Source of the DNA: Chloroflexota bacterium
Lineage (GTDB): Bacteria > Chloroflexota > Anaerolineae > DTLA01
Direction of reading: 5' to 3'
NCBI GenBank assembly: GCA_014874485.1
Contig: JADBJK010000040.1
Location: 1-55,342, forward strand
DNA: 55,342 nt
The notes under the pieces are model-generated. The model did not search any database and was not told the DNA's origin. It saw only the letters and a program-made list of their open reading frames with translations. A program made the translations under genes and the position numbers. This document shows, piece after piece, positions 1-55,342 of the stretch; positions within the stretch are counted from its first letter, which is position 1; every line of letters starts with the position of its first letter.

Positions 1-208
1 CCCCACCCCGGCCCTCCCCTTTCCTCTCCGCCCGCGGAGAGGAAAGGGGAGGGTGTGGGAGGGGTTAGGTGAGGTCAGGCAGCCTCTTCGCTGTACGTCG
101 GGCGGCGAAAGTGGATTTCGTTGGTGGGGGCGGCTCACGGTACTGCTCCGACCTGCCCATTGCAGCAGGCTTGCGCCCAAACTGAAATGCACCCGAGCGC
201 GCAGCGGG
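1..208. repeat. Copy 1 of a ~208-bp direct repeat with a 19-bp perfect stem
   Basis: This segment matches 47801-48009 at a constant offset over most of its length with scattered substitutions. Positions 12-30 and 35-53 form a perfect 19-bp stem around CCCG, built on the half-site CCCTCCCCTTTCC. No gene is seen here. The copy is cut by the window edge, so its outer inverted arm, visible in copy 2, is missing. It could be a non-mobile intergenic repeat or a MITE-like element. Confidence 0.85.
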
Positions 209-303
209 ATGATGGGATGTCGCCCGGATACGCGGGGCCGCGGGCGGGGTGTGCCGGTGCGGTCTGCAAACCGCGAACGAGCGCGAATCTGCGCGAAGGG
301 TTC

Positions 304-338
304 AACATGCGACGCATCTCGCAGGTGCGTCGCATGTT
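304..338. repeat. Inverted repeat related to the 33-bp palindrome module
   Basis: AACATGCGACGCA at 304-316 pairs perfectly with 326-338 around a 9-base loop. The core GCGACGCA resembles the ACGTGCGACGCACCTC palindromes found at 12441, 12637, 15110 and 15273. It lies about 50 bp upstream of the IclR promoter. It could be a degenerate repeat copy or a terminator for an upstream gene outside the window. Confidence 0.6.
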
Positions 339-391
339 GCGTTCCCCTCGTGGGCGAGGGGGTGCCCGGTTCAACGCTCGCAAGTGGAAAT

Positions 392-420
392 TTGACAGCG
401 GAGGCGGATGCGAGTATAAT
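392..420 (+). promoter_or_regulatory. Consensus sigma-70 promoter of the IclR gene
   Basis: TTGACA (392-397) and TATAAT (415-420) are separated by 17 bp, an exact match to the housekeeping consensus. The predicted transcription start falls near 427, inside the palindromic operator that follows. Confidence 0.85.
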
Positions 421-425
421 CAAAA

Positions 426-451
426 TGAAACTAGGTTTCAAATTTTGAAAC
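426..451 (+). promoter_or_regulatory. Palindromic operator, probably for IclR autoregulation
   Basis: GTTTCAAA (435-442), T, TTTGAAAC (444-451) is a perfect 17-bp palindrome. A further half-site, TGAAAC (426-431), pairs with GTTTCA (435-440), so there are three half-sites at about 8-9 bp steps. It covers the predicted transcription start, a position suited to repression. Binding by the adjacent IclR protein is an inference. Confidence 0.7.
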
Positions 452-494
452 TGCCGCGCCCAGAGCGAAGGCGCATGTGGGTTGGTGGAGTCCG

Positions 495-1277
495 ATGCAG
501 GCGAAGCACGAGACCGCACAAGAGGAAACGCGGACTGTGGCGAAGGCCCTTGACGTCCTCCTTTGCTTCAGCCACAGCGAGCCGGAACTCTCGCTGACCG
601 AGATTTCGGCCAGGCTCGGCATCCACAAGAGCACCATGCACCGCCTGCTGGGCACACTGGAAGCCAAGCGTTTTGTCCAGCGCGACCCCGAGACCGGCCG
701 CTACCGGTTGGGCACGCGCATTCTGGAACTGGCCTTCCTCGTCATGGAGCACAACGACCTCCAGCAGCGGGCGCGCCCGCATCTCTATCGCCTCGTGGAG
801 CAGTGCCAGGAGACGGTTGACCTGTCGGTTCTGGACGGCACCCATGTCGTGTACCTGGAGGTCGTGGAAAGCCCCCATCGGGTGAAATTGGCGGCCCGCC
901 CCGGCCAGCGCCTTCCCGTTCACAGCACGGCTTCGGGCAAAGCATTCCTGGCCTTCATCCCGCCTCACGAGTTGGACCGTCTGCTGCCGGAGGAACTGAC
1001 CCGCTACACCGAGAGCACGTTGGCCACCCGCGAGGCGCTGCTGAAAGACCTGGAGGCCACGCGCGAGCGCGGGTTCGCCGTGTCGTCCCAGGAGTACGAG
1101 GCGGGCATCAACGCCGTGGCGGCTCCGGTGCTGGACATGCGGGGGTATCCCATTGCGGCGGTGGCGGTCGCGGGGCCGGCCTTCCGCCTGACGCCGGAGC
1201 GGATACTGGAGATCGCCCCTGCCGTTCGGGCGACGGCCGAAGCGATTGCCCGCGATGTGGGCGCGATCTCGCTGTAA
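495..1277 (+). CDS. IclR-family transcriptional regulator
   Basis: This 260-residue protein has the IclR plan: an N-terminal winged helix-turn-helix (about residues 10-70, with LSLTEISARLGIHKSTMHRL) and a C-terminal effector domain (about 75-255) containing the family stretches AARPGQRLPVHSTASGKA and GINAVAAPVLD. ATG 495 is chosen over GTG 477 because GGTGGAG ends five bases before it. IclR proteins bind small organic acids or aromatic catabolites and usually control adjacent catabolic genes. It stands first in a co-directional series of oxidoreductases and has its own palindromic operator, so autoregulation and control of the downstream operon are likely. The ligand is unknown. Confidence 0.93.
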   Translation: MQAKHETAQEETRTVAKALDVLLCFSHSEPELSLTEISARLGIHKSTMHRLLGTLEAKRFVQRDPETGRYRLGTRILELAFLVMEHNDLQQRARPHLYRLVEQCQETVDLSVLDGTHVVYLEVVESPHRVKLAARPGQRLPVHSTASGKAFLAFIPPHELDRLLPEELTRYTESTLATREALLKDLEATRERGFAVSSQEYEAGINAVAAPVLDMRGYPIAAVAVAGPAFRLTPERILEIAPAVRATAEAIARDVGAISL

Positions 1278-1337
1278 GTTGCAGGCTGCGCGGTTCATGC
1301 GCCGCAGGATTTACATAACTCATAGGAGGAAACACGT

Positions 1338-1700
1338 ATGAAGAAAGGACCCTTTGTCGTCGCCGCCGAGGTGGAGGGGGAATATCGGACGCCACCCCGC
1401 GTGTCCAAGTTGCTGCTCAGCCCCAAGTCCGTAGGCACGAAGGCCGTTTCCATGGGGCTGAACGTTACCGAGGTCGGCAGCATGATCCCCGATCATGTGC
1501 ACGAGGACTCGGAAGAGGTCATGTTCATCATCAGCGGTCGGGCCAAACTGGTGATAGAGGGCGAGGGCGAATGGGAAGTCGGCCCTGAAACCGCCATCTA
1601 CTCGCCGATTGGCAAGAAGCATCGGCTGGAGAACATCGGCGACGAGCCGCTGAAACTGGTCTGGGTCTATTCGCCGCCGCTCCCGCAGCACTGCAAATAA
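1338..1700 (+). CDS. Single-domain cupin protein
   Basis: This 120-residue protein carries both cupin motifs: G-x5-HxH-x4-E-x6-G in GSMIPDHVHEDSEEVMF, and G-x5-PxG-x2-H-x3-N in the segment ending SPIGKKHRLEN. The two histidines of motif 1, the glutamate and the later histidine should bind a divalent metal. The start follows AGGAGGAAA. Small cupins of this size are isomerases, dioxygenases or sugar-binding proteins, and the sequence does not say which. It lies 60 bp after the IclR gene and 33 bp before the next gene, so it is probably the first enzyme gene of the IclR-controlled operon. Confidence 0.88.
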   Translation: MKKGPFVVAAEVEGEYRTPPRVSKLLLSPKSVGTKAVSMGLNVTEVGSMIPDHVHEDSEEVMFIISGRAKLVIEGEGEWEVGPETAIYSPIGKKHRLENIGDEPLKLVWVYSPPLPQHCK

Positions 1701-1733
1701 GCCAAACTCGCAATTCTTTGAGGAGGAAAGGAA

Positions 1734-2648
1734 ATGTTTGAAGCAAGTCGGAAGTTCATGAAGAAGATCGGTCTGCCGGAAGGCGACCTGTGGGACCTGC
1801 CCACGTCGGACGCGCGGTTCCCCGATGGCGCCGCGTTCCGAATTGAGGTGCCCACGGTGAACTCGTCGGCAGCGGTCGCGGCCCTGCTGGAGACCTCGGA
1901 CAAGATGGGGATCACCATCAACCGCGTTACCGAGACCTACGGCATGTTCCGCCACACGGCGCAGGAGATCAAGGAGTATGTGAAACTGTGCCACGACTAC
2001 GGCGCGGAACTGCTGATGTCCACCGGCCCGCGCGCGACCTACGACACCGGCGCGACCGTCCTCTCGCCGCAGGGTGTGCGCATTAGTTACCGTCTGCGCG
2101 GCATGGAGCAGTTGCTCCGCGGCATTGAGGACATCAAGCGCGGCATTGACCTGGGCGTCCGCGGTTTCCTCATCTACGACGAGGGCATGCTCTGGGTCGT
2201 CAACGAGATGCGCAAGGAAGGCGAACTGCCGAAGGAGATCATCTTCAAGACCTCGGCGCATCTGGGGCACTGCAACCCCGCATCGTTCAAACTGCTGGAG
2301 AGCCTGGGGGCCGACAGCATCAACCCGGTGCGCGACCTGCAACTGCCCATGATCGCCGCACTGCGCGCCGCGGTGAAGGTTCCCATTGACGTTCACACCG
2401 ACAACCCGCCCGGATCCGGTGGCTTCATCCGCGTGTACGAAGCGCCCGAGATCGCCCGCATCGCGGCTCCGGTGCACCTGAAGACGGGCAACTCGGTCGT
2501 GGGCGGCCACGGCGAGATGACCTCGGCGGCCGAAGGCAAGCGCATGGCCGAGCAGGCAGCGATTGTGGTGGAGATGCTCAACAAGTACTACCCGCACCTG
2601 AAGCAGTCCAAGCGGTTCGCCGAGGACCTGCGGATTCCGGTCGTCTAG
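1734..2648 (+). CDS. Probable TIM-barrel protein, family not firmly recognised
   Basis: This 304-residue soluble protein has no signal peptide. Alternating strand-helix segments (GAELLMSTGPR, GVRGFLIYDEG, LGADSINPVRDL, KVPIDVHTDNP, APVHLKTGN) look like a TIM barrel. Several strands end in Asp, Glu, His or Asn, as in metal- or phosphate-dependent barrels; HLGHCNPASF and IDVHTD are candidate active-site loops. It vaguely recalls U32-peptidase-like or PEP-mutase-like barrels, but the diagnostic U32 cysteine motif is absent. A strong GAGGAGGAAAGG ribosome site fixes the start. Context suggests an aldolase, epimerase or lyase step in the pathway encoded around it. Confidence 0.75.
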   Translation: MFEASRKFMKKIGLPEGDLWDLPTSDARFPDGAAFRIEVPTVNSSAAVAALLETSDKMGITINRVTETYGMFRHTAQEIKEYVKLCHDYGAELLMSTGPRATYDTGATVLSPQGVRISYRLRGMEQLLRGIEDIKRGIDLGVRGFLIYDEGMLWVVNEMRKEGELPKEIIFKTSAHLGHCNPASFKLLESLGADSINPVRDLQLPMIAALRAAVKVPIDVHTDNPPGSGGFIRVYEAPEIARIAAPVHLKTGNSVVGGHGEMTSAAEGKRMAEQAAIVVEMLNKYYPHLKQSKRFAEDLRIPVV

Positions 2649-2675
2649 TACTGTGCACAGGGATTCCCGATGGTG

Positions 2676-2781
2676 TGTCATTGCGAGGGCGCGCAGCGCC
2701 CGAAGAATCTCGGTAACCGAGATGCTTCGCTTCGCTCAGCATGACAGAGCGTAAGATTGCTTCGCTTCGCTCGCAATGACA
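2676..2781. repeat. Interspersed TGTCATTGCGAG-type palindromic repeat
   Basis: The block starts TGTCATTGCGAG and ends CTCGCAATGACA, so the ends are inverted copies of each other. Internally GAATCTCGG and CCGAGATGC arms face each other. It fills the gap between the barrel gene and the creatininase gene. The same family recurs at 4121, 12409, 15031, 21164, 43795, 51045 and 53857. Confidence 0.85.
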
Positions 2782-2906
2782 ACGGGTAATTCTCTCTGTG
2801 GTCACCTATTAGTTGGTACCGTGTCCGGCGCTGCGGCCTGGTGGTTGCGGAACTGGGCCGCGGCGTCGGGCGTGCGTCGCAAGCGCACGAGCACAAAGGA
2901 GGCATT

Positions 2907-3872
2907 ATGCCGAAGTGGAAACTGCCGCCGTCGGGCGGCCACATGGACAAGCCGCATGGCATCTACTACCAGACGATGACCAAGGCGGAAGTAGAAGAGC
3001 GCCTGAAGACCAACGACATCATCATCATCCCCGTGGGCAGCACCGAGCAGCACGGGGACGCGCAGCCGTTCGGCGAGGACACGTTCCTGGCGGCGCGCAT
3101 GGCCGAGGTGGTGGCCGAGGCGACCGGCTGCACCGTGGCCGAGCCGGTCTGGTACGGCTCCCACCCGTTCACCCACCTGGGGATGCCCGGGACGGTGGTG
3201 GTGCCCGAGGACACGTTCATCGCCTACCTGCGGGCCATCATCGCCGGGTTCTGGAACACCGGCTTCCGCAAGCAGATTCTGCTGAACGGGCACGGGCAGG
3301 AGGAGGTCATCCCCCTGGCGCTGCACCAGTTCGCCAAGAAGTACCAGGTGCCGTGCATGTTGATCTCGCTCCACTGGCCCACGGTGATTCACGATTACCT
3401 CAAGGACAAGGAGCACGGCGGCCCCTTTGACACGCCGTTCCGCCATGCCGACGAGGCCGAATGCTCCTACTCTATGGCGCTATTCCCCGAACTGGTGAAG
3501 TTGGAGAAGGCCGTGGACACCGAGCACAAGGGGTTCATGCCCCCCGGCCACGTGGACAAGGGCGGCGAGGTGTACCACGCGCCCATCAAGGGCCACGAGC
3601 AGATCGGGTTCGGCGGGATTGAGGTCATCATGACGCCCGAGGGCGTTGTGGGCAAGCCGTCGCTGGCCGACCCCGCCAAGGCCGAGGCCGGGCTGAACGC
3701 GCTGTTTGACTACATGGTGCGCCTCATCAACGACATTCTGACGCGGTTCCCGGCCGGCCAGTTGCCGCCCGCCGACAAGATGTCCATGCGCACGCCGGAA
3801 GAGATAGAGGCGGTTTTGAAAGGCCCCTTCCACGGCGGGAAACACCTGTACACCATCGCCTACCCGCCATGA
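2907..3872 (+). CDS. Creatininase-family metal hydrolase (possibly IolN-like)
   Basis: This 321-residue protein has the creatininase signature: IPVGSTEQHG (E47, H49), GEDTFLAAR (D58) and LNGHGQEE, which supply the dinuclear metal ligands. Family members hydrolyse cyclic amides or C-C bonds of cyclic diketones. ATG 2907 is chosen because AAAGGAGG sits just before it; a longer reading from 2841 lacks a ribosome site. The next gene resembles scyllo-inosose 3-dehydrogenase. From memory, the Thermotoga inositol pathway pairs that enzyme with a creatininase-superfamily hydrolase, IolN, acting on the diketo-inositol product. That role is therefore an attractive inference here, not a demonstration. 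Confidence 0.88.
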   Translation: MPKWKLPPSGGHMDKPHGIYYQTMTKAEVEERLKTNDIIIIPVGSTEQHGDAQPFGEDTFLAARMAEVVAEATGCTVAEPVWYGSHPFTHLGMPGTVVVPEDTFIAYLRAIIAGFWNTGFRKQILLNGHGQEEVIPLALHQFAKKYQVPCMLISLHWPTVIHDYLKDKEHGGPFDTPFRHADEAECSYSMALFPELVKLEKAVDTEHKGFMPPGHVDKGGEVYHAPIKGHEQIGFGGIEVIMTPEGVVGKPSLADPAKAEAGLNALFDYMVRLINDILTRFPAGQLPPADKMSMRTPEEIEAVLKGPFHGGKHLYTIAYPP

Positions 3873-4120
3873 TGGGGGCGACCATCGCTTACGAGCCGCG
3901 GCGTTGACGCTCACATGGCCACCGATCCGCCGCGGGAGCAGCCCGTACTCTTGTCATCATAGCCAGGGCTGCAGGGTTGCGCGACGACGGGACTCCGAAG
4001 CCACATCGCAGCCGCGTCGCAGATACACCGTACCCGCACCGACGTCGCATCGCAATCCGCGCACGTCGTCGCGCAACCCATGTTCTATTCTAGCAGTTGA
4101 CCACAGGGAAGATTGCCTGT
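3873..4120. other. Intergenic stretch with no recognised gene
   Basis: Between the creatininase stop and the repeat block I see no credible coding sequence, no ribosome site followed by an extended frame, and no clear promoter. Short GC-rich inverted fragments such as GACGTCGCATCGC are present but do not form a strong hairpin. Confidence 0.5.
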
Positions 4121-4397
4121 TGTCATTGCGAGCGAAGCGAAGCCTCTCGGTTGCCGAGATTCTTCGGCGCTTCGCGCCTCAGAATGACAATGTGGGGCTG
4201 TCATGATGAGCGAAGCGAAACCTCTCGGTTGCCGAGATTCTTCGGCGCTTCGCGCCTCAGAATGACAATGTGGGGCTGTCATGATGAGCGAAGCGAAGCC
4301 TCTCGGTTGCCGAGATTCTTCGGCGCTTCGCGCCTCAGAATAACCGTAGGGACAATTCATGAATTGTCCCTACAGGCGCTGCGCGCCCTCGCAATGA
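4121..4397. repeat. Tandem TGTCATTGCGAG-type repeats plus a 28-bp palindrome
   Basis: Three near-identical units of roughly 80 bp stand in tandem. Each contains GCGAAGCGAA, CTCGGTTGCCGAGATTC and GCTTCGCGCCTCAGAAT segments. The third runs into the perfect 28-bp palindrome at 4346-4373 (half GTAGGGACAATTCA). The block ends in CTCGCAATGACA, the inverse of the starting sequence. The units share arms but have no unique spacers, so this is not a CRISPR array. Confidence 0.88.
4346..4373. repeat. 28-bp perfect palindrome module
   Basis: GTAGGGACAATTCA is followed immediately by its exact reverse complement with no loop. Full copies also lie at 51153-51180 and 53956-53983. A 22-bp core lies at 21192-21213. 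All are inside repeat blocks and none is in a gene. Confidence 0.9.
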
Positions 4398-4462
4398 CAA
4401 ACTATCAAAAACCGCTGTGGTAGAGCACCAGGTCTGAACGGCACGAATACAAGGAGAATGCT

Positions 4463-5632
4463 ATGCGAGCGCTTGTGTTGGACGGTCAGTTTGACCCGCG
4501 CCCCGATTACCCCGTGAGCGAGATGGAGCGGAAGAACCGCATCGCCCGCAAGGGGAGCAACGTGTGGCGCTACACCACGTTGGAAGTCAAGGACATCCCA
4601 GAGCCGGAGGTCGGCCCGGAGGATGTCCTGATTCGCGTCCGGGCCTGTGGCGTGTGTGGCTCGGATTTGCACCTCTACGAGACCGATGAGGACGGTTACC
4701 TGATTTACCCCAGTTGGACCAAACTGCCGGTGGTCATCGGCCACGAGTTCGCCGGCGAGGTGGTAGCCGTTGGCGACAAAGTAACGGACTTCAAAGTCGG
4801 CGACCTGGTTACAGGCGAGCAATTGCACTGGTGCGGCAAGTGCATCTCGTGCCGCAGAGGGTTGTACAACCACTGCCGCAACATGGGCCGGTTCGGATTC
4901 GTTACCAATGGCGCGTTCGCCGAGTATGTGGCGATGCGCGACAAGTATGTGTGGAATATCAACGGCCTGCTGGCGGTGTACGGCGACAAGGACAAGGCGT
5001 GCGAAGCCGGCGCGCTGGTAGAGCCGACGGGCATCTCCTACAATGGCCTGTTCACGCGGGCGGGGGGCTTCCTGCCGGGCGCGGTGGTCGTGGTGTACGG
5101 CGCGGGCCCCATCGGCCTGACCAGCATTGCCCTGTCCAGGATCGCCGGCGCGTCCAAGATCATTGTGTTTGAGGTAACGGAGTCGCGGCAGCAGTTGGCA
5201 CTCCGATTCGGTGCCGATCACGTGTACAGCCCGCAGGCGTTGGCCGAGCAAGGCACCAGTCCCCACGAGGTGGTGCTGGAACTGACCCACGGGGATGGCG
5301 CCGACATCCAGGTTGAGGCGGCGGGCGTGCCCAAGGCCACGCTGCCGGAGATTGAGCAGTCGCTGGCCGTGGGCGCCAAGGTTGTCCACCTGGGCCGCCG
5401 AGCGGGTGCCGTGCCGACCAACATCACCATCTATCAGGACACGGGTAGCCAGTCGTTCGGCAGTCTGGGGCACACCGGCTGGGGCACCTTCGGCAACATC
5501 ATCAAACTCATGGCCAGCGGCCGCCTGGACATGACGCCGATGATCACGGCGCGGTACCCGCTGGAGCAGGCGGCGGAGGCGGTGCGCAGCCTTGCCAACC
5601 GCGAGGGCGGCAAGGTGATGGTCAAGATGTAG
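4463..5632 (+). CDS. iolM: Zn-dependent MDR dehydrogenase, scyllo-inosose 3-dehydrogenase-like
   Basis: This 389-residue medium-chain dehydrogenase has the catalytic zinc site CGVCGSD and a distal H-E pair in VIGHEFAGE. Its structural zinc site is CGKCISCRRGLYNHC, and a Rossmann GAGPIG loop is followed by an NAD-type acidic residue (IVFEV). The long N-terminus with a PRPDYPVSEMERKNR-type stretch and the segment WNINGLLAVYGDKDKACEAGA are, as I recall, characteristic of the TM0412 (IolM) group rather than of threonine or sorbitol dehydrogenases. It would oxidise a keto-inositol to a diketo-inositol with NAD. AAGGAG precedes the start. It follows a creatininase-family gene and precedes a Gfo/Idh/MocA gene, consistent with cyclitol breakdown. 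Confidence 0.82.
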   Translation: MRALVLDGQFDPRPDYPVSEMERKNRIARKGSNVWRYTTLEVKDIPEPEVGPEDVLIRVRACGVCGSDLHLYETDEDGYLIYPSWTKLPVVIGHEFAGEVVAVGDKVTDFKVGDLVTGEQLHWCGKCISCRRGLYNHCRNMGRFGFVTNGAFAEYVAMRDKYVWNINGLLAVYGDKDKACEAGALVEPTGISYNGLFTRAGGFLPGAVVVVYGAGPIGLTSIALSRIAGASKIIVFEVTESRQQLALRFGADHVYSPQALAEQGTSPHEVVLELTHGDGADIQVEAAGVPKATLPEIEQSLAVGAKVVHLGRRAGAVPTNITIYQDTGSQSFGSLGHTGWGTFGNIIKLMASGRLDMTPMITARYPLEQAAEAVRSLANREGGKVMVKM

Positions 5633-5658
5633 GGCTGAAGCCCCGCCAAGGAGGGCGC

Positions 5659-6711
5659 ATGATGGAGAAGCCTCGTATCGCGATCATCGGGCTTGGGTTT
5701 GGCGTCAATCACCTGAACATCGCGGCCCAGTTGCCCGAGATGGAACTGGTGGCGGCGTGCGACGTCGTGCCCGAACGGGGCAAGGTGGCCGAAAGCGTCG
5801 GTACGCGCTTCTACCAGGACTTCCGCGAGATGCTGGACGAAGAGCAGCCGGACGGGGTCGTGGCGGTGGTGTCCAACGACCAGCACGAGCCGGTGGCCGT
5901 GGAATGCCTCCAGCGCGGCATTCCCGTGCTCCTGGAGAAGCCCATCGCCCCGACCCTGGAGGCGGCCGACCGCATCATCGCTGCCGCCGACCGAACCGGC
6001 ACGCCGCTGCTCATCGGGCATCATCGGCGGTTCTCCTCGTTCGTGGTGCTTGCGCGGGAGATGGTGCAGGGCGGCGCGCTGGGCGACCTGACCGCCGTCG
6101 CCGTCCTGTGGACGATCCTGAAGCCGAAGGACTACTTCCAGGCGACCTGGCGGACGAAGAAGGGCACAGGGGGCGGCCCGCTCCTCATCAACACCATCCA
6201 CGATGTGGACGACATCCGCTACATCTGCGGGCGCGAGGTCGTCCGCGTCTTCGCCGAGACCAGCAACCGGACGCGGGGGTTCGAGGTGGAGGATACCATT
6301 GCCATCTCGCTGCGGCTGCAAGGGGATGTGGTGGCGACCATCACCACCTCGGACTGCGTGCCGTCCATCTGGGCGTATGAGTCCACCACATCGCCCTGGG
6401 AGAACCCCTACTTCTTCTACTCGCCGGAGGATTGCTATTACTTCTTCGGCACGAAGGGGTCGCTGACCCTGCCGCAAATGCGCCACGTGTGGTATCCCGA
6501 TGCGGAGAAGGCGGGCTGGCAGTGGCCCCTGCGGGTTGACCGTCTGGGCGTTACGCCGGTGCACCCGCTGCGGGAGGAGATGCGGCACTTCTGCCGCGTG
6601 ATCCGCCGCGAGGAGGAGCCCAGGACGAGCGGCCGCGACGCGCGCCGAACGCTGGAAGTGGTTCTCGCCATCATGAAATCGGGAGAGACGGGCCTGCCGG
6701 TGGAGATTTAG
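5659..6711 (+). CDS. Gfo/Idh/MocA-family oxidoreductase
   Basis: This 350-residue protein has an N-terminal Rossmann fold (IAIIGLGFGVNHLN, residues 7-20, then an acidic residue after strand 2) and the family EKP motif in LLEKPIAPTLEAA. The C-terminal mixed-sheet domain includes the conserved TIHDVDDIRYICG stretch, with a histidine in the usual catalytic place. These enzymes oxidise ring or chain hydroxyls of sugars and inositols with NAD(P). It follows the IolM-like gene by 26 bp and the next gene starts 4 bp after its stop, so co-translation is likely. Inositol 2-dehydrogenase (the first inositol step) is one possible role; the sequence alone does not fix the substrate. Confidence 0.88.
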   Translation: MMEKPRIAIIGLGFGVNHLNIAAQLPEMELVAACDVVPERGKVAESVGTRFYQDFREMLDEEQPDGVVAVVSNDQHEPVAVECLQRGIPVLLEKPIAPTLEAADRIIAAADRTGTPLLIGHHRRFSSFVVLAREMVQGGALGDLTAVAVLWTILKPKDYFQATWRTKKGTGGGPLLINTIHDVDDIRYICGREVVRVFAETSNRTRGFEVEDTIAISLRLQGDVVATITTSDCVPSIWAYESTTSPWENPYFFYSPEDCYYFFGTKGSLTLPQMRHVWYPDAEKAGWQWPLRVDRLGVTPVHPLREEMRHFCRVIRREEEPRTSGRDARRTLEVVLAIMKSGETGLPVEI

Positions 6712-6715
6712 GCCG

Positions 6716-7624
6716 ATGGCAACCATCCTGAGCCAGTCGCTGCCTATCCTGACGTGGATCGTCGCGGGCTTCCTGTTTCGGCAGGCCCGCATCCTGCGGC
6801 ACGACGACGGGCACACCATGGCCCGCGTCATCATCTATGCGACGCTGCCGGCGCTGCTGTTCCTGTCGCTGGCGCGGGCGCAGTTGGGGATCGGCAACAT
6901 TCTGACGCTGGCCTTCTGCGGCGCGGCCATCCCGTTGCTGCTGCAACTGGTGGCCCGCCTGGCAGCCAGGGCGATGCGCCTGGAGAAGCCGGTGGCCGGC
7001 GTGCTCATCACGAGCACGATGGTGAGCAACATCGGCTTCTTTCTCGTGCCTTTTTTCCTGACGTTCTACGGGGCCGAGGGCATCAGCCGACTGGCTGCCT
7101 TTGACCTGGGCAACTCGCTGGTGGGCAACAGTTATGCCTACTACACGGCGACGCGGCACGGCAACAGCGCCTCGGCTGCGTGGCAAACCGGCCTGAAGCG
7201 GGTACTGACCCTGCCCACGTTCTGGGCGAACATCCTGGGCATCACGGTGAACCTGGCGGGGCTGACGCTGCCGGCGTGGCTGGTGGGGATTCTGGAGCCG
7301 GTGTCCAAGGCAAACGGGCCGCTGGCGATGCTGACGCTGGGCGCGTTCATTGAACTGCATTTTTCCAGGTGGACGCCGATGCTGGCGGCGGTGGCCCTTC
7401 GCATCGCGGGCGGCTGGGCGTTGGGGCAGGCACTGGTGGCCGTCTTCGGCCTGCAGGGGCTGGAGCGGGCGACCGTCGCCATGGGTGCGGCGATGCCCAT
7501 CGGGATCGTGGTGCTGGTGTACGCGTCCATGGAGGGGCTGGACACCGACTTCGCGGCGAGCGCCATCTCCCTGTCCATCCTGGTGGGTTTGCTCATCATG
7601 CCGATTCTGCTGGCCTTGTACTGA
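6716..7624 (+). CDS. AEC-family (auxin efflux carrier type) permease
   Basis: This 302-residue protein is almost entirely hydrophobic, with about ten membrane helices in two bundles of five, the architecture of the AEC family. The central region TSTMVSNIGFFLVPFF and the C-terminal AMPIGIVVLVYASMEGLD match the conserved helix-break segments. Bacterial relatives export or import dicarboxylates and related organic acids. It starts 4 bp after the Gfo/Idh/MocA stop. Within this operon it would move a pathway substrate or acidic product across the membrane. Confidence 0.88.
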   Translation: MATILSQSLPILTWIVAGFLFRQARILRHDDGHTMARVIIYATLPALLFLSLARAQLGIGNILTLAFCGAAIPLLLQLVARLAARAMRLEKPVAGVLITSTMVSNIGFFLVPFFLTFYGAEGISRLAAFDLGNSLVGNSYAYYTATRHGNSASAAWQTGLKRVLTLPTFWANILGITVNLAGLTLPAWLVGILEPVSKANGPLAMLTLGAFIELHFSRWTPMLAAVALRIAGGWALGQALVAVFGLQGLERATVAMGAAMPIGIVVLVYASMEGLDTDFAASAISLSILVGLLIMPILLALY

Positions 7625-7658
7625 AGGCCGGTGGAGAACTTTACATAAGGAGGACACG

Positions 7659-9371
7659 ATGAAGATACTGCGAGTGGACATGACCCACTTGACGACGAAG
7701 TGGGAGCCTGTGCCCGCTGCCTACGAGCACTTCGGCGGGCGTGGCCTGATTGCCAAGATTCTGCTGGAGGAGGTGCCGCCTCTCTGCGAGCCGCTTGGGC
7801 CCGACAACAAACTGATCCTGGCGCCGGGCCTGCTGGGGGGCACGAGCCTGTCCAGCGCAGGGCGGCTGTCCGTCGGCGGCAAGAGTCCCCTGACCGGTGG
7901 CGTCAAGGAGGCCAACGCCGGCGGGACTGCCGGCATCGTGCTGGGCCGGCTGGGCATCAAGGCGATTGTGGTGGAAGGCCAGCCCAAGGATGGCGGGCTG
8001 TACCAGTTGTACGTCTCGCCCGACAAGGTGGAACTGCTCCCCGCGGCGGAGTGGCGGGGCCTGGGCACCTACGCCACGGCCGAGGCCGCCCGCGCGCGTT
8101 GGGGCAAGGATTGCACCGTGGTGAGCATCGGGCCTGCGGGCGAGCGGCGGTATGCTGCGGCCAGCATCGCGTGCACAGGCGAGGGCGATCAGGTGAGCCG
8201 CCAGGCGGCGCGCGGTGGACTGGGTGCGCTGATGGGCAGCAAGGGCCTGAAGGCGGTGGTGCTGGATGGCGGCAACGTCGGGCCTGTCGCCGTGGCCGAC
8301 CCCGAACTGTTCCGCACAGCCGCCCGCCGATTCGGGCAGGAGTTGTGGAATAGTCCCAAGACCGGCCACAAGGGTTCGTCGCACCTGTACGGGACGGCGT
8401 CCATCGTGGGCGCGGTCAACGAGATGGGGGCGTTCCCCACGCGCAACTTCCGCGAGGGGAGTTTTGAGGAAGCCGAAAACCTGCGCGGCGAGCACCTGCG
8501 CGAAGTTACGCTGGCGCGGGGCGGGCAGGTGGGCACCCGCTGCATGCCCGGGTGCGTCATCGCGTGCTGCAACGTGTTCGTGGACGAGAGCGGCAAGCCC
8601 ATCGTGGGCACGCTCCAGTACGAGACCATCGGGCTTGTCGGGTCAAACCTGGGCCTGGGCACGTTGGACGAAGTGGCCGAATTGAACTACATCTGCAACG
8701 ACCTGGGCCTGGACACCATAGAAATCGGCGCGGCGCTGGGCGTGGCCGCCGAGGCCGGGCTGGCCAAGTTCGGCGACAAGGACAGTTTCGTGGCGCTCCT
8801 GCAAGAGGTGGCCAAGGGGACCGTCGTCGGCAGGATGATCGGCCAGGGGGCAGTCGTTACCGGCCGGGTGCTGGGGATTACGCGAGTGCCTGCGGTCAAG
8901 GGGCAGGCGATGCCCGCCTATGACCCGCGCGCCCTCAAGGGCAACGGCGTTACCTACGCCACATCGCCGATGGGCGCGGACCACACGGCGGGCAACGCCT
9001 TCGGCTCGCGCGCCACGGTGAACCCGCTGGGCATTGAGGGCCAGCGCGCCGAATCGCGCAAGTTGCAGTTGGGCGCGGCGATGCTGGACTACACGGGCCT
9101 ATGCCTGTTCGCGCGGCCGCCCGTGTTCGCCGACCCGCAACTGATGGTGGACCTCATCAACGGGCGGTTTGGCTGGGGCTGGACGGTGCAGGACTTGGAG
9201 CAGATGAACCGCACCGTGCTGAAACTGGAACTGGAGTTCAACCGCCGGGCTGGGTTCACGTCGGCGGACGACCGGCTGCCCGAATACATGCTGAAGGAGC
9301 CGCTGCCGCCGCACAACACGGTCTTTGACGTGCCGGACTCGGAGGTGGACGGCACGCTGGCTGACCTGTGA
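7659..9371 (+). CDS. Aldehyde:ferredoxin oxidoreductase family enzyme (W/Mo-pterin)
   Basis: This 570-residue protein has the AOR plan. The N-terminal pterin-binding domain contains FGGRGLIAK and GRLSVGGKSPLTGG, and C295-x3-C299-x3-C303 (CMPGCVIAC) ligates the [4Fe-4S] cluster, with a later cysteine in DYTGLCLF. GADHTAGN is a second pterin contact. AOR enzymes interconvert aldehydes and carboxylates with ferredoxin as electron partner and act in the cytoplasm of anaerobes. The start is ATG 7659 after AAGGAGG; the frame upstream runs into the permease gene without a ribosome site. In this operon it would oxidise an aldehyde intermediate or reduce an acid. Confidence 0.93.
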   Translation: MKILRVDMTHLTTKWEPVPAAYEHFGGRGLIAKILLEEVPPLCEPLGPDNKLILAPGLLGGTSLSSAGRLSVGGKSPLTGGVKEANAGGTAGIVLGRLGIKAIVVEGQPKDGGLYQLYVSPDKVELLPAAEWRGLGTYATAEAARARWGKDCTVVSIGPAGERRYAAASIACTGEGDQVSRQAARGGLGALMGSKGLKAVVLDGGNVGPVAVADPELFRTAARRFGQELWNSPKTGHKGSSHLYGTASIVGAVNEMGAFPTRNFREGSFEEAENLRGEHLREVTLARGGQVGTRCMPGCVIACCNVFVDESGKPIVGTLQYETIGLVGSNLGLGTLDEVAELNYICNDLGLDTIEIGAALGVAAEAGLAKFGDKDSFVALLQEVAKGTVVGRMIGQGAVVTGRVLGITRVPAVKGQAMPAYDPRALKGNGVTYATSPMGADHTAGNAFGSRATVNPLGIEGQRAESRKLQLGAAMLDYTGLCLFARPPVFADPQLMVDLINGRFGWGWTVQDLEQMNRTVLKLELEFNRRAGFTSADDRLPEYMLKEPLPPHNTVFDVPDSEVDGTLADL

Positions 9372-9378
9372 TCCTCTT

Positions 9379-9405
9379 GCGGGCCAGGCCTCACGCCTGG
9401 CCCGC
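9379..9405 (+). terminator. Intra-operon hairpin, 11-bp perfect stem
   Basis: GCGGGCCAGGC (9379-9389) pairs with 9395-9405 around CTCAC. It lies 8 bp after the AOR stop and 20 bp before the next gene. There is only a short T-rich tail (GCTATTT), so it may attenuate or stabilise the message rather than end it. Confidence 0.6.
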
Positions 9406-9425
9406 GCTATTTCAGGGAGGCGCAG

Positions 9426-11366
9426 ATGGGAAATCCGTATCCGCACCTTCTCAGCCCGGGCCGCATCGGGCGCATGGAGATTCGCAACCGCGTGGTGATG
9501 TCGCCCATGGGGACGAACTACGCGTCGGACACGGGCGGCGTTACCGAGCGCATGATTCGCCACTATGCCGAGCGCGCTCGCGGTGGGACCGGCCTCGTCA
9601 TCGTGGAGAACACGACGGTGCAGTACCCGCAGGGGCGGGGGGCGCCGGCCCATAACCGCATTGACCGCGACGAGTTCATCCCGGGGCTGAACCGCCTGGC
9701 CGAGGCGATTCAGCGGTACGGCGCGCGGGCCGCGATCCAGATCAACCATGTGGGCGCGCTGACCTCGCCGCAACTCTGCGGGGGCGTTCCCGTGGGGCCT
9801 TCGGACGTGCCGGTGGCCCCCGGGCGCGCAACGCCCCGACCCCTGACCGCGGACGAGATTCGGGAGATTGTGCAGTGTTTCGCGGCGGCTGCGGCGCGGG
9901 CGGTTCGGGCCGGGTTTGACGGCCTGGAGATTCACGGCGCGCACGGCTATCTCATCAGCCAGTTCCTGTCCGCGTACACCAACCGCCGCACAGACGAGTA
10001 CGGCGGCGGGCTGGAAGGGCGTGCGCGGTTTGCGCTGGAAGTTATCGCCGCGGTGCGCCAGGCGGTGGGGCGGGGGTTCCCCGTGTGGATGCGCATCAAC
10101 GGCGACGACTTCGTGGAGGGCGGCAACACGCAGGAGGAGTACAAGGCGCTCGCCAAGATGCTGGTGCAGGCCGGCCTGGACGCGCTGCACGTCTCGGCGG
10201 CGTTTCCTGCCGCGCACCACAAGCAGATAGAGCCGATGCGCTTCCCCCAGGGGTGGAAGTTGTACCTGGCCGAGGGGATTCGCCAGGTGGTGAGCGTGCC
10301 GGTGATGGCGACAAGCGTCATCCGCGAGCCCGCCTTCGCCGACGAAGCCATCGCCGCCGGCAAGATAGACTTCGCGGTCATCGGGCGCGGGCTGCTGGCC
10401 GATCCCGAATGGGTGAACAAGGCGCGGGCGGGCGAAGCGCACCGCATCCGCCGCTGCATATCCTGCAACGTGTGCTCCAAGTCGCGGAGCGTGGACGGCA
10501 TTCCCATCCGCTGCACGGTCAACCCGTTCCTTGGGCGCGAGGAAGTGTTTGACGATTTCGGGCCGGCGGCGCAGGCCAAGCGCGTGCTGGTCATCGGCGG
10601 GGGGCCGGCGGGCATGGAGGCGGCGTGGGCAGCGGCGCGGCGGGGGCATCGGGTCATCCTGTGCGAGCGCGGGAGCGAACTCGGCGGTCAGATGATGTTG
10701 AGCAGCAGGCCGCCGGGGAAGGAGAAAATCCTCTGGCTCTATGACACGTTGACGCGGCAGTTGCGCGAGGCCGGCGTGGAGGTGCGCCTGGGGGTGGACG
10801 TTACGCCGGAGTACGTGGCGGCCGAGAAACCCGACGCGGTGATTGTGGCCACCGGGGCGCGCCCCCTGCGCCCGCCTATCAAGGGGCTGGATGACGCGCG
10901 CGTGGTTACGGCGTGGGATGTGCTGAGCGGCAAGGCCGACGTTCAGGGCAAAACGGTGGCGATGATCGGCGCGGGGCTGGTGGCCTGCGAGACGGCCCTG
11001 TACCTGGCGGCCAAGGGCAACCGCGTTACAATGGTGGAGATGTTGGACCGCATCGCGCCCGATGTGGAGCCGACGACGCGCATTGACCTGCTGGAGGAGT
11101 TGGAGCGCGCGGGAATCATCGGCTACGCGGCTTGCAGGGCCAAGGAAGTTGCCGGGGAAGGGCTGGCCTGCGAGTTCGCCGATGGGAAGCCCGCGCTGTT
11201 CGCGGCAGACGTGATTGTGCTGGCGGCGGGCGCGGTGGCCGAGCGGTCGCTGGCGGATGCGCTGGCCTCGCTGGACGTGCCGGTGTACGTCATCGGCGAT
11301 GCCCAGCAGCCGCGCCGACTTGTGAATGCGATCTACGAGGGCCTGCTGGCGGGGTGGCAGGTGTAG
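9426..11366 (+). CDS. Old-Yellow-type flavin oxidoreductase with FeS and FAD/NAD domains
   Basis: This 646-residue protein matches the 2,4-dienoyl-CoA reductase/trimethylamine dehydrogenase layout. The N-terminal FMN barrel (about 1-330) contains LEIHGAHGYLISQFLS and NRRTDEYGGG. It is followed by a [4Fe-4S] binding segment (CISCNVC then C about 12 residues on) and a pyridine-nucleotide disulfide-type domain with GGGPAGMEAA and a second Rossmann loop (MIGAGLVACETA). Such enzymes reduce activated C=C bonds or demethylate amines. The cysteine spacing is CxxCxxC, one residue shorter than the usual CxxCxxxC. It is separated from the AOR gene by a hairpin and followed 15 bp later by a dehydrogenase gene. 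The substrate is unknown. Confidence 0.92.
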   Translation: MGNPYPHLLSPGRIGRMEIRNRVVMSPMGTNYASDTGGVTERMIRHYAERARGGTGLVIVENTTVQYPQGRGAPAHNRIDRDEFIPGLNRLAEAIQRYGARAAIQINHVGALTSPQLCGGVPVGPSDVPVAPGRATPRPLTADEIREIVQCFAAAAARAVRAGFDGLEIHGAHGYLISQFLSAYTNRRTDEYGGGLEGRARFALEVIAAVRQAVGRGFPVWMRINGDDFVEGGNTQEEYKALAKMLVQAGLDALHVSAAFPAAHHKQIEPMRFPQGWKLYLAEGIRQVVSVPVMATSVIREPAFADEAIAAGKIDFAVIGRGLLADPEWVNKARAGEAHRIRRCISCNVCSKSRSVDGIPIRCTVNPFLGREEVFDDFGPAAQAKRVLVIGGGPAGMEAAWAAARRGHRVILCERGSELGGQMMLSSRPPGKEKILWLYDTLTRQLREAGVEVRLGVDVTPEYVAAEKPDAVIVATGARPLRPPIKGLDDARVVTAWDVLSGKADVQGKTVAMIGAGLVACETALYLAAKGNRVTMVEMLDRIAPDVEPTTRIDLLEELERAGIIGYAACRAKEVAGEGLACEFADGKPALFAADVIVLAAGAVAERSLADALASLDVPVYVIGDAQQPRRLVNAIYEGLLAGWQV

Positions 11367-11381
11367 GACAAGGAGGAGACG

Positions 11382-12392
11382 ATGAGAGCAGCATTGTTGT
11401 ACGGCCCGCGAGATATTCGGGTGGCAGAGGTGCCCGAGCCGGAGCCAGGCCCGGGGGAAGTGGTCATCCGCGTGCGGGCGACGGGCATCTGCGGGTCCGA
11501 CCTGCATACGTACACGGGCGACCGCACCGTGGAGTACCCGCAGATTCTGGGGCACGAATTCGCAGGCGATGTGGTGGCGGTGGGCGAAGGCGTGTCGGGC
11601 ATTGCGCCGGGCGACCGCGTAACCGCCGAGCCGAACTTCTCGTGCGGCGAGTGCCTGTACTGCCGCGAGGGGCTGGTGAACCTGTGCGTGAACCGCCTGG
11701 GGATGGCCATCAACTGGCCGGGCACGCTGGCGGAGTACGCGAGGGTGCCCGCTCGCTTCGTGTGGCGCATTCCGGATACCATGTCCTACCGGCAGGGCGC
11801 GCTGGTGGAACCGCTGATGGTGGGCGTTCACGCGGTGCGGCGGGGACGTGTCCGCGTTGGCGATACGGTTGCGGTTATGGGGTGCGGGGCCATCGGCCTG
11901 CTGACGGTGGCTGCGGCCAAAGTGGCGGGCGCGCGGGTGTTCGCGGTGGACATCGTGCCCGAGAAACTGGATATGGCGCGCCGTCTGGGTGCGGAGGCGG
12001 CATTCAACGGCCGCGACCCGGATATCGTGTCGCAAATCCGCGCCCTGACGCCCGCGGGGCAGGGGCCGATGGTGGTGTTTGAGACCGCCGGCGTGGCCGC
12101 GACGGTACAGCAGGCGCTGGACCTGGTGCGGAGCGGCGGGCGGGTGGTGCTGGTGGGCCTGTCCACGCGCCCCGCGCAGGTGGTGCCGATGTCGGTGGCC
12201 CGCCGAGAGGTGGAAATCCTCGGCTCGTTTATCTACTACGCGGGGGAGTTTGAGGTCGGCATTCGGCTCATCGCCGATAGGGTGGTTGACGCCGAGGCCA
12301 TCGTCGGGTTGGCGGTGGGGCTGGACGAGACCGAGGCCGCGTTCAAGGCTGTGGAATCGGGCGCGGTGGCCAAGGCGATTGTGGAGCCGTAG
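11382..12392 (+). CDS. Zn-dependent medium-chain polyol/alcohol dehydrogenase
   Basis: This 336-residue MDR protein has GICGSDLHTY (catalytic Zn cysteine), ILGHEFAGDV (His-Glu), the structural zinc set CGECLYCREGLVNLC, and a Rossmann loop GCGAIG followed by an NAD-type Asp (FAVDIV). It is most like sorbitol/threonine/galactitol dehydrogenases. AAGGAGGAGACG precedes the ATG. It is the last gene of the plus-strand operon before a repeat block, and probably oxidises a secondary hydroxyl of the same substrate family as the upstream enzymes. Confidence 0.9.
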   Translation: MRAALLYGPRDIRVAEVPEPEPGPGEVVIRVRATGICGSDLHTYTGDRTVEYPQILGHEFAGDVVAVGEGVSGIAPGDRVTAEPNFSCGECLYCREGLVNLCVNRLGMAINWPGTLAEYARVPARFVWRIPDTMSYRQGALVEPLMVGVHAVRRGRVRVGDTVAVMGCGAIGLLTVAAAKVAGARVFAVDIVPEKLDMARRLGAEAAFNGRDPDIVSQIRALTPAGQGPMVVFETAGVAATVQQALDLVRSGGRVVLVGLSTRPAQVVPMSVARREVEILGSFIYYAGEFEVGIRLIADRVVDAEAIVGLAVGLDETEAAFKAVESGAVAKAIVEP

Positions 12393-12408
12393 GCAATCTG
12401 TCGCAATC

Positions 12409-12770
12409 TGTCATTGCGAGCGAAGCAGCCCAGTCGGTTCACGTGCGACGCACCTCCGAGGTGCGTCGCACGTACCCTTGTCACGTCATTGCGAGCGAAG
12501 CGAAGCAATCTCGGTTGACGAGATTCTTCGGCGCTTTGCGCCTCAGAATGACAGTTGCCGGGATTGCTTCGGGCACTACGTGCCCTCGCAATGACAACCT
12601 CGCCTGTCATTGCGAGCGAAGCAGCCCAGTCGGTTCACGTGCGACGCACCTCCGAGGTGCGTCGCACGTACCCTTGTCACGTCATTGCGAGCGAAGCGAA
12701 GCAATCTCGGTTGACGAGATTCTTCGGCGCTGCGCCGCTCAGAATGACAGTTGGCGGGATTGCTTCGGGC
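12409..12770. repeat. Two tandem ~196-bp composite repeats with 33-bp palindromes
   Basis: Units starting at 12409 and 12605 are almost identical. Each has TGTCATTGCGAG, then a 33-bp perfect palindrome (ACGTGCGACGCACCTC, C, and its reverse complement) at 12441-12473 and 12637-12669, then the GCGAAGCGAAGCAATCTCGG unit. The second unit runs to within 5 bp of the stop codon of the minus-strand gene. No gene is present. Confidence 0.9.
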
Positions 12771-12774
12771 CGCT

Positions 12775-13914
12775 TCACTCCCCGACCTTGACCCAGCCAC
12801 GGGTGCGCGCGCTTTCGCCGATGGCCTCGCAGAGGACCATCTGCCGGTGGCCGTCGGCAACGGTCGGGAAGCGGACAGGCGCGCCGCTTCGGATGTGCTC
12901 GTACACGTCCTGGAACAGCCGCACGAAGGTGTCGGGATACCCTTCCGCGTGCCCCGCGGGATATGCCGCGTAGCGCCGCGCGTCCGGCTGCATCAGGGCG
13001 GGCGACTTGACCAGCACCTGGTTCGGCGCGTCGCTGCGGCCGATCCACAGGCGATTCGGGTCTTCGGCATTCCACCAGATGGACCCCTCGGAACCGTTGA
13101 CTTCCCACCACAGGTGGTTTTTGCGGCCCGCGCAGACCTGGGACAGGGCCACGGACCCCCTCGCGCCGTTGGAGAATGCCAGCAGGATCGCGGCGTAGTC
13201 CTCGCCTGCCACCGAGACTTCCTCGGCGCGGTCGGCCGGCGTGCCCTCGGAGAACGTCTCCGCGCTGCCCGTGGGCTTCAGGCGCTTGGGGATGAACGTG
13301 GCGAGGTCGGCGCACACCTCCGTAACCCGCAGGCCGGTGAGCCACTCCACCAGGTCCAGCCAGTGGCTGCCGATGTCGGCCACGGTTCGGAGTGCCCCGC
13401 CCACCGACGGGTCCAGCCGCCAACTCCACACCCTGGGCGAGAAGAGCCAATCCTGCAGGAACTGCCCATGCACCATCCGCACCTGGCCGATCTGGCCGGA
13501 CAGGAGCCGCGCACGAGCCTCGTGGCACAGGGGATAGTAGCGCTGGTTGAAGCACACGGCGAAGGTGCGGCCCGTTTCCTGCTGGAGGCGCACCAGTTCG
13601 CGCGATTCCTGCGCGGTCAGCGCCAGCGGCTTCTCGCACACGACGTGTTTCCCTGCGCGCATGGCGGCGGACGCCATGGCGAAATGCAGATGATTGGGCG
13701 TGCAGACGTGCACGACGTCCACCGTGGCGTCGGCGAGGAGTTCGGCGAAGTCAGCGTAGGCGCGGGGCACCTGGAGCGCGCGGGCGGCGGCCTGGCCCTT
13801 CTCGGGCGTGCTGCCCGCGATGCCCGCCACGGGGATGCCCAGGCGGCGCAGGGCTTCCAGGTGGACGCGGCCCACGAATCCGACTCCGACGATGGCGGCG
13901 TGCAAGGGTTCCAT
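12775..13914 (-). CDS. Gfo/Idh/MocA-family oxidoreductase
   Basis: This 379-residue protein has the Rossmann loop VGVGFVGRVH near residue 10, the CEKPLALTAQE motif near residue 95, and a C-terminal domain with GGALRTVADIGSHWLDLVEWL, where the conserved Asp-x2-x-His pattern holds the catalytic region. It probably oxidises a sugar, sugar acid or inositol with NAD(P). ATG 13914 is preferred because GGAGG lies 9 bases upstream; the ATG at 13923 touches that site. It is co-directional with and 63 bp downstream of the RpiR gene, so it is likely that regulator's target. A partner phosphosugar pathway is not obvious. Confidence 0.88.
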   Translation of the reverse strand: MEPLHAAIVGVGFVGRVHLEALRRLGIPVAGIAGSTPEKGQAAARALQVPRAYADFAELLADATVDVVHVCTPNHLHFAMASAAMRAGKHVVCEKPLALTAQESRELVRLQQETGRTFAVCFNQRYYPLCHEARARLLSGQIGQVRMVHGQFLQDWLFSPRVWSWRLDPSVGGALRTVADIGSHWLDLVEWLTGLRVTEVCADLATFIPKRLKPTGSAETFSEGTPADRAEEVSVAGEDYAAILLAFSNGARGSVALSQVCAGRKNHLWWEVNGSEGSIWWNAEDPNRLWIGRSDAPNQVLVKSPALMQPDARRYAAYPAGHAEGYPDTFVRLFQDVYEHIRSGAPVRFPTVADGHRQMVLCEAIGESARTRGWVKVGE

Positions 13915-13977
13915 GCGGCTCATCCTCCGTTCTGCTTGGTAATGGGATGTTCGGGTGCTCCGGTAGGGTGGGCGCTG

Positions 13978-14886
13978 CTACCCGCGGTCGGCCTTCTTCC
14001 CCTCCGGCTGCCAGATGCGCACCGCCGCGTCAAAATTGAGCCGGCGGCGGATGTCGTCCAGTTTATCCAGCGTGGCGAGGGACTTCTCCTTGTTGCTCAT
14101 GGCAACGGCGATGACCAGGGCCTGGATGATGGTCATGGGCACGATGAGCGAGTGGAAGGCCATGACGGGGCCGCGCTGGGCTTCAAGCAGGACGTCGGTG
14201 TGCTCTTGGAGGAGGGGGGCCAGCGTGTCGGTGAGCAGGATCACCTTCGCGCCGCACGCTTTGGCGTAGGCGAGGGTCGCCTCCATCACGTCCGACAGGT
14301 TGAAGAAGAGCATGGCGAAGAGCACATCGTCGCTGCCGAGGGACAGCAGCGGCTCGCAGATTTCGCGGCCCGACTGGGTCAGGGGCACCACCTCCAGGCC
14401 GAAACGGCGCAGGCGGTGCTGGAGCAGTTCGGCCAGGGTCGCCGACCCGCTCAACGCGTACACAAACGTGCGGCGCGCGCCGCAGATGAGGCGCACCGCC
14501 TCGTCAAAGGCGTCGCGGGACACGGTTCGCAGGGCCTCGGTGAGGTACTCCATCTCCATCGCCACGACCTGCTCCAGGATGTGCGACTCGGGGCTGATTT
14601 CGGCCAGTTTCTTGCGCAGGCGGGCGGCGTGGGAAACCCTGCGGCGGAACAGGTCCTGGAGGCAGGCGCGGAGTTCGGGGAAGCCCGAAAAGCCCAGGCT
14701 GTGGGCAAAGCGGACGACGGTCGCCTCGCTCAAGCCCAGGCGGTCGGCCAACTCGGCGGCGGCCAGGAAGGCTGCCTCGTCCTGGTTGTGCAGGATGTAG
14801 TCGGCGATGCGGCGCTCGCTCTTGGTGAGGGAATCAAAGTGGGCGCGCACCAGTTCGCCGAACTCGTTGCACTCGTTCTCGCCCAT
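13978..14886 (-). CDS. MurR/RpiR-family transcriptional regulator
   Basis: This 302-residue protein has an N-terminal HTH_6 domain (SKSERRIADYI-like stretch LTKSERRIADYILHN and LGLSEATVVRFAHSLGF, about residues 10-75) and a C-terminal SIS domain (about 120-260) that binds phosphorylated sugars or related effectors. ATG 14886 follows AGGAGG at the right distance; the ATG seven codons upstream overlaps that site. It is divergent from the second RpiR gene across a long repeat block. It probably controls the downstream Gfo/Idh/MocA gene. Confidence 0.92.
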   Translation of the reverse strand: MGENECNEFGELVRAHFDSLTKSERRIADYILHNQDEAAFLAAAELADRLGLSEATVVRFAHSLGFSGFPELRACLQDLFRRRVSHAARLRKKLAEISPESHILEQVVAMEMEYLTEALRTVSRDAFDEAVRLICGARRTFVYALSGSATLAELLQHRLRRFGLEVVPLTQSGREICEPLLSLGSDDVLFAMLFFNLSDVMEATLAYAKACGAKVILLTDTLAPLLQEHTDVLLEAQRGPVMAFHSLIVPMTIIQALVIAVAMSNKEKSLATLDKLDDIRRRLNFDAAVRIWQPEGKKADRG

Positions 14887-14937
14887 GTCGTCCTCCTGGC
14901 GGCCCATGCGCGGGCCGCTGCGCGCGGGTCTGTGAAA

Positions 14938-14966
14938 ACTATACTACAACTTGGCGCTTTTTGCCA
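14938..14966 (-). promoter_or_regulatory. Putative promoter of the minus-strand RpiR gene
   Basis: On the minus strand TGGCAA (14966-14961) and TATAGT (14943-14938) are 17 bp apart, about 50 bp upstream of the start codon. The -10 box is good and the -35 box is weak. The inverted TGGC/GCCA arms at the -35 region may be an operator. Confidence 0.5.
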
Positions 14967-15030
14967 GTGGAGTTGCAGGGGGCGTCGGTTCTGTCTTTTG
15001 GCGGTGGGGCGCACGTCGCCCGCTGCGGTG

Positions 15031-15577
15031 GGGATTGCTTCGGGCGCTCCGCGCCCTCGCAATGACAGGTAGCGGTGTCATTGCGAGCGAGGCGAAGCAA
15101 TCCGGTCCCACGTGCGACGCACCTCCGAGGTGCGTCGCACGTGTCGGTTGGCGAGATTCTTCGCGGCTTCGCCGCTCAGAATGACAGTTTGCGGGGATTG
15201 CTTCGGGCGCTACGCGCCCTCGCAATGACAGGTAGCGGTGTCATTGCGAGCGAGGCGAAGCAATCCGGTCCCACGTGCGACGCACCTCCGAGGTGCGTCG
15301 CACGTGTCGGTTGGCGGGATTCTTCGCGGCTTCGCCGCTCAGAATGACAGGGCGGGGGCTGTCATTGCGAGCGAAGCGAAGCATCTCGGTTGGCGGGATT
15401 CTTCGCGGCTTCGCCGCTCAGAATGACAGGGCGGGGGCTGTCATTGCGAGCGAAGCGAAGCATCTCGGTTTGCGAGATTCTTCGCGGCTTCGCCGCTCAG
15501 AATGACAGTTTGCGGGGATTGGTTCGGGCGCTACGCGCCCTGGCAATGACACTTTGCCACCATGCCTCACAATGACA
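15031..15577. repeat. Long array of composite TGTCATTGCGAG-type repeats
   Basis: The block has two ~163-bp composite units, each with a perfect 33-bp palindrome (15110-15142 and 15273-15305). Two ~79-bp units follow, beginning GGGCGGGGGCTGTCATTGCG, and then a partial unit. Individual arms such as GCGGCTTCGCCGCTCAGAATG are identical between units. It separates the two divergent RpiR genes. There are no unique spacers, so it is not CRISPR, and there is no coding potential. Confidence 0.9.
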
Positions 15578-15631
15578 GCGAGCCAGGATTGGAAGCCTAA
15601 GTTTAAAATCTCGTGCGTTGTGAAATTTTAC

Positions 15632-15660
15632 TTGCATTTGGCGGGATTTTGATGTATAAT
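15632..15660 (+). promoter_or_regulatory. Sigma-70 promoter upstream of the second RpiR gene
   Basis: TTGCAT (15632-15637), 17 bp, TATAAT (15655-15660). The region is much more AT-rich than its surroundings. A near-palindrome GTGAAATTTTAC just upstream (about 15620-15631) resembles RpiR-type operators and could allow autoregulation. Confidence 0.75.
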
Positions 15661-15713
15661 CTTTCACGACGAGGGCTTGATAACGTGTGCATGCCCTCGC
15701 CGCGAGGAGGCGG

Positions 15714-16634
15714 ATGGAAGAGGGGCTGAACGGCTTTCGCCAGCGGCTGGAAGATCGCTTCCCGAGCCTGACCAAGAGCCAGCGTCGGATCGCCGACTAT
15801 TTGCTCGCGAATTACGACGAGGCCGCGTTCCTGTCGGCCGCCGACCTCGTGGAACGCCTGCACGTCAGCGAGGCGACGCTGGGCCGATTCGCCAGGGCCG
15901 TCGGGTTCACCGGATTCCCCGCGCTGCGCCGCTACCTCCAGGAACTCTTCCGCCAGAAGACCACGCCGGCCAGCCGTCTCCAGCGCAAACTCCACGAACT
16001 GGCCGATGGCGAAGGCTCCACCCTCTCCAAGGTGCTGGAGATGGAAGTGCAGTACCTGAACGAGGCTGCCCACAGCATAGACGCCGCCGACTTTGACCGC
16101 GCCGTGCAAATCCTGTTGGGCGGGGAGCGGATTTTCGTGTTCGCCAGCGGGCCGTCGGCCGTTCTCGCCGACTTGGCCGAGTTGCGCTTCCGCCGCCTGG
16201 GAATCCTCACCCTGGCCATGACCGAGTCGGGTCGGCACCTGCTGGAGAAGTTGCAACTGCTGGAGCCCCGAGACGCGGTGCTGGCCGCCGGTTTTCAGTA
16301 CGTGCGCCACGAGTTGGTCGCCGTGCTGGACCACGCGCGGGCCGTCGGTTGCCGGTCGGTGCTCCTGACCGACACGCTGGGGCCTGCGCTTCGGCACAAG
16401 GCGGACGTGGTGCTTGCCGCGCGCAGGGGGCCGGTCTCCACGTTCCACTCGCTCACCGTGCCGATGTCCATCCTCAACGCGCTGATATTGGCGGTGGCGA
16501 TGGCCCGACCACAGGAAAGCCTCGCGGCGCTCAATCGGCTTGAGCGGCTGCGCGAAACGTACAACATGGACATTCCCGTCAAACTCACGTGGGGCGAACC
16601 CGTTTCAGAAGAGGCTTCGCAGCGCAAGACGTGA
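15714..16634 (+). CDS. MurR/RpiR-family transcriptional regulator
   Basis: This 306-residue protein has an HTH_6 domain (LTKSQRRIADYLL and LHVSEATLGRFARAVGF, about residues 15-80) and a C-terminal SIS domain (about 110-250, including FVFASGPSAVLADLA). RpiR proteins sense phosphorylated sugars or sugar-like ligands. ATG 15714 follows GAGGAGG closely (3-7 bases); GTG 15687 is an alternative start adding nine residues. It is the first gene of a plus-strand set containing an ABC importer, HAD proteins and phosphoglycerate mutases. A phosphorylated three- to six-carbon effector is therefore plausible, but this is inference. Confidence 0.92.
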   Translation: MEEGLNGFRQRLEDRFPSLTKSQRRIADYLLANYDEAAFLSAADLVERLHVSEATLGRFARAVGFTGFPALRRYLQELFRQKTTPASRLQRKLHELADGEGSTLSKVLEMEVQYLNEAAHSIDAADFDRAVQILLGGERIFVFASGPSAVLADLAELRFRRLGILTLAMTESGRHLLEKLQLLEPRDAVLAAGFQYVRHELVAVLDHARAVGCRSVLLTDTLGPALRHKADVVLAARRGPVSTFHSLTVPMSILNALILAVAMARPQESLAALNRLERLRETYNMDIPVKLTWGEPVSEEASQRKT

Positions 16635-16716
16635 TCGGTGCACAGGTGCGCGTCGGGATTCCGGCACCTGTCCAGGGGAGGCTGCGAAGCAGGACCAGAG
16701 CATGAAGGGAGGGGAC

Positions 16717-18552
16717 ATGGGGGTTCCTGAGGTGCTTCAGCCGCCGTTGTCGCTTCGGATTCTCGCCGCGTACCGAAGGTTCATCCGCTGGCTAACCAGC
16801 GCGAGGGTGCTCCTGGCGCTGATCCTGCTGGTGATGATGGTGTACCTCATCCTGGTGCCGCTGTACCGCATGGTGGAGACTACGGTAACGTACCAGGAGC
16901 GCGACGTGCTTGCCGTTCCCGATGCGGTGCCCGGGCAACTGACGGCCTACCACTGGGTGCGCATGCTGGCAAGCAGGGTGAGCAGGGTCTTCCTGTACGC
17001 GCCGCTCCAGCACTCGCTGGTTGTGGCGACGGGGGCCACGCTCCTCGCCATGTTCATCGGGTCGGTGCTGGCGTGGCTGGTCATCCGCACGGACATGCCC
17101 GGACGACATCTGGTCAACAACCTCGCCACGATTCCGTACATCATGCCCTCGTGGACCATCGCCATGGCGTGGAAGGTCATGTTCAACACGCGGGTTGCGG
17201 GCGGAACGCCTGGGCTTCTGGAATACCTCATCGGTCGGCCCATTCCCACGTGGTTGGCCTACGGGCCGATTCCCATCATCATCAGCAGCGCGCTGCACTA
17301 CTACACGTTCTTCTTCCTGTTCGTGTCGGCGGCGCTGATGTCCATTGACTCCAACCTGGAGGATGCAGCGGAACTGGCGGGGGCGAGCCGAAGCCGAATC
17401 CTGCGACGTATCACGTTCCCGCTGGTGCTGCCGGCGCTGCTGTCGGGGTTCATCATGACGTTCTCCAAGGTCATGGGGACGTTCGGCGGCCCCAACGTGT
17501 TGGGCACGCCCGTGCGGTACTACGTCATCGCCACGATGATCCGCTCCAGCGTGGCCATCGGCGAGTTCGCGGACGGGTTCGTGCTGGCCATCGTGCTGAT
17601 CCTGTTCACCATCGTTACCATCTACATCAATCAGCGGCTCATCGGCACGCGCAAGAGTTACGAGACCATCGGCGGGCGCGGGTTCGTGGCTCACGTGGCG
17701 CGGCTTGGCCCGTGGCGCAAGGTGTTGGCCGCTGGCGTAATCGTCTTCCAAGTCCTGGTCATCGCGCTCCCGCTGGGACTGCTGGCCTACGACACCTTTA
17801 TGCTGCACCCTGGCAACTACAGCCTGAGCAACTTCACGTTGCACTACTGGATTGGCAAGAGCGACATCAATATCGCGAACGGCACGCCGGGTGTCCTGCG
17901 CAATCCCAAGATATACTCCAGTGCCTGGAACTCCATCCGCCTGTCGCTGGCAACGGCCTTCTTCACGGCGCTGCTCGGGGTCATCCTCGGCTACGCCATC
18001 GTGAAGGGGCGGGGCACGCGCCTGTCCAAACTCGTGGAGCAGATTTCGTTCATCCCGTATGTCATCCCGGGGATCGCGTTCGGAGCCGTGTATATCTCCA
18101 TGTTCTCCAAGCGCGTAGGGCCGATTCCGCCGCTGTACGGCACATTCGCGCTGCTGGTCATCGTGTCGGTGGCGAAACACATCCCATATTCGGCGCGGAG
18201 CGGCGTATCGGCCATGCTCCAGGTGGGGCGCGAACTGGAGGAGGCGGGGCAGATGGCGGGCGCCAACCTATGGCAGCGGTTCAAGCGCATCATCTTTCCG
18301 CTGACCAGCGCCGGCTTCGTGTCCGGCTTCCTGCTGACGTTCATCACCACCATGCGCGAACTGTCGCTGATTATCCTGCTGGTAACGCCTGCGACGCAGG
18401 TGCTGTCGAGCCAGACCATGCGCTACACGGAGAACGGGGATACGCAGATGGCCAACGCGGTCATCCTCATCCTGATTACGTTGGTACTGATCGGCAACTT
18501 CATCATCGGGCGATTCCGAGGCGGGAGCCTGAAGAAAGGCCTAGGAATGTAA
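16717..18552 (+). CDS. ABC importer permease, fused double domain (Fbp/Afu/ThiP type)
   Basis: This 611-residue membrane protein has about twelve helices in two halves, each ending in a binding-protein-dependent transport (EAA) loop: ELAGASRSRILRRITFP and EEAGQMAGANLWQRFKRI. Fused permeases of this kind serve ferric iron, thiamine, 2-aminoethylphosphonate and hexose-phosphate importers. ATG 16717 is chosen after AAGGGAGG; ATG 16702 is possible, while a longer frame overlaps the RpiR gene. It lies with its ATPase (10 bp downstream) and lipoprotein. The RpiR regulator and the following phosphatase- and mutase-like genes favour a phosphorylated organic substrate over iron. Confidence 0.92.
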   Translation: MGVPEVLQPPLSLRILAAYRRFIRWLTSARVLLALILLVMMVYLILVPLYRMVETTVTYQERDVLAVPDAVPGQLTAYHWVRMLASRVSRVFLYAPLQHSLVVATGATLLAMFIGSVLAWLVIRTDMPGRHLVNNLATIPYIMPSWTIAMAWKVMFNTRVAGGTPGLLEYLIGRPIPTWLAYGPIPIIISSALHYYTFFFLFVSAALMSIDSNLEDAAELAGASRSRILRRITFPLVLPALLSGFIMTFSKVMGTFGGPNVLGTPVRYYVIATMIRSSVAIGEFADGFVLAIVLILFTIVTIYINQRLIGTRKSYETIGGRGFVAHVARLGPWRKVLAAGVIVFQVLVIALPLGLLAYDTFMLHPGNYSLSNFTLHYWIGKSDINIANGTPGVLRNPKIYSSAWNSIRLSLATAFFTALLGVILGYAIVKGRGTRLSKLVEQISFIPYVIPGIAFGAVYISMFSKRVGPIPPLYGTFALLVIVSVAKHIPYSARSGVSAMLQVGRELEEAGQMAGANLWQRFKRIIFPLTSAGFVSGFLLTFITTMRELSLIILLVTPATQVLSSQTMRYTENGDTQMANAVILILITLVLIGNFIIGRFRGGSLKKGLGM

Positions 18553-18561
18553 GGGGGGAGC

Positions 18562-19653
18562 ATGGGCACAACCATCACGATCAAGAACCTGACCAAGCGT
18601 TTTGGGGACGTGGTTGCGGTCAACAACGTGAGCCTCGCGATAGAGGCCGGGACGTTTCTCACGCTGCTGGGCCCATCGGGCTGCGGCAAGACGACGCTGT
18701 TGCGGTGCGTGGCGGGCCTGGAAGACCCCGACGAGGGCGAAATCTACATCGGCGACAGGCTGGTGTTCTCTCGCGCGCGAGGGATTTCCGTTCCGGCGGG
18801 GCAGCGGGACATCGGCCTGGTGTTCCAGAACTACGCCCTCTGGCCGCACATGACCGTGTACAAGAACATGAGTTTCGCCCTGGAGATTCGGAAACTGCCC
18901 AAGGCCGAGATTGACAAGCGGGTCAAAGAGTCGCTGGCCGAGGTGAAGATGCTGGGGTACGAGAACCGCTATCCCAGGGAGATGAGCGGCGGACAGCAGC
19001 AGCGCATCGCGTTGGCGCGCATGCTGGCGTATCGCCCCAAGGTGTTCCTCATGGACGAGCCGCTGTCCAACCTGGATGCGCGGCTCCGCATGGACATGCG
19101 GGCCGAACTGAAGCGCCTGCACTACGTGGCGGGCGCCACCACCATCTACGTTACCCACGACCAGGTGGAGGCGCTCACCATGTCCTCGCTCATCGCGGTC
19201 ATGAAGGATGGCGTGCTGCAGCAGGTGGACACGCCCGACCGCGTGTACCGCTGCCCGTCCAATCTGTTCGTCGCCGACTTCATCGGCAACCCGAAGGTGA
19301 ATCTCCTAGAGGGGGTTGTGGACGGGCAGGGGTGCGTAGACCTGGGCGAGTTCAAGGTGGCGATGGACACGCAGGGGGTGGAAGGGAAGGTGGTGCTGGC
19401 GATTCGGCCCGAGGACATCGCCGTGTACACAGAACCGACGCCGGGCACGGTGAAGTTCACGGTCTATTCGGTGCTGCCGTCGGGGGCGGATTCCACCATC
19501 GTGGCCCGCACGGGCGAGCGCGAGGTTACCATCCGCGTTCCGGGCATCAGCCCCATCAAGATGGATGACAGCGTGTGGCTGAAGTTTGACCCGCAGGTGA
19601 TCAACCTGTACGACGGAGCGACGGGCAATCTGGTGGCGGTTCGGAAGGTGTAG
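18562..19653 (+). CDS. ABC importer ATPase with TOBE domain (Fbp/Pot type)
   Basis: This 363-residue protein has Walker A GPSGCGKTT (37-45), Q-loop Q89, signature MSGGQQQ (141-147), Walker B VFLMDEP (161-167) and switch H199. A C-terminal TOBE-like regulatory domain (about 245-360) follows. It powers the adjacent double permease from the cytoplasmic face. It starts 10 bp after the permease stop behind GGGGGG. Sequence family alone does not give the substrate. Confidence 0.93.
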   Translation: MGTTITIKNLTKRFGDVVAVNNVSLAIEAGTFLTLLGPSGCGKTTLLRCVAGLEDPDEGEIYIGDRLVFSRARGISVPAGQRDIGLVFQNYALWPHMTVYKNMSFALEIRKLPKAEIDKRVKESLAEVKMLGYENRYPREMSGGQQQRIALARMLAYRPKVFLMDEPLSNLDARLRMDMRAELKRLHYVAGATTIYVTHDQVEALTMSSLIAVMKDGVLQQVDTPDRVYRCPSNLFVADFIGNPKVNLLEGVVDGQGCVDLGEFKVAMDTQGVEGKVVLAIRPEDIAVYTEPTPGTVKFTVYSVLPSGADSTIVARTGEREVTIRVPGISPIKMDDSVWLKFDPQVINLYDGATGNLVAVRKV

Positions 19654-19670
19654 ACGCTTCCCACGGGGGG

Positions 19671-19690
19671 CGCGCCCTTGACCGGGCGCG
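19671..19690 (+). terminator. Hairpin between ATPase and binding-protein genes
   Basis: CGCGCCC (19671-19677) pairs with GGGCGCG (19684-19690), followed by GTGTTT. It may set different expression of the lipoprotein relative to the upstream genes. Confidence 0.45.
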
Positions 19691-19786
19691 GTGTTTCACG
19701 AGCGGAAAGGAGGCGAGAACGAAGAGAGACGCAATGCGGTGGGTTCAAGGGTTTCCGTTCTATCCTAGCACTGTCAGGAGGGAGAA

Positions 19787-21031
19787 ATGAAGACACTGGT
19801 GAAGGTTCTATCGGCCTGTATGCTGGTTGTGCTCATCGCGGGGTGCGCGGCGCCCGCGGCGACACCGACGCCGACACCGAAGCCGGCGCCCACCACCGCG
19901 CCAGGGCAGCCCACCCAGCCGCCATCGCCCACGCCTGAGCCGACGCTGACGCCCGATGAGCAGTGGCTCAAGGCAGCGGAACTGGGCAAGTTCGCCCCGG
20001 CCAAGCAGGACTGGGCAGCCATTGAGGCGGCGGCCAAGAAGGAAGGCAAGGTCATCGTGTACGCCAACTCCTCTCGTATTGAGAAGGCCGCGGCCATGTT
20101 CATGGAGAAGTACCCCGAAATCACGGTGGAAGGATACGACCTGGGCGGCGATGACGCGGTCATCAAGGTGCGCGAGGAACAGAAGGCCGGGGCCTATGTC
20201 GGAGACGTGTGGTTCTCCGGTGGCGGCCCGGACATCTTCGGCGACCTGCTGCCCAAGGGGTACCTCATCCCCTTTGTGCCCGACGACCTGCTGGACGTGA
20301 TCCCGCCCGAGGCCCGCAACCCGCTGGTGGTAGCGCGCTACGGCGTGCGCGTGCTGGGCTACAACACCGAACTCAACCCCAACGGCTGCCCTATCACCAA
20401 CTGGTGGCAGTTGACCGAGCCCGAGTGGAAGGGCAAGGTGTTCATTGAGGACCCGCTGACCGATGCCTCCACGATGGGCATTCTGACCACCATCGCCTCC
20501 CACGCGGAGGAGTTGGCGGCGGCCTACAGGGAGCGGTACGGCAAGGACCCGGTCCTGGATCCCGACACGCCCGACGCGGGCTGGCTGTGGGTCAAGCGGT
20601 TCGCCCAGAACTCGCCCGTGCCGGAGCCAGGGGGCGATGAGGTCGTGGAAGCCTTCGCCACCCCGGGCATGAAGGAGGCCGGCGTGGGGTTCACGTCGTA
20701 CTCCAAGTACCGCGACACGGTGAAGGGCAAACTGGTCTTTGATGCCTGCAAGGGGGTCAAGCCGGTGATGGGCGTCCAGACCCAGGCTTACCTCGCGGTC
20801 ATCAACCGCGCGTCGCACCCGAACGCGGCCAAGTTGTTCATCCGCTTCGTGCTCAACGAGGGATTTGAGCCGTGGAACGTCATCGGCGACTACTCGGCCC
20901 GCACGGATGTGCCCGCGCCGAAGGGTGCGATCCCGCGCGAGGAGCTCAACGTCTGGACCCAGGACGATGCCTACGTGTACGCCAACATCGCCAAGATGCG
21001 CGACTTCTGGGCGATGAACCTGCTCCAGTAG
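19787..21031 (+). CDS. ABC importer substrate-binding lipoprotein (Fbp/Afu type)
   Basis: This 414-residue protein starts with a lipoprotein signal (lipobox LIAGC, cysteine about residue 20) and a Thr-Pro-rich linker to about residue 55. A periplasmic-binding-protein fold of the iron/spermidine/sugar-phosphate group follows (KVIVYANSSRIEKAAAMF, GDVWFSGGGPD, LNPNGCPITNWWQL, GKVFIEDPLT). The paired tyrosines typical of ferric-binding proteins are not evident where expected, so iron is not favoured. It sits 133 bp downstream of its ATPase with its own GGAGGGAG site. Candidate ligands are hexose phosphates, phosphoglycerates or organophosphonates. Confidence 0.9.
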   Translation: MKTLVKVLSACMLVVLIAGCAAPAATPTPTPKPAPTTAPGQPTQPPSPTPEPTLTPDEQWLKAAELGKFAPAKQDWAAIEAAAKKEGKVIVYANSSRIEKAAAMFMEKYPEITVEGYDLGGDDAVIKVREEQKAGAYVGDVWFSGGGPDIFGDLLPKGYLIPFVPDDLLDVIPPEARNPLVVARYGVRVLGYNTELNPNGCPITNWWQLTEPEWKGKVFIEDPLTDASTMGILTTIASHAEELAAAYRERYGKDPVLDPDTPDAGWLWVKRFAQNSPVPEPGGDEVVEAFATPGMKEAGVGFTSYSKYRDTVKGKLVFDACKGVKPVMGVQTQAYLAVINRASHPNAAKLFIRFVLNEGFEPWNVIGDYSARTDVPAPKGAIPREELNVWTQDDAYVYANIAKMRDFWAMNLLQ

Positions 21032-21058
21032 CGTTGGCTTGTGAGAGGCTGGACGACG

Positions 21059-21086
21059 CCGGGGGCGCACGCTCTCGCGCCCCCGG
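21059..21086 (+). terminator. Hairpin downstream of the binding-protein gene
   Basis: CCGGGGGCGC (21059-21068) pairs perfectly with 21077-21086 around an 8-base loop. There is no T-run, so termination is uncertain. The rest of 21087-21380 holds a repeat block and no visible gene. Confidence 0.5.
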
Positions 21087-21163
21087 TGCTGCCGAGCCTG
21101 GGTGAACCTGTACTTGGGCTGCGCCGAACCCGGCGAGTACTTGACCATAGGGAAGGTTGTCCT

Positions 21164-21242
21164 TGTCATTGCGAGCGAAGCGAAGCAATCTGGGACAATT
21201 CATGAATTGTCCCTACGGGCGCTGCGCGCCCTGGCAATGACA
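21164..21242. repeat. Short TGTCATTGCGAG-type repeat with a palindrome core
   Basis: The block starts TGTCATTGCGAGCGAAGCG, carries the 22-bp core of the 28-bp palindrome at 21192-21213, and ends CTGGCAATGACA. Here the palindrome directly replaces the central part of the usual unit. Confidence 0.85.
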
Positions 21243-21380
21243 CAGACAGACACCGCGCGGCAGTGGGTGCGGGACGCTGGCCCTGCTACCCCCTGCGCTG
21301 GGGGCGCCGGTGGGGCCACGCGTAGCCTGCGCCGGGGATGTTATCCTTCCCGCCATCGTGGCGGCTTTCGGGGGACTGAC

Positions 21381-22154
21381 ATGCCACATTCGGGTATCCG
21401 CGCCGTCATCTTTGATATGGGCGGTACGCTGGAAGACCTCTACTACGACGAAGCCGTGTGGCGGGAAGCGACGCGGCAACTCCAGCACCTGCTGGGCCAG
21501 CATGGGCTTGACCCGGGCCTGGACGCCGACGGGCTGCAATCCGCCGTGGTGGCGGGGATGGCTGCCTATCAGGCGTGGCGCGAGGCAACGGAGATAGAAC
21601 TGCCGCCCGAGCGCGTGTGGGCCGAGTACGTCTTCCCCCACAACGGGCTGTCCAAGGAGCGGCTGGCGGGCGCAGCCGAGGAGTTGACGTACTTCTACGA
21701 GACCCATTACCAGATTCGCAAACTCCGCCCCGATGCCCGCGACGTGCTCACCGCCCTGCACGAGCGCGGCTTCCGCCTGGGCGTGATTTCCAACATCATC
21801 AGCCGCACGGTGGTCCCGCGCCAACTGGCCGCTTACGGCATCGCCCACCTGCTTGACCCGGTGCTCACGAGCGCCGCGTTTGGCTGGCGCAAGCCGAACC
21901 CGCGCATCTTCCTGGAGGCGGCGCGGCTGCTGGGCCTGCCGCCGGCGCAATGCGCCTACGTGGGCGATACCGTGTCCCGCGACGTCATCGGGGCGCGCCG
22001 GGCGGGCTACGGGCTGGCGGTGCAAATCCGCTCGTTTCTCACCGACAAGGCGGATCGCGGCACGGAGGACGCGCTGCCCGACGCGGTGATTCACAGTCTC
22101 ACAGACATCCTCCCACTGGTTACTTCGCACTCGGAGACCGTTCATGGCGATTAA
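21381..22154 (+). CDS. HAD-superfamily protein, DxG variant of motif I
   Basis: This 257-residue HAD type I protein has motif I FDMGGTL (D12 nucleophile), motif II GVISN, motif III WRKPNP and motif IV YVGDTVSRD, plus a helical cap (about residues 20-115). The second Asp of the usual DxD, the general acid of HAD phosphatases, is Gly14. It may therefore be a phosphatase with altered chemistry, a dehalogenase-like hydrolase or a binding protein. ATG 21381 begins the conserved domain; the frame upstream is repeat sequence. Its end overlaps the next HAD gene by 11 bp, implying translational coupling. Confidence 0.88.
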   Translation: MPHSGIRAVIFDMGGTLEDLYYDEAVWREATRQLQHLLGQHGLDPGLDADGLQSAVVAGMAAYQAWREATEIELPPERVWAEYVFPHNGLSKERLAGAAEELTYFYETHYQIRKLRPDARDVLTALHERGFRLGVISNIISRTVVPRQLAAYGIAHLLDPVLTSAAFGWRKPNPRIFLEAARLLGLPPAQCAYVGDTVSRDVIGARRAGYGLAVQIRSFLTDKADRGTEDALPDAVIHSLTDILPLVTSHSETVHGD

Positions 22155-23574
22155 AGGTATCTTCTTTGACGCGGCCGGCGTCCTGTACCGTCGGCCAGAA
22201 TCCACAAACCTGTTCGTTCTGAAACTGTTGGAGCGCGAGGGAATCGTCCCCCGACCGGTTGATGCGTTCCGCGACCGCCTGGGTGCGCTGCGAGCGGATG
22301 CGAACAAGGGGGTGATCGCGCCGGACGAGTACTGGGACGCCGTGCTGGAGATGTATGGCGTCGGCGACCCGAATCTCCGCAAGGCGCTGGTGGCGGAAAT
22401 CAACGCCCACTCGGACACTGTGGAGGAGATTCCCGGCGCGCGACAGGCCCTGGCCACGCTCAAGCAGCGGGGCTTTCGTCTCGGCATCGTTACCGACACG
22501 ATTTATCCCCTTGAGCGCAAGCGACGCTGGCTGGACAGCCTGGGACTGTCGCCCCTTGTGGACGTTCTGGCGTGCTCCACGGACGTGGGCGCGCACAAGC
22601 CGGACCCCGCAATCTACTTGCGCGCGCTGGAGATGGCGGGCCTGACGCCGGGGGAATCGGCGTTTGTGGGACACGATGCCGAAGAACTGGAGGGCGCGCG
22701 CAAGGCTGGAATGACCACGGTCGCCGTCAACTACGATCGGGATGCCAGAGCAGACTACTACGCGGCAACGCCGCTGGACTTGCTGGACCTGCCAATCTTC
22801 AAGGATCACGCGAGACTGGAGGGAGACATGGAACGCGACATTGAGGTAATCTTCATTGACGTTGGAGCGACGCTGCGGGTGCTGGTGGAGGACGAGGAGT
22901 ACCAGGCCGAGGCCAGGCGACGGATCGCGGAATTGGTGGGCACGCAGGAGTCGCCGGAGGCCTTCTGCGCGGAACTGGACAAGCGGTACAAGACGTATCG
23001 CAAATGGGCGTTTGAGACCCTCAACGAGGCCTCGGAGCGAGAGTTGTGGACCCGCTGGCTCCTGCCGGATTACCCCGAGGAGAAGATCGCGCCGCTTGCT
23101 GGCGAACTGACGTTTCTGTACCGCCAGACGATGGGCCGCCGCTTCGCTCAGCCGGATGCGAAAGACGTGGTCCTGGAACTGACGCGGCGTGGATACAGGC
23201 TTGGCATCATCAGCAACACCATCACCGAGCGGGAGATTCCCCAGTGGCTGGAGGAGGACGGGCTGAAGCCGTATTTCCCGACCGTCGTTCTGTCGTCCAT
23301 CTTCGGGCGGCGCAAGCCCGGGCCGGAGATTTACCTTGAGGGCGCGCGCCGGGCCGGCGTGGAACCCGCGCGGGCGGTGTATGTGGGCGACAACCCCACG
23401 CGCGATGTGGAGGGCGCGCGGAAGGCCGGCTTCGGTATGGTGATCCTGCTGCTGGACCCGGCGGAGGCGGATGAGCCTATCGCCGAGGAGAACAAGCCCG
23501 ACTACATCATCCGCCGCCTCAGCGACCTGCTGGACATCTTCCCGCCGCGGCAGGCAGCGCAGGCGGCGTCGTAG
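22144..23574 (+). CDS. Fused tandem HAD-superfamily protein (two HAD domains)
   Basis: This 476-residue protein contains two complete HAD domains in one frame. Domain A (about 1-225) has FFDAAGVLY, GIVTDT, AHKPDP and VGHDAEE; domain B (about 230-470) has FIDVGATL, GIISNT, RRKPGP and VGDNPTRD. Both lack the second Asp of motif I (Ala and Gly instead), as does the preceding gene. A strong internal ribosome site GGAGGG (22818-22823) lies just before ATG 22828, where domain B begins, so domain B may also be made alone. The gene begins inside the previous one and ends 31 bp before the mutase gene. Three related DxG/A HAD domains in a row suggest local duplication. Confidence 0.85.
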   Translation: MAIKGIFFDAAGVLYRRPESTNLFVLKLLEREGIVPRPVDAFRDRLGALRADANKGVIAPDEYWDAVLEMYGVGDPNLRKALVAEINAHSDTVEEIPGARQALATLKQRGFRLGIVTDTIYPLERKRRWLDSLGLSPLVDVLACSTDVGAHKPDPAIYLRALEMAGLTPGESAFVGHDAEELEGARKAGMTTVAVNYDRDARADYYAATPLDLLDLPIFKDHARLEGDMERDIEVIFIDVGATLRVLVEDEEYQAEARRRIAELVGTQESPEAFCAELDKRYKTYRKWAFETLNEASERELWTRWLLPDYPEEKIAPLAGELTFLYRQTMGRRFAQPDAKDVVLELTRRGYRLGIISNTITEREIPQWLEEDGLKPYFPTVVLSSIFGRRKPGPEIYLEGARRAGVEPARAVYVGDNPTRDVEGARKAGFGMVILLLDPAEADEPIAEENKPDYIIRRLSDLLDIFPPRQAAQAAS

Positions 23575-23605
23575 GGAAGCCGTTGGCGCATTTGGGGGGT
23601 GTGCG

Positions 23606-25186
23606 ATGGGCGAGCAAGAGGACCGCGGGGGCGTGGCGCTGGCCCAGGCCGTGCGGCAACTGTACCAGGAAGGGCAGACGGACTACTCGCTGGAGCCCAT
23701 CGTGCTGGTGGACGCCCGCGGGGAGCCCATCGGCCGAATCCAGGACGGCGACGCGGTGGTGTTCTGCTGCCGCCGGGGCGAGCGCGAGGTTCAGTTGACC
23801 GAGGCGTTCGTGGATACGTCGCTGGATGCCTTCCCGCGGCGCGAGTTCCGCAATCTGACTTTCGTGATCCTGACCCTGTACCACGAGAAGTTCAAGGACC
23901 TGCCGGTGGCCTTCGCACCCACCCAGGTGCGCGATACGCTGGGCGAAGTGGTCAGCCGCGCGGGGTTGCGCCAGTTGCGCGTGGCGGAATCGGAGAAGTT
24001 CGCGCACGTAACGTTCTTCTTCAGCGGCGGCAACAATCAGCCCTTCGCGGGCGAGGAGGATGTGCGTGTCCCGTCTCCGAAAGGCGTGCCGTTTGACCAA
24101 GTGCCGGAGTTGAGCCTGCCTCAGGTCGCGGCGCGGGTTGCGGAGGGCGTGCGGGAGGGCTATGACCTCATCGTGGCGAATTTCGCCAATGGCGATGTCA
24201 TCGGCCACACGCAGAGCCGCGAGGCCAAGATCGCCTGCGCCGAGGCGGTGGACCGACACCTGGGCGAGGTGGTGGAGGCGGCCCTTGCCGCAGGATACGT
24301 TACCCTCGTTACCGCCGACCACGGCAACCTGGAGGAGATGACGCAACCCGATGGGTCGCCTCACGTGGCGCACACGGCGAACCCCGTGCCGTTCGTCGTG
24401 GTGGACCCCGGCATCGCGGTCGGCGCGGTGCGGGATGGGAGCCTGGCGGACGTGGCGCCGACGGTGTTGGGCGCGATGGGCCTCGCGCGGCCCGATGCGA
24501 TGCAGGGCGAGGGGCTTGTGCCTGCAGGGGCGTGGGGTGGCCGTCGCCGTGTGCTGCTGCTGATTCTGGATGGCTGGGGCATCGGCAGGGACGATGACAC
24601 GAACCCCATCTTCCTGGCGCGCACGCCGGTGTGGGACGGCTTGCTCCGCCGGTATCCCCATTCCGCCCTGCAGGCGGCGGGCGAGGCGGTGGGGCTGAAG
24701 GCGGGGAAGCCGGGCAACTCCGAGGCGGGGCACATCAACATCGGCGCCGGGCGGGTGATCCTGCAGGACGACGTGCGGCTTGACCTGGCGATGAAGGACG
24801 GCTCGTTCTATACCAACGAAACTCTCTGCAGGGTCATACGGGAGACCAAAGAGCGGGGGGCATCGCTGCATCTGCTGGGACTGCTGACCGAGAAGAGTTC
24901 CCACGGCTCCATTGAGTACCCCCTGGCACTGCTCCGCATGGCGAAGGCCGCCGGACTTGGCGATGTGTACCTGCACATCATTTTTGACGGCAGGAGCACG
25001 GAACCCGGAAGCGCGCCTGCACTCCTGGAGAAACTGGAAGGGCAGGTTCGGGAGATCGGCGTCGGCAAGATCGTTACCGGCGTCGGCAGGGGGATTGCCC
25101 TGGACCGCGACGGCAATTACGGCAAGACGCGGAAAGCCTACGATGCGCTCGTCTTCGGCACGGGCAGGTGGCAGACGTTGGAGTGA
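23606..25186 (+). CDS. Circularly permuted cofactor-independent phosphoglycerate mutase (GpmI type)
   Basis: This 526-residue protein contains the whole GpmI sequence in swapped order. Residues 11-305 match the canonical C-terminal half: R57 and R60, K131 in ESEKFAHVTFFF, D197 and H201, D238-H239 in TADHGN, H256 in HTANPVPF. Residues 314-526 match the canonical N-terminal half: D322 in LILDGWG, Ser nucleophile S372 in GNSEAGHINIGAGR, H433, R463, R495, R501. The join is a short linker near 304-315, and the new ends fall in the canonical transferase domain after AYDALVFGTG. All metal ligands and the serine are present; the usual Asp in DGRDT is Ser464. GpmI interconverts 3- and 2-phosphoglycerate with Mn2+. 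ATG 23606 follows GGGGGGTG. Confidence 0.85.
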   Translation: MGEQEDRGGVALAQAVRQLYQEGQTDYSLEPIVLVDARGEPIGRIQDGDAVVFCCRRGEREVQLTEAFVDTSLDAFPRREFRNLTFVILTLYHEKFKDLPVAFAPTQVRDTLGEVVSRAGLRQLRVAESEKFAHVTFFFSGGNNQPFAGEEDVRVPSPKGVPFDQVPELSLPQVAARVAEGVREGYDLIVANFANGDVIGHTQSREAKIACAEAVDRHLGEVVEAALAAGYVTLVTADHGNLEEMTQPDGSPHVAHTANPVPFVVVDPGIAVGAVRDGSLADVAPTVLGAMGLARPDAMQGEGLVPAGAWGGRRRVLLLILDGWGIGRDDDTNPIFLARTPVWDGLLRRYPHSALQAAGEAVGLKAGKPGNSEAGHINIGAGRVILQDDVRLDLAMKDGSFYTNETLCRVIRETKERGASLHLLGLLTEKSSHGSIEYPLALLRMAKAAGLGDVYLHIIFDGRSTEPGSAPALLEKLEGQVREIGVGKIVTGVGRGIALDRDGNYGKTRKAYDALVFGTGRWQTLE

Positions 25187-25197
25187 GGGGCGCAGGC

Positions 25198-26403
25198 GTG
25201 GACGCCGAATTGCTCCGCAAGTTGATCGTGCAGGCCGACACGAAGATCGCGATGGTCGTCATGGACGGCCTGGGCGGTCTGCCCCTGGAGCCGGGAGGCC
25301 CGACGGAACTGGAGGCCGCGCGCACGCCGAACCTGGACGCGCTGGCCGCCCGGTCGGTGCTGGGCCTCACGATTCCGGTGGGGCCAGGGATCACGCCGGG
25401 GAGCGGGCCGGGACATCTGGCCCTCTTCGGCTACGACCCGGTGGAGTACGACATCGGGCGGGGTGTGCTGGAGGCGCTGGGAATCGGCTTTGACATGCGG
25501 CCCGAGGATGTAGCCGCGCGGGGCAACTTCTGCACGGTGAACGCGGATGGCGTGCTGACAGACCGCCGCGCCGGGCGACTTGCCACGGAGATGAGCCGCG
25601 AACTCGCTGCGCTGCTGCGCACGATTCGGGTGGACGGCGCGCAGTTCTTCGTGGAGACGGTGAAGGAGCATCGGTTCGCCTTTGTGATGCGGGGCGAGGG
25701 GCTGGGCGATGCGCTGTCCGAGACCGACCCGCAGAAGGTGGGCGTGCGGCCCTTGCCGGTTCGGGCGCTGCGCCCGGATGCCGAGAGGAGCGCGCGGGTG
25801 GTGAACCGGTTTGTGGACGAGGCACGCCGCCTGCTGGCGGACCGGCATCCCGCGAACATGATTCTCCTGCGGGGGTTCGCACGGTATCCGGCGATCCCGA
25901 CGTTCCACGAGAGGTTCGGCCTCCGGGCCGGGGCGGTGGCGGTCAACGGGATGTACCGCGGCGTGGCGAGGCTGGTGGGGATGACGGTCCTGGACGTCGG
26001 CGGCGAGTCCGTGGCGGATGAGTTCGCGGCGCTGGAGCGGCACTGGCGCGATTTCGACTTCTTCTACCTGCATGTGAAGCAGACGGACACGGCAGGCGAG
26101 AGCGGCGACTTCTGGCGCAAGGTGCGCGCCATTGAGGAGGTGGACGCCCAGATGCCGCGCCTCATGGCCCTGGAGCCCGATGTCGTCATCGTAAGCGGCG
26201 ACCATTCCTCGCCCGCTGCGCTGCGCTCGCACAGTTGGCATCCCGTGCCGACGCTGCTGTATTCCAGGCGCGCCCGCGCCGATGGGATCGCGCAGTTTGG
26301 CGAGAGGGCCTGCGCCCGCGGGAGCCTGGGCGTGCTGCCCGCGACGCACATCATGCCCATCGCGCTGGCCAACGCCGGACGCATCGCCAAATACGGCGCG
26401 TGA
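25198..26403 (+). CDS. apgM: Archaeal-type 2,3-BPG-independent phosphoglycerate mutase (ApgM family)
   Basis: This 401-residue alkaline-phosphatase-superfamily protein has AMVVMDGLGGLP (metal Asp), EAARTPNLDALA, PGSGPGHLALFGYDP (Ser nucleophile), YDIGRGVLEALGIG, LTDRRAGRLA and VSGDHSSP (Asp-His metal site), which are hallmarks of ApgM. It should interconvert 3- and 2-phosphoglycerate, although some relatives act on other phosphate or phosphonate substrates. GTG 25198 is chosen because GAGGGG lies 7 bases upstream; GTG 25168 would overlap the previous gene. It directly follows the permuted GpmI-type gene, so two distinct mutase families stand side by side. Confidence 0.9.
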   Translation: MDAELLRKLIVQADTKIAMVVMDGLGGLPLEPGGPTELEAARTPNLDALAARSVLGLTIPVGPGITPGSGPGHLALFGYDPVEYDIGRGVLEALGIGFDMRPEDVAARGNFCTVNADGVLTDRRAGRLATEMSRELAALLRTIRVDGAQFFVETVKEHRFAFVMRGEGLGDALSETDPQKVGVRPLPVRALRPDAERSARVVNRFVDEARRLLADRHPANMILLRGFARYPAIPTFHERFGLRAGAVAVNGMYRGVARLVGMTVLDVGGESVADEFAALERHWRDFDFFYLHVKQTDTAGESGDFWRKVRAIEEVDAQMPRLMALEPDVVIVSGDHSSPAALRSHSWHPVPTLLYSRRARADGIAQFGERACARGSLGVLPATHIMPIALANAGRIAKYGA

Positions 26404-26433
26404 GGGACTATCGCGCCGCTGTGGGAGGAATGT

Positions 26434-27630
26434 ATGTCGGCACCTGCGTTGCTCAACGACCCGTTGGCGTTCTCGGAGCGCCTGTATGTTGTGATGGCGG
26501 ACATCAACCCCGGCGTGGCGGACATGGAACTGTACGAGTTCCGCTACGCCCTGGACAACCTGTATCCCGAAGGCGGCTGGGCGTCGGTAACGCCGGAGCC
26601 GATGGCGGCGATTGAGGAGCGGGTGAACACGGCGGCGTTCTACGAGTCCATTCAGATCAAGCCGCGGGTGGACGACCGCATCGTGCTGGACCCCACCATC
26701 GTGCGGCTGGCCCAGATGCTGTTCGTGGGGTTGGTTACGGGCGAGTATCCCGTCCCGTGGGTGCGGACCCATTTCTACTTTGACATCCGGGGGTTCTACT
26801 TCCTGCACCGGACGACCTACTTCACGGAGCGCATCGTGGCGCGTCTGGGCGGTGCGCCGCTTCGGCAGTCCCCGAAGCGGCAGGCGGCCTTTGAGGGCAG
26901 GCAGGATTTGGGGTACAAGGAGTTCCGCGAGGCCAATGCCGAGGTGGACGCGTTCTTCATGGAGAGCGTCTGGCGGCTCATCGCGGCCAAGGGGACGCCC
27001 ATCGTCCTGGCGATTGCGGGGCCAACCGCGGCGGGCAAGACGGAGATTGTGGCGCGGCTGCACGCATTCCTGGAGGAGCGCGGGCGGGGGACCACATCTA
27101 TTGAGATGGACAACTTCCTCACCGACCGGGAATACCGGGAGGCGAAGGGAATCTATACCCTGGGCAAGCAAGCCATCCATCTGGGCCTGCTGCGGCGTGC
27201 GCTGGAGGACATCACCCGCGGCAAGCGGATCGCGATCCCTCGCTACGATTTCGTGTTCGCCACGTCCAGCCACGACCTGGACGGCAACCTGAAGCCGGGC
27301 TGCGCGCCCCTGGAGATTGAGCCGGCGGACATCGTTTTCATTGAGGGCAACTTCCCGTTCCTCATTGAGGAAGTGGCGCACCTCATCGGCATCAAGGTCG
27401 TGTATCTCACCGACGACCCCATCCGCCTGAAGCGCAAATGGAAGCGCGACATTGACTACCGCAAAAAGTACGAGCCTTCGTACTTCCGCAACCGGTTTTT
27501 CAAGGAGCAGTTCCTGATGGCCGAGAAGTGCTACCGGCCGCAGATGGAACTGTGCGACATGGTGGTGGACACGACGGGCGCGGCGGTGTGGGCGACGCCG
27601 GAGGTGGCGGCGATTCTGCGCGGGCTATAG
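26434..27630 (+). CDS. P-loop kinase (uridine kinase/phosphoribulokinase-like) with unknown N-terminal domain
   Basis: The C-terminal half (about 188-398) of this 398-residue protein is a nucleoside/sugar kinase fold: Walker A GPTAAGKT (196-203), a substrate loop IEMDNFLTDREY (223-234) like the DDFY region of uridine kinases, DIVFIEGNFPFL (Walker B-like), and a basic RLKRKWKRDIDYRKK lid. The first ~185 residues (ELYEFRYALDNLYPEGG, PWVRTHFYFDIRGFYFL) match no family I recognise. It lies 30 bp after apgM, at the end of the gene set. It could phosphorylate glycerate, a pentose or a nucleoside; the N-terminal domain may bind substrate or effector. Confidence 0.82.
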   Translation: MSAPALLNDPLAFSERLYVVMADINPGVADMELYEFRYALDNLYPEGGWASVTPEPMAAIEERVNTAAFYESIQIKPRVDDRIVLDPTIVRLAQMLFVGLVTGEYPVPWVRTHFYFDIRGFYFLHRTTYFTERIVARLGGAPLRQSPKRQAAFEGRQDLGYKEFREANAEVDAFFMESVWRLIAAKGTPIVLAIAGPTAAGKTEIVARLHAFLEERGRGTTSIEMDNFLTDREYREAKGIYTLGKQAIHLGLLRRALEDITRGKRIAIPRYDFVFATSSHDLDGNLKPGCAPLEIEPADIVFIEGNFPFLIEEVAHLIGIKVVYLTDDPIRLKRKWKRDIDYRKKYEPSYFRNRFFKEQFLMAEKCYRPQMELCDMVVDTTGAAVWATPEVAAILRGL

Positions 27631-27681
27631 GTAGGCGCGGGGCGGGGCGCGAAATTGGTCAATTTTTAAACAAACACCCCC

Positions 27682-27710
27682 TTGACAAACGCAGAAATGT
27701 TGGGTATACT
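27682..27710 (+). promoter_or_regulatory. Sigma-70 promoter of the lacI-type gene and sugar operon
   Basis: TTGACA (27682-27687), 17 bp, TATACT (27705-27710). It sits in a short AT-rich island after the kinase gene and reads into the regulator and oligosaccharide transport genes. Confidence 0.88.
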
Positions 27711-27715
27711 GGTAT

Positions 27716-27729
27716 TGAGAGCGCTCCCA
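27716..27729 (+). promoter_or_regulatory. CelR-type operator, site 1
   Basis: TGAGAGCGCTCCCA differs by one base from the perfect 14-bp palindrome TGGGAGCGCTCCCA. It begins 6 bp after the -10 box and covers the expected transcription start, a repressing position. From established work, TGGGAGCGCTCCCA is the binding site of the cellobiose-responsive LacI-family regulator CelR of Thermobifida fusca. Confidence 0.85.
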
Positions 27730-27790
27730 ACACGACTTGCGCGGTACCCAGCATCGCCCCCGATTTCCGGGGTTTTTCAATGGGAGGCAT

Positions 27791-27804
27791 TGGGAGCGCT
27801 CCCA
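27791..27804 (+). promoter_or_regulatory. CelR-type operator, site 2 (perfect palindrome)
   Basis: TGGGAGCGCTCCCA is a perfect 14-bp palindrome whose centre lies 75 bp from the centre of site 1. It abuts the regulator's AGGAGG ribosome site. The spacing would allow looping between two dimers, and the position would also block translation-proximal transcription. Confidence 0.88.
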
Positions 27805-27813
27805 GGAGGCGCG

Positions 27814-28833
27814 ATGGCGCTCACGCTTGAGCAGATCGCCAAACTGGCCGGGGTCTCCCGCTCCACCGTGTCGCGTGTGGTCAACGACGACCCCAATGTC
27901 CGCGACGAAGTCCGGCAGCGCGTCTGGAGGGTCATCCGCGAAACAGGCTACCAGCCCCATGCGGCTGCTCGCAGCCTTGTTACCCGCCGCACCCAGATCA
28001 TCGGCGTCATCATCCCCGAATCGGTAACCACACTGTTCACCGACCCCTTCTTCTCGCTGTTGCTGGCCGGAATCACGGCCGCGTGCAACGAGAACCGCTA
28101 TCACCTCATGCTGTCGCTGTTCAACAGCCCGGAGGGGTCCGACGCCATCTACCAGCGCGTGCTGCGCTCGGCCTATCTGGACGGCGTTATCGTGGCTTCC
28201 GCGACCGGCGACGACCCGTTGATCCCCCGACTTCTGCGCGACAGTATCCCCTTCGTGCTGGTGGGCAGGCATCTGGACAAGCGGGTTACCTACGTGGACG
28301 TGGACAACGTGAGCGGCGCGCGCATGGCCACAGAGCATCTGATCCGCCTGGGCCACAAGCGGATCGCCACGGTTACCGGCCCGATGAGCATGTTGAGCGC
28401 CCAGGACCGCCTTACGGGTTACAAGCAGGCGCTGGAGGCACATGGGCTTCCGGTGGATTCCTCGCTCATCGCCGAGGGAGATTACCGCGAGGGCGGGGGG
28501 ATAGCGGCTGTTCGCCGTCTCCTGCCGGCTTCGCCGACGGCCATCTTCGTCGCCAGCGATGTGATGGCTGTGGGGGTCCTCAAAGCCCTTCGCCAGGAAG
28601 GCCGAGAGGTGCCTGGGGACATAGCCATCACCAGTTTTGATGATTTGCCCGTGGCTACTGCAGTACAGCCTGCCCTCACCACGGTGCGACAACCGATTGA
28701 CGATTTGGGACGGACAGCGGTTCAACTCTTGCTGGACTTGATCCACCGTCCGCCAGATGCAACGAGCGTGCCGCAGCGGCTCGTGCTCCCGACCGAATTG
28801 GTCGTGCGGGGTTCCTGCGGCGCGCGCCGATGA
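27814..28833 (+). CDS. LacI-family regulator, CelR-like
   Basis: This 339-residue protein has an N-terminal LacI helix-turn-helix (LEQIAKLAGVSRSTVSRVVND, about residues 5-25), a hinge helix (PHAAARSLVTRR) and a periplasmic-binding-like ligand domain (about 60-335) ending in DDLPVATAVQPALTTVRQP. ATG 27814 follows AGGAGG. Two CelR-type operators flank its leader, so it is probably autoregulated. Its neighbours encode a family-5 oligosaccharide importer, GH130, GH1 and GH94 enzymes. Cellobiose or a related disaccharide is the likely inducer, by analogy with T. fusca CelR. Confidence 0.93.
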   Translation: MALTLEQIAKLAGVSRSTVSRVVNDDPNVRDEVRQRVWRVIRETGYQPHAAARSLVTRRTQIIGVIIPESVTTLFTDPFFSLLLAGITAACNENRYHLMLSLFNSPEGSDAIYQRVLRSAYLDGVIVASATGDDPLIPRLLRDSIPFVLVGRHLDKRVTYVDVDNVSGARMATEHLIRLGHKRIATVTGPMSMLSAQDRLTGYKQALEAHGLPVDSSLIAEGDYREGGGIAAVRRLLPASPTAIFVASDVMAVGVLKALRQEGREVPGDIAITSFDDLPVATAVQPALTTVRQPIDDLGRTAVQLLLDLIHRPPDATSVPQRLVLPTELVVRGSCGARR

Positions 28834-28921
28834 AGCGGCGGACACCAGTTGCTAGAGAAGGAGGGTGGAGAAGGAAGATAGGATTCACGCCGAGATGCCG
28901 GGTCGTTTGTGGGTATTCGCA

Positions 28922-28938
28922 GGATCACCCCGTGATCC
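28922..28938 (+). promoter_or_regulatory. Short perfect inverted repeat before the binding-protein gene
   Basis: GGATCAC (28922-28928) pairs with GTGATCC (28932-28938) around CCC, 29 bp before the start codon and 14 bp before its ribosome site. It may be an mRNA stabilising hairpin or a minor regulatory site. Confidence 0.4.
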
Positions 28939-28966
28939 CCAACCGAAAAGCGAGGAGGAGTGCACA

Positions 28967-30766
28967 ATGAAACGCGTGCTGTCTACCCTTTTGGTGCTCG
29001 TGGTCATCCTGAGCATGCTCGCTGCATGCGGTCCCACGCCAACACCGGAGAAGGTCATCGTCACGGTGCCCGTTCTCCAGACCGTAACCGTCAAGGAGAC
29101 CGTCCCCGTCGTCGTTACCGCCGTGCCCGAGAAGCCGACCGAGGTAACCTATCCCCGCAACGAGACGCTGTACGTGAGCGGCGCAGCGTGGGGCCCACCG
29201 TCAGACTGGAACCCCTTCATCACGTGGAGCAAGGCAAACACAACGGGGACCATTGGGCTCGTGTACGAGACCCTATTCCTGTATGATCCGCTGTCCGACA
29301 AGATGATTCCCTGGCTCGCCGAGAGCGGGAAGTGGGTGGATGCCGACACCTACGAACTGAAACTCCGCAAGGGCATCACGTGGAGCGACGGCCAGCCGAT
29401 GACCGCGGCCGATGTTGTCTTCACCTACGAACTCGGCAAGAAGTATGCGGCCATCTGGTTCAGCCCCATGTGGAACTACCTGAAGAGCGCCACCGCGACC
29501 AGCGACTACGACATTACGTTTGAGTTCACCAACCCGCTCTACCAGGAATGGGACAACAACCTGTACAACATCGCCATCGTGCCCAAGCATCTGTGGGAGA
29601 GCCGCACGGAGGAGCAGATCACCGCCGGCGCGAACGAGAAACCTGTCGGCTCGGGTGCGTACCTGTATGAGACGCACAGCGAGGACCGCAACGTCTGGGT
29701 GCGCAACGAGAACTGGTGGGCCACGAAATTGCTGGGCATGAAGCCGGCGCCCAAGCGGATCGTGGACATGCGTTTCTCCAGCAACAACGTCGCGCTGGGT
29801 GCCGTCGTCAAGGGTGAAGTGGACCTGAGCAACAACTTCCTCCCCGGCATCGCCACGCTGTCGGAGAAGGGGTATGTGAAGACCTACTTCGCCGGGCCGC
29901 CGTACATGCTCTCGGCCAATACCGCCGTCCTGTTCCTCAACACGACCAAGAAGCCCATGGATGATCCCGCCTTCCGCAAGGCCCTGGCGTTCTCCATCAA
30001 CACGGGCGACATCGTCAACGTGGCCTACGCGGGCCTGGTCAAGGCGGCTAACCCCACGGGGCTTCTGCCGTCGCTGGAGAAGTACGTGGACAAGGACGTG
30101 GTGGCCAAACTGGGCTTCACCTTTGACACGGCGAAGGCCAAGCAGATTCTGGCATCCGCCGGCTATAAGGATGTCAACGGCGACGGGTTCGTGGAGGCGC
30201 CGGATGGCTCCAAGATTGAACTGGAGGTTACGTGCCCGTTCGGCTGGACAGACTGGATGGAGGCGATTAAGATTATCGCCAAGAGCGCCCAGGCGGCAGG
30301 CATCAACCTCAAGGACGCCACGCCGGACTACGGAGCCTGGAACACGGCTCTCACCACCGGCACGTTTGACATGACGCTGAACAACTGGGCCGGCATGAGC
30401 AACACGCCGTGGACGCTGTACAACCTGCTGTTCCGGCACCCCATCCAGGACATCATGGGGAGCGGCAACTTCGGCCGGTGGAACAACCAGAAGATGTTTG
30501 ACCTGGTGGACAAACTGGCCGCGACACCGTCCAGCGACGAGGCCGGGATGAAGGCCGTCTGCTCGCAGATTCAGGAACTGATGCTCACCGAGATGCCCGT
30601 TATCCCGCTGTGGTACAACGGCCTCTGGGCTCAGTACAGCGACGCAGTCTGGACCAACTGGCCGACCGAGTCGTCCAACACGCCGAGCCGTCTCCCGTGC
30701 ACCTGGTCCGGCTACTGGCAGATGGGCGGGCTCATCATGCTCACCGAGTTGAAGCCGGCGCAATAG
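28967..30766 (+). CDS. ABC importer family-5 substrate-binding lipoprotein (oligosaccharide/peptide type)
   Basis: This 599-residue protein has a lipoprotein signal (LSMLAACG, cysteine about residue 21), a short linker, then a complete SBP_bac_5 domain (DWNPFITWSKANTTGTIG, KLRKGITWSDGQPMTAADVVFTYEL, GSGAYLYE, FRKALAFSIN). It has many aromatic residues, including several Trp-rich stretches. Family-5 proteins bind peptides, or in Thermotoga and relatives cello- and manno-oligosaccharides. The GH1, GH94 and GH130 genes downstream favour beta-linked oligosaccharides. ATG 28967 follows GAGGAGG. A strong hairpin lies between it and the permease genes. Confidence 0.93.
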   Translation: MKRVLSTLLVLVVILSMLAACGPTPTPEKVIVTVPVLQTVTVKETVPVVVTAVPEKPTEVTYPRNETLYVSGAAWGPPSDWNPFITWSKANTTGTIGLVYETLFLYDPLSDKMIPWLAESGKWVDADTYELKLRKGITWSDGQPMTAADVVFTYELGKKYAAIWFSPMWNYLKSATATSDYDITFEFTNPLYQEWDNNLYNIAIVPKHLWESRTEEQITAGANEKPVGSGAYLYETHSEDRNVWVRNENWWATKLLGMKPAPKRIVDMRFSSNNVALGAVVKGEVDLSNNFLPGIATLSEKGYVKTYFAGPPYMLSANTAVLFLNTTKKPMDDPAFRKALAFSINTGDIVNVAYAGLVKAANPTGLLPSLEKYVDKDVVAKLGFTFDTAKAKQILASAGYKDVNGDGFVEAPDGSKIELEVTCPFGWTDWMEAIKIIAKSAQAAGINLKDATPDYGAWNTALTTGTFDMTLNNWAGMSNTPWTLYNLLFRHPIQDIMGSGNFGRWNNQKMFDLVDKLAATPSSDEAGMKAVCSQIQELMLTEMPVIPLWYNGLWAQYSDAVWTNWPTESSNTPSRLPCTWSGYWQMGGLIMLTELKPAQ

Positions 30767-30801
30767 CCGAAGTGGCTGGAGTGGCTCCGGTAGACCCGTG
30801 A

Positions 30802-30841
30802 AACGCCGCCCCTCCTTGCCACCTGCGGGAGGGGCGGCGTT
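30802..30841 (+). terminator. Strong 14-bp stem hairpin after the binding-protein gene
   Basis: AACGCCGCCCCTCC (30802-30815) pairs perfectly with 30828-30841. A TCCTCTAG tail follows rather than a T-run. In binding-protein operons such structures protect the upstream mRNA or reduce read-through, giving more binding protein than permease. Confidence 0.75.
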
Positions 30842-30872
30842 CCTCTAGGTCTACGTGCGGGGAGGAGCGGAC

Positions 30873-31865
30873 GTGAGACGCTATTTGGGCCGCAAACTGC
30901 TCATCTATGTGCTGACCTTTTTCTTGGCAGTTACCATTGACTGGCTGATTCCCAGGTTTATGCCTGGCGATCCCGTGCAGACCATGCTGTCGCGCGCGTC
31001 GCTCCACGCCGAGGCGGTGGAGGTCATGCACGGCTACTACACCCGTGCCTTCGGGCTGGATGTCCCGGTTTGGCGACAGTACCTGAACTTCTGGGTCGCG
31101 ATCTTCCACGGCGACCTGGGAACCAGTGTGTACCTATTTCCCCAGCCCGTCATCAAGATTATTATGCGCGCCGTGCCCTACGATGTCTTCCTGTTGTTGC
31201 CCGCCATCCTGTTGAGTTGGTTCGCGGGCAACTGGTTTGGGGCGTTCGCGGCACGCAACAAGTGGCTGGACAACACCCTGTTGCCGCTTGGCTACATTCT
31301 CACGGCTACGCCCTACATGTGGCTCGGCATCCTGCTGGCCTGGCTCTTCGGGGTGGTCCTGGGCATTTTCCCGATTGCTGGCGCGTATAGTTTCTCCATG
31401 AGGCCTCATCTGTCCTGGGCGTTTATCGGCAGCGTCGTGAAGCATTGGTTCTTGCCGTTCGCGTCCATCTTCCTCGTGAAATTCGGCGGGTGGGCCATTG
31501 GCATGCGGAACATGATCATCTACGAACTGGAAGCGGACTATTCCCATTATCTGGAAGCACTGGGCGCACCGCGTGGACTCATCCGCAAGTATGCCTTCAG
31601 GAATGCCATCCTCCCCCAGATCACAGGGCTGTCGCTGGATCTGGGCGTGATCGTCGCGGGCGCGCTCGTAACGGAGGTCGTGTTCTCCTACCCTGGCATC
31701 GGCTACCTGATTCTGCAGGCTATCCAGAACCAGGACTACTTTCTTATCCAGGGGTGCTTCCTGTTCATCATCATCGGTGTGCTCCTGGCCAATTTCGCAA
31801 TTGACATTGCCTACGTGATCGTGGATCCGCGCACAAGACTGGGTATGGTGGGTGAATCGGCATGA
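30873..31865 (+). CDS. ABC importer permease, DppB/OppB type
   Basis: This 330-residue protein has six predicted membrane helices. A large external loop follows the first helix (FMPGDPVQTMLSR), as is typical of DppB, and the EAA loop is in YLEALGAPRGLIRKYAFRNAILP. GTG 30873 is preferred over GTG 30855 because GGAGGAG lies 6 bases upstream. It overlaps the next permease gene by 4 bp (ATGA). It forms the membrane channel with its partner for the family-5 binding protein. Confidence 0.93.
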   Translation: MRRYLGRKLLIYVLTFFLAVTIDWLIPRFMPGDPVQTMLSRASLHAEAVEVMHGYYTRAFGLDVPVWRQYLNFWVAIFHGDLGTSVYLFPQPVIKIIMRAVPYDVFLLLPAILLSWFAGNWFGAFAARNKWLDNTLLPLGYILTATPYMWLGILLAWLFGVVLGIFPIAGAYSFSMRPHLSWAFIGSVVKHWFLPFASIFLVKFGGWAIGMRNMIIYELEADYSHYLEALGAPRGLIRKYAFRNAILPQITGLSLDLGVIVAGALVTEVVFSYPGIGYLILQAIQNQDYFLIQGCFLFIIIGVLLANFAIDIAYVIVDPRTRLGMVGESA

Positions 31866-32722
31866 GCAAGCGCAAGGTAAGGAGCGAGACCCTCTACTTC
31901 GCCCTGCGGAACAACAAACTGAGAGTGGGGCTGAGCGTCATTCTGTTCTTCCTCGTGCTGACGTTTGTAGGCCCGCTGCTGACGCACTATGCTCCGTATG
32001 ATTACGTGAATCCCCTTGGAGCACAGCCGCCTTCTGCCAAGTACTGGTTCGGCACAACGATGTTCGGGCAGGACGTTTTCACCCAGTTTGTGCATGGCCT
32101 CAAAGCGACTTTCCTGGTGGGTGTCGTGGGCGGAGGACTGGGGACGTTGATCGGCATCCTCATCGGCTTCACCGCGGGCTATCGCGGCGGAGTCGTGGAC
32201 GAGGTGCTGAACATGATCACGAACATCGTCCTCGTCATCCCCACGCTGGCCATCCTGCTCATCATCGCAGCGTATCTCAAGGTGCGGGGAATCCTGACCG
32301 AGAGCATTTTCATCGGCTGCACGGCCTGGCCGTGGGCGGCCCGCGCGATCCGCGCGCAGACCTTTTCGCTGCGGTCCAGGGAGTTCGTTGACCTGGCCCG
32401 GCTCAGCGGGATGAGCCCGTGGAGAATCATCTTCACGGAGATCGCTCCGAACATGATGTCGTATTTGCTGCTGGTCTTCATCCTGCAATTCGGCGGGGCG
32501 ATTCTCAATGCGGCCACGCTGGACTTTATCGGGCTTGGGCCGACGAATGCGGTGTCGCTGGGCCTGATGATGAACAACGCGGTGCTGTGGGGCGCGCTGC
32601 TGCTGGGCATCTGGTGGTGGTTCGTTCCGCCGGGCCTGGCCATCATGGCTATCGTGGGCGCCCTGTACGTAACGAACGTGGGGCTGGACGAGGTCTTCAA
32701 TCCCAAACTCCGGGAGATGTGA
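31862..32722 (+). CDS. ABC importer permease, DppC/OppC type
   Basis: This 286-residue protein has six predicted helices, an N-terminal cytosolic segment, the DppC-type TDxxGRDV-like stretch (FGTTMFGQDVF) and the EAA loop LARLSGMSPWRIIFTEIAPN. It starts within the stop codon of the DppB-type gene, indicating translational coupling, and is followed after 4 bp by the first ATPase gene. Confidence 0.93.
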   Translation: MSKRKVRSETLYFALRNNKLRVGLSVILFFLVLTFVGPLLTHYAPYDYVNPLGAQPPSAKYWFGTTMFGQDVFTQFVHGLKATFLVGVVGGGLGTLIGILIGFTAGYRGGVVDEVLNMITNIVLVIPTLAILLIIAAYLKVRGILTESIFIGCTAWPWAARAIRAQTFSLRSREFVDLARLSGMSPWRIIFTEIAPNMMSYLLLVFILQFGGAILNAATLDFIGLGPTNAVSLGLMMNNAVLWGALLLGIWWWFVPPGLAIMAIVGALYVTNVGLDEVFNPKLREM

Positions 32723-32726
32723 GACG

Positions 32727-33695
32727 ATGAGCCTGCAAGTGGACAACCTCACGGTTTACTATCAGACCCTGAGGGGCGACGTCCAGGCTCTGGAGGGTGC
32801 GACGTTCTCCATTGCCGACGGCGAGATCATGGGGCTGGCCGGGGAATCGGGCTGCGGCAAGTCCACCCTGGCCAACAGCCTGATTCGCCTGGTTCCCCCT
32901 ATGCGGCTTGTGCGGGGGCAGGTCAGACTGGATGGCGAAGTGCTCCCCATTGACGACGCGAGGCGGATGAGCGATTACCGGTTCTCCCGCGTTTCCGTCA
33001 TTCCGCAGTATGCGATGAACGCGCTCAATCCCACCCGCAAGGTCGGCAAGATGATGGCGGAGTTGCTCGGTTCCAAGGGGGTGGATTTCGCCGCCACGAT
33101 TCCCGAACTCAAGCGAAGGCTGGACCTGGTGGAACTGTCGCACGACGTGCTGAAGATGTATCCCATAGAACTGTCGGGGGGCATGAAGCAGCGGGTGGTG
33201 ATGGTCCTCTCCACGCTGCTCAATCCTTCGCTGCTCATCGCCGACGAAATCACGTCGGCGCTGGACGTGTCCACGCAGAAGGCCGTGGCGGAGATGCTGG
33301 TTGGGTTTCGGGATCGCGGGTTTGTGAAGAGCCTGATTGTTATCACCCACGACATCTCCATCCTTTACCAGATTGCCGACACCATCCTCATCATGTACGC
33401 CGGCCAACTGGCGGAGAAGGCTCCCACGGACGTCATCATCCGCGCGCCGCGGCACCCGTACACAAAACTCCTCATCGCGTCGCTGCCGGAGGTTGGTGTC
33501 CGATATGCCGAAAGGCGGTTGTCGGGCATCCCGGGCAGGCCGCCACTGCTCCTTGACCCGCCTGCCGGGTGCCGTTTCCGCGAACGGTGCTCTGTCGCCT
33601 TTGAGAAGTGCCTGGAGGCGCCGCCCTTCGTGGAACTTGAGCCCGGCCACTTTGTTGCCTGCTGGAAGGAGTTGGGCGAGGATGTTGACGGTTGA
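32727..33695 (+). CDS. ABC importer ATPase, DppD/OppD type
   Basis: This 322-residue ATPase has Walker A GESGCGKST (39-47), a signature variant ELSGGMKQR, Walker B LLIADEI and switch His in VITHDIS. The C-terminal oligopeptide-transporter domain has the cysteine pattern GCRFRERC, which in this family can bind an [4Fe-4S] cluster. It is paired with the next gene, which overlaps it by 14 bp. Confidence 0.93.
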   Translation: MSLQVDNLTVYYQTLRGDVQALEGATFSIADGEIMGLAGESGCGKSTLANSLIRLVPPMRLVRGQVRLDGEVLPIDDARRMSDYRFSRVSVIPQYAMNALNPTRKVGKMMAELLGSKGVDFAATIPELKRRLDLVELSHDVLKMYPIELSGGMKQRVVMVLSTLLNPSLLIADEITSALDVSTQKAVAEMLVGFRDRGFVKSLIVITHDISILYQIADTILIMYAGQLAEKAPTDVIIRAPRHPYTKLLIASLPEVGVRYAERRLSGIPGRPPLLLDPPAGCRFRERCSVAFEKCLEAPPFVELEPGHFVACWKELGEDVDG

Positions 33696-34650
33696 GCACG
33701 TGTCCAAGGTGTACAGGGTGGGAACCTTCGGGGGCCGCGCACTCGTGGCGGTGCACGACGTGAGTTTTGACGTGCGCGACGGGGAGGTGGTCTCGCTCAT
33801 CGGCGAGAGCGGTAGCGGCAAGAGCACCATCGGCAAGATGATCCTGCGCCTCATCCCGGCGACTTCGGGGCGGATTGTCTTCAACGACGTGGACATCTCT
33901 ACCCTCAAAGGCCCTGCGTTGAAGGAATACTACCGCAGAGTTCAGGGCGTCTTCCAAGATCCGTTCAGTTCCTACAACCCAATCTTCAAGGCGGATCGGG
34001 TGTTCCGTCTCATCCGCGACGAGTTCTTCCCAACCATCGGACCGTCGGAGTGGCAGGGCAGGGTGGAGGATGCCCTGCGGGCTGTGGGGCTCAACCCTGG
34101 CCAGGTTCTGGGCAAGTTCCCCCACCAACTGAGCGGCGGACAACTCCAGCGGTTCCTCATCGCCCGCGCGCTCCTTCTGGATGTTGAGTTCCTGGTGGCC
34201 GACGAGATTATCAGCATGCTGGACGCTTCCACGCGCGTGGATGTGCTCAACCTGCTGGCCGACCTCAAGTCGCGCGGCCTCTCCATCCTGTTCATCACGC
34301 ACGACCTCTCGCTGGGCTACTACATCAGCGAGCGGGCAGTCATCCTGTACCGGGGGTGCATCCTGGAGATGGGCGCTACGGAACGGATATTCGGGACGCC
34401 TCTCCATCCGTACACGCGGATGCTCATGGCCTCTGCGCCGCGCCTGGACAAGAAGTGGGAGCAGGTGGAGATTGAATTGAGGGGCAAGCACTTGGAGAGC
34501 GCGGCCGGTTGTGTATACTACGACAGGTGCCCGGAGGCGATGAGGGACGAACGCTGCCGGACGCAGAGGCCCGCGCTGGTGGCCGTGGACGATGATCACT
34601 TCGTCGCATGCGAGCGCTACGCACAGGGACAAGCAGCGAAACTCGGATGA
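33682..34650 (+). CDS. ABC importer ATPase, DppF/OppF type
   Basis: This 322-residue protein has Walker [10 protein letters not shown], signature LSGGQLQRF, Walker B FLVADEI and [10 protein letters not shown]. The C-terminal segment has GCVYYDRC followed by a later cysteine, as in DppF. ATG 33682 lies inside the end of the previous ATPase gene behind GGGCGAGG. It completes a five-gene importer (binding protein, two permeases, two ATPases) for oligosaccharides or peptides, with sugar favoured by context. Confidence 0.92.
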
Positions 34651-34660
34651 GGGGGTAACA

Positions 34661-35638
34661 ATGGTGCGGGTCATTGGGCCGGAACTGCCGAATATCCCCT
34701 GGGAGGAGCGCCGCGCCGGAAGCCACGAGGTTCTGTGGCGCTCCGCGCGGAATCCCATCATCACGCGCGACGCGGTGCCCGATGCCAATAGCATTTTCAA
34801 CAGCGCCGTGGTGCCGTTTGGCGAGGGCTTCGCGGGTGTGTTCCGGTGCGACAACACCGCCCGCCGCATGCAACTCCATGCCGGCTTCAGCACCGATGGC
34901 GTGCGCTGGCACATTGAGCCGGAGCGCATTCATTTCCATTGCGACGATGAGGAGATCGGGACCTTCGTCTATGGGTATGACCCCCGCGTGTGCTGGCTGG
35001 AGGACCGGTACTACGTTACCTGGTGCAACGGGTACTACGGGCCGACCATCGGCGTCGGGTACACGTATGACTTCAAGACCTTCTACCAGTTGGAGAATGC
35101 CTTCCTGCCGTACAACCGCAACGGCGTGTTGTTCCCGCGCAGAATCCGCGGGAAGTTCGCCATGCTCAGCCGTCCCAGCGACCGCGGGCACACGCCCTTC
35201 GGCGACATCTTCTACAGCGAAAGCCCGGACATGATCCACTGGGGGCACCACCGCCACGTCATGTCTCCGGTAGACGGTTGGCAGTCCACCAAAGTGGGCG
35301 CTGGGCCGACGCCGATTGAGACGTCGGAGGGGTGGCTTCTGTTCTACCACGGGGTGCTGACCTCGTGCAACGGCTTCGTGTACAGTTTCGGCGCGGCGCT
35401 GCTGGATTTGGAGCAGCCGTGGAAGGTCATCCACAGGACGCGCCCTTATCTGCTGAACCCCAGAGAGTACTACGAATGCGTGGGCGATGTGCCCAATGTC
35501 GTCTTCCCCTGCGCGGCGCTGTGCGACCCGCCGACGGGGCGGCTCGCCATCTACTACGGGGGCGCGGACACCGTTACGTGCCTGGCCTTCGGGAAAGTAG
35601 ATGAAATCGTGGATTTCGTCAAGGCCAATTCCCTGTAA
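34661..35638 (+). CDS. GH130-family beta-mannoside phosphorylase/hydrolase
   Basis: This 325-residue five-bladed beta-propeller protein matches GH130, with [36 protein letters not shown] (catalytic-region Asp), [15 protein letters not shown] (phosphate-binding Arg and neighbouring residues) and the [19 protein letters not shown] signature. GH130 enzymes phosphorolyse beta-mannosyl-glucose or beta-1,4-manno-oligosaccharides to mannose 1-phosphate. It lies 10 bp after the ATPase gene, ahead of GH1 and GH94, which suggests mixed gluco-/mannan oligosaccharides are used. The exact linkage is not fixed by sequence. Confidence 0.9.
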
Positions 35639-35649
35639 GAGGTTCGTCC

Positions 35650-37008
35650 ATGTCCAGTGCAGACTCATCGCAGGCTGTGTTCCCGAAGGAGTTCATATGG
35701 GGAGCGGCTACCTCGTCGTACCAGATAGAAGGCGCGTGGAACGAGGACGGCAAAGGCGAGAGCATCTGGGATCGGTTCTGCCACACGCCTGGGCGAATCG
35801 CCAACGGCGACACGGGCGACGTGGCCTGCGATCACTACCACCGCTGGCGCGAGGACGTGGCGCTGATGCGCGAACTGGGCCTGCGGGCCTATCGCTTCTC
35901 TATCTCCTGGCCGCGACTGCTGCCCGAGGGCCGTGGTCGGGTCAACCAGCCCGGCCTTGACTTCTACAACCGCCTTGTGGATGCGCTGCTGGATGCGGGC
36001 ATCACGCCGTTCGCCACACTGTACCACTGGGACTTGCCCCAGGCGCTGCAGGACAAGGGCGGATGGCCGGCCCGCGCCACGGCCGAGGCCTTCGCCGAGT
36101 ACGCCGACCTGGCCAGCCGCAGCCTGGGCGACCGCGTCAAGCACTGGATGCCGCTGAACGAGCCGTGGGTCAGCGCGTTCATCGGCTATCTGGAAGGGCG
36201 CCACGCGCCCGGCCATACCAGCCTGGATGAGGCGCTGGCCGCCGCTCATCATCTGCTGCTCGGCCATGGCTGGGCGGTGCCGGTCATTCGGCACAACGCC
36301 CCGAGTGCACAGGTGGGCATTGCCCTCAACCTGACGACCGTTGTGCCCGCTTCGCCCAGCCAGGCCGATGCCGAGGCGGCTCGCGTGAGGGACGGCCTCA
36401 TCAACCGCTGGTTTCTTGACCCGCTGGCCGGGCGCGGCTATCCGCAGGACATGGTGCGGCATTTCGGCCGACCGATGCCGTTCGTGCAATCCGGCGACCT
36501 GGAGGCCATCGCCGCCCCGTTGAACTTCTTGGGCGTGAACTACTACGCACGCACCATCGCGCGGAGCGATGCCGTGCCGGAATCGGAGAACGACCCGCCG
36601 ACCGTGCTCCCCAACGCCGAGCGCACTGCTGTGGGATGGGAAGTCTGCCCCGAGGAGCTCTACGAGTTGCTCATGCGCCTGCACAGGGACTATGCCTTTC
36701 GGGCCCTGCTCATTACGGAGAACGGCGCGGCCTACGATGACCAGGTCGGCCCCGACGGGCGGGTGGACGACCCGCGGCGCATCTCGTACCTCAAGCGGCA
36801 TCTGCAGGCGGCGGCGCGGGCACTGGCTGAGGGTGTTCCCCTGCGCGGCTACTTCGTGTGGTCGCTCCTGGACAACTTTGAGTGGGCGCTCGGCTACGGC
36901 CCGCGCTTCGGCATCATCTACGTGGACTACGCCACCCAGCGGCGCATCCCCAAGTCCAGCGCCTACTGGTACCGCCGTGTGATGGAAAGCAACAGGGTCG
37001 TGGATTGA
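35650..37008 (+). CDS. GH1 beta-glucosidase
   Basis: This 452-residue (beta/alpha)8 enzyme has the N-terminal GH1 signature FIWGAATSSYQIEGAW (residues 15-30), acid/base E171 in LNEPW and nucleophile E357 in ITENGA. The conserved WDLPQAL and SLLDNFEWALGY segments are present. The cytosolic enzyme hydrolyses beta-glucosides and cello-oligosaccharides from the non-reducing end. No signal peptide is present, consistent with intracellular cleavage after import. It lies 11 bp after GH130 and 15 bp before GH94. Confidence 0.96.
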   Translation: MSSADSSQAVFPKEFIWGAATSSYQIEGAWNEDGKGESIWDRFCHTPGRIANGDTGDVACDHYHRWREDVALMRELGLRAYRFSISWPRLLPEGRGRVNQPGLDFYNRLVDALLDAGITPFATLYHWDLPQALQDKGGWPARATAEAFAEYADLASRSLGDRVKHWMPLNEPWVSAFIGYLEGRHAPGHTSLDEALAAAHHLLLGHGWAVPVIRHNAPSAQVGIALNLTTVVPASPSQADAEAARVRDGLINRWFLDPLAGRGYPQDMVRHFGRPMPFVQSGDLEAIAAPLNFLGVNYYARTIARSDAVPESENDPPTVLPNAERTAVGWEVCPEELYELLMRLHRDYAFRALLITENGAAYDDQVGPDGRVDDPRRISYLKRHLQAAARALAEGVPLRGYFVWSLLDNFEWALGYGPRFGIIYVDYATQRRIPKSSAYWYRRVMESNRVVD

Positions 37009-37023
37009 GGACCGGGGGCAGCA

Positions 37024-39483
37024 GTGAAGTACGGCTACTTTGACGACGAGCATCGCGAGTACGTGATCACCCGCGCGGACACGCCGCTCCCCTGGTTCAA
37101 CTACCTGGGCACCGAGGCGTATTTTGGCCTCATCTCCAACACGGCCGGCGGCTACTCGTTCTACCGCGACGCGCGCCTTCGCCGAATCACCCGCTACCGC
37201 TACAACAACGTGCCCACCGACGAGGGCGGACGGTATCTCTACATCCGCGATGACGCCACCGGCGAGTTCTGGTCGCCCTCATGGCAGCCGACTAGACATA
37301 ACGCTGAGGGTTACGTGTGCCGCCACGGGCTTGGCTACTCCGTCATCGGGTCCACATTTCGGGGAATCCGCGCGGACACCCGCTATTTCGTGCCGCTGGG
37401 TGAGAACCTGGAGATATGGGACCTGACCCTGGCGAACCTGCGGGATGAGCCGTGCGACCTGTCGGTCTTCTCCGCTGTGGAGTTCTGCCTGTGGGATGCC
37501 TGGGACGACGCCACGAACTTTCAGCGCAACTTCAGCACCGGCGAGGTGGAGGTTGCGGATGGCGTCATCTACCACAAGACCGAATACCGCGAGCGGCGGA
37601 ACCATTTTGCGTTCTTCGCCTGCTCGGAGCCGCTGGCCGGGTTTGACACTCAGCGGGAGGCGTTTCTGGGCCCCTATCGCGGCTGGGACAAGCCGCTCGT
37701 CGTGGAGCGCGGGCGTTCCGCTAACTCTGTGGCGCACGGCTGGGCACCCATGGGGTCGCATCATGTCCGCGTCTCGCTCCGGCCTGGGGAGCACCGCCGC
37801 GTCATTTTCTTGCTGGGGTATCACGAGAACCTGCCGGACCACAAGTTTGACCCGCCAGACTCGCAGATTCTCAACAAGCGAACCGTCGCGCCGGTGATTG
37901 CGAAGTACCTGAACCCGCGCGAGGTGGACGCGGCCTTTGAGTCGCTGCACGGCTACTGGGACGGGCTTCTGTCCGCGTTGCAGGTGGACACGCCAGACCC
38001 TCACACCAACCGCATGGTGAACGTCTGGAACGCCTATCAGTGCGTGGTTGCGTTCAACCTGTCGCGCTCGGCCTCGTTCTTTGAGTCGGGGATTGGCCGG
38101 GGCATCGGTTTCCGCGATGCGAACCAGGACGTGCTGGGCATCGTTCACATGCTGCCGGAGCGGGCACGGCGCAGGATTCTGGACCTGGCTGCGACGCAAC
38201 TGAAGTCGGGCGGGGCGTACCATCAGTATCAGCCACTCACCGGCCGCGGCAACAGAGCCATCGGCGACCGCTTCAACGATGACCCGCTATGGCTTGTCCT
38301 CTCGGTCGCGGCGTATCTCAAGGAAACCGGCGACCTCACCATCCTGGACGAGGCCGTTCCCTACGACAACGAGCCGGGTTCCGAGGAGCCGCTCTACGAG
38401 CACCTGCGCCGCAGCCTGCAGTACACCCTTGACCGACTCGGCCCACATGGCCTGCCGCTCATCGGCCGCGCCGACTGGAACGACTGCCTGAACCTCAATA
38501 CGTTCTCCACCGAGCCAGGGGATTCGTTCCAGACCGCTCCCGTTTCCGATAGCGACACGGCCGAGTCGGTGTTCATCGCGGCGTTGTTCGTCCTTGCGGC
38601 GAGGGAGATGGCCGGGATTGCGTTGGTGCGTGGCGATGAGGGTTCGGCGCGGCGGTATGAGCAGGCGGCTGCGCGCATGGCCGATGCGGTTCTGGCGCAT
38701 GGATGGGATGGCGAATGGTTTCTGCGCGCCTACGATGCCTTTGGCGGCAAGGTGGGGTCTCGCGAATGCGAGGAAGGCCAAATCTACATTGAACCGCAGG
38801 GGATGTGCGTTATGGCGGGCATCGGCCTGGACAACGGGCATGCCGAGAAGGCCCTGGCTTCGGTGCGGGAGCGCCTGGCGACTCCCCATGGCATCCTGCT
38901 GCACCAGCCCGCCTACACCCGTTACCAGGTGCATCTGGGCGAAATCTCCTCGTACCCGCCGGGATACAAGGAGAACGCAGGCATTTTCTGCCACACCAAC
39001 CCGTGGATCATGATCGCCGAGGCCATCCTTGGACACGGGGACCAAGCGCATGACTACTACACGCGCATCAACCCCTCGGCCCGTGAGGGGATGAGCGAGG
39101 TGCACCGTTGCGAGCCGTATGTGTATGCACAGATGATCGCCGGGCGCGACGCGCCAACCCACGGCGAGGCCAAGAACTCCTGGCTGACGGGCACGGCGGC
39201 CTGGAACTACGTCGCGGCTACCCAGTGGATGCTGGGCATTCGCCCCACGTTGCACGGCCTGCGCATCGCGCCGGTGATTCCCAGCGACTGGCGCGGGTTT
39301 GAGGCCACTCGGGTGTTCCGGGGCGTCCGCTACCGCATCTCGGCGCGCCGCGTGGGTGCGGGAAACGAGGTGTCCATTCGGGTGGATGGCAGGCCGGTGC
39401 GGGGGAATGTGGTGCCAATTCCAGAGGAAGGCTGCCGAGAGGTGTGGGTGGAGGTTGGCATCGGTGGGCCGCCTTCCGCATAG
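37024..39483 (+). CDS. GH94 cellobiose/cellodextrin phosphorylase
   Basis: This 819-residue protein has the GH94 layout: an N-terminal beta-sandwich (about 1-280), helical linker, (alpha/alpha)6 barrel (about 330-750) and C-terminal sheet. DWND at residues 484-487 carries the general acid, and FRDANQDVLGIVHM and YKENAGIFCHTNPW are conserved barrel segments. It splits cellobiose with phosphate into glucose 1-phosphate and glucose, saving ATP. The length is typical for cellobiose phosphorylase. GTG/ATG choice is not an issue, since the start follows GAGG closely. It ends 5 bp before the convergent kinase gene. Confidence 0.95.
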   Translation: MKYGYFDDEHREYVITRADTPLPWFNYLGTEAYFGLISNTAGGYSFYRDARLRRITRYRYNNVPTDEGGRYLYIRDDATGEFWSPSWQPTRHNAEGYVCRHGLGYSVIGSTFRGIRADTRYFVPLGENLEIWDLTLANLRDEPCDLSVFSAVEFCLWDAWDDATNFQRNFSTGEVEVADGVIYHKTEYRERRNHFAFFACSEPLAGFDTQREAFLGPYRGWDKPLVVERGRSANSVAHGWAPMGSHHVRVSLRPGEHRRVIFLLGYHENLPDHKFDPPDSQILNKRTVAPVIAKYLNPREVDAAFESLHGYWDGLLSALQVDTPDPHTNRMVNVWNAYQCVVAFNLSRSASFFESGIGRGIGFRDANQDVLGIVHMLPERARRRILDLAATQLKSGGAYHQYQPLTGRGNRAIGDRFNDDPLWLVLSVAAYLKETGDLTILDEAVPYDNEPGSEEPLYEHLRRSLQYTLDRLGPHGLPLIGRADWNDCLNLNTFSTEPGDSFQTAPVSDSDTAESVFIAALFVLAAREMAGIALVRGDEGSARRYEQAAARMADAVLAHGWDGEWFLRAYDAFGGKVGSRECEEGQIYIEPQGMCVMAGIGLDNGHAEKALASVRERLATPHGILLHQPAYTRYQVHLGEISSYPPGYKENAGIFCHTNPWIMIAEAILGHGDQAHDYYTRINPSAREGMSEVHRCEPYVYAQMIAGRDAPTHGEAKNSWLTGTAAWNYVAATQWMLGIRPTLHGLRIAPVIPSDWRGFEATRVFRGVRYRISARRVGAGNEVSIRVDGRPVRGNVVPIPEEGCREVWVEVGIGGPPSA

Positions 39484-39488
39484 GTGGG

Positions 39489-40487
39489 TCATTCGCCGCT
39501 GACCGCGCGACGGGCAGCGAATAGCCTGTTGGCGGAAGCCATCAGGCGCTCCCGAACCCCGGCCGTGTCCAGTCCAATCTGCTCCATGGCCAGCAACACG
39601 CCCCCCACCACAGGGGGCGGGGCCAGCCGCACCAAGTGCGCTCCCGGCGCTGCGCCGTGGACAACGCGGGCCATTTCGTCGGTGAGCAGCGGGCTGCCCT
39701 TGAACATACTGCCAAAGAGCACCACTTCAAACTCCAGCGCTTCAATCCCGAGTTGGCGAATCACGCCCACCGCCAGGCTGCCCAGTTCGCGGCCCGCCCA
39801 TCGGATGATGTCTTGCGCTACGGCGTCGCCCTCTGCCGCGACCCGGAACACCGCCTGCGCGGCGTCGGCCGTCAGGCGGTATCGCTCCTGTGTCAGGCCC
39901 TCCATGAGGTCGGTCGCGTCGGCGGCGCCGGTCAGGGCGATGAACGCGTCCGTCAGGCGGGTCTGCGGGCCGCGCAGGCTCCAGGCGAGGGCTATCGCCT
40001 GCACCGCCTTGCCGACCAGTTCGGCCGCCCCGGCGTATTCGGCAAAGGCGGGGCCGGCGCCGGTAACGCGGCCTTCGCGCCCCTGGGCGTCGCGCCCGCG
40101 GCAGTTGCAGGATGTGCCCGAGACAACCGCCACGCCCCAGCCCCTGGTCGCACCCGCGATGAGGCCGAGCACCGCATCGTTGACGAACCGATAGGGCACG
40201 GCCAGTCCCAGGGTCTCAATGGCGCGGCGGGTGGGTTCATCTTCACACGGCCAGTCGTACCCCGCGATTCCAAAACCCGCTGCGGCCACCTGGGACTTGG
40301 AGACGCCAGCCGTCCGCAGGGCCTCTTCGGTGATGGCGTTCAGGGTGGCGGTCAGGCCCTCATAGCCCACCACTTCGTGGTTGCCTGAGCCGCCGACGCC
40401 CAGTCCCACGGCGTCGCCGTGTTCGTCGGCGATGAGGGCGTGGCTCTTGCTCGCGCCGATGTCCACTCCCAGGAAGTACCGCGTCAT
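39489..40487 (-). CDS. BadF/BadG-type sugar kinase (N-acetylglucosamine kinase-like)
   Basis: This 332-residue ASKHA-fold kinase begins MTRYFLGVDIGASKSHALI (phosphate-1 loop). It has AGYDWPCED, a second phosphate loop in VVSGTSCNCRGRD and an adenosine-site segment near EVVLFGSMF. Relatives phosphorylate N-acetylglucosamine or glucose, and distant ones are benzoyl-CoA reductase activators; no cluster-binding cysteine pair of those activators is evident. ATG 40487 follows AGGAGGGG, while ATG 40508 overlaps the stop of GH4. It is translationally close to GH4, so it probably phosphorylates the sugar that GH4 uses or releases. Confidence 0.85.
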   Translation of the reverse strand: MTRYFLGVDIGASKSHALIADEHGDAVGLGVGGSGNHEVVGYEGLTATLNAITEEALRTAGVSKSQVAAAGFGIAGYDWPCEDEPTRRAIETLGLAVPYRFVNDAVLGLIAGATRGWGVAVVSGTSCNCRGRDAQGREGRVTGAGPAFAEYAGAAELVGKAVQAIALAWSLRGPQTRLTDAFIALTGAADATDLMEGLTQERYRLTADAAQAVFRVAAEGDAVAQDIIRWAGRELGSLAVGVIRQLGIEALEFEVVLFGSMFKGSPLLTDEMARVVHGAAPGAHLVRLAPPPVVGGVLLAMEQIGLDTAGVRERLMASANRLFAARRAVSGE

Positions 40488-40500
40488 CGCCCGTCCCCTC

Positions 40501-41799
40501 CTAGCCATCCTGGAACTGCGGTAGGTACTGTCGGTGGGTCGCCAGCATGTCGTTAAGCACCGCGCGCACGCGGTCGGCTGGCGGGCCCAGCGGGTGGGTC
40601 AGCAGCGCCTGGTAGGCCGCGCGACGGTCTCCGTGAACGGCCGCCTTTACCGTGAGGAGTTCGTAGGCTTTCACGTGCGCCAGCAGCCCGAAACAGGCTG
40701 GGGGCAGAGGCTCGGCGGGCAGGGGATGGATTCCCGCGGCGTCCACGCGACAGGGCATCTCCAGCACCCAGTCGGGCGGCCACCCCGCGACCGCGCCTCG
40801 GTGAGGGACGTTGACAACATGGGTCTCGGCCAGGTTGTTGAAGTGCGCGTTGAGCAGTTGCGTGGCGACTGTGGAGTAGTACGCGCCCCCGCGCTGCATC
40901 AGGGTCGCGGGCAGGGTGGCCGCTCCCGGCGCGGCATACTGGCGCAGCAGGTCGGCCTCAATTGCCATGACTTGCTCGGCGCGGGAAGGCGGCCATTTGG
41001 CCTGCTCGGCCAGTTCGCGGCCCGTGTGGTAGTAGTACTTCAGGTAGCCATTCGGAATCATCCCCAGGGCCTCTATGGTGTCGGGGTCCCACTCCGGTTC
41101 AGCCGCCTTTCGCAAGTCGGCGATGAACCCTGCCAGAACCTGCGGCCACAGGTCCTGGCCATCCACCGTGAAACCGTAGTGCCACGTGAGGTGGTTCAGC
41201 CCCAGGGTTTTCAGTTCGGCGCGTGCGGGGTCCATGTGCCGCGGGTTGTCGGCGCTGAGGCGCTCCAGGATGTGCATCTTCGTTGTGTACGCGACGTTGC
41301 ACAGGCCCACAGCGGGGATGTCGGGGGCATGGCGGCTCAGCGCCTCATTGATGAGCCCGGCGGGGTTGGTAAAGTTGACCAGGAGCGCGCCGGGGGCCAG
41401 GTCGCGCATGTCCGCGGCAACCTTGAGAATGACGGGGATCGTGCGGAGCGCCTTGGCCATGCCGCCAACGCCGGTCGTCTCCTGTCCGATGAGGCCGTGC
41501 CGGTGGCCCAGGTACTCGTCTTCGCGGCGGGCGGCCATGCCCCCGACGCGCAGTTGGGTGATGACATAACGAGCACCGCGCACCGCCTCGCGCTGGTCTG
41601 TTGTCAGATGGACGGAGAAGCGGCCGCCATGCGCCTCCACCATCCGCCGAGCAAACTCCCCAACGACACGGAGCCGCTCCTCCGAGATGTCCATCAGCCA
41701 CAGTTCGGTCAGCGGGAACGTCTCGGCGCGGTCCAGAAAGCCCTGGACGAGTTCTGGGGTATAGGTGGATCCGCCCCCGATGATGGCGACTTTGAGCAT
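40501..41799 (-). CDS. GH4 family glycosidase (6-phospho-beta-glucosidase-like)
   Basis: This 432-residue protein has the GH4 NAD-binding start VAIIGGGSTYTPELV and the NFTNPAG segment. The metal-binding pair is C167 in GLCNVAY and H203 in LNHLTWHYGF. GH4 enzymes use NAD+ and Mn2+ and act by oxidation-elimination, mostly on phosphorylated disaccharides; some act on non-phosphorylated glycosides. No PTS component is visible in the window, so the origin of a phospho-disaccharide is unclear. The adjacent kinase could supply it. The start follows AGGGAG. Confidence 0.93.
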   Translation of the reverse strand: MLKVAIIGGGSTYTPELVQGFLDRAETFPLTELWLMDISEERLRVVGEFARRMVEAHGGRFSVHLTTDQREAVRGARYVITQLRVGGMAARREDEYLGHRHGLIGQETTGVGGMAKALRTIPVILKVAADMRDLAPGALLVNFTNPAGLINEALSRHAPDIPAVGLCNVAYTTKMHILERLSADNPRHMDPARAELKTLGLNHLTWHYGFTVDGQDLWPQVLAGFIADLRKAAEPEWDPDTIEALGMIPNGYLKYYYHTGRELAEQAKWPPSRAEQVMAIEADLLRQYAAPGAATLPATLMQRGGAYYSTVATQLLNAHFNNLAETHVVNVPHRGAVAGWPPDWVLEMPCRVDAAGIHPLPAEPLPPACFGLLAHVKAYELLTVKAAVHGDRRAAYQALLTHPLGPPADRVRAVLNDMLATHRQYLPQFQDG

Positions 41800-41831
41800 G
41801 TGAACTCCCTACCAAGTGGCAGCGCAGGCTA

Positions 41832-42098
41832 TCACTGCATCCACGAGGGGTCCCACCGCTCCTGCAGCAGGGTAACCGTCGCCTCCTTCACTCCGGGCAC
41901 GCCCTCCGCGGCCAGGCGCACCTGTTCGGTGAGGAAGTTGGCCAATGGGCAGAACGGCGCGGTGAGCACCATCTTGATCTCAACCCGGTCGCCCTCAATG
42001 ACCACCTCCCGAATCATTCCCAGGTCCACGACGCTCATCCCGATTTCCGGGTCTATCACCGGGCGCAGCGCCTCGCGAATCTCCTGTTCTGTAGGCAT
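41832..42098 (-). CDS. DUF59/MIP18-family protein (FeS-assembly type)
   Basis: This 88-residue single-domain protein has the DUF59 hallmarks VIDPEIGMSVVDLGMI and LTAPFCPLANFL, with the conserved reactive Cys. Such proteins assist iron-sulfur cluster assembly (SufT-like) or, in fused forms, phenylacetyl-CoA oxygenation. AGGAGG precedes the start. It sits between DegV and GH4 genes, with 32 and 18 bp gaps. A housekeeping role in FeS protein maturation fits the many FeS enzymes in this window. Confidence 0.92.
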   Translation of the reverse strand: MPTEQEIREALRPVIDPEIGMSVVDLGMIREVVIEGDRVEIKMVLTAPFCPLANFLTEQVRLAAEGVPGVKEATVTLLQERWDPSWMQ

Positions 42099-42116
42099 GT
42101 CTTCCTCCTGTGAAAG

Positions 42117-42986
42117 TTATTCAGTCTCCCCCACGTCCCGGGCGCAGAAGGCCAGGCCGATGGTGCCCGGTCCGGTGTGAACGCCCATGACGGGGGTGAA
42201 TTCGGTAACGTAGAGCTCCTGGCAGTCAAATCGCTCGCGCACCTGGCCTTCAATCCACGCGACATCGTCGCCGGCGTCGGCGTGGAAGACCGCAGCGCAC
42301 ATGGGTCGCCTGCCAACGCGTTCCTCCATCAGGTCCAGGATGCGCTCCAGGGCCTGTCGCCGGTTACGGACGACTCCCGCCACCTTCACGCGGCCTTCGG
42401 CCAGGTACAGTATCGGGTGGATGCGCAGACGCGCGCCCAGCATGGCGGCGGCTTCGCCGATGCGCCCGCCCCGGTGCAGGTACTCCAGGGTTGCCAGCGT
42501 CGCGAAGAGGCCCACGCGCGGGATGGTGGCCTCTGCCGCGGCGGCCACTTCGTCCAGGCTCTTCCCGGCTGCCGCCGCGCGCGCGGCCGCCAGCACCACG
42601 AACCCCTCGGCGATGGCGGCCGTCCGTGCGTCTATCACCCGCACCGGAACGGTGGCCGCCTGCTCTGCAGCGAGGCGCGCCGTGTGCAGCGTGCCGCTCA
42701 GTTCGTCGGGGACGTGGATGGACACAATCCCATCGGCTTCGCGGCTCAGCTCCGCGTACAGGTTGGCGAATGTGCCCAGGGCGGGCTGCGACGTCGTGGG
42801 CCACGAATTCCTCTCCCGCAACGCCCGCAGCCGTCGGTACACCTCGGTGGGGGTGATGTCCACGCCGTCCCGGTAACTCTGGCCGTCCCACACCAACTCA
42901 AAGGGCACGACGTGGATGTTGTACTCCCGCACCAAGTGCTCCGGAATGCATGCTGCGCTGTCCGTTACGACTGCGATGCGTGCCAT
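42117..42986 (-). CDS. DegV-family fatty-acid-binding protein
   Basis: This 289-residue protein has the DegV layout. The N-terminal domain contains IAVVTDSAACIPEHLV, HVVPFELVWDG and TSQPALGTF, SIHVPDELSGTLHTA contains the lipid headgroup-binding loop, and the C-terminal TPVMGVHTGPGTIGLAF completes the family signature. FakB/DegV proteins present fatty acids to a FakA kinase. It lies 60 bp downstream of a PlsY-like gene, which would use the resulting acyl phosphate, so this pair may form part of phospholipid synthesis. No fakA is visible here. Confidence 0.94.
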   Translation of the reverse strand: MARIAVVTDSAACIPEHLVREYNIHVVPFELVWDGQSYRDGVDITPTEVYRRLRALRERNSWPTTSQPALGTFANLYAELSREADGIVSIHVPDELSGTLHTARLAAEQAATVPVRVIDARTAAIAEGFVVLAAARAAAAGKSLDEVAAAAEATIPRVGLFATLATLEYLHRGGRIGEAAAMLGARLRIHPILYLAEGRVKVAGVVRNRRQALERILDLMEERVGRRPMCAAVFHADAGDDVAWIEGQVRERFDCQELYVTEFTPVMGVHTGPGTIGLAFCARDVGETE

Positions 42987-43046
42987 GGCTCACCTCCGCG
43001 TTGCGACTCCGCGCTCTCGGCGCGTCCCGATGGCCCCGTGTCCCGT

Positions 43047-43700
43047 TCACGGGGTCCGCTGATCCCAGGCTTCTTGCGCCCCCACGTCGCGGTCAAAGAG
43101 CAGGCGACGCAGGAGCACGCGGCGGCGCTCCGGCCCCGGCGGAGGCAGCGGGCGGCGGTTCGCCTCCAGCCGCTTGGTGAGCGTAATTCCCAGCGTGGCG
43201 ACGGTGGCCCAGATGACCTCCGGCGGCTGGTCCGCAAACGCGACCAGCAGGGGCAGGGTGGCGATGCCGAGCAGGGAGAACAGGGCCGTCTGCCCCATGA
43301 GCCGCCCCAGGGCCATGAACGCCAGGAGCCAGGGGAACCCCCACGGGAAGACGGCCAGCATGATGCCGATGATGCTGCTGTGGCCGCGCCCCCCGTGGAA
43401 CCCCAGGTACACGGGCCAGTTGTGGCCGATCATCGCCGCCAGCCCTGCGACCAGCGCAGCGCCCAGCCCCAGGCCCCACCGGATGCCCAGCCACGTGGGG
43501 AGCCAGACCTTGGCGATGTCCAGCACGCCCACGGCGACCACAGCGGGCCGCGACACGTGGTAGTACACGCCCGTGCCGCTGACCGTGCCGCTGCCGTAGC
43601 GGCGCAGGTCAATGCCCTTGAGCCAGCGGCCCGCCAGGTACGACGTGGGAATGGAACCCATGAGATAGCCCATGGCGGTGAGCAGCAGAGCGCGGGACAT
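43047..43700 (-). CDS. PlsY-like glycerol-3-phosphate acyltransferase, divergent
   Basis: This 217-residue protein has about five membrane helices. GSIPTSYLAGRWLKGIDLRRYGSG matches the first PlsY motif (20 residues or so of the N-terminus), and GHNWPVYLGFHGGRGHSS corresponds to the second motif region, normally GGKG-A-T. The usual GSGNIGATN is replaced by a GSGTVSGTG-type loop, so substrate or activity may differ. ATG 43700 follows AGGGAGAG; ATG 43724 is an alternative. PlsY transfers acyl groups from acyl phosphate to glycerol 3-phosphate, matching the DegV gene next door. Confidence 0.82.
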   Translation of the reverse strand: MSRALLLTAMGYLMGSIPTSYLAGRWLKGIDLRRYGSGTVSGTGVYYHVSRPAVVAVGVLDIAKVWLPTWLGIRWGLGLGAALVAGLAAMIGHNWPVYLGFHGGRGHSSIIGIMLAVFPWGFPWLLAFMALGRLMGQTALFSLLGIATLPLLVAFADQPPEVIWATVATLGITLTKRLEANRRPLPPPGPERRRVLLRRLLFDRDVGAQEAWDQRTP

Positions 43701-43740
43701 ACTCGTCTCTCCCTGACTTTCCATCAGCCCTTGCCGATGT

Positions 43741-43769
43741 ATTCTAAAGCAGTAACCCCTAGAAGGCAA
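43741..43769 (-). promoter_or_regulatory. Putative promoter of the PlsY-DegV-DUF59-GH4-kinase series
   Basis: On the minus strand TTGCCT (43769-43764), 17 bp, TAGAAT (43746-43741). An inverted ACCCCT/AGGGGT pair surrounds the -35 box and could bind a regulator. Confidence 0.55.
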
Positions 43770-43794
43770 CAGGGGTGCAATCCCAACTCGGCAC

Positions 43795-43908
43795 TGTCAT
43801 TGCGAGCGAAGCGAAGCAATCTCGGTTGGCGAGATTCTTCGGCGCTGCGCGTCTCAGAATGACAGCGTGCCGGGATTGCATCGGGCGCTGCGTGCCCTCG
43901 CAATGACG
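43795..43908. repeat. TGTCATTGCGAG-type repeat
   Basis: This block holds one full unit (TGTCATTGCGAGCGAAGCG to CTCAGAATGACA) and an attached CGGGATTGC...CCTCGCAATGAC arm. It fills part of the gap between the two minus-strand groups. The remaining 43909-44001 shows no gene. Confidence 0.88.
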
Positions 43909-44001
43909 GTTGCCTGCGAACTCCGGAACCGAAGCGCAATTCCCTCTCCGCGGCCCCCTCCGTCTCGGTTCGCCCTGCTCGGAATCGCAACGGTACGCCG
44001 C

Positions 44002-44766
44002 TCATCTGAAGACGACCCACAAGAACCGCGCTCCAATCACGACGAGGATTGGAGCGATGACGTAGGTAACCACACGGCCCAGTCGCTGGGTCCATATCCG
44101 TTCTACGCCGAGCGCAGTCAGCGCGATGACGGTGAACAGGTACAAGGCCAGCAGGAGCGTGTCCTGGGTCAGGGCAGGCCCGACAGATACCTGGGCCAGC
44201 AGTCCGGCCCACGCCCCGCTGACTACACCCAGCGTCGCCAACGCATAGGCACGGCGGGGGTGATGCCCCAGCGCGCCATTGTAGAGCGGGACGGTGAAAG
44301 GCTTGCCCCCTGCCGACAGGAAACCTGCCAGCGCCCCGCTCCCTGCAGCGATGGGCACGATCCACGCTGGGTGAGCCTTGTTCTCGCGTTCGGCCAGGGG
44401 CTTGATGAGCACGAGCCGGAGTCCGGCCAGGACGGCGTACACGCCCAGAACGCCCAGGAGCACCGGCGGCTTCACGTTCAACGCCGCAACCCGACCCAGG
44501 GCGCCACCCACCACGGCGGGGATCACCACCGCAGGCCAGTGCTCGCGCACCGACTCCAAGACCGCGCCCTGGCGAAGAAGCATCATCAGAGCCGCCAACG
44601 AAACCACAACGAGATTGACCACGACAGCCTGCTGAATGGGCAGGCCCACGAGACCAACCAGGATGATGACCAGAAAGAAGCGGTCAACCCACGACTGGAT
44701 GGACGCGGTAACAAAGCCGACAATAAGCCCGGCCAGCAAGCCTTTGAGCAACAACGGTGCAATCAC
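44002..44766 (-). CDS. TSUP-family (TauE/SafE) permease
   Basis: This 254-residue protein has about eight membrane helices in two repeated halves, with the family segments GLLAGLIVGFVTA near the start and SGALAGFLSAGGKPFTVPLY at the middle. TSUP proteins move sulfite, sulfonates, thiosulfate or other small anions. GTG 44766 is chosen because AGGAGG lies 8 bases upstream; longer readings lack a site. It is the last gene of an ArsR-headed set, 26 bp after a BASS-type transporter, so both may handle the same toxic or sulfur-containing anion. Confidence 0.88.
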   Translation of the reverse strand: MIAPLLLKGLLAGLIVGFVTASIQSWVDRFFLVIILVGLVGLPIQQAVVVNLVVVSLAALMMLLRQGAVLESVREHWPAVVIPAVVGGALGRVAALNVKPPVLLGVLGVYAVLAGLRLVLIKPLAERENKAHPAWIVPIAAGSGALAGFLSAGGKPFTVPLYNGALGHHPRRAYALATLGVVSGAWAGLLAQVSVGPALTQDTLLLALYLFTVIALTALGVERIWTQRLGRVVTYVIAPILVVIGARFLWVVFR

Positions 44767-44792
44767 GACGATAACCTCCTGTGTGCGTCTTG

Positions 44793-45812
44793 CTATTTGC
44801 TTCCACCGGCAGCAGGGGCCTCGGCGGTTCTGGGAGCGAACATCCGCCGCGCCAGCCACGGCGACAGTCTCAGAAATGCGGTCATGAATGCAATTTGGAT
44901 GACCGGCTTCAGGGCCAGCACCAGGACCGTCATCGGGCTGAAGAAGATGGTCGCGAGTGCCAGGGCGATGGAGATGTTCTTACCTGCCACGCCGTAGGAG
45001 AACGCGATCATGTCCTCGTATCGGAAGCCGGCCAGTTTTGAGGAGAGCACAGCCCCGGTGAAGAGGATCGCGTACAGAAACGCCAACGGTATCAGGACGA
45101 TGATGAAATACTGTGGGTGCTGGGTCACGTTATTGGCTTCCAGCGCCATAGAGATGAACACGATCATGTACATGCCCAACATGGACACGCCCGGCAAGAT
45201 CGGCTTGACCTGCTGGAAGGTCTCGGCGCTCCGGAAACGGATGATCGCCCTGCGGGTCAGGTCTCCCAGGATGAGCGGAACCACGACCGCGATCAGGATA
45301 TCCTTGAACATCCCCAGCGCATCTATGTGGACATACACGCCTGCCAGGATGGGCATCCAGATGGGAATCATGACGATGCTGACCAGCAGGCTGAGCGCAA
45401 CAATGATCAGCGCCAAGGCAACGTTCCCCTTGGCGTAGCCGGTCCAGCCTGCCACCATCCCCGCGCACGGTACGGTGCCGGTCAGGATGAGGCCGACGGC
45501 GAAGTCGGGCCGCCCGCGCAGGAAGAGCCACGCCAGCCCGGCGGCCAGCAGGGGTGAAAGGACGAAGTTGAATATCATAGACAGGCTGATCAACTTCAGG
45601 TTGGTGGCAGCCTTGCCGACCTCCTCAATGCGCAGGCCGATCATCATGGGATACAGCATGACGAACAGCGCCACGGTGCTCAAGGATTTCAGCCCCTTGG
45701 CCTGGGCCGGAAACAGCCACCCGAACGCGATTCCTGCCGCGATGGAGAGCAGAATGAGCAGGATCAGGTTGCCCTCCGCAAACTTCGCGGCTTTTTGCAG
45801 TGACTTTAGCAT
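44793..45812 (-). CDS. BASS/ACR3-superfamily transporter
   Basis: This 339-residue protein has about ten helices and the superfamily segments PMMIGLRIEEVGKAATNLK, GLILTGTVPCAGMVAGWTGYAKGN and SYGVAGKNISIALALA. The cysteine in TVPCAGMV occupies the place of the essential ACR3 cysteine, although the neighbouring sequence is not classical ACR3. An arsenite-type or bile-acid/organic-anion sodium symporter are both possible. ATG 45812 follows CGGAGG. Location below an ArsR gene favours toxic-anion efflux, but that is inference. Confidence 0.85.
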   Translation of the reverse strand: MLKSLQKAAKFAEGNLILLILLSIAAGIAFGWLFPAQAKGLKSLSTVALFVMLYPMMIGLRIEEVGKAATNLKLISLSMIFNFVLSPLLAAGLAWLFLRGRPDFAVGLILTGTVPCAGMVAGWTGYAKGNVALALIIVALSLLVSIVMIPIWMPILAGVYVHIDALGMFKDILIAVVVPLILGDLTRRAIIRFRSAETFQQVKPILPGVSMLGMYMIVFISMALEANNVTQHPQYFIIVLIPLAFLYAILFTGAVLSSKLAGFRYEDMIAFSYGVAGKNISIALALATIFFSPMTVLVLALKPVIQIAFMTAFLRLSPWLARRMFAPRTAEAPAAGGSK

Positions 45813-45879
45813 CGTGTGCCTCCGGGTTTTTCGTTTGGTATAGGGAGACGCGTTACACGGCCACGGGGTGGCGCGTGAA

Positions 45880-46203
45880 CTACAGGGCTCCCTCAATGAA
45901 CTCAATGCTGCAGTCTGCCGGCAGGAAGAGCCCCGCCGTTACTTCCAGCGTCTTCAAGATGGCGGCAGGCACGATACAACTGTTGCGGCAGACGTGCTTG
46001 GTCGCCAGCGTATAAACGCGCGTCTCGTTGAGCGGGCAGGACATCTCGTGTGCCACATCCACCCGGCCCAGTTCCGCGGCCAAGGCTTCCATTCGCTCGC
46101 AGGATGTGGTAACTTCAAGGCCCACGTGTGTCGGGTCCACCTTGTGCGCAGAGATACTGGTTTCCTTTCCGCACTCTCCTGCTTTGACCCAGCATGTAGC
46201 CAT
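45880..46203 (-). CDS. Small seven-cysteine protein (DUF6951-like)
   Basis: This 107-residue protein has Cys at 4, 11, 35, 56, 72, 76 and 98. The segments VKAGECGKETSI, CERMEALAAELG and KHVCRNSCIVPAAILKTLEV resemble, as far as I recall, the uncharacterised DUF6951 family of anaerobes. The cysteine pairs suggest metal, persulfide or FeS binding. ATG 46203 is selected by GGAGGG 8 bases upstream; the longer frame begins beyond this site. It is encoded between a ferredoxin and the BASS transporter, so it may be a redox or metal-delivery partner. Confidence 0.8.
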   Translation of the reverse strand: MATCWVKAGECGKETSISAHKVDPTHVGLEVTTSCERMEALAAELGRVDVAHEMSCPLNETRVYTLATKHVCRNSCIVPAAILKTLEVTAGLFLPADCSIEFIEGAL

Positions 46204-46270
46204 AAACAGAACCCTCCGTGGGGAGACCTTCGCGTGTTTCTTGTTACCGATTCGTGCGGCGCCAGAGGAC

Positions 46271-46303
46271 AAGGGAGGCACGACAATGCATCGTGCCTCC
46301 CTT
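46271..46303 (-). terminator. 13-bp stem hairpin after the ferredoxin gene
   Basis: AAGGGAGGCACGA (46271-46283) pairs perfectly with 46291-46303 around a 7-base loop. It lies between the ferredoxin stop and the small cysteine protein gene on the minus strand. No long T-run follows, so it may only attenuate. Confidence 0.65.
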
Positions 46304-46318
46304 TGCCCAAGGGCTGCC

Positions 46319-46603
46319 TTATGCGCCGTATTTCACGCGCAGTTCCTTGATGAGGGCGACCACCTGCTCCTTCTCCGGGAAACTGATGGCATCCTCTGGG
46401 CACGCATTGGCGCAGCCTTTGCAGTACACCATGCAGTTGTACGGTTGGGCGACCACAGGATGATTCTCCTGCTCATCCCATGTGTACACACTTGCGGGGC
46501 AGTGCTCTATGCATGCCTGGCAGCCGATGCACAGGTCGTAGTTGACCGTCGGGTACCAGGGGATTTCGCGACGGGGAATCCCGTCCCACATCTGCTCTGC
46601 CAT
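46319..46603 (-). CDS. 2[4Fe-4S] ferredoxin-type protein
   Basis: This 94-residue protein has two cluster motifs: C25-x2-C28-x2-C31-x3-C35-P and the variant C57-x3-C61-x2-C64-x3-C68-P. It is a short cytosolic electron carrier or an electron-transfer subunit of a larger complex. ATG 46603 follows CGGAGG. The gene lies 19 bp after the HdrA-like gene, so the two may work as partners. Confidence 0.93.
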   Translation of the reverse strand: MAEQMWDGIPRREIPWYPTVNYDLCIGCQACIEHCPASVYTWDEQENHPVVAQPYNCMVYCKGCANACPEDAISFPEKEQVVALIKELRVKYGA

Positions 46604-46622
46604 GTTCCGTGTCCTCCGGGTT

Positions 46623-46988
46623 TCAACGATTCTGCAAACTTGTAACGACGTCGGCCACCTTCTTGAAAGCCTCATCGGTGGACATGTTGCGAAGGTCCAG
46701 GCTCAACACCTGCTTGTCAAAGTCGCCGCCGATGTCGGAGAAGGCGTCCTTGAACATCTTGCGCTGCATTTTGGGGTCGCACGCGCCCACGACATAGGTT
46801 ACGTCGGGCTTGGCGTAGTCGCGCCAGAAGCGATCTCCATCGTCCACGCACAGTTGTGGGTGCACAATGGCGTACTCCACGCTCAGTTCGTTCCGAACTC
46901 GGTTCACCAACTTCCACACATCCAGTGAGGCAAACCCTGGGCATTCTCCGGTGCAAATGCACATGACAAAACGTGCTTTATCGTCCAT
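46623..46988 (-). CDS. Stand-alone HdrA N-terminal-like domain protein
   Basis: This 121-residue protein has CICTGEC near its start (C10, C12, C16), C47 in HPQLC and C70 in VVGACDPKMQRKMF. That is the cysteine and motif pattern of the N-terminal FeS domain of heterodisulfide reductase subunit A, but with no flavin domain. It probably binds one [4Fe-4S] cluster. ATG 46988 (MDDKARF) is chosen behind AGAGGTGA; GTG 47000 is an alternative. With the ferredoxin it may deliver electrons to, or accept thiol-derived electrons from, an unknown partner. Confidence 0.8.
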   Translation of the reverse strand: MDDKARFVMCICTGECPGFASLDVWKLVNRVRNELSVEYAIVHPQLCVDDGDRFWRDYAKPDVTYVVGACDPKMQRKMFKDAFSDIGGDFDKQVLSLDLRNMSTDEAFKKVADVVTSLQNR

Positions 46989-47215
46989 CTTGTCTTTCAC
47001 CTCTTCTTGAGAGACTTATGAATCGCAACGGTCAACTCGCAGGCTCACCGTGGCATCTAGGCGGCGAGCGTTTCAGGCTCGCGGAGCGCCTGCGAAAGCA
47101 CATGCAGCCGCACGCTCGTTTGCAGGTTTTCATCGTCCCACTCCTTCATAGCCCATCGCGGGCTATCGCGCTTCGCGTGCCCAGGCGAGAGTCTCGCGTC
47201 CAGGCCAAGCCGACC

Positions 47216-47566
47216 TCACCCCGCCTCTGGGAGCCACTCGTCCTCATCCGGCTCGGCCGGCACGGGCTGCTCGTCGCCCTCAAGGCAGGCTGCTAGCACC
47301 GCGCACAGGTCCACCAGTTCGCCCACACGTGCGTCGGCCAGGCAGTAGTACACGCACGCGCCCTCGCGCCGCGCGCGTACCAGCCCCGCACTGCGAAGCA
47401 TGGCCAGGTGCTGCGAGATGTACGGTTGACGTCGGCCTGTTTCCCGCGCCATCTCGCAGACCTGAATCTCCTGCGAGCGGAGCAGGTTCAGCAGGTAGAG
47501 GCGACACGGGTGGGCCAAAGCCTTGAAAATCTCGGCCTCTTTGCTGTAGAACTCTCTGCTGTCCAT
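47216..47566 (-). CDS. ArsR/SmtB-family transcriptional repressor
   Basis: This 116-residue winged-helix protein has FKALAHPCRLYLLNLL, IQVCEMARETGRRQPYISQHLAMLRSAGLV and REGACVYYCLAD. C37 stands in the alpha-3 position of ArsR-type metal-binding boxes, but the second cysteine of ELCVCDL is absent. Other cysteines (C21, C71, C75, C88, C94) may form a different thiol or metal sensor. ATG 47566 follows GAGG. It heads the minus-strand set of HdrA-like, ferredoxin, cysteine-rich and transport proteins. Confidence 0.92.
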   Translation of the reverse strand: MDSREFYSKEAEIFKALAHPCRLYLLNLLRSQEIQVCEMARETGRRQPYISQHLAMLRSAGLVRARREGACVYYCLADARVGELVDLCAVLAACLEGDEQPVPAEPDEDEWLPEAG

Positions 47567-47586
47567 TGGCCTCACACTCCATTCAA

Positions 47587-47597
47587 TATTCCGAATA
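47587..47597 (-). promoter_or_regulatory. Putative ArsR operator
   Basis: TATTC, C, GAATA is an 11-bp palindrome directly downstream of the -10 box on the minus strand, over the likely transcription start. The flanks are AT-rich, like known ArsR sites. Binding is inferred. Confidence 0.55.
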
Positions 47598-47598
47598 C

Positions 47599-47627
47599 AT
47601 TATATCCCCCTTGTCAAATCGTGTCAA
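47599..47627 (-). promoter_or_regulatory. Consensus promoter of the ArsR gene set
   Basis: On the minus strand TTGACA (47627-47622), 17 bp, TATAAT (47604-47599), an exact match to the sigma-70 consensus. A second TTGACA inside the spacer is too close to the -10 box to act with it. Confidence 0.88.
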
Positions 47628-47790
47628 TTCGGATTTGCAAGTGATTCGCCTTGTGCGGGTGGGGCTGGTGCAGGCGGGCGATGGGATCGCTTCGGGCACT
47701 GCGTGCTCGCGCACGCGTGTCAGCGCCGTGGAGCATTTCCGTTTTGGGGCGAGAATGACCGAATATCGTTAGGTTGTCGCGCAGAATCTA

Positions 47791-48009
47791 CCTCACCTAT
47801 CCCCACCCCGGCCCTCCCCTTTCCTCTCCGCCTGCGGAGAGGAAAGGGGAGGGTGTGAGAGGGGTTAGGTGAGGTCAAGTAGCCTCTTCGCTGTACGTTG
47901 GGCGGTGAAAGTGGATTTCGTCGGTGGGGAGCGGCTCACGGCCCTGCTCCGACGTGACCATTGCAGCAGGCTTGCCCCCAAACTGAAATGTGCCGAGCGC
48001 CGCAGCGCG
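47791..48009. repeat. Copy 2 of the 208-bp direct repeat, with extended hairpin
   Basis: 47801-48009 matches 1-208. The inner 19-bp stem has one base change in the loop, and an outer pair, CCTCACCTA at 47791-47799 with TAGGTGAGG near 47866-47874, extends the palindrome to about 84 bp. It occupies the gap between the divergent ArsR and MFS genes. Confidence 0.87.
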
Positions 48010-48010
48010 G

Positions 48011-48039
48011 TTGACCCAATGCCCCAGGTGTGCTAAACT
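48011..48039 (+). promoter_or_regulatory. Putative promoter of the MFS gene
   Basis: TTGACC (48011-48016), 17 bp, TAAACT (48034-48039), right at the end of the 208-bp repeat. Transcription would start about 57 bp before the GTG start codon. Confidence 0.6.
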
Positions 48040-48102
48040 ACGGGCCTGCCGGCACACGGTTGTCCCCGCGCTTGTCGGACATTCATCCTGAGGAGGCGCA
48101 TC

Positions 48103-49353
48103 GTGACCCACATCGGCACCGACAAGGCAAACGCCGCGCCCAAAACGCGCGTGAGCCGCAACGTGATCTGGCTAGCGCTGGTCTCGTTCTTCACGGACAT
48201 CTCCAGCGAGATGACGCTCACAACTCTCCCGCTCTTTCTCACCGATGTGCTGGGCGTGCGCACGGCCATCGTGGGCCTGATTGAGGGCCTGGCCGAGACG
48301 ACCGCCAGCCTCATGAAGATTTTCTCCGGCTACATCTCGGACCGCATCGGCAAACGCAAGTGGCTGACATTCGTAGGCTACGGGCTTTCGGCGGTGTCCA
48401 AGCCGTTCTTGTATTTCGCCGCCTCGTGGGAGGCCGTGCTGGGGATTCGGTTCGCAGACCGGCTGGGCAAGGGGATCCGCACCGCGCCCCGCGACGCGCT
48501 CATCGCCGATTCCGCCGGCGAGAACAACCGCGGCGCGTCGTTTGGCCTCCACCGCGCGGGCGACACGGCGGGGGCGTTCGTGGGATTGGCGCTGGCCGCC
48601 GTCATCATCTACGCCAGCCAGAAGTTCGGCCTGGCCATGACGCGCAGGACCTACCAGACGCTCGTGCTGGTCGGAATCATCCCCGCCTTCATCGCGCTGC
48701 TGATTCTCGGCCTGCTGGTCAAGGAGGTGGTAGGCCCTGGGAAGAAGGCGGAGGCGGTCCGCTTGAGTCTGCGCGGTTTCTCGCCGCGTTTCAAAGCCTT
48801 TCTGGCCATCGTCGTGCTGTTCACGCTCGGCAACTCCAGCGACGCATTCCTTCTGCTGCGGGCGCGGAACGTGGGGCTGTCGGTCTTCCAGATTTCCCTG
48901 ATGCTGGTGGCGTTCAACCTCATCTACGCGGTGATTTCCGCGCCGGCCGGGGCGCTTTCGGACCGGGTGGGGCGGCGGCGGCTGATTGTGGCGGGCTGGC
49001 TGGTGTATGGCCTCATCTATCTGGGGTTCGGCCTGGCACGGGCGGGGTGGCAAATCTGGGCGCTCTACGCGGCGTATGGCATCTACTACGGGGCGGTGGA
49101 GGGCACGGCCAAGGCGCTGGTGGCCGACATCGTGCCTGCGGAGAAGCGTGGGACTGCCTACGGCGTGTATAACGCCGCCGTGGGGCTTTCGGCATTTCCC
49201 GCCAGTTTCATCGCGGGCATCCTGTGGCAGGGCGTGGGCGGCTGGCAAGGGTTCGGGGCGTCGGCGCCGTTCTACTTCGGGGCGGCGCTGGCCCTGCTCG
49301 CGGTGGCGCTGCTGGTGCTCTGGCTGCCCAGAACCCGCGCCGACGAGGTGTAA
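48103..49353 (+). CDS. Major facilitator superfamily transporter
   Basis: This 416-residue protein has about twelve helices. The MFS loop signature is seen in GYISDRIGKRKWLTFVGYG and again in GALSDRVGRRRLIVAGW after the sixth and seventh helices. ADRLGKGIRTAPRDALIAD between helices 4 and 5 is typical of a large uncharacterised MFS group. GTG 48103 follows AGGAGG. The substrate is unknown. The next gene, ribonuclease J, begins 22 bp later, so they are probably co-transcribed. Confidence 0.92.
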   Translation: MTHIGTDKANAAPKTRVSRNVIWLALVSFFTDISSEMTLTTLPLFLTDVLGVRTAIVGLIEGLAETTASLMKIFSGYISDRIGKRKWLTFVGYGLSAVSKPFLYFAASWEAVLGIRFADRLGKGIRTAPRDALIADSAGENNRGASFGLHRAGDTAGAFVGLALAAVIIYASQKFGLAMTRRTYQTLVLVGIIPAFIALLILGLLVKEVVGPGKKAEAVRLSLRGFSPRFKAFLAIVVLFTLGNSSDAFLLLRARNVGLSVFQISLMLVAFNLIYAVISAPAGALSDRVGRRRLIVAGWLVYGLIYLGFGLARAGWQIWALYAAYGIYYGAVEGTAKALVADIVPAEKRGTAYGVYNAAVGLSAFPASFIAGILWQGVGGWQGFGASAPFYFGAALALLAVALLVLWLPRTRADEV

Positions 49354-49375
49354 GTCTGTAGTGAGGTGAGTGCAC

Positions 49376-51031
49376 GTGGGCAAGCAGAAGTTGCGGATCA
49401 TCCCACTTGGGGGGCTTGGCGAAGTCGGGAAGAACATGCTCGCCGTTGAGTACGGCTCCGACATCCTCATCATTGACGCGGGCGTGATGTTTCCCGAAAA
49501 CGACATGTGGGGGGTGGACCTGGTCATCCCCGACTTCGGGTACCTGCTGGACAAGAAGGAGCGGGTGCGGGCCATCGTGCTGACCCATGGGCACGAGGAT
49601 CACATCGGCGCGCTGCCCTACGTGCTGCGCCAGATTCCGGTGCCGGTGTACGGGACGCGGCTGACCATCGGCCTGGCCAAGGTCAAGTTGCGGGAGGAAG
49701 GGATGGCCGATGCCGTGCCGCTCCACGAGATGGCGCTGCGGCAGCCGTTTCACATCGGCGCGTTTGAGGTGGAGTGCTTCCGCATGAACCACAGCATCCC
49801 CGACGACGTGGGGCTGGCCATCCGCACGCCGCTGGGGCTGTTGGTGCATTCGGGCGACTTCAAGTTTGACCACACGCCCATTGAGGGCAAGGGCGCGGAT
49901 CTGGCCCGGCTGGCACAGTTGGGCGGCGAGGGCGTCCTGCTGCTGATGGCCGACAGCACCAACGCCGAGCGCCCCGGGTTCACGCCGTCCGAGCGGGTCG
50001 TGGAGCAAGCCTTTGACCAGGTCTTCTCGCGCGCCAAGGGGCGCATCATCGTGGCCACGTTCGCGTCCCTCATCTCGCGCGTGCAGCAGTTGGTGAACTG
50101 CGCCGAGCGGTATGGCCGGCGGCTGGCCTTCGCCGGTCGGAGCATGGTGGACAACGTCAAGATCGCCCAGGAGTTGGGCTACCTGACGATTCCCGAGGGG
50201 CTTGTGGTGGATCTGGGCGTGGTGAAGCACATGAAGCCGGATCAGATCGTGATCATCGCAACGGGGAGCCAGGGCGAGCCGACGTCGGCCCTGGCCCGGA
50301 TGGCGGCGGGCACCCACAAGCAGGTGCAGATTGTGCCGGGGGATACGGTCATCCTGTCGTCGCACGTGATCCCCGGCAACGAGGAGATGGTAGGCCGCAC
50401 CATCAACCGCCTGTTCCAGCGTGGCGCGGAGGTGGTGTACGAGGCCGTGGCCCAGGTGCATGTGTCCGGCCACGCCAGCCAGGAGGAGCAGAAACTCCTG
50501 CTGAGCCTGACGAAGCCCAAGTACTTCATGCCGATTCACGGTGAGTTGCGGCATTTGCACCATCACGCCCGCACGGCCATTGACCTGGGCATGCCGCCGG
50601 AGAACGTGTTTGTGGTGGAGAACGGGTACGTGATTGAGGTGGACGAGAAGGGCGCGCGCGTGGGCGAGCGCGTGCCGGGCGGCTGGGTGTTCGTGGATGG
50701 GTCTGGCGTGGGCGACATCGGGCCGGCGGTGCTGCGCGACCGCGAGGCATTGAGCCGCGATGGGTTTGTCGTGGCGGTGGCGACGGTCAAGCGCGACGGC
50801 TGGACGCTCCAGCGCCCTGTGGAATTGGTTACGCGCGGCGTGGTGTACCTGCCGGAGGCGCAGGAACTGGTGCAGCGGGCTGCGGCGGCTGCGGGTGAGG
50901 CTATCGGCGCGGGCAGTCCGCCGAAGGACGAAGTGGAGGTGCGCGACCGGGTTCGCCGCGCGCTTGGCCGCTTCTTCCAGGAGGAAGTGGGGCGGAACCC
51001 CATGATAGAGGTCGTCGTCATCGGGGTGTAG
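49376..51031 (+). CDS. rnj: Ribonuclease J
   Basis: This 551-residue metallo-beta-lactamase/beta-CASP protein has LTHGHEDHIGALP (HxHxDH zinc site), NHSIPDDVG, HSGDFKFDHTP, ADSTNAERPGFTPSE and beta-CASP segments such as TGSQGEPTSALARMA and HVSGHASQEEQ. A C-terminal RNase J domain completes it. It acts as a 5'-to-3' exonuclease and endonuclease in RNA maturation and decay. GTG 49376 is preferred to GTG 49370 because GAGGTGA abuts the latter. The full family length is present, with no sign of truncation. Confidence 0.96.
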   Translation: MGKQKLRIIPLGGLGEVGKNMLAVEYGSDILIIDAGVMFPENDMWGVDLVIPDFGYLLDKKERVRAIVLTHGHEDHIGALPYVLRQIPVPVYGTRLTIGLAKVKLREEGMADAVPLHEMALRQPFHIGAFEVECFRMNHSIPDDVGLAIRTPLGLLVHSGDFKFDHTPIEGKGADLARLAQLGGEGVLLLMADSTNAERPGFTPSERVVEQAFDQVFSRAKGRIIVATFASLISRVQQLVNCAERYGRRLAFAGRSMVDNVKIAQELGYLTIPEGLVVDLGVVKHMKPDQIVIIATGSQGEPTSALARMAAGTHKQVQIVPGDTVILSSHVIPGNEEMVGRTINRLFQRGAEVVYEAVAQVHVSGHASQEEQKLLLSLTKPKYFMPIHGELRHLHHHARTAIDLGMPPENVFVVENGYVIEVDEKGARVGERVPGGWVFVDGSGVGDIGPAVLRDREALSRDGFVVAVATVKRDGWTLQRPVELVTRGVVYLPEAQELVQRAAAAAGEAIGAGSPPKDEVEVRDRVRRALGRFFQEEVGRNPMIEVVVIGV

Positions 51032-51044
51032 GGGGATTTTCCAT

Positions 51045-51284
51045 TGTCATTGCGGGCGAGGCGAAGCAATCCCAGGTTTATCTGTCATTGCGAGCGAAGC
51101 GAAGCAATCTCGGTTGGCGAGATTCTTCGGCGCTTCGCGCCTCGGAATAACCGTAGGGACAATTCATGAATTGTCCCTACGGGCGCTGCGCGCCCTCGCT
51201 GTCATTGTGAGCGAAGCGAAGCATCTCGGTGGGAGAGGTTCTTCGGCGCTCCGCGCCTCAGAATGACAGTCTGCGGGGATTGCA
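51045..51284. repeat. Composite TGTCATTGCGAG-type repeat with a 28-bp palindrome
   Basis: The block contains two unit starts, the 28-bp perfect palindrome at 51153-51180 and a third, reversed arm. It covers nearly all of the gap between ribonuclease J and the MttB-like gene. No gene is seen. Confidence 0.9.
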
Positions 51285-51306
51285 CGGACGTGCGTGAGGT
51301 CGCCGA

Positions 51307-52776
51307 ATGGGACGCAACCTGGAACTGCTGGGCGAGGAACTGGTAAGGCGCATCCTGGACGAGGCGATGGACCTGATCGCCACAACGGGCGTGCGGGTCA
51401 TGGCGCCGGAGGCGCTGGACCTGCTGGCTTCCGTCGGCGCTCGGGTGGACGGCGACGTGGCGCGGATTCCGGTGCCGCTGGCGGAGCGGGCGCTGGCGTC
51501 AGTTCCCAGGGAGTTCTCCCTGTACGACCGGAAGGGCAACGCGGTCGTCCGCTATGCCGGCGATGCCGTGCACTTTGACCCGGGCTCCTGCGGCGTGCAC
51601 GTCCTGGACTCCGAGACGCTGGAGCACCGCTCGTCCCGGTCCGCCGACCTGGTGCGCATCGTGCAGGTGGCCGAAATGCTGCCCCAGTTCGCCGCCCAGT
51701 CTACCGCCACCATCTGCGACGACGTGCCGAAGGAAATCGGCGACCTGTATCGCCTGTTCCTGGTGCTGCTGTACTCAGGCAAGCCCATCGTAACCGGCGG
51801 GTTCAGCGCGAGGGGCACGCGCAGGATGATCGCGATGCTGGCGGTGGAGAGCGGCGGCCCCGAAGCCCTGCGGGCCAGGCCCCGCGCTGTCTTTGACGTC
51901 TGCCCGTCGCCGCCGCTGCGCTGGACCGAGTTCGCGGCGCAGAACCTGGTGGATCTGGCGCGGGCGTGGGTTCCGGTGCAGTTGGTCTCCATGCCGTTGG
52001 CGGGCGCGGCGGCCCCGGTTACGCTGCTCGGGTCGCTGGTTCAGCACGCGGCAGAGACCATCAGCGGGATCGTGATCCACCAACTGGCGCAGCCGGGCGC
52101 TCCCGTTGTGTGGGGAGGCGCGCCCGCCATCATGGACATGCGCACGGCTACGACACCCATGGGCGCGATAGAGACGGCCATGCTGGACATCGGCTACGCG
52201 CAGGTGGGCAAGCACCTGGGCCTTCCGACCCACGCGTACATGGGGGCCAGCGACGCCAAAATCGTGGACGCGCAGGCGGGCCTGGAGTCGGGCGTTACGG
52301 CGCTGCTGGGCGCGCTGGCGGGTATCAACATGATCAGCGGCGCGGGGATGCTGGACTTCCTGGCCTGCTTCAGCGTGGAGAAACTCGTCGTGGATGCCGA
52401 AGCCGTCGCCATGGCGCAGCGCCTGCTGGCGGGCATCCAGGTTCGCACCGACCCGCTGGCCACCGATGCCTTCGCCCGCCTGGGTCTGAGCGTCAGTTTC
52501 CTTGAACTGCCCGAGACGCGCCGCCTGTTCCGCTTGGAGCAGTGGCTCCCGTCGCGGGTGATAGACCGCGGGACGCTGGGCGCGTGGCAGGAGGAGGGTT
52601 CGCCCGACACGTTCGCCCGCGCGCGGGAGCGGGTGAAGGCGCTCCTGGCGGCGTACACCCGACCCAGCCTCGCGCCCGACGTGGAGCGGGAACTGTTCGC
52701 CATGGTGCGGGCGGAGGCGAAGCGGTTCGGGCTGGAGTGTTTGCCCGGGGCCGAGTCCATCGCCCCGCGAGACTGA
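51307..52776 (+). CDS. MttB-superfamily (trimethylamine/betaine methyltransferase-like) protein
   Basis: This 489-residue protein is a full-length MttB-family TIM barrel: DEAMDLIATTGVRV, YRLFLVLLYSGKPIVTGGF, GAPVVWGGAPAIMDMRTATTPMG and GINMISGAGMLDFLACFSVEKLV. There is no in-frame amber codon, so it belongs to the non-pyrrolysine branch, whose known members demethylate glycine betaine, carnitine or proline betaine with a corrinoid protein. No corrinoid protein gene is adjacent. The start is ATG 51307 behind GAGGT. It precedes a Zn-dehydrogenase gene by 22 bp. Confidence 0.9.
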   Translation: MGRNLELLGEELVRRILDEAMDLIATTGVRVMAPEALDLLASVGARVDGDVARIPVPLAERALASVPREFSLYDRKGNAVVRYAGDAVHFDPGSCGVHVLDSETLEHRSSRSADLVRIVQVAEMLPQFAAQSTATICDDVPKEIGDLYRLFLVLLYSGKPIVTGGFSARGTRRMIAMLAVESGGPEALRARPRAVFDVCPSPPLRWTEFAAQNLVDLARAWVPVQLVSMPLAGAAAPVTLLGSLVQHAAETISGIVIHQLAQPGAPVVWGGAPAIMDMRTATTPMGAIETAMLDIGYAQVGKHLGLPTHAYMGASDAKIVDAQAGLESGVTALLGALAGINMISGAGMLDFLACFSVEKLVVDAEAVAMAQRLLAGIQVRTDPLATDAFARLGLSVSFLELPETRRLFRLEQWLPSRVIDRGTLGAWQEEGSPDTFARARERVKALLAAYTRPSLAPDVERELFAMVRAEAKRFGLECLPGAESIAPRD

Positions 52777-52798
52777 TTCCCATTACGGAGTGGCAATC

Positions 52799-53824
52799 AT
52801 GCGCGTCGCCATGTACTACAACAATCAGGACGTCCGACTGGAGGAGATGCCCACGCCCCGCATCGGCCCGGGCGAACTGCTGGTGCAGGTCATCGCCAGC
52901 GGCATCTGCGGCAGCGACGTGATGGAGTGGTACCGCATCAAGAAGGCGCCGCGCGTGCTGGGGCACGAGATCACGGGGGTCATCGCCGAGGCGGGCGAAG
53001 GGGTGTCGCGGTACAAGGTCGGCGACCGCGTGTTCGTGTCGCACCACGTCCCGTGCAACACGTGCCGCTACTGCCTGAGCGGCCAGCACACGGTCTGCGA
53101 GACCCTGCACACGACCAACTACGACCCGGGCGGGTTCGCCGAGTTCCTGCGCGTGCCGGCCATCAACGTGGACCGGGGCGTGTGGGTCCTGCCCGTTGAC
53201 GTTTCGTTTGAGGAGGGCGTCTTCATTGAGCCGCTGGGGTGCGTGGTGCGGGCGCAGCGGGTGGCCCGCGTGCAGCCTGGGCAGACGGTGCTGGTGCTGG
53301 GGAGTGGCATGTCGGGCCTGCTGCACATCGCGCTGGCGCGGGCGCTGGGCGCGGGCCGGGTTGTCGCCACCGACGTGCACCCGTACCGCACTGAGGCGGC
53401 GCGGCGCTTCGGGGCCGACGTGGTGCTGCACGCGACCGAGGACGTGCCCGCCCGCCTGCGCGAGGTGAACGACGGCAGGCTGGCCGATGTGGTGTTCGTG
53501 TGCGCGGGGGCGATGTCGGCGTTCCAGCAGTCGCTGCGGTCGGTGGAGCGCGGCGGCACGATTCAGTTCTTCGCGCCGACGCCGCCGGGGGCCGAGTTGC
53601 CGATTCCGGTCAACGATTTCTGGCGCAATAGCATCACGGTGATGACGTCCTACGGGGCCGCGCCCTACGATTTGACCGTGGCGCTGGACCTCATCCGCGC
53701 GCGCCGCGTCCCGGTGGCCGAGATGATCACCCACCGGCTGGGGCTTGCGGAGACGGGCCTGGGGTTTCGCCTGGTGGCCGAGGCGAAGGAGTCCATCAAG
53801 GTCATCATTGAGCCGCAGAGGTAG
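52799..53824 (+). CDS. Zn-dependent medium-chain dehydrogenase
   Basis: This 341-residue MDR protein has GICGSDVMEWY, VLGHEITGVI, the structural-zinc set CNTCRYCLSGQHTVC, and a Rossmann loop GSGMSG followed by an NAD-type Asp (VVATDV). It resembles sorbitol/threonine dehydrogenases. ATG 52799 follows GGAG at 8 bases; GTG 52790 would overlap it. It probably oxidises the hydroxyl of a substrate linked to the preceding MttB-like enzyme. That connection is inferred only from adjacency. Confidence 0.9.
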   Translation: MRVAMYYNNQDVRLEEMPTPRIGPGELLVQVIASGICGSDVMEWYRIKKAPRVLGHEITGVIAEAGEGVSRYKVGDRVFVSHHVPCNTCRYCLSGQHTVCETLHTTNYDPGGFAEFLRVPAINVDRGVWVLPVDVSFEEGVFIEPLGCVVRAQRVARVQPGQTVLVLGSGMSGLLHIALARALGAGRVVATDVHPYRTEAARRFGADVVLHATEDVPARLREVNDGRLADVVFVCAGAMSAFQQSLRSVERGGTIQFFAPTPPGAELPIPVNDFWRNSITVMTSYGAAPYDLTVALDLIRARRVPVAEMITHRLGLAETGLGFRLVAEAKESIKVIIEPQR

Positions 53825-53856
53825 CGGGCGCCGGTGCCCCGCCGGACTACTTTAGG

Positions 53857-54163
53857 CATTGCGCCCCTCGCAATGACATCCCATCTGTCCTTGCGAGCGA
53901 AGCGAAGCAATCTCGGTTGGCGAGATTCTTCGGTGCTTCGCGCCTCGGAATAACCGTAGGGACAATTCATGAATTGTCCCTACGGGTGCTGTGTGCCCTC
54001 GCGATGACAACTTTTTTGCTGTCATTGCGAGCGAAGCGAAGCAATCTCGGTTGGCGAGATTCTTCGGTGCTTCGCGCCTCAGAATGACAGTTTGCGGGGA
54101 TTGCTTCGGGGCTTCGCCCCTCGCAATGACATCCCACGGGCGCTGCGCGCCCTCGCAATGACA
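53857..54163. repeat. Composite TGTCATTGCGAG-type repeat with a 28-bp palindrome
   Basis: Two full units are present (starts near 53885 and 54019), with the 28-bp palindrome at 53956-53983 and extra CTCGCAATGACA ends at both sides. It separates the convergent dehydrogenase and IclR genes and may work as a bidirectional terminator. Confidence 0.9.
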
Positions 54164-54185
54164 GTTATCCATTCCGACCGAATCG

Positions 54186-54956
54186 CTATCCCTGCCAGCC
54201 CAGCCGCAGCGAGATGGCCCGCGTGGTGGCGACGAGGCCCTGGGCGATCTGCGACACGCGCTCGGGCGTCATGCGGCTGGTGGGGCCGGGCATGCTGATG
54301 ACGGCGATGACGCGGCCCTCGCGGTTGCGTATCGGCGCGGCGACGGCCCGGATGCCCAGTTCAAACTCCTGGTCGTCGTACCCGTAGCCGCGGGCGCGAA
54401 CCTCCGGCAGTTGGGCCAGGACTTCCTCGGCCGATGTGATGGTCCAGTCGGTGTAGCGGGTGAGAGGCTCCTTGAGGATGGCACGCGCCTCGGCCTCGGG
54501 CATGAAGGCGAGGAACGTCTTGCCGCTGGCGGTGCAATGGGCCGGGAGCCGCTGGCCGACTCGCGCTGCGATGGTCAGGGTGTGCTTGCCCTGAATCACC
54601 TCCACGTAGAAGACCTCGCCGCGGTCAAACACGCTGAGGTCGCACGTCTCCTCAAACCGGTCCACCAGTGCCTTCATGTGGGGAATGGCCTCGCGGCGGA
54701 AGTCCAGGGTGCGGATGGCGGCCATGCCCAGTTCGGCCAGGCGCAGGCCCAGGCGGTAGCGTTCGCCGCCGGGGGCCTTCTCCAGGAAGCCGCCGTTCAT
54801 CAGCGACACGATGATGCGGTGGGTGGTGGCCTTGTGCAGCCCGACGAGTTCGGCGATCTCGGACACGCCGCGCTCCGGATGCTCGTCGTCAAAGCAGTCC
54901 AGAATCTGCATCGCTCGTTCCATGACGCGGACGCGGTAGATGTTCGGGTCTCTCAT
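54186..54956 (-). CDS. IclR-family transcriptional regulator
   Basis: This 256-residue protein has an N-terminal winged HTH (about residues 8-70, VSEIAELVGLHKATTHRII) and a C-terminal effector domain (AARVGQRLPAHCTASGKTF, GIRAVAAPIRNREGRV). ATG 54956 is chosen behind AAGGAGC; a longer frame starts upstream of the promoter. It is convergent with the MttB/dehydrogenase pair, so a direct operon link is absent, but IclR proteins may act on nearby genes. The effector is unknown. Confidence 0.93.
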   Translation of the reverse strand: MRDPNIYRVRVMERAMQILDCFDDEHPERGVSEIAELVGLHKATTHRIIVSLMNGGFLEKAPGGERYRLGLRLAELGMAAIRTLDFRREAIPHMKALVDRFEETCDLSVFDRGEVFYVEVIQGKHTLTIAARVGQRLPAHCTASGKTFLAFMPEAEARAILKEPLTRYTDWTITSAEEVLAQLPEVRARGYGYDDQEFELGIRAVAAPIRNREGRVIAVISMPGPTSRMTPERVSQIAQGLVATTRAISLRLGWQG

Positions 54957-54999
54957 CCGTGCTCCTTGCGCAGGGGATACGTGCCGGTTGACCGAGCGC

Positions 55000-55028
55000 A
55001 TTGTATCACAAATCGGCGCGGGGTTCAA
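55000..55028 (-). promoter_or_regulatory. Promoter of the second IclR gene
   Basis: On the minus strand TTGAAC (55028-55023), 17 bp, TACAAT (55005-55000), about 45 bp before the start codon. Beyond it, 55029-55230 shows no recognised gene. Confidence 0.7.
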
Positions 55029-55229
55029 GATTTGGGGGTGGGGGAGGGGAGCCGTCGCCCGGCAACATGGTTTGCTGGCCTGCCAGGTAACGAAAGGCCA
55101 CCCCGCAAGCAGGGGCGACTCATGGTTGAGTATCTTGTTGTGAGCACGCTCTCACCCATGTGGTGTTCGGGCGGCCGTGATCTATACCAACAATACCGCG
55201 GGCCTCAAGGATTGGCAGGATGTAGTTAA

Positions 55230-55342
55230 CCAATGGTGCTAGTTTGACAGAGTCATGGGGCTTCCCCAAACTGTGGTTGACAGACCATACAGAAAGGAGA
55301 ATGCCCCATGACCACAGAAGATTTTATCATAACTTTGTTCTG
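55230..55342 (+). mobile_element. Probable left end of an insertion sequence with a truncated transposase gene
   Basis: The last ~110 bp have lower GC and contain a ribosome site AAAGGAG followed by ATG 55308, then MTTEDFIITLF before the window ends. This beginning is, as I recall, typical of DDE transposases common in Chloroflexota. Two TTGACA boxes (55244-55249 and 55277-55282) lie upstream. The element boundary and inverted repeat cannot be defined without the right end; the left limit given is approximate. Confidence 0.5.
55308..55342 (+). CDS. Partial transposase (5' end only)
   Basis: Only eleven codons are present, MTTEDFIITLF, behind AAAGGAG. The similarity to transposase starts is from memory and short, so the call depends on sequence beyond the window. 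Confidence 0.45.
   Translation, partial: MTTEDFIITLF

Follow-up and report, generated by a model that had tools for sequence, protein, structure and literature searches.

The cofactor-independent phosphoglycerate mutase (GpmI, iPGM) homologue encoded in a 55,342-nucleotide stretch of DNA from a Chloroflexota bacterium of the class Anaerolineae (contig JADBJK010000040.1, here called the window) is circularly permuted. In its open reading frame, what is the C-terminal part in canonical GpmI (1EJJ 214-510) comes before what is the N-terminal part (3-211). That this permutation is real, intact and conserved is close to certain. The role of the protein is inferred. The gene is laid out as follows; its boundaries between transferase and phosphatase domain are approximate and follow the domain layout of 1EJJ.

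23606-25186, + strand: permuted GpmI-type gene, 526 amino acids plus stop (ATG 23606, stop 25186)
23606-23923, + strand: residues 1-106, at the new N-terminus: transferase domain, second part in the canonical order (canonical ~212-311), with R57/R60 (= R261/R264); from Pfam, phmmer, residue mapping and structure match
23924-24760, + strand: residues ~107-385, phosphatase (metalloenzyme) domain, contiguous, with all metal ligands and Ser372; boundary approximate
24518-24550, + strand: join of the old C-terminus to the old N-terminus, residues 305-315; from phmmer and homologue alignment
24761-25183, + strand: residues 386-526, at the new C-terminus: transferase domain, first part in the canonical order; boundary approximate
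24719-24721, + strand: codon of the nucleophile Ser372 (= Ser62); residue mapping to 1EJJ
24995-24997, + strand: codon of Ser464, replacing the substrate-contacting Asp154; residue mapping, PMC3886921

A purine-rich stretch lies immediately 5' of the ATG. The original prediction had read the frame as two inverted GpmI halves, and profile and pairwise searches bear it out. Pfam iPGM_N (PF06415) hits it twice, in inverted order (23636-23884 = profile 135-216; 24785-25171 = profile 3-131). The whole protein scores 489.8 bits with NCBIfam TIGR01307, above the cut-off of 330.65, as the sum of two stretches, either of which by itself stays below the cut-off in a genome scan. Against 1EJJ, phmmer pairs residues 15-305 with chain 219-509 (233.0 bits) and residues 313-521 with chain 3-211 (172.6 bits), in swapped order. 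Such scores exclude chance as their source. In the usual layout of GpmI the nucleophile half leads and the phosphatase domain is interrupted by the transferase domain; all 65 aligned permuted proteins have the inverse order. What defines a circularly permuted homologue is met: one parent for both parts, exchanged order, linked old termini, one site of new termini and a kept fold. The protein does not qualify as an archaeal-type mutase (apgM): it scores 33.9 bits with TIGR00306, where more than 320 are required.

The join had been placed at about residues 304-315, rightly so by phmmer and an alignment of 65 homologues, in which it measures 8-19 residues between the equivalents of L304 and V316 (11 in most). 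The new termini lie within the transferase domain, as foreseen, at canonical ~211/214. An AlphaFold2 model of the protein (pLDDT 93.7, pTM 0.82) was compared with known structures. Its residues 8-306 superpose on 1EJJ 214-510 (Z 22.8, 293 residues, rmsd 5.8; rmsd 2.8 for 4my4), and residues 308-526, folded alone (pLDDT 82.6), on 1EJJ 3-227 (Z 12.7, 212 residues). The proposed check that both halves adopt the 1EJJ fold was thus passed by each part separately; the matches were made part by part, and the whole chain was not superposed non-sequentially. The order of the sequence, with support from the predicted model, makes the phosphatase domain continuous and leaves the transferase domain split. 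The nesting of the two domains is inverted.

The permuted form is not confined to the window. A one-piece colinear match to the permuted chain was found in 27 of 396 genomes sampled in the class, the window genome included; about 68 others have the halves as separate matches, mostly in normal order, or one half only. Two other genomes of the same genus carry the permuted order, at 95% and 83% identity. A normal order in all close relatives would have refuted the original prediction; the relatives at 95%, 83% and 75% identity are permuted. A scan of GTDB genome contigs with two short peptide patterns yielded 390 relatives, of which 80 were kept and listed; all 80 are permuted and belong to Anaerolineae, Clostridia, Spirochaetes and one Actinomycetes MAG. 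Because both patterns, the RGERE motif among them, were taken from the alignment of permuted proteins, the scan does not count GpmI at large. The form is rare in an evenly drawn sample of the phylum, with 2 of 400 at E<=1e-90 (two rows, one being the window genome).

Could the join be an assembly chimera, or two gene fragments fused by chance? The window genome is a 122-contig draft, and a misassembly near the join had been named as the other possible refutation. The search of related genomes, however, recovered the same order at 42-95% identity in independent assemblies, among them Levilinea saccharolytica NZ_LGCM01000037 and a single-contig genome of 5.35 Mb (G250), and the hosts include the isolates Levilinea saccharolytica KIBI-1 and Butyricicoccus pullicaecorum ET57. 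Both halves, moreover, give an identical grouping. An artefact of this kind can practically be dismissed. Nor is the gene decaying, as had been argued beforehand: the 526-residue frame is intact, and dN/dS is 0.12 against the relative at L004 and 0.14 against that at L005, alike in both halves.

Trees were built with FastTree after in-silico re-ordering of the chains, for the whole protein and for each half, from 65 permuted and 18 canonical sequences. The permuted proteins form one group apart from the canonical ones, with support of 1.0 (whole), 0.999 (N-half) and 0.992 (C-half). Since they group together in all three trees, a single permutation event would be enough, and the test of a single origin and shared history is met within this small canonical sample. 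A fusion of two unrelated lineages was considered and is ruled out, both halves giving the same grouping. Canonical sampling was mostly from Chloroflexota and Clostridia; the sister group is thus undetermined. There are two permuted clades, that of the window (48 proteins in the tree) and a second one in the class (17 proteins, 42-47% identity to the window protein). The permutation is old and common to bacteria of several phyla. One ancient event would have given an iPGM new termini midway through its transferase domain. The phosphatase domain, formerly interrupted by the transferase domain, has thereby become one block between two transferase parts.

The active site is kept almost completely. 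The residues named beforehand agree with the numbering of 1EJJ (K131 = K336, D197 = D403, H201 = H407, D238/H239 = D444/H445, H256 = H462, D322 = D12, S372 = S62, H433 = H123, R463 = R153). The seven metal-site positions D12, S62, D403, H407, D444, H445 and H462 are invariant in the 65 permuted proteins. Canonical iPGM contacts phosphoglycerate through S62, H123, R153, D154, R185, R191, R261, R264 and K336 (PMC3886921). Eight of these nine are kept and invariant in the permuted proteins, and the full nine-residue set is therefore not met. The exception is Asp154: of the 65 permuted proteins 48 have Ser and 17 have Gly at this position, and all 18 canonical ones have Asp. What had been claimed of the metal ligands, the serine nucleophile and the substrate arginines stands; the loss of Asp154 had escaped notice. 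Further, Asp263 is Glu in all permuted proteins, Tyr186 is Gly or Phe, and in the second clade Asp151-Gly152 has changed as well, to Gly-Arg. Asp154 may also have an acid/base role. A contact with the substrate is all that PMC3886921 supports.

The gene lies in a row of genes of the same strand:

15687-16631, + strand: RpiR-type regulator, from locus comparison
16540-18549, + strand: permease of an ABC transporter, orthologous to the L059 permease (PhnU2-like); the real start is probably more internal
18562-19650, + strand: ATPase of an ABC transporter, orthologous to the L061 ATPase (UgpC/PhnT2-like)
19787-21031, + strand: solute-binding protein (SBP_bac_11/6; FbpA/AfuA-like, the AfuA match being weak)
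21382-22154, + strand: upstream partner, a HAD-fold protein with the motif DMGGT, by which its start was chosen
22144-23574, + strand: double HAD-fold protein, motifs DAAGV and DVGAT
25198-26403, + strand: homologue of apgM-type phosphoglycerate mutase, probably starting at GTG 25198
26434-27630, + strand: PRK/uridine-kinase-type P-loop kinase; N-terminal region without Pfam match
27682-28833, + strand: LacI-type regulator

AfuABC is an importer of sugar phosphates (PMC4546632). Judged by the annotation of its neighbours, the gene looks like part of a phospho-compound operon with an organophosphate-type ABC transporter, the substrate of which was guessed from distant homologues. Open reading frames antisense to real genes in GC-rich loci (e.g., clusters 1, 9 and 20) were taken as spurious. 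Two RpiR-type regulators (13981-14907 and 15687-16631) lie on opposite strands close to the transporter genes. In the kinase, the PRK/uridine-kinase domain occupies the second half; the ~185 N-terminal residues belong to no Pfam family and are conserved in Anaerolineae loci.

The most constant neighbour is the HAD-fold gene. It is found on the same strand within 1.2 kb upstream in 70 of the 76 window-clade loci with room for it, at a median gap of 32-70 bp. These upstream proteins (21382-23574; loci L050-L129), two of which are fused in the window, have DxG or DxA instead of DxD: the +2 Asp is Gly in 111 and Ala in 3 of the 114 motifs scored. Because the replacement is found in every motif, they may, on sequence grounds, be no ordinary phosphatases. 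To this pair the Anaerolineae loci add apgM, the PRK-type kinase, RpiR and LacI regulators and the ABC transporter; the Clostridia loci add LacI, PfkB, MgtC and a proton pyrophosphatase. No apgM and no kinase were found in the Clostridia neighbourhoods, and transporter genes are rare there. At L077:2780-6552 and similar Clostridia loci, MgtC, PfkB and the membrane proton pyrophosphatase adjoin the permuted gene, hinting at phosphate or pyrophosphate metabolism. None of the window-clade operon genes was found in the six loci of the second clade; in two of these a histidine-phosphatase-like gene directly follows the permuted gene (L133:8530-9153, L134:7776-8468).

Most hosts possess another phosphoglycerate mutase homologue. 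One above the curated cut-off and outside the operon was found in 22 of 25 genomes (canonical GpmI in 6, GpmA in 5, apgM in 11); G250 has a partial apgM match only, G405 weak GpmA-family matches only, and in G402, a 1 Mb draft, no other homologue was found. In addition to the operon's apgM, the window genome encodes another at C1:37774-38895.

What, then, is the permuted enzyme good for? Its two-metal, serine-phosphoenzyme machinery is intact, and for this reason its chemistry very likely persists, an inference without activity data: Ser372 would accept the phosphate of a small phosphorylated hydroxy-acid and then return it. The physiological role, we are inclined to think, is not simply glycolytic phosphoglycerate conversion. 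This is unproven, and it is inferred from the replacement of Asp154 in every permuted member examined, from the other mutase homologues of most hosts and from the coupling of the window clade to HAD-fold genes, joined in Anaerolineae by genes for a transporter, a kinase and another mutase. The explanation that we favour overall, with some reserve, joins an ancient permutation to a specialised phosphomutase or phosphotransferase for the use of phospho-compounds, probably not a spare copy of an ordinary mutase. Its likeliest role, by inference, is one step in exploiting some phosphorylated compound, three-carbon or similar, the substrate being unproven, and the tightly linked HAD proteins would probably work on the same compound. 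A bolder version is only tentative: the permuted proteins could be a distinct enzyme family under the name of phosphoglycerate mutase, in which permutation and loss of Asp154 are coupled and which acts on another substrate, with HAD partners that lack their second Asp.

Against an altered role it must be held that all Arg and Lys contacts are kept, as would suit phosphoglycerate, that apgM shares the operon, that the Clostridia loci lack apgM and kinase, and that the second clade lacks the operon. Since a mutase homologue is part of it, phosphoglycerate itself may be the operon's substrate. The protein might then be an ordinary phosphoglycerate mutase (3-PGA/2-PGA), merely permuted, as a second or conditional enzyme of phosphoglycerate use. 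The TIGR01307 score and the invariance of metal ligands, Ser, His123, five Arg and the Lys336 equivalent speak for it just as the operon's apgM does. We nevertheless consider it rather unlikely: all 65 permuted proteins have lost Asp154 and all 18 canonical ones have it, a need for such an enzyme is not evident in 22 of 25 genomes, and HAD linkage in the window clade is constant. It is still less probable that mutase activity has been lost altogether and a phosphatase or substrate-binding regulatory protein with HAD-fold partners remains. The loss of Asp154 and of the +2 Asp in all 114 scored neighbouring HAD motifs would fit a loss of acid/base steps, yet two-metal site, nucleophile and Arg/Lys contacts are fully conserved, and dN/dS stays at about 0.12 in both halves.

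If the substrate of the favoured specialised enzyme does differ, many bacterial genomes are mis-annotated, including those of gut and rumen Clostridia. Profile annotation, which sums two out-of-order matches, would label the permuted proteins ordinary glycolytic enzymes. A conserved natural permutation of a much-studied two-domain enzyme also offers a natural test of chain order against folding, hinge motion and substrate specificity. The original prediction knew of no description of a natural GpmI permutation, and none was found in the open-access literature, most subscription papers lying outside the search; to our knowledge, there is none.

With canonical GpmI (1EJJ; TIGR01307, PF06415 + PF01676) the permuted proteins share full-length homology of both parts (about 40% identity to 1EJJ), metal ligands, nucleophile, five Arg and one Lys contacts and the predicted two-domain fold; they differ in the cut at ~211/214, in the short linker between the old termini and in the exchanges of Asp154, Asp263 and Tyr186. 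apgM belongs to the same metalloenzyme superfamily, but has another cap domain (PF10143) and the normal order. The phosphatase-domain fold is shared with phosphopentomutase (Z 11.8) and the alkaline phosphatase/sulfatase superfamily. There, the nucleophile part precedes the C-terminal metal ligands; in the permuted proteins it comes after them. Natural circular permutations are known from saposin/swaposin, concanavalin A and DNA methyltransferases, where the order is changed and the fold retained. In iPGM the permutation has a further effect: of its two nested domains, the split one has become continuous and the continuous one split.

Follow-up and report, generated by a model that had tools for sequence, protein, structure and literature searches.

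A candidate accessory operon in an ArsR regulon of the arsenic type, with a stand-alone HdrA N-terminal domain, in a genome of the Anaerolineae

Background

Among repressors of the ArsR family, the sulfane-sulfur sensors SqrR and BigR have two conserved cysteines, C41 of SqrR and a partner in alpha5, and among arsenite exporters, ACR3 has a glutamate that is functionally important. The ars operons of anaerobes, such as that of Fusibacter sp. 3D3, combine ACR3 and ArsR with a redox-active disulfide protein, and the available text of PMC9751042 describes arsenic gene neighbourhoods that include genes for ACR3, thioredoxin-like proteins and ferredoxin. In HdrA of heterodisulfide reductase, the N-terminal cluster receives one cysteine (Cys197) from a partner subunit, according to the accessible part of PMC9012536.

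The stretch of DNA analysed here, hereafter the window, comprises 55,342 nucleotides of a Chloroflexota genome assigned to the Anaerolineae (contig JADBJK010000040.1). On its minus strand, from 47627 to 44002, a promoter is followed by genes for ArsR, a stand-alone HdrA N-terminal domain (named HdrAN), a ferredoxin, a DUF6951 protein, an SBF-family carrier and a TSUP permease, a gene content given in the initial annotation and confirmed by profiles and models. The operon contains no known arsenic gene besides that of ArsR.

Organization of the operon

The sigma-70 promoter (47599..47627, minus strand) has the form TTGACA-17-TATAAT, with the -35 box at 47622-47627 and the -10 box at 47599-47604; three promoter-like sites were found in 4.45 kb against a shuffle mean of 1.0, and only the one at 47627-47599 matches at 12/12 positions. 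In the start region, overlapping the promoter, lies the ArsR-type operator TATTCGGAATATTGAAT (47581..47597, minus strand), of the form TATTC-N8-GAAT, so that the promoter with operator previously noticed before ArsR is borne out. The intergenic gaps from ArsR to TSUP (227, 19, 115, 67 and 23 bp) suggest a single transcript for the six genes. A perfect 13-bp stem-loop (46271..46303, minus strand, z -3.73) between the ferredoxin and DUF6951 genes is a possible processing or attenuation site; Rfam matched no family over 40000-50000.

An operator shared with an unlinked ACR3 operon

The exact TATTC-N8-GAAT pattern occurs at eight sites in the 3.74-Mb genome (reversed-pattern control, 0), and a composite pattern in which a TTGACA box precedes it by 16-25 bases occurs at exactly two, before the window operon and before an unlinked operon; none of the remaining six sites has a TTGACA box placed as in the window. 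The unlinked operon (L151) encodes an ArsP-like permease, an ArsE-type thioredoxin-like protein (93 bits over 62) and a true ACR3 arsenite exporter (471 bits over the TIGR00832 cut-off of 282.8), with no adjoining ArsR. An ArsC-like protein is encoded in a pst operon. With an operator held in common with an arsenite exporter operon, the arrangement is that of an ars regulon.

Across the class, 42 of the 199 genomes contain composite sites, 54 in total (the reversed control gave none in any of the 199), and the first gene after these sites encodes ArsR (24 sites), HdrAN (2), ferredoxin (2), ArsP (2) or SBF (1), is unlabelled (11) or was not called (12). Nine of the sites, in eight genomes, head HdrAN operons, and nine head ArsP or ACR3 operons. 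Because the pattern was derived from six HdrAN-locus promoters, recovery of those six is circular; independent support comes from the ACR3 operon, from three further HdrAN sites (genomes G105, G081 and G114), and from ArsP/ACR3 operons elsewhere. Genome G114 is the mirror of the window, having ArsR and ArsP on one contig and, on another, the operator leading to ferredoxin-HdrAN-SufC-SufB without ArsR.

From the shared operator and the reverse split in G114, we give about an even chance, on sequence grounds, to the window operon being an accessory member of an ArsR regulon of the arsenic type, probably turned on by arsenic-like poisons besides the ordinary arsenic pump. The absence of further known arsenic genes from the window operon, and of an ArsR within 8 kb at five HdrAN loci, speaks against this reading. 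The initial annotation had proposed handling of a sulfur, selenium or arsenic anion by reduction and export. The operator common to a true ACR3 operon, together with similar operators before the ArsP/ACR3 operons of relatives, singles out arsenic-type metalloid stress, and the presumed signal is more likely arsenic than sulfur or selenium. The earlier proposal is supported in part, with reduction a tentative element and the local carrier outside the ACR3 family (see below).

HdrAN and its ferredoxin

HdrAN (46623..46988, minus strand; 121 aa) has five invariant cysteines (C10, C12, C16, C47 and C70) and no match in Pfam. The family profile matches the HdrA N-terminus (9sfi, 6e-4), and a single-sequence model of HdrAN aligns to HdrA residues 2-140 with Z of 10.0-11.3; in both sequence and predicted fold, HdrAN is thus the N-terminal Fe-S domain of HdrA. 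It differs from HdrA in lacking the FAD-binding thioredoxin-reductase domain and the ferredoxin domains, and in having C16 as an extra invariant cysteine, which may replace the one that HdrA obtains from its partner subunit. The neighbouring gene (46319..46603, minus strand) encodes a 2x[4Fe-4S]-type ferredoxin with the motifs CxxCxxCxxxC and CxxxCxxCxxxC, of which the second, CMVYCKGCANAC (C-x3-C-x2-C-x3-C), had rightly been flagged as unusual; it is nonetheless present in 16/16 HdrAN-adjacent ferredoxins.

Stand-alone HdrAN is found in 16/199 genomes of the class. Seventeen loci were compared, one of them from a phylum search; the set excludes a second partial HdrAN match (G063:C359), and L063 was left out of clustering and neighbour counts, being covered by L080. 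A ferredoxin gene adjoins HdrAN on the same strand at all 17 loci, and 12 have an ArsR within 8 kb (none was found within that distance in L083, L089, L090, L091 and L092), three a true ACR3 and three ArsP. The association of the HdrAN-ferredoxin pair with ArsR therefore recurs in the neighbourhood comparison that the initial annotation had called for, in place of the unlinked homologues that were to count against it.

The regulator, and a sulfane-sulfur alternative

The ArsR/SmtB regulator (47216..47575, minus strand; start ATG 47566 or GTG 47575) is recognized as an HTH metalloregulator by HTH_5 (8.6e-12, 45.2 bits over 22) and NF033788 (88.9 bits, cut-off 55). Of its six cysteines (C24, C40, C74, C78, C91 and C97), C40 alone aligns with the usual CxC motif, in agreement with the earlier description of the set as nonstandard; judged from the alignment, it is idiosyncratic. 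A second ArsR in the genome (L220, contig C86), with a promoter but without the operator, has a nearly identical recognition helix and is closer than the window ArsR to the ArsRs of ArsP operons, which makes control of both promoters by the window ArsR uncertain.

An unlikely alternative, though the one that survives best, is a response to sulfane sulfur or sulfide, in which ArsR would act like SqrR, BigR or sHdrR, HdrAN and ferredoxin would reduce persulfides, and TSUP would export sulfite or a similar anion. TSUP and HdrA-type proteins are indeed present in the operon, TSUP orthologues adjoin HdrAN in 4/17 loci, several HdrAN loci hold DGC, NifX-like, GcvH-like, OsmC-like and thioredoxin-like genes, and sulfane-sulfur ArsRs of Hyphomicrobium go with TauE and YeiH sulfite exporters in the available portion of PMC12423496. 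The window ArsR shares family and small dimeric type with these repressors, but in the alignment it lacks the first of their two conserved sensor cysteines, with Asn30 in its place, and scores 59.6 bits against the BigR cut-off of 155; the cysteine argument is weakened in that many ArsRs near shdr genes also lack these residues, as stated in the same portion of PMC12423496. The operator common with the ACR3 operon also argues against this alternative.

A possible role in iron-sulfur assembly or repair

A rather improbable explanation, compatible with the arsenic-type regulon as a downstream job, is that the HdrAN-ferredoxin pair works for a SufBC (SMS-like) scaffold and is switched on once clusters are damaged by metalloids or by a shortage of sulfide. 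SufC and SufB genes lie near HdrAN in 6/17 loci, compared with 0/14 control DUF6951 loci, and share the operator-led operon in G114, G006 and G074; the use of sulfide as sulfur source by SMS, described in the part of PMC12192291 at hand, also counts for it. Against it, 11/17 HdrAN loci are without SufBC, as are the window operon and the 8 kb around the window HdrAN.

DUF6951 and the membrane carriers

The seven-cysteine protein (45880..46203, minus strand) belongs to PF22263 (DUF6951; 91.6 bits, gathering score 27), and C11, C35 and C76 are invariant among 21 aligned sequences. Intact genes for ArsR-DUF6951 fusions are present in three genomes (three genes; that of L087 carries stops and was excluded), which suggests that DUF6951 is a thiol-based metalloid-binding protein. 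The DUF6951 profile matches an ArsR alignment at 99.5 per cent, due to a fused protein within that alignment. In the arrangement of its cysteines and the succession of predicted strands and helices, DUF6951 looked similar to IscU/NifU, but an hhalign comparison with 31 NifU_N sequences returned a probability of 0.2 per cent, no better than for unrelated families, and a scaffold of this type was set aside for want of support. The predicted structure (pLDDT 41.7) was made from three similar sequences only, the PDB contained no match by sequence (profile search, E near 1 only), and a literature search returned no paper on DUF6951. Control DUF6951 loci (n=14) have no ArsR and no ferredoxin, and one has ArsP. 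Viral contigs and plasmids yielded no relatives of HdrAN or DUF6951.

The carrier (44793..45812, minus strand) was originally described as BASS/ACR3-like: it belongs to the SBF family and retains C116 in a PCAGMV segment, as in ACR3, but falls outside ACR3 (119.9 bits, TIGR00832 cut-off 282.8), with IS in place of the FE of ASNNFELAIAVA and hence without the ACR3 glutamate. The final gene (44002..44769, minus strand) encodes a TSUP (TauE/SafE) permease (PF01925, 50.6 over 32.6).

Two further explanations are very unlikely. Selenium handling, in which selenite or a selenium carrier would be reduced and transported, is hinted at by a probable selenoprotein gene (CMD/AhpD-like, GCGP-TGA-FENH) in three HdrAN loci and by the ArsP-like permease of L151, which is distantly SaoE-like; such a selenoprotein gene is absent from the window operon, the operator links to ACR3, and most such transport selenoproteins are described as metal or metalloid resistance in the accessible text of a review (PMC13188914). 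Chance assembly of unrelated genes after horizontal transfer would fit two same-genus genomes without HdrAN and DUF6951, the lower G+C of the operon region (0.60-0.62, against about 0.66 around it) and a full six-gene order seen at no other locus among those examined, but is contradicted by the 17/17 recurrence of the HdrAN-ferredoxin pair and by the window clade of DUF6951, in which an SBF carrier lies within 5 kb in 5/6 loci and a TSUP-like gene adjoins in the sixth.

A model for the arsenic-type regulon

In the arsenic-type regulon, one ArsR, from the window or from contig C86, would repress the promoters of both the window operon and the ACR3 operon until a thiophilic metalloid, most likely arsenite, bound its cysteines and released it from DNA. 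Both arms would then be made: ACR3 would export arsenite; ferredoxin and HdrAN may deliver electrons of low potential to targets with thiols or Fe-S clusters; DUF6951 may bind a metalloid by three thiolates; and the SBF and TSUP carriers may export a metalloid or sulfur anion. The roles of HdrAN-ferredoxin, DUF6951 and the two carriers are the least certain part. More tentatively, free HdrAN, made complete by a fifth cysteine of its own and in obligate partnership with the ferredoxin of unusual second motif, could form a module that depends on ferredoxin and either delivers electrons or repairs Fe-S clusters within a metalloid-stress regulon in anaerobic Anaerolineae. DUF6951 would then be a metalloid-binding domain, acting as a chaperone on its own and as an additional sensor in ArsR fusions.

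Comparison with known systems

The window operon resembles the ars operons of anaerobes in its presumed control by ArsR, and differs from them in that the arsenic pump of the genome is in a separate operon under a common operator and in the addition of HdrAN, DUF6951, a non-ACR3 carrier and TSUP. The SMS (SmsCB) system for Fe-S assembly is approached by relatives in which SufC-SufB pairs share operons with HdrAN, but not by the window operon, from which the pair is missing. Literature on ArsR, ferredoxin, heterodisulfide reductase and arsenic operons did not contain this gene set among the matches listed. The initial remark that the locus could not be matched to a known system was only partly right: the control logic is that of the known ars regulon type, whereas the HdrAN-ferredoxin-DUF6951 part is apparently new, at least to us. 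Through the operator, metalloid stress in uncultured anaerobes is tied to three orphan families: HdrA N-terminal domains that stand alone, the ferredoxin paired with them, and DUF6951. If the model is true, this arsenic-type response would be fed by low-potential ferredoxin electrons, not by NADPH.

Anatomy of the operon

The six-gene set on the minus strand, placed and described correctly in every anatomical detail by the initial annotation, consists of an ArsR regulator (47216-47575; NF033788 and HTH_5), a stand-alone protein corresponding to the N-terminal Fe-S domain of HdrA (HdrAN, 46623-46988), a ferredoxin (46319-46603; Fer4), a DUF6951 protein (45880-46203; PF22263), an SBF-family carrier outside the ACR3 family (44793-45812; PF01758), and a TSUP permease (44002-44769; TauE, PF01925). 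The annotation's cysteine counts were likewise right, six for ArsR and seven for the DUF-type protein, now assigned to DUF6951. A perfect promoter, TTGACA-17-TATAAT (47627-47599, minus strand), lies upstream of arsR. That the six genes form a single transcript we only infer, because a perfect 13-bp stem-loop separates the ferredoxin and DUF6951 genes. Downstream are MIP18-, DegV- and PlsY-type genes (41832-43769), which several relatives (L059, L080, L084) also have close to HdrAN or DUF6951, and the TSUP-PlsY interval contains inverted repeats of the type TCATTGCGAG...CTCGCAATGA (43793-43910) that resemble a dispersed repeat.

An operator shared with arsenite export

At HdrAN loci, arsR promoters have in common the sequence ATTC-N8-GAAT directly 3' of the -10 box; it is exact in the window and in L078, L079, L080, L081 and L085, and near-exact in L082, L084 and L086. 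The whole window genome has eight TATTC-N8-GAAT sites, versus none of the reversed pattern. A composite pattern (TTGACA 16-25 bases upstream of TATTC-N8-GAAT) has two sites there: the window operon and an unlinked operon on contig C86 that encodes an ArsP-like permease, an ArsE-type protein (93 bits; cut-off 62) and ACR3 (471 bits; cut-off 282.8), without an ArsR. Within the class, 42 of 199 genomes carry the composite pattern, with 54 sites between them, and the reversed control has none. The first gene after the site encodes ArsR (24), HdrAN (2), ferredoxin (2), ArsP (2), SBF (1) or an unlabelled product (11), and 12 sites are followed by no called gene. Nine sites head HdrAN-containing operons (G000, G006, G017, G018, G074, G081, G105 twice, and G114), six of which had already been used to define the operator pattern, and nine head ArsP or ACR3 operons (G129, G000, G007, G022, G114, G194, G105, G144 and G172), with one G105 site counted in both sets; the second G105 site, G081, G114, and the ArsP/ACR3 operons except that of G105 were not used in the definition. 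G114 is a mirror split of the window genome, with ArsR and ArsP on one contig (C2) and operator-ferredoxin-HdrAN-SufC-SufB, without ArsR, on another (C6). At the level of sequence, the window operon and the arsenite-export operon have the operator in common. The initial annotation had proposed an ArsR-controlled redox set for a sulfur, selenium or arsenic anion; the shared operator supports the arsenic branch, which we favour.

The window genome has seven HTH_5 hits at E <= 0.01. Another operon on C86 (L220, 3790-6918), which includes genes for an Fe-S protein of family PF04060 and for a membrane protein of the thioredoxin/DsbD type, is headed by a second ArsR, with a CVC motif, a C-terminal CSCPVC, and a recognition segment (RRQPYISQ) identical to that of the window ArsR. 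Because this second ArsR is closer to the ArsRs of ArsP operons (up to 120 bits, versus up to 84.7 for the window ArsR), the ACR3 operon may be controlled by either regulator or both.

Distribution and gene neighbourhoods

HdrAN matches were found in 19 of 199 genomes of the class, Anaerolineae, and the stand-alone form in 16, the other three being excluded as matching only through a long HdrA. Across the phylum, 24 of 301 genomes match the profile, with the stand-alone form in the window's genome and G381 only; the other matches are long HdrA-type frames, except that the one in G271 is a fragment of HdrA lying at the end of a contig. DUF6951 is present in 39 of 199 class genomes, and two genomes of the same genus lack both HdrAN and DUF6951.

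Among 17 HdrAN loci (16 from the class plus G381), a ferredoxin is on the same strand in all 17, ArsR is within 8 kb in 12, and nearby genes encode SufC and SufB (6), ArsE-type (5) and NifX-like (5) proteins, TSUP (4), ArsP (3), true ACR3 (3) and DUF6951 (3). Fourteen loci of the same class that encode other DUF6951 proteins served as a control: none has ArsR, ferredoxin or SufBC, and one has ArsP. All 16 HdrAN-adjacent ferredoxins of the class (G381 is outside this count) possess CxxCxxCxxxC and CxxxCxxCxxxC. Some HdrAN loci also contain a CMD/AhpD-like gene for a probable CxxU selenoprotein (GCGP-TGA, then FENH...; L078 7611-7754, L079 11550-11693, L080 5963-6100).

DUF6951 of the window clade has an SBF carrier within 5 kb at five of six loci, and at the sixth (L058) it adjoins a TSUP-like gene. 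Three intact genes encode ArsR-DUF6951 fusions (L078, L079, L081), and in the two submitted to Pfam (L079, L081) both domains exceeded the cut-off; a fourth (L087, 8900-9646) is broken by stops, with an intact version present in the relative L081. One cluster (L094, G103:C816) combines ArsR, an ArsP-like permease, an ArsE-type protein, a ferredoxin, orthologues of the window TSUP and SBF carrier, and a chromate-transporter-like protein (named by eye).

Predicted function and comparison with known systems

ArsR would repress operator-bearing promoters until a thiophilic metalloid, most likely arsenite, released it, so that the window and arsenite-export operons would be induced jointly. Most tentatively, HdrAN and the ferredoxin might supply electrons to thiol proteins of the ArsE type or to Fe-S repair with SufBC, DUF6951 might be a three-cysteine metalloid carrier, and the SBF carrier and TSUP might be exporters. 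An ArsC-like protein elsewhere in the genome (C33, L222 1483-1938) scored 139 bits (cut-off 174.3), with only the matched stretch as query, and is inside a pst phosphate-uptake operon; the order is PstA-PstB-ArsC-like-PhoU-like (neighbours named by eye).

Searched alone, HdrAN has no Pfam match. Its profile (15 sequences) matches only HdrA in the PDB with E < 0.1 (9sfi, 6e-4; 7bkb, 0.017; 5odc, 0.071), and a single-sequence model (pLDDT 72.4) aligns with the HdrA N-terminal domain at Z 10.0-11.3 over 116-118 residues. The invariant cysteines of HdrAN are C10, C12, C16, C47 and C70; in the 9sfi alignment HdrA shares the CxC and the later two cysteines but lacks C16. The HdrA N-terminal cluster takes Cys197 from a partner subunit, as described in PMC9012536, and C16 may stand in for that residue. 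The window ArsR differs from SqrR/BigR in missing the first sensor cysteine. Fusibacter offers a precedent (PMC9751042), in which genes for a ferredoxin and for a disulfide protein with redox activity adjoin arsC. The HdrAN-ferredoxin-DUF6951 arm appears to be a novel form of an ars-type regulon.
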